Assembly: GCA_018644785.1 (NCBI GenBank)
Contig: JABGPV010000078.1
Coordinates: forward strand, 1-18,551
Direction: 5' to 3'
DNA from: Deltaproteobacteria bacterium
GTDB taxonomy: Bacteria > Desulfobacterota > DSM-4660 > Desulfatiglandales > Desulfatiglandaceae
DNA length: 18,551 nt
The position numbers and the translations under genes were made by a program. Numbering within the stretch: the stretch's first letter is position 1; the number at the start of each line of letters is the position of its first letter. Positions 1-18,551 of this stretch are shown in pieces. The notes under the pieces were generated by a model. The model made no database searches. It was not told the origin of the DNA and saw only the letters and a program-made list of their open reading frames with translations.

Positions 1-120
1 GAGCATGCTGTCATTCAAGATATCATTTTGAACCACAAGTCCCGGCCGTCTACCCATGGGCTCAGAACCCTTGCCCGGTGAAAAATCAACCCAATAAATA
101 GAGCCGTTCCGTATTACCAT
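1..120 (-). CDS. mazF: MazF/PemK-family mRNA interferase toxin, N-terminal part (runs off the left edge)
   Basis: Reading the minus strand from the ATG at 120-118 gives 40 codons that begin MVIRNGSIYWVDFSPGKGSE, followed by PMGRRPGLVVQNDILN. This is the N-terminal signature of MazF/PemK toxins: a Y/WxVDF strand, a GSExxGxRP loop and a VVQND strand. Members are ribosome-independent endoribonucleases that cut mRNA at short sites and are held inactive by a co-encoded antitoxin. The start overlaps the antitoxin stop by 7 nt (ATGGTAA), typical of translational coupling. The C-terminal two thirds lie outside the window, so whether the toxin is intact cannot be judged. Confidence 0.9.
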   Translation of the reverse strand, partial: MVIRNGSIYWVDFSPGKGSEPMGRRPGLVVQNDILNDSML

Positions 121-368
121 TCCTGTCCCGCCTTGTTTTCTGATCCTTCAAACCATTTGGCCGTTTCAAGCTGTTCCTCAGCTATATTCTTATCTGAAAA
201 AACACTGTCATACGAATCTCTTAAATTGTGATCTCTCTCTTCCATCAATTTATCCCGAAGGGCCAAAGAAATAAATTTGCTCCTTGACAGCTTTTGTTGC
301 CTGCTCATGTTATCAATCATCACCACCAGATCAGAAGGCATTGTTATGGCCACCTTTTGAGTATTCAC
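114..368 (-). CDS. Ribbon-helix-helix antitoxin of a MazF-type toxin-antitoxin pair
   Basis: 84 aa, starting at a GTG (368-366) with a GGAAG ribosome site about 8 nt upstream. The first ~45 residues fit an RHH (CopG/MetJ-like) DNA-binding domain: a short strand KVAITMP, helix DLVVMIDNMSRQQ, then a loop and second helix LSRSKFISLALRDKL. The acidic C-terminal tail (DSYDSVFSDKNIAEEQLETAKWFEG) resembles the toxin-wrapping segment of such antitoxins. It is first in a two-gene operon with the overlapping mazF-like gene. Known members bind their own promoter and neutralise the toxin. It is an RHH antitoxin rather than the AbrB-fold MazE, so no mazE symbol is given. Confidence 0.85.
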   Translation of the reverse strand: MNTQKVAITMPSDLVVMIDNMSRQQKLSRSKFISLALRDKLMEERDHNLRDSYDSVFSDKNIAEEQLETAKWFEGSENKAGQEW

Positions 369-399
369 TTTTTATCTTCCTTTCTTGTAATATATTTCT

Positions 400-427
400 A
401 TACTACTCAGTAAGAGAACCTTGTCAA
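400..427 (-). promoter_or_regulatory. Probable sigma70 promoter of the toxin-antitoxin operon
   Basis: On the minus strand a perfect -35 TTGACA (427-422) is followed by a 16-nt spacer and TAGTAT (405-400). A TATAGA at 402-397 with a 19-nt spacer is an alternative -10. It lies about 30 nt upstream of the antitoxin GTG. The AT-rich stretch between the -10 and the start codon would be a natural operator for the RHH antitoxin, but no clear palindrome was identified. Confidence 0.55.
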
Positions 428-570
428 GGAGTTTTAGGGGGCTTCGGAGCGAGCTCAACAGATCATAATTCTTTGATTAGATTCTTACGAATCATATCTG
501 TGAGTTCGTCTCTCAGAATGTTTGGATATGTTTGATAACATTAATCATTTATTCTGAATAGATATTTTCA
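428..570. other. AT-rich intergenic stretch without a convincing gene
   Basis: No full gene is seen here. On the minus strand a short stop-to-stop frame (about 537-463) ends in a gene-like sequence, YPNILRDELTDMIRKNLIKE, with no usable start codon. It may be the 3' end of a decayed gene, but it is too short to assign. The rest is AT-rich sequence between the antitoxin promoter and the palindromic repeat element. Confidence 0.4.
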
Positions 571-766
571 GTCCCGTAGGGACGTAAGATAATAGCCCGG
601 CAATTTATTGCCGGGGCAGGTGCGAATAAATATAATGAGTCCCATAGGGACGGCAGAACTTTTCCCCGAACATTTTTCTGTCGTCCCTACGGGACTAAAA
701 CATTATTTTTGCCATCAAAACCCGGCAGTAAACTGCCGGGCTATTATCAAATGTCCCGATGGGACA
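571..766. repeat. REPIN-like palindromic element: two ~87-bp units in inverted orientation
   Basis: Six palindromes occur in mirror order: GTCCCGTAGGGAC (571-583), CCCGGCAATTTATTGCCGGG (596-615), GTCCCATAGGGAC (639-651), then GTCCCTACGGGAC (683-695), CCCGGCAGTAAACTGCCGGG (721-740) and TGTCCCGATGGGACA (752-766). Reversing the right half reproduces the left half, including GATAATAG just before the CCCGGC stem and a GACGRCAG end. The element is thus two copies of one unit (571-656 and 678-766) head to head around a ~21-bp spacer. This architecture is that of REPINs, non-autonomous repeats moved by Y1 (RAYT/IS200-like) transposases. No transposase lies in the window. Confidence 0.75.
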
Positions 767-816
767 TGGAATTTTATCATTCGACATTCGTTTCTTAAAA
801 TTTCAAATATCTTTGG

Positions 817-2238
817 CTAGTCTTCTGAGGGGGAAAGCACAGGTCGCAAAACATTAACCTTCTGGGTGTTACGAAAGATTCTAGGCAGTTCTTCTATCAT
901 GTAAAGAGGGAGGGACAAGAGATCAAACTCAACTTGTACAGATTCTCCTCCATGGCTGAGAGCGTGGGAAACATGCTGATATGAAGGGGGATTTAAATCA
1001 AACCGGACACCCATCCGGACCTGTTTTTGGTTAACAAATTGTTGAAGTGACTTCAGTGATCCGCTCTTGCCTGCCTTAACCTCAATCGGAACAATTGATT
1101 GTCCTAACTGTGCCACAAAATCAATCTCAGCATTCCTTGCCCGTCCTTCGCGCAACCAGTAGGTCAAAACCGAGCTTACATTGTTTTTTCCGATGAAGGC
1201 AAGATGTTGCGCGATGAACTGTTCAGCCACATGACCTTTATTGATAAATGACGTTCTCTTCAGTTCGTTCAATGATATCCATTGAACGCCGCAAATGGTA
1301 TTCATCAAACCACAATCCAGGAAGAATGGCTTGAATATTCGTCTGTTGATGGTAGCGCCAAGTGGCAAACCCGATGCATCCGTATGACAGGCTTTCATGA
1401 TGATTTGTGCTTTTTCAAGCAAATCAACAGCCTTGCGTAGCGCTCTGGATTGTTCCTCGGGATCTACGCGAACGTACTTGAATTTTTCGCCGGCAGCCAT
1501 GGGGACATAGTTAAACACCTTGTGAAGACGAAGAAGGTCGGCCTGGGTTGCATATTTCGCAAAATCGTCTTTGTATGTCTCAATAATCGAGGAATGAACA
1601 TCAAATACCGCGTCGAGCGAATTCGTATCGATGAATCGCTGGATTGCCTCAGGCATCCCCCCCACCAGGAGCCAGACTTTTTGCAGTTCCAATAATTGGT
1701 CGTGAGCGGATTGAGGAAAAACCTCATGTAGGCGATAATTGCTTAGCAAATCGAGCAAAGCGCCCTTTTCCATCGCCGCCAAGGTCTCCTCAAAGGTTAC
1801 GGGACCCAGATAGAGGTACTCGACCCGACCCACCGGCATGGAAAAGGAATGTTTTGACATGGTGAACTCAAGCAGGGAGCCAGCTGAAATTACAGGTAGC
1901 TCAGGATGATCTTCATGGAAATATCGGAGGGTCTGAATAGCGATGGGCGCCGCCTGAATTTCATCTAAGAAAAGCAAACCATCCTCACCCGAAATCGGCC
2001 CTTTCCCACAGATAAATTCAAGTTCCCGAAGAATTTTTCCGGTATCCTGGGTTTTAAAAACCTCGACCAACGTTGGATGCCGTTCAAGATTGACTTCATG
2101 GAGGGTCAATTTCTTATGATCAGCGAACTGCCTGACCAGCGTTGATTTTCCTACCTGACGGGCGCCGCGAATGATCAAGGGTTTGCGATAGTTTGAATCC
2201 AGCCAATCAGTCAGTCTTTTTTCTGCAATACGGTCCAT
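817..2238 (-). CDS. AAA_14/DUF4143 ATP-binding protein
   Basis: 473 aa, a usual length for this family. Residues ~18-130 form a P-loop ATPase domain with Walker A GARQVGKST (25-33), Walker B LLFLDE (88-93) and a sensor-like SAGS (118-121). Residues ~200-440 match DUF4143, including the conserved FFLDCGLMN segment (305-313). Near the C-terminus the pattern E371-I-D373 ... P-I-E386-V-K388 resembles a PD-(D/E)xK nuclease-like core. The biological role of these ATPases is poorly known; they are common in accessory regions of bacteria and archaea. No strong Shine-Dalgarno precedes the ATG. It is transcribed alone, and its 3' end touches the REPIN-like element. Family assignment is firm, function is open. 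Confidence 0.9.
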   Translation of the reverse strand: MDRIAEKRLTDWLDSNYRKPLIIRGARQVGKSTLVRQFADHKKLTLHEVNLERHPTLVEVFKTQDTGKILRELEFICGKGPISGEDGLLFLDEIQAAPIAIQTLRYFHEDHPELPVISAGSLLEFTMSKHSFSMPVGRVEYLYLGPVTFEETLAAMEKGALLDLLSNYRLHEVFPQSAHDQLLELQKVWLLVGGMPEAIQRFIDTNSLDAVFDVHSSIIETYKDDFAKYATQADLLRLHKVFNYVPMAAGEKFKYVRVDPEEQSRALRKAVDLLEKAQIIMKACHTDASGLPLGATINRRIFKPFFLDCGLMNTICGVQWISLNELKRTSFINKGHVAEQFIAQHLAFIGKNNVSSVLTYWLREGRARNAEIDFVAQLGQSIVPIEVKAGKSGSLKSLQQFVNQKQVRMGVRFDLNPPSYQHVSHALSHGGESVQVEFDLLSLPLYMIEELPRIFRNTQKVNVLRPVLSPSED

Positions 2239-2290
2239 TTTTATGTTGAAGATGCTGGGAACAGGGGTCTTTTTTCTGCAGTCTATGCTC

Positions 2291-2319
2291 TTTATAAGGG
2301 CCTATTATCAATAAGGCAA
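2291..2319 (-). promoter_or_regulatory. Probable promoter of the DUF4143 ATPase gene
   Basis: On the minus strand TTGCCT (2319-2314), a 17-nt spacer and TATAAA (2296-2291) lie about 50 nt upstream of the ATPase ATG. The spacing is ideal and the -10 matches at five of six positions. It separates the ATPase from the gene remnant upstream, so the two need not be co-transcribed. Confidence 0.5.
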
Positions 2320-2337
2320 GAAAAATCGGAGGCGGCC

Positions 2338-2562
2338 TCAGGCAGGGAATCCATTTCTCCTTTGGGCTTTGGTGACTTCAAAAACAATCTTTTTCTTGAC
2401 GTCTTCCCATGATGCATCCTGTAACATCCTGGGCATAGGTTGGTGCTCGGCATCTTCAAAATAGACCAACGACTTCAATAAACGGTAATAGTTACTGATT
2501 TCAATACCATATTTCTGGCGGTATTTCTCAAATAACCGTGGAATAGAGAAATGTTTAGGCAA
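2338..2562 (-). pseudogene. Remnant of an AbiEii/AbiGii-type nucleotidyltransferase (C-terminal fragment)
   Basis: 74 codons opened by a doubtful TTG without a ribosome site; an in-frame TGA lies four codons upstream. The sequence LFEKYRQKYG ... LLKSLVYFEDAEHQPMP ... WEDVKKKI resembles the C-terminal region of the AbiEii toxin family (DUF1814), where a helix is followed by a K-S-L-x-Y-F-x-D-A-E signature and W-xx-VK. The nucleotidyltransferase core (GSxxxxD) is absent in the sequence upstream, so this is read as a decayed C-terminus rather than a working gene. The assignment is from recalled family patterns. It could instead be a small standalone protein. Confidence 0.5.
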
Positions 2563-2599
2563 AAGTCAAGATGAAAATTTGAGTCATCCGTCCTTTAGC

Positions 2600-2628
2600 T
2601 TGACACTTCTGACCATTTTTTCTAACTT
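2600..2628 (+). promoter_or_regulatory. Possible promoter of the lipoprotein gene
   Basis: A perfect TTGACA (2600-2605) is followed after 17 nt by a weak TAACTT (2623-2628). It would give a leader of about 100 nt before the lipoprotein ATG. The poor -10 makes this tentative. Confidence 0.3.
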
Positions 2629-2735
2629 CACCCCATAATCATAGATTCCTGCGGGAGAATAGGACCGTGGGCAAGAAAGTAGGAAGTACCTCAACGAGAC
2701 CTTTGCCGTAAACCCATAAGAAAAAGGAGATTGGT

Positions 2736-3143
2736 ATGATGAAAAAAGTCCAGGTTTGTTTGATTCCCTTGGTTGGCGTGGTGACGATTGCCCTGATGCT
2801 GGCAGGATGTGCGGCTTTGCAGAAAAATGAGGTTATGGATGTGGAAGGGTTGCTCACAAATGCCGGTTTTCAAAAGCATGTGGCCGATACACCTCAGAAA
2901 ATGGCCCACTTGAAAACCCTGGGCCAGCAGTGTTTCAGCCGGCACAAGCGACACGGCAAACTCTATTTTATCTATGCGGATGCGGCCCTTTGCCAATGCT
3001 TTTATGTAGGTGATGAATTAGAATTTTCGCACTACCAGGACTTGGAACGTCAGCAAAACAGCAACCCCATTGAGATGGACAGACCCGACATCGTAACGGG
3101 AGAGGACTGGTCCCTAGCGCCTTGGGGGCCTTTTGATAAATAG
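2736..3143 (+). CDS. Small conserved lipoprotein of unknown function
   Basis: 135 aa with a typical lipoprotein signal: basic MMKK, a hydrophobic stretch and the lipobox LAGC with the lipidated Cys at position 25. AAGGAG (2724-2729) supports ATG 2736, although ATG 2739 is also possible. The mature part carries LLTNAGFQ, ADTPQKMAHLKTL and KLYFIYADAALCQCFYVGD, a pattern I associate with a widespread family of small envelope proteins lacking a known role. The C-x-C pair at 106-108 is notable. It is probably anchored in the periplasmic leaflet of a membrane. It is a single-gene unit, convergent with the membrane-protein gene downstream. Confidence 0.8.
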   Translation: MMKKVQVCLIPLVGVVTIALMLAGCAALQKNEVMDVEGLLTNAGFQKHVADTPQKMAHLKTLGQQCFSRHKRHGKLYFIYADAALCQCFYVGDELEFSHYQDLERQQNSNPIEMDRPDIVTGEDWSLAPWGPFDK

Positions 3144-3157
3144 AGTATTTGGTGATG

Positions 3158-3189
3158 GGTGATAGGTGATGCCCCTGTGACCTATCACC
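3158..3189. terminator. Hairpin between convergent genes, likely bidirectional terminator
   Basis: GGTGATAGGT (3158-3167) and ACCTATCACC (3180-3189) form a perfect 10-bp stem with a 12-nt loop. It lies between the lipoprotein stop on + and the membrane-protein stop on the minus strand. Only a short T-run follows on +, and none is clear on the minus strand, so termination efficiency is uncertain. Confidence 0.55.
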
Positions 3190-3198
3190 TTTCGTCCT

Positions 3199-3648
3199 TC
3201 AATCGCTCAAATGTTTTTTTCTGACCTCGTACATAATGACCGCAGGGATGAAAAAGACCACATCGGCAATCATCTTACCCACAAAGGTGCCCAGCAAAAA
3301 ATCCCCCATGAGTTTCGGCATGAGGTACATGAAGAAAGGCCGAACCGCCAGGACATCCAGGATCTCGGAGGGACCAAATTCAATAATCAGATTTCGCAGG
3401 TCCTTGAAATAAGCGGCGAAACCGTAACGCAGGTCATGCTTTCGATGGTGTTTCAGGCTTTTTCTGACATCAACATAAGCCATTATGCCGTAAAAACTGA
3501 TGGATGCCATGGCGGAGCCCACGAAGGCCGCCAGGACATTGTCCCCAGTTGTCCGGTGAATGAGCCATGCCGTGGCCAGACTCAGCGCGGTGCTCAAGAT
3601 ATCGGCCAACAGATATCTTCTGATCCATTCCCTTATTTTGTTCTTCAT
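3199..3648 (-). CDS. Four-helix integral membrane protein of unknown function
   Basis: 149 aa. Predicted membrane segments lie at about 13-30, 37-59, 97-115 and 118-140, with a basic loop (RKSLKHHRKHDLR, 62-74) between the first and second pairs. A conserved-looking motif, IIEFGPSEILD (88-98), precedes the third helix, and MIADVVFFIPAVIMYE ends the fourth. The layout (four helices, ~140 aa) recalls GtrA-like proteins, but no diagnostic GtrA motif is visible, so no family is assigned. It is last in the minus-strand permease operon, 3 nt after the 56-codon ORF. Confidence 0.65.
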   Translation of the reverse strand: MKNKIREWIRRYLLADILSTALSLATAWLIHRTTGDNVLAAFVGSAMASISFYGIMAYVDVRKSLKHHRKHDLRYGFAAYFKDLRNLIIEFGPSEILDVLAVRPFFMYLMPKLMGDFLLGTFVGKMIADVVFFIPAVIMYEVRKKHLSD

Positions 3649-3651
3649 TGG

Positions 3652-3822
3652 CTATTTCTTGACGCACAATGTCCTGAAAAACCGCTTCCCATCCCTTGAC
3701 GTTCTCACCACGCCATGGATCTCGCTTTCATATCCGGGGAAGGCGTTTTCAAAATCCTGTCTCAATTTCAGATAATCAAATATGGGGTCTGTTTTTTCAT
3801 TTATGATTTCCCCCCCCATCAT
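3652..3822 (-). CDS. 56-codon ORF overlapping the permease 3' end (separate gene or frameshifted permease tail)
   Basis: From ATG 3822 (or 3819) the minus strand reads 56 codons to a TAG at 3654-3652. It starts MMGGEIINEKTD, continues with FDYLKLRQDFENAFPGYESE and ends in RFFRTLCVKK. The mixed charged and aromatic make-up looks like real coding. It overlaps the permease 3' end by 26 nt in another frame, and the next gene starts 3 nt after its stop. The overlap includes an 8-base G run (plus-strand C at 3810-3817). Losing one G would join this sequence to the permease as a cytoplasmic tail. No homologue is recognised. Confidence 0.5.
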   Translation of the reverse strand: MMGGEIINEKTDPIFDYLKLRQDFENAFPGYESEIHGVVRTSRDGKRFFRTLCVKK

Positions 3823-5308
3823 AGTTGGCTAATTCCACGTCCTTTTCAGCAACCTTGATCCAACCGGGCTTTCTCAGACCATATATCAAAAAGGCCGCAC
3901 CACACATAACCAGAATCCCCAGAACCAGAAATGATTCATAGAACAAAAGACTTCCCGTCTTCAGTTGCGACGGCGGAAAGAATCCGATGAACAGGGTAAA
4001 TACCCCCCCCAGAAGTCCCAGCATAGCCACCCCCCACATGCCGAAATTGCCCCCGGGGATTCGGTAGGGCCGATGAACATCCGGCCGCTTGTATCTCAGG
4101 ACAAGGGCGGAAAGAAACATCAACAGGTACATGATTAGATAAAGCTGGGCCGTAAGGGCAGTGAGAATCCAGTAGGCACTGCTCACGGTCGGCATCAACA
4201 AGAATACAAATACCAGCCCAGTGACGACCAGGGCTTGAAGAAACAGGATGTTCACGGGCACATCGCCATGGATCGTGCGCTGCAAAATGGGCGGAAGAAG
4301 TCCATGCCGGGCGGAAACCAGCAGACCCTTGCTGGGCCCCAGAATCCAGGCCGACACCTCCCCGAGGGAACCCATTACAATCAGCAAAGCTACAATGGGC
4401 AGAAGCCAGCCCAGATGGTAAGCGGCAAAAAACTTTTCAAAAGCCTCCATGAGCCCTGCCACCAGGCTGATGTCTTTCTGGGGCACCACGAAGGCGATGG
4501 CCAGGGAACCCAGAACAATGGCGGCAATGGAAACAAATACTGAAAGAAAAATCGCTTTTGGAAACGAACGTTTAGGATCTTTCACCTGAGAGGCATGGGC
4601 CGCTGAAACCTCAATGCCGCTAACGATGACCAGTGCGCCGGCAAGGAATACAAAACTGTCCATACGGCTGAAATCCGGGACCAACGAAGCCATGGAGAAT
4701 TGAATCTGTGAGGCATTTCCGGAAATAATCCAGTTGAATCCCAAAACAACGATCAGTCCCGTTGTTATCAGCGTGCTCACCACCCCCAGGGTACTGATCC
4801 AGGCGGAGGTTTTCAAGCCGCGCAGGTTGGCAAAAGTCCCTCCCCAGTAAACCACCAGCACCACCACCAGTGTATAGACTTTATTTTCAGCCAGATCAGG
4901 TGAAAAGGCATACGCCAGGGTTGCCGCAATAAAAGAGAGTACTGTGGGAAACCAGATGACATTTTCGCTCCATTGGAGCCAGATGGCCAGGAAAGCCCAC
5001 CGTTTCCCAAGGGCTTCATTGACCCAGATATAGACACCACCGTCTCCCTTGGGCGGCCATGTGGAAGAAAGTTCCGCTGTAACCAGTGAAATGGGGATCA
5101 GGAAAAAGAGAGCGGAGATGGCCATGAATGAAATGGCGCGAAAGCCCTCTTCCGCCATGAGGGGAAGCCCCCTGACACTGTAAATAATGGCCAGATTGAT
5201 CATGGCCAGGGAAACCCATCCGATGGTACCCCGCCCGGTCTGTTTAAGCGTTTTTTGCTCCCCCTTCCGATCCGATTCTGGCATACGGATACCCCATTCT
5301 GACCACAT
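3797..5308 (-). CDS. APC-superfamily amino-acid permease, glutamate/GABA-antiporter-like
   Basis: 503 aa, a usual length for the family, with about twelve hydrophobic segments. Family marks are the first helix region (LAIIYSVRGLPLMAEEGF), the PKGDGGVYIWVNEALG loop between helices 2 and 3, and GIEVSAAHASQVKDP in the middle, which parallels the corresponding GadC-type segment. It should exchange or import amino acids across the inner membrane; the substrate cannot be read from sequence. The start is uncertain: ATG 5308 has a poor ribosome site, and ATG 5284 (MPESDRKG) is also plausible. It leads a minus-strand operon with the 56-codon ORF and a membrane protein. It holds two 8-base poly-C tracts (4003-4010 and 3810-3817, plus strand), the second at its very 3' end. 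Confidence 0.9.
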   Translation of the reverse strand: MWSEWGIRMPESDRKGEQKTLKQTGRGTIGWVSLAMINLAIIYSVRGLPLMAEEGFRAISFMAISALFFLIPISLVTAELSSTWPPKGDGGVYIWVNEALGKRWAFLAIWLQWSENVIWFPTVLSFIAATLAYAFSPDLAENKVYTLVVVLVVYWGGTFANLRGLKTSAWISTLGVVSTLITTGLIVVLGFNWIISGNASQIQFSMASLVPDFSRMDSFVFLAGALVIVSGIEVSAAHASQVKDPKRSFPKAIFLSVFVSIAAIVLGSLAIAFVVPQKDISLVAGLMEAFEKFFAAYHLGWLLPIVALLIVMGSLGEVSAWILGPSKGLLVSARHGLLPPILQRTIHGDVPVNILFLQALVVTGLVFVFLLMPTVSSAYWILTALTAQLYLIMYLLMFLSALVLRYKRPDVHRPYRIPGGNFGMWGVAMLGLLGGVFTLFIGFFPPSQLKTGSLLFYESFLVLGILVMCGAAFLIYGLRKPGWIKVAEKDVELANYDGGGNHK

Positions 5309-5342
5309 CTATTGATAAGGCTTCCACCAATTTTGATGCTTG

Positions 5343-5371
5343 AAACTACTGGAATACGGGATTCGAGTCAA
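5343..5371 (-). promoter_or_regulatory. Probable promoter of the permease operon
   Basis: On the minus strand TTGACT (5371-5366) is followed after 17 nt by TAGTTT (5348-5343), about 35 nt upstream of ATG 5308. The -35 is strong and the -10 weak, which suggests an activated or low-level promoter. One arm of the 11-bp inverted repeat lies just upstream. Confidence 0.4.
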
Positions 5372-5386
5372 GGAAAAGGAAAGGCC

Positions 5387-5457
5387 GGAAAATCCGCTTC
5401 TGATGGGGTATACATTTGAAGTTTGCCTTTGACATTGACAGAACGGGCGGATTTTCC
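5387..5457. promoter_or_regulatory. 11-bp inverted repeat in the divergent promoter region
   Basis: GGAAAATCCGC (5387-5397) and GCGGATTTTCC (5447-5457) are exact reverse complements, 49 bp apart. The right arm sits inside the spacer of the plus-strand promoter, and the left arm is 16 bp upstream of the minus-strand -35. The placement suits a paired operator for a regulator of both directions, or simply a long-range hairpin. No regulator gene is nearby. Confidence 0.4.
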
Positions 5458-5464
5458 CTATAGT
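5435..5464 (+). promoter_or_regulatory. Strong sigma70-type promoter of the glycosyltransferase operon
   Basis: TTGACA (5435-5440), an 18-nt spacer and TATAGT (5459-5464) give a near-consensus promoter. A second TTGACA at 5429-5434 is too far from the -10. Transcription would start near 5471, about 29 nt before the first glycosyltransferase ATG. Confidence 0.65.
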
Positions 5465-5499
5465 CTGGCACATGATGAAGCCACTCAATTCAGATTTCA

Positions 5500-6288
5500 A
5501 TGTTTAGCCCATTTCGAAAAAAGGAAAACCCTTTCCAGATCTCCATCGGTATCGCCACCTTTGAGAGACGATTTGAAGACTATTTTGTGCCGTTATTGAC
5601 GAAAATTCGATCTTTTGAGATTGATGCGGAAATCGTGGTTGCCATCAACGGCGAACACAGGAGAGAATTCGGGGAGGATTATCGAAAGCGTATGCTGGAA
5701 TTCCTTTCCACCCATCAAAAGACGTTTCCCATCTTTTTTCCCGCATTCAGAAGCCTGTCAAAACTCTGGAACACCATCCTTATTCACGCCTCCAATGAGA
5801 GCGTCCTCCTGCTCAATGACGATACCTTGATCACCGACGGAAAATTCATGAATAAAATCTCAAGCATACTGAAAAAAAATGGGAATCGTTCATTTCTGAT
5901 TAACCGGTCCTGGTCCCATTTCGTTGCCCGAAAAGAAGAAATAGCGAATCTTGGATATTTCGATGAACGGCTCCTGGGCATTGGTGAGGAAGACGGGGAC
6001 ATGACCTGGCGTTACATCCGTAAACATGGTGCCCCCATGGCCAGTCACACGATCAGGGGATTTAAAAACTACGCTGAAGATACCATGGCCCAGCAGCCTG
6101 AAAATATTGCATGCCACGCCAACAGCAAATACAGCCTTTTCAATCGACGGTTTGTGCATGAAAAAAAATATGCGCCATCCGCCCAAGGCATCAAGGGGAT
6201 GTTTGATGCACCCATGGTAATGAAAGATGAAGGTCCGGACCAATACCCCAGTGAGCGTTTTTACCGTGAAAATCTGGATGAGCTCTAG
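5500..6288 (+). CDS. GT-A fold glycosyltransferase (GT2-like), surface polysaccharide locus
   Basis: 262 aa. A GT-A pattern is seen: an N-terminal strand ISIGIATFERRF (14-25), EIVVAING, the acidic LLNDDTL motif at 104-110 (candidate metal/nucleotide-sugar site) and FDERLLGIGEEDGDMTWR (154-171), which matches the acidic motif placed late in GT2 domains. It probably adds one sugar to an LPS or capsule chain at the cytoplasmic face; donor and acceptor are unknown. ATG 5500 is the only normal start, since TGA lies upstream in frame at 5476, yet no Shine-Dalgarno is visible. It is first in a three-gene operon with the GT10 and GT2 genes. Confidence 0.75.
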   Translation: MFSPFRKKENPFQISIGIATFERRFEDYFVPLLTKIRSFEIDAEIVVAINGEHRREFGEDYRKRMLEFLSTHQKTFPIFFPAFRSLSKLWNTILIHASNESVLLLNDDTLITDGKFMNKISSILKKNGNRSFLINRSWSHFVARKEEIANLGYFDERLLGIGEEDGDMTWRYIRKHGAPMASHTIRGFKNYAEDTMAQQPENIACHANSKYSLFNRRFVHEKKYAPSAQGIKGMFDAPMVMKDEGPDQYPSERFYRENLDEL

Positions 6289-6309
6289 GATCTTTCCGTA
6301 GGGATGATT

Positions 6310-7266
6310 ATGATCACCGTCGGTATCGCAAAAGACTGGGACTGGCCCGATCTCCTCCGACAAACCCCGGGCGGGAAAGGGATTTGGGAAGGGATGCGGT
6401 TTATCCTGGACCCTGAACCGACCTGCGATTTCCTGGTGGTGCTGAACAACAAAATGAAAACGGAAACCCGGGCCCACTGCCCCCCTGAAAATGTGTGGTG
6501 CCTCATGCAGGAACCCTACATGAAAGGGCACACGGACTGGATGGTTGAGAAGCTGGAGCGCTTTTCGCGGGTCCTGACCCACCATGCCCCCTCAGGCCAA
6601 TCAAAATTTGCCGTTTCACAGCCCGCCATCCCCTGGCATGTGAACAAAACCTTTGACCAGCTGGTTGCCCTTGAAATGCCATCTAAACCCAAAACCCTTT
6701 CATGGGTGGTGGGCAATGCCAGGGACCTGCCCGGCCACAGGAAAAGATTGGCTTTTCTGGCGTATATCCAAAGAAAAGGCTCTTTGAACATTGATTTATT
6801 CGGAAGAGCGGTTCAGTTTATCGAGGACAAATGGGACGGGCTCGCCCCTTACAAGTATTCCCTGGCCATCGAAAACAGCAGCAGCCCCGACTACTGGACG
6901 GAGAAAATAGCCGATTGTTTTCTCTCCTGGTCGGTTCCCATATACTATGGCTGCACCAACCTGGAGGACTATTTTCCCTCAGGATCTTTCATCAGGATCC
7001 CTATCGATTCCCCCGAGGAAGCCTTTGAATCGGTTAAGACCATCATAAAACGGGACAACTGGGAAAAGCGACTTCCCGCCCTCGAGGAGGCCCGGGATTT
7101 GGTGCTTCACCGTTATCAACTGTTCCCCCACTTGTCCCGGCTTATACAGGCACAGCCCCAAAGGGATTTGAAACCCAACGATATCCTTCTCCCTGCCTAC
7201 AAAAGAACCGTGAAGGCAGCTTTCAATCACCAGATGTATAAAATCAGGAAACTTCTTTTTTTTTGA
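6310..7266 (+). CDS. GT10 family fucosyltransferase-like glycosyltransferase
   Basis: 318 aa from ATG 6310, chosen over ATG 6304 because an AGGGA ribosome site then has normal spacing. The diagnostic GT10 block lies in the C-terminal half: YKYSLAIENS, then YWTEKIADCFLSWSVPIYYG and NLEDYFPSGSFI, matching the alpha-1,3-fucosyltransferase donor-binding region. Bacterial members transfer fucose or a related sugar from a GDP donor onto LPS or O-antigen. It lies 21 nt after the first glycosyltransferase and 17 nt before the third, so co-transcription is likely. Family call is strong; fucose itself is inferred, as no GDP-fucose genes are in the window. Confidence 0.85.
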   Translation: MITVGIAKDWDWPDLLRQTPGGKGIWEGMRFILDPEPTCDFLVVLNNKMKTETRAHCPPENVWCLMQEPYMKGHTDWMVEKLERFSRVLTHHAPSGQSKFAVSQPAIPWHVNKTFDQLVALEMPSKPKTLSWVVGNARDLPGHRKRLAFLAYIQRKGSLNIDLFGRAVQFIEDKWDGLAPYKYSLAIENSSSPDYWTEKIADCFLSWSVPIYYGCTNLEDYFPSGSFIRIPIDSPEEAFESVKTIIKRDNWEKRLPALEEARDLVLHRYQLFPHLSRLIQAQPQRDLKPNDILLPAYKRTVKAAFNHQMYKIRKLLFF

Positions 7267-7283
7267 TACGGTGGTAAACAGGA

Positions 7284-8084
7284 ATGGTTAGTATCATTAT
7301 TTCTTTTTACGAAAGGTTGGGACATTTGAAGCGCTGTCTGGATGCTTTGTCCCTGTTTGCAGATGCTTTTGATGAAGTGGTTGTAGCTGATGACGGGTCA
7401 TCCCCTGAGACGCTTGAAGCGTTTAGAGAACATATAAAAAGATATGAATTTCCCATAACGCATGCCTGGCAGCCTAATGAAGGTTTCAGGGTCGCGGCTT
7501 CTCGAAACAATGGCGTTCGGCATGCAAGAGGTGACTACCTGATTTTCCTTGATTGTGATTTCATGGTTTTACCAAATACCATAGCTGAGCATTTGCGAGC
7601 TGCAAAACCCGGAAAAGCCGTTGCCGCCGGTTTTAAGTACTTGAATGAACCCGTTACAAGAGAACTCCTGAATGCTACCATCACCCCGGATCTTTTGGAA
7701 AAGCTGGATAGACAATTGCCGAATCAGGAAATCCTCAAGAGACATCGCAGAACCATAAAACGCACGATTCTGATGCAATTGCGGCTCAAAAGTCCAAAAA
7801 AGCAAAGTCTGGGCGGCCACTTTTCCATTCACAAAAAAGATCTTGCGCGGGTGAACGGCTATGATGAAAATTTTGTGGGATGGGGGGGAGAAGATGAAGA
7901 TCTTGGCATCCGTCTGGTTCGGGCCGGCATTTATTGCCGATCGGCTATTCGCTATGCCAAAGTCCTGCACCTGTGGCACCCGCCGGCCATCACGGACCGA
8001 CGCTGGCAGGAAGGACCTAATATTCAATACTTTAATCGAAAAGAAATTCCGGTTTTCTGTCTGAACGGTCTACAAAAATCGTGA
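7284..8084 (+). CDS. GT2 glycosyltransferase with galactosyltransferase-like C-terminal domain
   Basis: 266 aa. The N-terminal GT2 domain shows VSIIISFYER, VVADDGSS (DDGS 36-39) and IFLDCDF with the DxD at 90-92. The C-terminal half carries GGHFSIHKKDLARVNGYDE and VGWGGEDEDL (198-207), the mark of the GT7-C/galactosyltransferase C-terminal domain found in bacterial polysaccharide polymerases and transferases, then HLWHPP. It likely transfers a hexose or N-acetylhexosamine. It is third in the operon. Its stop lies only 3 nt from the stop of the convergent ligase gene, with no terminator between them. Confidence 0.85.
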   Translation: MVSIIISFYERLGHLKRCLDALSLFADAFDEVVVADDGSSPETLEAFREHIKRYEFPITHAWQPNEGFRVAASRNNGVRHARGDYLIFLDCDFMVLPNTIAEHLRAAKPGKAVAAGFKYLNEPVTRELLNATITPDLLEKLDRQLPNQEILKRHRRTIKRTILMQLRLKSPKKQSLGGHFSIHKKDLARVNGYDENFVGWGGEDEDLGIRLVRAGIYCRSAIRYAKVLHLWHPPAITDRRWQEGPNIQYFNRKEIPVFCLNGLQKS

Positions 8085-8087
8085 TGG

Positions 8088-9470
8088 TTATGACCCTTCA
8101 TGAAGCGTTTCAGGTTCAGCCTGGTTGAGGTTCCACACAATGGTGATCATGGCAAGGATGGTAAAAAGAACCACTTCCGTCAGGTGCGTGAAAATGGGAT
8201 CCAGGGACCCCTTGACCAGGAACATGACAAAGGCGGCTGTTACGCAATAACCCCACCCCTTTAAAAAAGCACTCTTTCCATGCCGTATGGTTTTCCAACA
8301 CATTTTCCCCGCAACAAACCACAGATAGAGAAAAAGCAGCAGCCCCACGAGGCCCATTCTCACCCCGATATTTAAGAACATGTTGTGGGGGCGTTTAAAG
8401 AGATGCTCGACGATGTCGGTTTCTTTCGGGGGGCTTTCACCCGCCCCGGAATTTCTTGCAACCTGCTCATTGTATGCCTTCAGGTCAACCACCCTGGGGC
8501 CCCACTCATCCATCCTGAACTTTTTCGGAAGCCGCGCGTTGTAGACTTTCGGATCAATGGCTTTTCGATTTTGAAAGGTCTTGATGCCGAAACCTGTCCC
8601 GAATACCGGATAATCCTTTATGATTTCGTAGGAAATATACGCAATGCTGATCCGATGAAGAAGGCTGCCCATGTCGTTAACGTTGGACTTTTCCGACAGG
8701 ATAAACCGGTCTTTGATGGGAGACAGGCAGATAAAAAGTGCAAATACAAGGACAAATGCCAGCAGCACTTTCTTGTATTTTGAAAGCAGAATGACAGCAA
8801 CCACTCCCAGGGCCACAAAATTGCTCCTTGACTGGGTCAGCACCGTCACCGCCAGCAATGCCAGCAGGCAAAACACAAAAAGGATGTGATACCACCAATG
8901 CCGCCCCTTCTCCGTCAGGTGATGGGCTGAAAGGATGGCCGCAAAGAGGGTAATGACACCCATCAGATTGGTGGGGTTCTGCACAAACCGAACACCAAAC
9001 CGCGCTGAGTTTTCATTTTCACCCAGAATCAGATACTCATAACCCAGGGCTCCCAGACAGAACAGGGTTGCCGAGATGATAATGACCCACGACAGCCACT
9101 CAAGCCGCTTCTTTGAGTTGAAAACATTAATCAGCATGTAATAGAGCAACAGATATTTCAACAGGTGGGAATAGAAATCATGAAGGCTGTTATCCCGATC
9201 CAACGCAAAAAAAAGCCCAATGGCTGCCCACAGGGTAAACAGGACGAGTGGCAGGGAAAGGGGAGATTTAAAGGAAAAGGGCATTTTTTTGAAAATAATG
9301 CCCAAAACAACCAGAAAGATCGAGAGATAGAAGCTGATTTCCTGAATGCTCGTGGTATGGGGAAAGGGATTAAAAAATATGAAAATCCCCATCAGGCATA
9401 AAACGCCCCCGTTCAACACCTGCGAAAAAAGGCCTTGGGCTGAATCATTTCCAGGTATTTTGATCACCAT
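8088..9470 (-). CDS. O-antigen ligase/polymerase-like membrane protein (Wzy_C family)
   Basis: 460 aa, with about ten to twelve hydrophobic segments and one large periplasmic loop (~296-360). Ligase-family marks are LTQSRSNFVAL with R215, the PVFGTGFG turn (288-295) and RPHNMFLNI with H362, corresponding to the conserved Arg and His of WaaL/Wzy proteins. Such proteins join undecaprenyl-linked glycans to lipid A-core or polymerise them in the periplasm. ATG 9470 is only 2 nt from an AAGGA, so the GTG one codon on may be the true start. A perfect hairpin abuts this ribosome site. Ligase versus polymerase cannot be separated from sequence alone. Confidence 0.85.
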   Translation of the reverse strand: MVIKIPGNDSAQGLFSQVLNGGVLCLMGIFIFFNPFPHTTSIQEISFYLSIFLVVLGIIFKKMPFSFKSPLSLPLVLFTLWAAIGLFFALDRDNSLHDFYSHLLKYLLLYYMLINVFNSKKRLEWLSWVIIISATLFCLGALGYEYLILGENENSARFGVRFVQNPTNLMGVITLFAAILSAHHLTEKGRHWWYHILFVFCLLALLAVTVLTQSRSNFVALGVVAVILLSKYKKVLLAFVLVFALFICLSPIKDRFILSEKSNVNDMGSLLHRISIAYISYEIIKDYPVFGTGFGIKTFQNRKAIDPKVYNARLPKKFRMDEWGPRVVDLKAYNEQVARNSGAGESPPKETDIVEHLFKRPHNMFLNIGVRMGLVGLLLFLYLWFVAGKMCWKTIRHGKSAFLKGWGYCVTAAFVMFLVKGSLDPIFTHLTEVVLFTILAMITIVWNLNQAEPETLHEGS

Positions 9471-9479
9471 AATCCTTTT

Positions 9480-9507
9480 GTAGGGGCGAAAAATCTTTCG
9501 CCCCTAC
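9480..9507. repeat. Perfect 12-bp palindromic hairpin between glycosyltransferase and ligase genes
   Basis: GTAGGGGCGAAA (9480-9491) and TTTCGCCCCTAC (9496-9507) form an uninterrupted stem with a 4-nt loop. It contains the stop codon of the upstream glycosyltransferase (9506-9504) and ends right before the AAAAGG ribosome site of the ligase. It lacks a T-run, so it is not a standard terminator. The sequence looks like a dispersed miniature palindromic repeat. In mRNA it could set the ligase translation level or stabilise the upstream message. Confidence 0.7.
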
Positions 9508-10262
9508 CTGATTTCTCTGAGCTTCACGTACCGGACAAACATGGCATAGGCATCGGAAACTGCAATGATAAGACCGGGCAAACCGTCCATAAAGCCTTTT
9601 TTCAACACATAGACTTCCAGGAACTTGAAAAGTGGGCGAGAAAAAAGAAGCGCAAGATGAAACCGTTTCCCCCGATCGTACATGTCTTCGGCCAGCAGAG
9701 TGGAAAAACTGTTCACGGTTCTCAATTGACCCGAAATCCTCCCGCCATAGGGATAATGGAGAAGGTCCTGTTTTAAATCCCCGACACGTCCTTCCACCGC
9801 CATCCGTTCATGGACCCTTCCGCCCACCCAGCGCCCTTTTTCCCGCCTGAAAAGCCTTAATTGGCGGTCGGGGTAATACCCGCTGTGGTTGATCCATCGT
9901 CCCTGGTAAAAAGAGCGTCGCGGTATCCGGTAGCCGTCCAGGGAGTCCGGTCTGGCAATCTCGAACGATATTTCATCACACAACGCCTTTGAGACCGCTT
10001 CATCCGCGTCAAGACTCAACACCCAATCCGTTTCTGCTTTTGAAAGCGCAAAATTCTTCTGGGCCGCATACCCCGGCCACGGCCTTTGGAAAATTCGGTC
10101 CGTATAACCTTTGGCAATCTCCACGGTCCGGTCCGTGCTCATGGAATCCACCAAAATAATGTCATGGACCCATTTCAGGCTATCCAAACACCGTTTGATG
10201 TTTTTTTCTTCATTGCGGCAGATGACACAAGCGGAGATTCGGTTTTGCAGGGGCTGCCCCAT
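9504..10262 (-). CDS. GT2 glycosyltransferase, WaaE/KdtX-like (LPS core)
   Basis: 252 aa. It follows the WaaE/KdtX pattern closely: ISACVICRNEEKNIKRCLDS, VDSMSTDRTVEIAKGYTDR, RPWPGYAAQKNFA, LSLDADEAVS, GYRIPRRSFYQGRWI, HSGYYPDRQLRLFRR and a C-terminal LLHYPY. Known relatives add a beta-linked glucose to inner-core heptose; here the precise sugar is inferred. The usual DSGSTDRT has Ser for Gly (DSMSTDRT has Met for that Gly). GGGAG lies 7 nt before ATG 10262. It lies 29 nt downstream of the DUF481 gene and upstream of the ligase, so all three could share the strong promoter at 11497-11525. Confidence 0.85.
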   Translation of the reverse strand: MGQPLQNRISACVICRNEEKNIKRCLDSLKWVHDIILVDSMSTDRTVEIAKGYTDRIFQRPWPGYAAQKNFALSKAETDWVLSLDADEAVSKALCDEISFEIARPDSLDGYRIPRRSFYQGRWINHSGYYPDRQLRLFRREKGRWVGGRVHERMAVEGRVGDLKQDLLHYPYGGRISGQLRTVNSFSTLLAEDMYDRGKRFHLALLFSRPLFKFLEVYVLKKGFMDGLPGLIIAVSDAYAMFVRYVKLREIR

Positions 10263-10291
10263 GGTTTTCTCCCGAATTGCGTTTTATCCGG

Positions 10292-11401
10292 CTAAAATTG
10301 CCACCCGATAGTGAAAGTCCAAGCCTGGTCAAACTTTTCCTTACCGTCCGCCGGCTGGTTGTCCCAATCGTAGTTGAATTGAAAGGCGGTGAAAAGGTGT
10401 GACACCAGAGGAACCCGAATCCCTGTTCGTGTCCGGACTATCCAATTCCCGGCGTTTTCTAAATCGTAGAGGAGATCGTCGTGGTGAAAAACCTGAAACA
10501 ACTTCTGGAAAAACCACATGTCAAAGTCCAGCACCCAGTAACCGGAAAAATATTCCCGATTGTCAACATTGCCGAAATTTTTCATCTTTTTGGTATATTT
10601 TTCGTAGGTGTAACCTGGCCCCAGCTTGACGGAAAGATTCTTCTGATTTGAATGCCAGATCTGATACCCGGGGCCCACAGCCGCATTGGCCCGCAGATCC
10701 AGGGATTTGAATATGTCCGATTGCGCAACGCCCCCGCCCCAGAGAAACCATTTCTTGGTCAGAAACCGTTCATAGGTAGCCGACCCCAGCCAGTTGTCTT
10801 TGCTCAATTTGTTCTTGCTATACTCTTTGTGGAATTCCGCATAGAATTTCAAGACATGGGGCATCTTAAAAATTTTCAGGTTCCCGATCAGGCTGTATTT
10901 TTCAGTATTGGTATTTCCGGTCTCCTTGCTGGCCCCGGCGTTAACATTACCGGTGAAATCCCAGGTGGCAGGGGGTTTGGGCCGGTCCATTGTCTTGACC
11001 CGGGCCAGTTTCAAAGGTGGTGGCGGTGCACCTTCCTCGGGCTTTAACACAAGGTCTCCCGCCTGGGATGTGGTCAACTTGCCTGTCACGGTTTTATTAT
11101 CCCCCAGGGATACCTCCATGGGCTCATCGGTAGTGAGTTTTGCCACCTGATCCCAGCTGATGTTGATTTTCCCCGCATAGCTGGTTTTAAACACCAGCTT
11201 CCCCTGGGTCAAGGAAACCACCGTGCCTTGAATGCGATCGCCGTTTTTCATGACAACCTCATCCGCCTGGCATGGATTTGCAGTCTGTAAAAGCAAAAAT
11301 GCCGCCAGAAATCCAATCCGTAAAGCGGTTATGGTTTTTTTCCCTGACTCCCTACGTCCGCATGATACTGAAGCCTCAGCCTTATGGTTAAATGCCATCA
11401 T
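10292..11401 (-). CDS. DUF481 (YdiY-like) outer-membrane beta-barrel protein
   Basis: 369 aa with a long N-region (1-28) and a hydrophobic core IGFLAAFLLLQTA; signal cleavage is likely after CQA (46). Residues ~47-115 form a small beta domain (VVMKNGDRIQGTVVS), followed by a Pro-rich linker (EEGAPPPPLK). Residues ~145-369 form a beta-barrel rich in alternating aromatic residues and ending in F (TIGWQF), the outer-membrane assembly signal. This matches DUF481, called salt-induced outer-membrane protein in enterobacteria. Function is unknown. A shorter start at the second ATG (11398) is equally possible. The gene is led by a full-consensus promoter and a ~90-nt leader. Confidence 0.85.
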   Translation of the reverse strand: MMAFNHKAEASVSCGRRESGKKTITALRIGFLAAFLLLQTANPCQADEVVMKNGDRIQGTVVSLTQGKLVFKTSYAGKINISWDQVAKLTTDEPMEVSLGDNKTVTGKLTTSQAGDLVLKPEEGAPPPPLKLARVKTMDRPKPPATWDFTGNVNAGASKETGNTNTEKYSLIGNLKIFKMPHVLKFYAEFHKEYSKNKLSKDNWLGSATYERFLTKKWFLWGGGVAQSDIFKSLDLRANAAVGPGYQIWHSNQKNLSVKLGPGYTYEKYTKKMKNFGNVDNREYFSGYWVLDFDMWFFQKLFQVFHHDDLLYDLENAGNWIVRTRTGIRVPLVSHLFTAFQFNYDWDNQPADGKEKFDQAWTFTIGWQF

Positions 11402-11496
11402 GAAATTAACCTACCCCCCATTCAAAAAAACGAATAAAACCCTGACTGGTATCTGCACGAACCAGAAGGGGAAGCCCATTTTGTAATGTGTGGGCG

Positions 11497-11525
11497 ATTA
11501 TAGAGAAGCGGCAGGCCGGTGTCAA
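11497..11525 (-). promoter_or_regulatory. Full-consensus sigma70 promoter of the DUF481 gene
   Basis: On the minus strand TTGACA (11525-11520), exactly 17 nt, then TATAAT (11502-11497). Both hexamers and the spacing are ideal. Transcription would start near 11490, leaving a leader of about 90 nt before the DUF481 ATG. This is the best promoter in the window. Confidence 0.8.
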
Positions 11526-11599
11526 TAAAGCTCGTGGACGAAAAGATGTCCCTGTGTTAAACTTTTATAAAAAGGTTCCTCTTAAAAAGGAGTGAAAAA

Positions 11600-13675
11600 A
11601 TGAAACACGATCACAGATTTTCCTGCATGATGCTTGCTGCCGCTTTGATGCTCCTGATGGCTGCAGGCAACCCTGTGTCAGCGGCCCCGGTACTGCCTTC
11701 AAACAACGGGCAGCTCGTCCTCAAGAAAGTGACGTTGTTTAACAACGGTGTGGGATATTTCCAGCTTGGGGGCAACATCATGGCAGGAGAAGAAATCCGC
11801 CTTCGTGTGAAAACGAAGCAAATGAACGATCTCCTCAAGAGTCTTACCGTCCTGAATTTAACCGGTGGCCAGGTGAGCAGTATTGTTTATGACAATGACA
11901 AAACCATTCCTCAGAAGTTGGATGAATTCAATTTTAAATTACGGAAAGACCAGGGACTGCCCCAAATCCTGAGACAGCTTCAGGGAAGCGAAATTCAAGT
12001 TTTGACCGGCGGCTCTCCCATCCGGGGAACCATCATGGGGGTGGAAAAACGCAATATTCAGGATGAAAAAGTCATTGTACCATGGTTTTTTCTGACCATC
12101 ATGGACTCAAACGGTCAAATGCGCACGTTTGACACCGGTGAAATCACCGGAATAAAACTGGTTGACGCAAAGCTCAATAAAGATCTGGACCGATATCTGT
12201 CCATTCTGTTTCAAAAGCATCAAAAAAATGGGAAAACCGTGACCATAACACCCACAGGAGAGGGGCCCCAGGAACTCCTGGTGAGCTATATAACGGAGGT
12301 GCCGGTATGGAAAGCCACCTACCGCATTGTTCTTCCGGATGCGGGCAAAGGGAACAACCCTTTTCTACAGGGGTGGGCCATCGTCGACAATGTCAGCGGA
12401 GAAGACTGGCAAAACGTACAGCTCTCCCTGGTCAGCGGTCTGCCCGTTTCATTTATCCAGGAGCTTTATACGCCGCGATTTAAAAAACGCCCCGAACTCA
12501 AAATGGATGATGAAGATGCCGTAGCCCCTGCCGTTCCGGAGGCGGTCATGAGCGAAAACCGAATGTTGATGGCGGCGCCTGAAAGCCCCAAGAAAAGGCC
12601 CGGCGCTGCCGGAAAAAAGGCCATGGCCCGAAGATATAAAGGTGAGCCGGACATGGCGCAAAGCATTCGCAAATTGAAAGCCCAAACCGTCACCCGCGAA
12701 GTGGGAGACATGTTTGAATACCGCATCGACCATCCCGTCACCATAGATCAGAATCGCTCAGCGCTGGTACCCATTGTTTCAAAGGAGATTGAAGGCCGGG
12801 CGGTGGATCTGTACAACGAAAGGACTCGAAAACAAAACCCCCTGGCAGGGATAAAGCTTAAGAATACAACGGGGCTAACCCTCGAAGGGGGGCCTTTGAC
12901 GGTGCTCAAGGGCGGAACTTATGCGGGGGAAGCCTTTGTCAAAAGCCTCAAGCCCAATGAACAGCGCTACATCACCTATGCGGTTGATCTGGGCCTTCAT
13001 GTGAACACCAAAAAAGGAACCACAACCGAACCGGTGGATCGGGTGGTGATCAACCGTGGGCTCATGCGCCTTCACCGGGGGGTCATTGAAACCAAGGCCT
13101 ACACCCTCAACAATAAGAACGCCAATTCCAGAACCGTGGTCATCGAACACCCATACCACAGCAAGTGGAAACTGTTGCAACCCGAAAAACCCCTGGAGAT
13201 CACAGATAATTATCTCCGTTTTGAGGTGACGGTTCCTGGCAATGCTGAAACCGCATTTATGGCCAAAGAAATTCGGGACGTGTGGGAAAGTATTTCCGTC
13301 AGCAATCTGACCCCTGACAACATCCTCATATTTGCCCGTCAAAAATACCTGGACGATAAAACCCTCAAACAGATGGAAAAAATCGTTGCCGCTAAAGCCG
13401 AGTTGGCACGCATTGAAACCGGTTTGAAAGCCATTGATAAGGAAAGGCAACAGATATTTGGAGATCAGAAAAGGCTTCGTGAAAACCTTCATGGTCTGGG
13501 CCAGACCTCTGAAGAAAAAGGACTTCGAAGCCGCTATATTCAGTTGCTTGACAGCCAGGAAACCCGACTGGGGAAAATTGAGCGCCAGAAAGAATCCCTG
13601 CAAGCCCAGCAGAAGACCCAGCGAAAAGCCCTTGAGATGCTCATCGGCAACCTGAGTCAGGATTTAAGACTTTGA
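11600..13675 (+). CDS. Secreted DUF4139-domain protein with C-terminal coiled coil
   Basis: 691 aa with a signal peptide (MKHDHRFSCMMLAAALMLLM, cleavage near VSAA 26-29) and an excellent AAGGAG ribosome site (11587-11592). The N-terminal domain (~35-210) begins LKKVTLFNNGVGYFQ. From ~225 the DUF4139 core is seen: YITEVPVWKATYRIVLP and GWAIVDNVSGEDWQNVQLSL. A low-complexity, Pro/Ala/Lys-rich linker (~295-360) splits the core from a beta-rich half (~370-590). Residues ~600-690 are charged and heptad-like, consistent with a coiled coil. It is likely periplasmic or surface-exposed, of unknown function. A TATAAA at 11566-11571 could be its -10, but no -35 is clear. Divergent from DUF481. Confidence 0.8.
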   Translation: MKHDHRFSCMMLAAALMLLMAAGNPVSAAPVLPSNNGQLVLKKVTLFNNGVGYFQLGGNIMAGEEIRLRVKTKQMNDLLKSLTVLNLTGGQVSSIVYDNDKTIPQKLDEFNFKLRKDQGLPQILRQLQGSEIQVLTGGSPIRGTIMGVEKRNIQDEKVIVPWFFLTIMDSNGQMRTFDTGEITGIKLVDAKLNKDLDRYLSILFQKHQKNGKTVTITPTGEGPQELLVSYITEVPVWKATYRIVLPDAGKGNNPFLQGWAIVDNVSGEDWQNVQLSLVSGLPVSFIQELYTPRFKKRPELKMDDEDAVAPAVPEAVMSENRMLMAAPESPKKRPGAAGKKAMARRYKGEPDMAQSIRKLKAQTVTREVGDMFEYRIDHPVTIDQNRSALVPIVSKEIEGRAVDLYNERTRKQNPLAGIKLKNTTGLTLEGGPLTVLKGGTYAGEAFVKSLKPNEQRYITYAVDLGLHVNTKKGTTTEPVDRVVINRGLMRLHRGVIETKAYTLNNKNANSRTVVIEHPYHSKWKLLQPEKPLEITDNYLRFEVTVPGNAETAFMAKEIRDVWESISVSNLTPDNILIFARQKYLDDKTLKQMEKIVAAKAELARIETGLKAIDKERQQIFGDQKRLRENLHGLGQTSEEKGLRSRYIQLLDSQETRLGKIERQKESLQAQQKTQRKALEMLIGNLSQDLRL

Positions 13676-13686
13676 GATTTAAGGTC

Positions 13687-14775
13687 CTAATTTCCCGGAT
13701 GGACAATCAGCTTCTGCCCCGGGTGAATGGGATCTCGCGGACTAATGCGATTCCAGATGAACAGTGCGGTGACCGGCACATTGTGGCTGCGGGCGATGGT
13801 GGAGAGATTGTCACCCGGCCGCACCACGTAGATCCGGCCTTTGTGGTTCTCAGCATAGGCTTTGAGCAATCTGGAGAACCGTTTCTGAAAACCCCGCAAA
13901 GACCCTTTTGGTATAAGGAGTTCGTGGTCGCCTTCTGCAAGATAGTGCCCCCGGACTTCCGGGTTGAGATCCTTGATGACCTTGAAACGGGTCTTTGCCG
14001 CCTTTGCCACAAGTTTGATGGGCGTTTCTCGGTCGCATTTCAGCTGAACCCTGTCAAAGGATAAAAGCGGGTAGCGGTCTTTCGCGGACAGGGTGAAACC
14101 ATACCTTTCCGGATCGGAAAAAATGAGTTTGATGGCGAGGATGCGAAAGAGAAAGTGCTGGGTTTCAAGGGGCAGATAAAGGTCGTAGTAATTCATGGCG
14201 CCCTGGGCCAGTATCTCACCCATCAGACCTTTTTCTCCCATATTGTAGGCGGCGGCGGCCAAAGTCCATGAACCCAGTTCCTGGTGAAGGGATTTGAAAT
14301 AGCGGATGGCGGCCCGGGTGGATGCGAACGGGTTCCGTCTTTCGTCGATCCGGTCGTTGATGACGAGCCCATATTTTCGCCCGGTGGGTCTTACGAACTG
14401 CCAGAAACCGATGGCCCCCCGGCTGGATCCCGCATGGGGTCTCAAAGCACTTTCTGCAATGGCCACATATTTGAGGTCATCGGGCAATCCGTTTTTCTTG
14501 AGCAATTTTTCCATATGGGGCAGATAACGTCCCGCCCGTTTCAACCACAGGATCACCTGGGGTCGATTCCAGAGGGCCAGCAGCAGTTCCCGCTCGAACC
14601 GTTGTCTCACATCCGGATTGTTCATGGGGACCGGTTCACCACAGAAATTCTGGCCGGGGGGAATTTCGAGCGATGCCATCAAAGCGGGAATCCGTGCCGG
14701 TTCAATGGGTTTTGCTTCGGCAGTCTCTCCGAACAGAAACCCGGCAGCCATTAGCAATATGATAAGCCATCTCAT
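13687..14775 (-). CDS. Membrane-bound lytic transglycosylase, SLT domain plus LysM (MltD-like)
   Basis: 362 aa from ATG 14775, which has AAGGAA 5 nt upstream and starts a signal peptide (MRWLIILLMAAGFLFGETAEA). Longer readings of the frame run into the radical SAM gene and are rejected. The SLT fold at ~95-225 shows the catalytic Glu108 in AIAESAL, then GAIGFWQF (120-127) and AAAYNMG (174-180). One LysM peptidoglycan-binding repeat follows at 315-359 (IYVVRPGDNLSTIARSHNVP). It should cleave glycan strands to 1,6-anhydro-muropeptides in the periplasm. It lies 22 nt after the extended ArsS frame, so it may be co-transcribed, though no functional link to ArsS is evident. It ends 11 nt from the convergent DUF4139 gene. 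Confidence 0.9.
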   Translation of the reverse strand: MRWLIILLMAAGFLFGETAEAKPIEPARIPALMASLEIPPGQNFCGEPVPMNNPDVRQRFERELLLALWNRPQVILWLKRAGRYLPHMEKLLKKNGLPDDLKYVAIAESALRPHAGSSRGAIGFWQFVRPTGRKYGLVINDRIDERRNPFASTRAAIRYFKSLHQELGSWTLAAAAYNMGEKGLMGEILAQGAMNYYDLYLPLETQHFLFRILAIKLIFSDPERYGFTLSAKDRYPLLSFDRVQLKCDRETPIKLVAKAAKTRFKVIKDLNPEVRGHYLAEGDHELLIPKGSLRGFQKRFSRLLKAYAENHKGRIYVVRPGDNLSTIARSHNVPVTALFIWNRISPRDPIHPGQKLIVHPGN

Positions 14776-14788
14776 GTGCTTTCCTTTC

Positions 14789-14821
14789 CGCCTGAACTCA
14801 GGACCTGATGGCGCCGCCTCA
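14789..14821 (-). promoter_or_regulatory. Sec UGA codon and candidate bacterial SECIS hairpin
   Basis: The UGA is at 14821-14819. Downstream in the RNA, CGCC (14813-14810) can pair with GGCG (14792-14789), and UCAG (14808-14805) with CUGA (14801-14798), leaving a GUC apical loop within AGGUCC. The apical GGUC resembles the loop of the fdhF SECIS from memory. The loop begins about 14 nt after UGA, slightly close for a bacterial SECIS, and the right side has a 5-nt bulge. This was folded by eye only. Confidence 0.45.
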
Positions 14822-15796
14822 GGTAAAACCTGTTCCCGCGGTGCATGTATAACAATGATCAGCCACGGCAATGGGGCTCCCTGACGGCGGTGCCCCCGCC
14901 ATTTCGGATACATGAATCTTTTCTTTGCCCATGTGAAGTCCCTCTGCCATGTTGAAATCGCAATCGTAGAGATATCCGTCCCATGAAACGGAAACCTGGG
15001 TTCTGCACATGAGTCCTTCAATGGCACAGGCATTAAAGCTTGATACAAGACGTTCCACATAGGATTCAAAATTCCCCGTTTCTTCAAGCCAGTTGCGGAA
15101 CCGTCCCAGAGGGACATTGGCAAAAGCGAAGAGATTGTTGAAAACAATGCCCCACTTTTTCATGAGCACTTCACGAAATCTCTTTGACAATTGTTCCTGA
15201 GGGGCGGGTAAGAATGCCCCCGGAGGGTTGCACACGAGATCCAGTGCCAATCCTGTTTCTATTCGTCCATACCCCATATTATTGAGTTTCCGGAGGGCGG
15301 CGATGCTCTTCTGGAAAATACCCGCTCCCCTCTGAGCGTCCGCTTGAGCTTCGTTAATAGAGGGTAAAGAGGCAACGATGTGGACTCTCTTCTCCCTTAA
15401 TAAATCCATCAAATCATCCCCCTTTCCATCGTCCAAAGCCGTCAAATTGGATCGGAACATGATTTTCTGGGTCAGGGGGGAGAGACCTTCGATGAGCCCA
15501 TAAGTATTCGGATTCAACTCGGGAGCGCCGCCGGTGATATCGATGGCATCAAAGCAACTCTTCTCGGCATAGGCCATAACCCCGTCCGCTGTTTCCGAGT
15601 CCATATTTTCCGTTCGACCGGGCCCTGCGTTCAGATGACAGTGGCGACAGGTCTGATTGCACAGGAGCCCCACGTTAACCTGAAGGATCGTCGTCTTTCT
15701 CCGTTCCAAATTGAGGCCATACCTCAAAAGGGCCTGGTGGAAAGGCTCCGGTGTCCTTTCGGTCGTCCTGATTTCCTGTAAAGCGTCATCATTCAT
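14798..15796 (-). CDS. arsS: ArsS, arsenosugar-biosynthesis radical SAM protein, predicted selenoprotein
   Basis: Residues 46-53 hold the radical SAM CNQTCRHC (CxxxCxxC) that binds the 4Fe-4S cluster; ITGGAPELN (87-95) is the next conserved block. The C-terminal DUF3641-type part is Cys-rich (C257, C264, C279, C315, C318), ending HCYTCTAGTGFT. The frame then meets TGA (14821-14819) and continues GGAIRS to a second TGA (14800-14798). Relatives read ...CTAGxGSSCGGA, with Cys or Sec where this TGA lies, so the protein is called as 332 aa with Sec326; without Sec it would be 325 aa. ArsS is thought to make dimethylarsinoyl-nucleoside sugars from SAM. It follows the AhpD-like partner by 15 nt. No arsM is in the window. 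Confidence 0.88.
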
Positions 15797-15811
15797 GGCC
15801 TGTGACCCCCT

Positions 15812-16144
15812 CTACATGGAGAGCTTTTCCGCGATATTACGCATTTGTACGCCGTGTACCAGGGATGCGCCTCCCCTGATTGCCGTCACCACATGGACGG
15901 CCTCCGTCATTTCCTCCAGGTTGGATCCTTTCTCCAGACACCCTTTGGTGAAGGCATCAATGCAGTAGGGGCATTGTACGGCATGCGCGACCGCCAGCGC
16001 AATCAGCGATTTCTCCCGCTCGGTGAGGGCGCCTTCGGCGAAGACCGCATTGTAATAGTCAAAGAACTTCTCTGACAACTCGGGGGCCTGCTGACCTATT
16101 TCGGGAAATTTGGGTAAATCTTCCGGTTTGTAGTACGTCTCCAT
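15812..16144 (-). CDS. Arsenosugar-biosynthesis-associated peroxidase-like (CMD/AhpD-fold) protein
   Basis: 110 aa from ATG 16144 with AGGAG 7-8 nt upstream; a longer reading to 16219 is rejected. The carboxymuconolactone-decarboxylase/AhpD fold is shown by ALTEREKSLIALAVAHAVQC and the redox pair CPYC, followed by IDAFTKGCLEKG and AIRGGASLVHGVQM. This set is characteristic of the small protein that sits beside ArsS in many genomes. It probably serves as a thiol redox partner or peroxidase-like factor for the ArsS reaction; the biochemical role is not established. Here the active pair is Cys-Cys rather than Sec-Cys. It is translated just before ArsS and 71 nt after the GH63-DUF547 gene. Confidence 0.88.
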   Translation of the reverse strand: METYYKPEDLPKFPEIGQQAPELSEKFFDYYNAVFAEGALTEREKSLIALAVAHAVQCPYCIDAFTKGCLEKGSNLEEMTEAVHVVTAIRGGASLVHGVQMRNIAEKLSM

Positions 16145-16215
16145 GATAAATCTCCTGTTTTTCCTGTTAGATGCTGATCGTAATGGTTTTTGAACCTTTC
16201 CTCCATGCGGACCAT

Positions 16216-18393
16216 TCAATGATTCAGGTTCCAGTCATAGAAAAGATATTCCATCCTGATCCCGGACCCGTTCTTCTCCATGAAAGTCCAATTTTCATCT
16301 TTGTCCAAATATCGAAGCAAGAACTTCCGGATTCCCGTTTTCCCTTCGAAATCCCTCTCGTACCAATCAAAAATCTGGGACAGAAATATCTTGTTCTTTT
16401 CAGGTAAAACGATGACTTCGGAGCTGTTCACAAAGTTCTTCGCAGCCATGTCGAGCTGGTCATCAATTTTTTCCGCATCGTAGAAGCGGATCGGAGCACA
16501 GGATCTTGATCCACAAACAAGGGCAAAATGGATCCTCGGATCCATCTTTTTGAGGCTGAATTCGAGGCGCGGGTCTTTCCTGCCGAAAACAGGGGATATC
16601 TCGTAGGGAGGACGCGCATTGGCTCTCAAGATGCCGTGTTCCACCGCCTCAGGTGAAAAGGAAAAATCGCCGATCCGGTAACTGATCTTCCCGAAAAAAT
16701 TGGAGATTTCCTTTACAGAGGACTTGATCCCCGTTTCCACTATACCATGGATCACAATGGCATTGTAGATATTGATCCAGAAAGCCAGTTTTTCTTCATC
16801 AGAGGAAAGACTCCCGAGTTCAAAACTTCGAAGCCCTGCGGCCACCTCCTGGTATAGATGATAATCCGCCGAATTTTTCATGCCCCCGTAATCCACCCTG
16901 CCCCGATGCAGGTCATAGAACCTGTTTTTCAGCTTACCCATGGCGGCCATCAATTCCGATGCAGGTGAGTTTGAAGAATAAGCCCGGCCATCATCTAATA
17001 AGTTTAATACTTTCATCTCGTTAAGACGATTTTTTCTGTGAGGCTTCAGCCAATCGAGGCGATGCTTGTCTTCGCTGTAGTATTCATAGACCAGATCGAG
17101 GAACAGGGCTGCCGTCCAGGAAAACCCGTCAGAGCCATACCCTTTCCCCGTCCGGGAGTCGAAATACTCATGAAAGCCAAAGCGCATGGGAAGCTGGATC
17201 ATATCCCGGTTCATGGCATCGGCCTTTTCCACATACCCGTACCCCTTCAGTCCCCGGGAAATCATCCAGTTCATGTTGATCCAGACAGGCCCGCGCCAGT
17301 AGTTCCTGGAATCAAAGTCTTCCCGGGTCATGTCGTAATTCGGGACGGTGAAGCAGTTTCCCTGGTGAAGGGCGCAGAACGCAATGGAGTCGAGCGTTTC
17401 AAAAAGGGTTTGGGCCTGTTCCCTGGAAGCGGCACTTGCGAAAAGTGGCAGAAAACCGGCCGCGGTGGCGGAATGAATGAGGTTCCCGTCCACCGTGTCG
17501 AAGGACTCAAACTGCCTGCACTGAGGACACCAGAGTTGGCTCGATATGGCGCTGGATGTCCTCTCCACCCACTCCGCCACTTCAGAAGTGTCTTGCTTCA
17601 GGAGATCGGCTATCATCAGGAGGTCTCTATTGGCCCGACACAAAATGGAATTGAATAAGACATCCTTAACCATGAAAGGGCATTCCCCGCGAATGTCTTC
17701 TTCTCTGTAGCCCAGGCGCCTGAAGAGATCCACAAGGTAAACATAGCGATCGTACTCTTCGTCGCCCGGTCTTTGATCGACGGGAATGCCGTGCTTCAGG
17801 TCTTTTCGTTCGTAGCCGGGAAGCGCTTTCCGGTCGACCCGTATCTTCTTCAAGGGTTTATCCCACGCAGGGGAGTTGTCCAGGCCTGACTCCCATGGGT
17901 GTCGGATATAAACAAGACCGGAGCCGTCGGGATCTCTTTCGCGATAAAGATAACGATGGAGGGCCATGAGCCTGGGATACATGAAATGGAGAAAATCGTT
18001 TGCCCCTGTTCCGTCACGGGCGCTCTCATAGATATGCCAGCAAGCAGTCGCATGAATGGGCGGCATGGTGATCCCACTGGTGGGTCTTCCATCGGGGGCC
18101 TGCCAGAAATCGGGCTCAGGGAAGTAGTGACCCAACGCCTCGGGGTTAAAAACGATCTGGGGTACCATCCCGTTCGGCCATTGGTGAGCAAACAGAGACT
18201 TCAATTCCTGCCGCGCCTTTTTCTGATCGTAGTGGGCGTTGCCAATGGCGATGAAAGCGGAATCCCAGTTCCACTGATGGGGATACAGGCCGGGGGAAGG
18301 CCTGGTGTATGAACCCGTCCAGTTGGCCTTCAGCACTTGCCGTGCTGCCTTGACATACTCCTTGAATCCTTTGGCGCTAAAAAGTCCGAACAT
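16216..18393 (-). CDS. GH63-type glycoside hydrolase fused to a C-terminal DUF547 domain
   Basis: 725 aa from ATG 18393 (GAGA about 8 nt upstream); a TTG at 18405 would add four residues. Residues ~10-445 form a GH63/(alpha/alpha)6-barrel enzyme: PHQWNWDS (38-45), HPWESGLDNS (165-174), NYWRGPVW (364-371) and FHEYFDS (407-413). D172 and E409 are the likely general acid and base; their 237-residue spacing equals the pair I recall for glucosylglycerate hydrolase (D182/E419). Residues ~480-725 are DUF547: AFWINIYNA (537-545), a CGSRSC pair (627-632) and a YDWNLN end. No signal peptide is seen. Its neighbours are another DUF547 gene upstream and the ArsS pair downstream. The substrate is unknown; mannosyl/glucosylglycerate-like glycosides are one guess. 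Confidence 0.82.
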   Translation of the reverse strand: MFGLFSAKGFKEYVKAARQVLKANWTGSYTRPSPGLYPHQWNWDSAFIAIGNAHYDQKKARQELKSLFAHQWPNGMVPQIVFNPEALGHYFPEPDFWQAPDGRPTSGITMPPIHATACWHIYESARDGTGANDFLHFMYPRLMALHRYLYRERDPDGSGLVYIRHPWESGLDNSPAWDKPLKKIRVDRKALPGYERKDLKHGIPVDQRPGDEEYDRYVYLVDLFRRLGYREEDIRGECPFMVKDVLFNSILCRANRDLLMIADLLKQDTSEVAEWVERTSSAISSQLWCPQCRQFESFDTVDGNLIHSATAAGFLPLFASAASREQAQTLFETLDSIAFCALHQGNCFTVPNYDMTREDFDSRNYWRGPVWINMNWMISRGLKGYGYVEKADAMNRDMIQLPMRFGFHEYFDSRTGKGYGSDGFSWTAALFLDLVYEYYSEDKHRLDWLKPHRKNRLNEMKVLNLLDDGRAYSSNSPASELMAAMGKLKNRFYDLHRGRVDYGGMKNSADYHLYQEVAAGLRSFELGSLSSDEEKLAFWINIYNAIVIHGIVETGIKSSVKEISNFFGKISYRIGDFSFSPEAVEHGILRANARPPYEISPVFGRKDPRLEFSLKKMDPRIHFALVCGSRSCAPIRFYDAEKIDDQLDMAAKNFVNSSEVIVLPEKNKIFLSQIFDWYERDFEGKTGIRKFLLRYLDKDENWTFMEKNGSGIRMEYLFYDWNLNH

Positions 18394-18414
18394 ATTGAAT
18401 CTCAACCGGTTCTG

Positions 18415-18551
18415 CTATTGCCCATTGAGGGACCAGTCATAATCAAGATATTTGACTTTAATGTCTTTCTGATTTCTTTTCAACGTCTCCAGGAGTTTCC
18501 CCTTGGCGTATTTCAGAAAGAATCCCACAATGTCATCGTTGAAATCCTCTG
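18415..18551 (-). CDS. DUF547-domain protein, C-terminal end only (runs off the right edge)
   Basis: The minus strand reads 44 codons from 18549 to a TAG at 18417-18415: EDFNDDIVGFFLKYAKGKLL, then ETLKRNQKDIKVKYLDYDWS and LNGQ. The layout matches the last 45 residues of the neighbouring DUF547 domain, where FEGKTGIRKFLLRYL and YDWNLNH occupy the same places. It is thus a second DUF547 copy, in the same direction and 21 nt upstream of the GH63-DUF547 start. Its upstream domains are outside the window. Confidence 0.75.
   Translation of the reverse strand, partial: EDFNDDIVGFFLKYAKGKLLETLKRNQKDIKVKYLDYDWSLNGQ

Follow-up and report, generated by a model that had tools for sequence, protein, structure and literature searches.

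The role assigned to ArsS is to make the As–C bond of arsenosugars. Adenosylation of arsenic by a radical SAM enzyme during arsenosugar formation is described in the excerpted text of PMC12159101, which cites a 2021 ArsS study. The family, TIGR04167, is entered as 'Radical SAM domain protein' with a GxxU motif and AAR34688.1 as its representative in Table 1 of PMC13188914 and in a table of PMC9312934, and the excerpted text of PMC13188914 gives it as predicted with high confidence, not as experimentally verified. The same Table 1 holds a verified selenoprotein arsenite methyltransferase (NF008823), which is also a Sec-using arsenic enzyme but, by its description there, is set apart from ArsS as a methyltransferase outside the radical SAM enzymes, and TrsS (NF045646), which is also a radical SAM selenoprotein but is listed there as a separate family and is absent from the 14 NCBIfam matches of the ArsS protein analyzed here. 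Among the papers searched, TIGR04167 was mentioned only in PMC13188914 and PMC9312934, and none joined ArsS with selenoprotein and radical SAM. Sec in the ArsS family has thus already been predicted, and the gene described here is a further member. By profile it belongs to the same family as the listed TIGR04167 selenoprotein and, as far as the excerpted listing goes, shows no difference in kind, being another member that is cut short in the predicted proteins of its relatives. Because its C-terminal motif, CTAGxGFTU, gives GxxU, the Sec position fits the listing as excerpted.

The gene lies on the minus strand of an 18,551-nt stretch of DNA from a Deltaproteobacteria bacterium (contig JABGPV010000078.1 of assembly GCA_018644785.1), the whole of which was analyzed and is called the window below. 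Its open reading frame (14819–15796) runs for 325 codons to a TGA at 14819–14821; reading through this codon adds GGAIRS (14801–14818) before a second TGA at 14798–14800, exactly the arrangement that the initial annotation had reported. The read-through coding region (14798–15796) specifies 332 residues with the first TGA at residue 326. In an NCBIfam profile search this product scored 386.2 bits over residues 30–330 against TIGR04167, above the curated cut-off of 300 bits, and since the alignment covered positions 2–303 of the 303 profile positions, the profile extends beyond the TGA. The full family name, 'arsenosugar biosynthesis radical SAM (seleno)protein ArsS', carries the word that the initial annotation had given for it. 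Matches to PF04055 and PF12345 showed the radical SAM CxxxCxxC motif and the C-terminal DUF3641 domain. The radical SAM cysteines C46, C50 and C53 are invariant in 43 chosen ArsS sequences, as are C264, C279, C315 and C318, the last two at the positions first given for them.

The best 120 of 8000 scored proteins, drawn from 5.8 billion in the collection, share one C-terminal endpoint just before the Sec position, reading ...CTAGxGF[TS] or a close variant, which bears out, at the level of protein sequences, the expectation that automatic annotation would lose the C-terminal end. Taken alone, this shared endpoint could mean a real stop. DNA of relatives gave a different picture of the site. One class of relatives contained 46 ArsS matches in 42 of 257 genomes, with one in-frame TGA in 39 of the 46 (one of these 39 also has a TAG, which is its terminator), and a sample of the phylum contained 126 matches in 121 of 395 genomes, 41 of them with one in-frame TGA, numbers beyond what chance would give. 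We read the site in the 46 class matches and in 52 of the 126 phylum-sample matches, some of which are common to both. Among 100 loci read (two of them repeats), the motif was present in 97, and the column, with any residue allowed, held TGA in 74 and Cys in 23; no other residue occurred in these 97 readable loci. Removal of the repeats (L036 and L065) left a distinct set of 95 loci, including the window, with 72 TGA and 23 Cys codons, proportions that are not population frequencies because the search for the loci started from a TGA-type query. Three loci were left out of these counts: one match short of the C-terminus (L064), one not read by the script (L113), and one with the motif partly missing (L085). 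The last of these (G263:C133) is an ArsS with TGA and a GGAITA tail but without the preceding DHCxxCxAG, possibly an assembly error or a lesion.

The alignment with Cys homologues confirmed that the TGA falls at the Cys position of the GSSC-GG motif, and ArsS shows the pattern used to recognize selenoproteins, an in-frame TGA aligned to Cys in homologues and conserved in more than one sequence. The check for close homologues ending there in TAA or TAG without GGA, which the initial annotation had named as grounds for giving up the Sec reading, did not overturn it. Distant homologues mostly have GSSC. Cys-type ArsS shares the enzyme family and the C-terminal motif with the window protein; it differs in its Cys codon, in lacking a hairpin at or below −7.5 kcal/mol (0/23), and in having Ser-Ser instead of Phe-Thr before the Cys, save in L105 and in five FT/FS-C members. 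These five genes (L079, L097, L098, L099 and L100) belong to the subfamily of the window, GF[TS]-x-GG, and have TGC or TGT at the TGA position. With the Sec column excluded, a tree of 92 rows (three short ones omitted) required at least six changes between Sec and Cys, four of which were forced by strongly supported branches, and TGA was kept in 65 of its 70 FT-type rows. Another Sec-type group with a GSTU-[TA]G tail (L053, L054, L056, L101 and L102) stands apart from the FT group; it likewise includes a Cys gene (L055) and has a strong hairpin of its own, at −10 to −12.5 kcal/mol.

Codon usage beyond the TGA was compared in 67 FT-type TGA genes. At codons 1, 2 and 4 the third positions had pairwise differences of 0.63, 0.71 and 0.59, and the first and second positions differed by 0–0.06, save for 0.20 at position 2 of codon 1; Gly was present at codon 2 in all 67 genes and Ile at codon 4 in 64. 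This third-position variation indicates that the stretch after the TGA is translated. Codon 6 showed the opposite pattern, with the second and third positions nearly fixed, which would suit a constraint on the RNA.

The bacterial SECIS (bSECIS) consensus model, as given in the Fig. 2 legend and other excerpted text of PMC13188914, has a loop of 3–9 nt, a stem of 4–16 bp located 16–37 nt from the TGA, G in the first two loop positions, and an energy of −7.5 kcal/mol or lower; the same source places some bSECIS elements outside the model. A stem-loop with G in the first two loop positions and the loop 19–21 nt after the TGA was found in 66 of the 72 TGA genes. Hairpins at or below −7.5 kcal/mol occurred in 45 of the 72 TGA genes and in none of the 23 Cys genes, only one of which had a hairpin at or below −5 kcal/mol, while 100 sets of shuffled sequences gave a mean of 4.2 and a maximum of 10 genes at −7.5. 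In minimum free energy folds of the same stretch the −7.5 level was reached in 62/72 TGA and 5/23 Cys genes, so the contrast holds, less cleanly. The outer stem pairs, which were not used to set the register, were paired in 131 of 186 cells; none of 2000 permutations exceeded 110, and the best slide reached 100. This analysis covered 62 of 66 distinct sequences, four that fitted no register being omitted, and was scripted register by register because MAFFT alignment of 64 hairpins had mixed the pairing registers.

Covariation was measured in 18 of 20 same-register sequences, the window and L004 (a near copy of L001) being left out. The score of 0.363 exceeded all 500 shuffles and all slides, and two of the five covariation measures were weak, namely double-sided pair changes (323/500 shuffles as high) and further pair types (11/500). 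A covariance model built from the same 18 sequences placed its top hit in the window at 14785–14809 (E 6e-4; next best 0.62). Run on the 23 Cys loci, it found the site in L079 alone (9.0 bits, E 2.3), and its best match among them, in L097 (E 0.042), lay away from the site. Within the matched interval of the window, the hairpin CCUG-AGUU-CAGG (14791–14802, minus strand) has an intact core, CCUGAGUUCAGG, with three outer pairs mismatched, and the short form recurs in L068 and L069. Its loop (AGUU), 4-bp stem, G and 20-nt distance from the Sec TGA to the loop lie within the bSECIS ranges; its energy of −3.4 kcal/mol, or −4.6 kcal/mol in a wider fold with flanks, lies above the −7.5 threshold, for which reason we call it SECIS-like and not a member of the model. 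A 55-nt fold of the window was no more stable than its shuffles (z −0.35).

In the window, as in its relatives, the real arsS stop is within the hairpin, where the second TGA helps supply the loop. Among 66 distinct FT-type genes, codon 7 after Sec was TGA in 41, TAG in 15, TAA in none and a sense codon in 10, and the base after the codon-7 stop was G in 53 and T in 3. A second Sec at the downstream TGA was rejected, given the TAG and sense codons at this position and the absence of common residues beyond it in the listed homologue translations. We tentatively propose that the terminator of a Sec-type ArsS gene (UGA or UAG, never UAA) is itself part of the SECIS, helping to form the stem-loop junction and the loop G, so that termination and Sec insertion would share one element, and that the exchange of Sec and Cys in genomes with Sec machinery would reflect a selective trade-off at an arsenic-binding residue instead of loss of the machinery; taken jointly, the two parts are plausible, with the balance tipped slightly against them. 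A literature search on a terminator within a SECIS gave nothing relevant among the matches listed, which is not proof of novelty.

The Sec machinery was sought in the genomes of relatives. In the class set, 35 genomes with TGA-type ArsS had selB in 33, tRNA-Sec in 28 and at least one of the two in all 35; in the phylum sample the corresponding numbers for 37 genomes were 35, 31 and 36. Misses of tRNA-Sec are soft, as the search over many genomes scored only part of the candidates. In one TGA-ArsS genome (G417) neither selB nor tRNA-Sec was found. Overall, selB or tRNA-Sec was detected in 71/72 genomes with TGA-type ArsS and in 46/50 genomes without it (7/7 and 39/43), and another 39 genomes without TGA-type ArsS, searched for selB alone, gave 36 positives; the machinery, being nearly as common in its absence, is permissive for a Sec-type ArsS and does not discriminate. 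The ten best-scoring relatives' genomes of the phylum sample had selB in 10 and selA, selD and tRNA-Sec in 8 each. The best selD match in each of those eight genomes contained one in-frame TGA, counted anywhere in the match; selenophosphate synthetase is a verified selenoprotein in the excerpted PMC13188914. Both selB and tRNA-Sec are present in the genomes of Cys members of the FT subfamily (G396, G284, G606, G453 and G353).

Some of these genomes carry extra or divergent Sec genes. A lower-scoring tRNA-Sec with the UCA anticodon lies beside selB at L129:452-2487 and L131:587-1651, and at L132 (G339:C31:18000-30000) a selD without TGA, tRNA-Sec, selA and selB are close together. Four tRNA-Sec-shaped genes scoring 54–60 bits have the Cys anticodon GCA according to ARAGORN (L130:4298-4390, L133:2780-2876, L134:2971-3064 and L137:3246-3338); their genomes also carry a higher-scoring tRNA-Sec, and the one in L130 adjoins a second selB. 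tRNA-Sec-shaped tRNAs with a Cys anticodon have been described before.

We conclude that the window arsS very probably encodes a selenoprotein, in which UGA 14819–14821 would specify Sec326 and be followed by the tail GGAIRS and a stop at the second UGA. This reading of the TGA is strongly supported by the Cys-for-TGA swaps, the codon-like variation of the tail, the covarying hairpin and the machinery of relatives, and from these sequence comparisons we infer the recoding itself in the source organism. A genuine stop at this TGA, with GGAIRS left over, untranslated, from an ancestor that had Cys or Sec, would predict the endpoint common to the best 120 listed proteins and would agree with the weakness of the window's own hairpin; it is very unlikely, however, in view of the amino-acid constraint combined with free third positions in the 67 genes and of the Cys codons in five members of the same subfamily. 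The frame would be open after the TGA under any reading, including near-cognate suppression by Trp or Arg or a reassigned code, but decoding of this kind is extremely improbable where the column held only TGA or Cys in 97 loci, the hairpin goes with the TGA, and likely genes of the window, such as 3199–3648, 3797–5308 and 6304–7266, end in TGA.

Under the preferred reading of UGA as Sec, SelB and Sec-tRNA would decode UGA 14819–14821, directed by the hairpin downstream, after which the ribosome would add GGAIRS and end at the second UGA, read by a release factor once the ribosome had melted the hairpin. The product would be a radical SAM enzyme whose short C-terminal tail, following C315 and C318, carries Sec326; these two cysteines, together with C264 and C279, may bind an auxiliary Fe–S cluster. 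Sec326, like the Cys of other members, could act on the trivalent arsenic substrate as a soft ligand or redox residue, holding or reducing it so that the 5′-deoxyadenosyl radical can attack, along the lines of the redox or substrate-binding role suggested at the outset. The inserted Sec might instead be non-catalytic, anchoring or protecting the C-terminal Fe–S region, with Cys and Sec interchangeable by drift, an account that concerns the role of Sec and is compatible with its coding. The Cys members of the FT subfamily in genomes with both selB and tRNA-Sec speak for such drift, and retention of TGA in most FT-type rows despite the cost of recoding speaks against it, with the caveat that the rows came from a TGA-type query; we consider it possible but rather doubtful. 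With natural Sec and Cys forms this closely related, what Sec does in arsenic radical chemistry can be tested directly. The nearest listed ArsS proteins are predicted seven residues short and have lost the conserved Sec, and expressing the truncated form, or deducing arsenosugar capacity from it, means working with an incomplete enzyme.

Structure prediction gave a radical SAM fold in which the tail (residues 322–332) was below pLDDT 50, so that Sec is not placed in the model and its role is not located by it. The 50 PDB fold matches listed were all other radical SAM enzymes, and searching solved structures by sequence yielded two weak matches, both to proteins other than ArsS. Upstream of arsS on the same strand lies its partner, an arsenosugar-associated peroxidase-like gene of the AhpD/CMD family (15812–16219; TIGR04169, 191 bits; PF02627), with its start more likely at an ATG near 16144; such a gene occupies this place in 80 of 109 ArsS loci, a count that includes repeats and is limited by short flanks. 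The next gene downstream, an SLT transglycosylase with LysM (13687–14775, minus strand), starts 22 nt past the true arsS stop. Directly upstream of the peroxidase-like gene, at 16216–18405 on the minus strand, is an MGH1-like glycoside hydrolase fused to DUF547, matches to which are also present in L003 and in L066/L117 (one locus); the proximity of a sugar-glycerate hydrolase to an arsenosugar gene may be more than incidental. The window also contains an Acido-Lenti-1 RNA (Rfam RF01687, 52 bits) at 570–615 on the minus strand.
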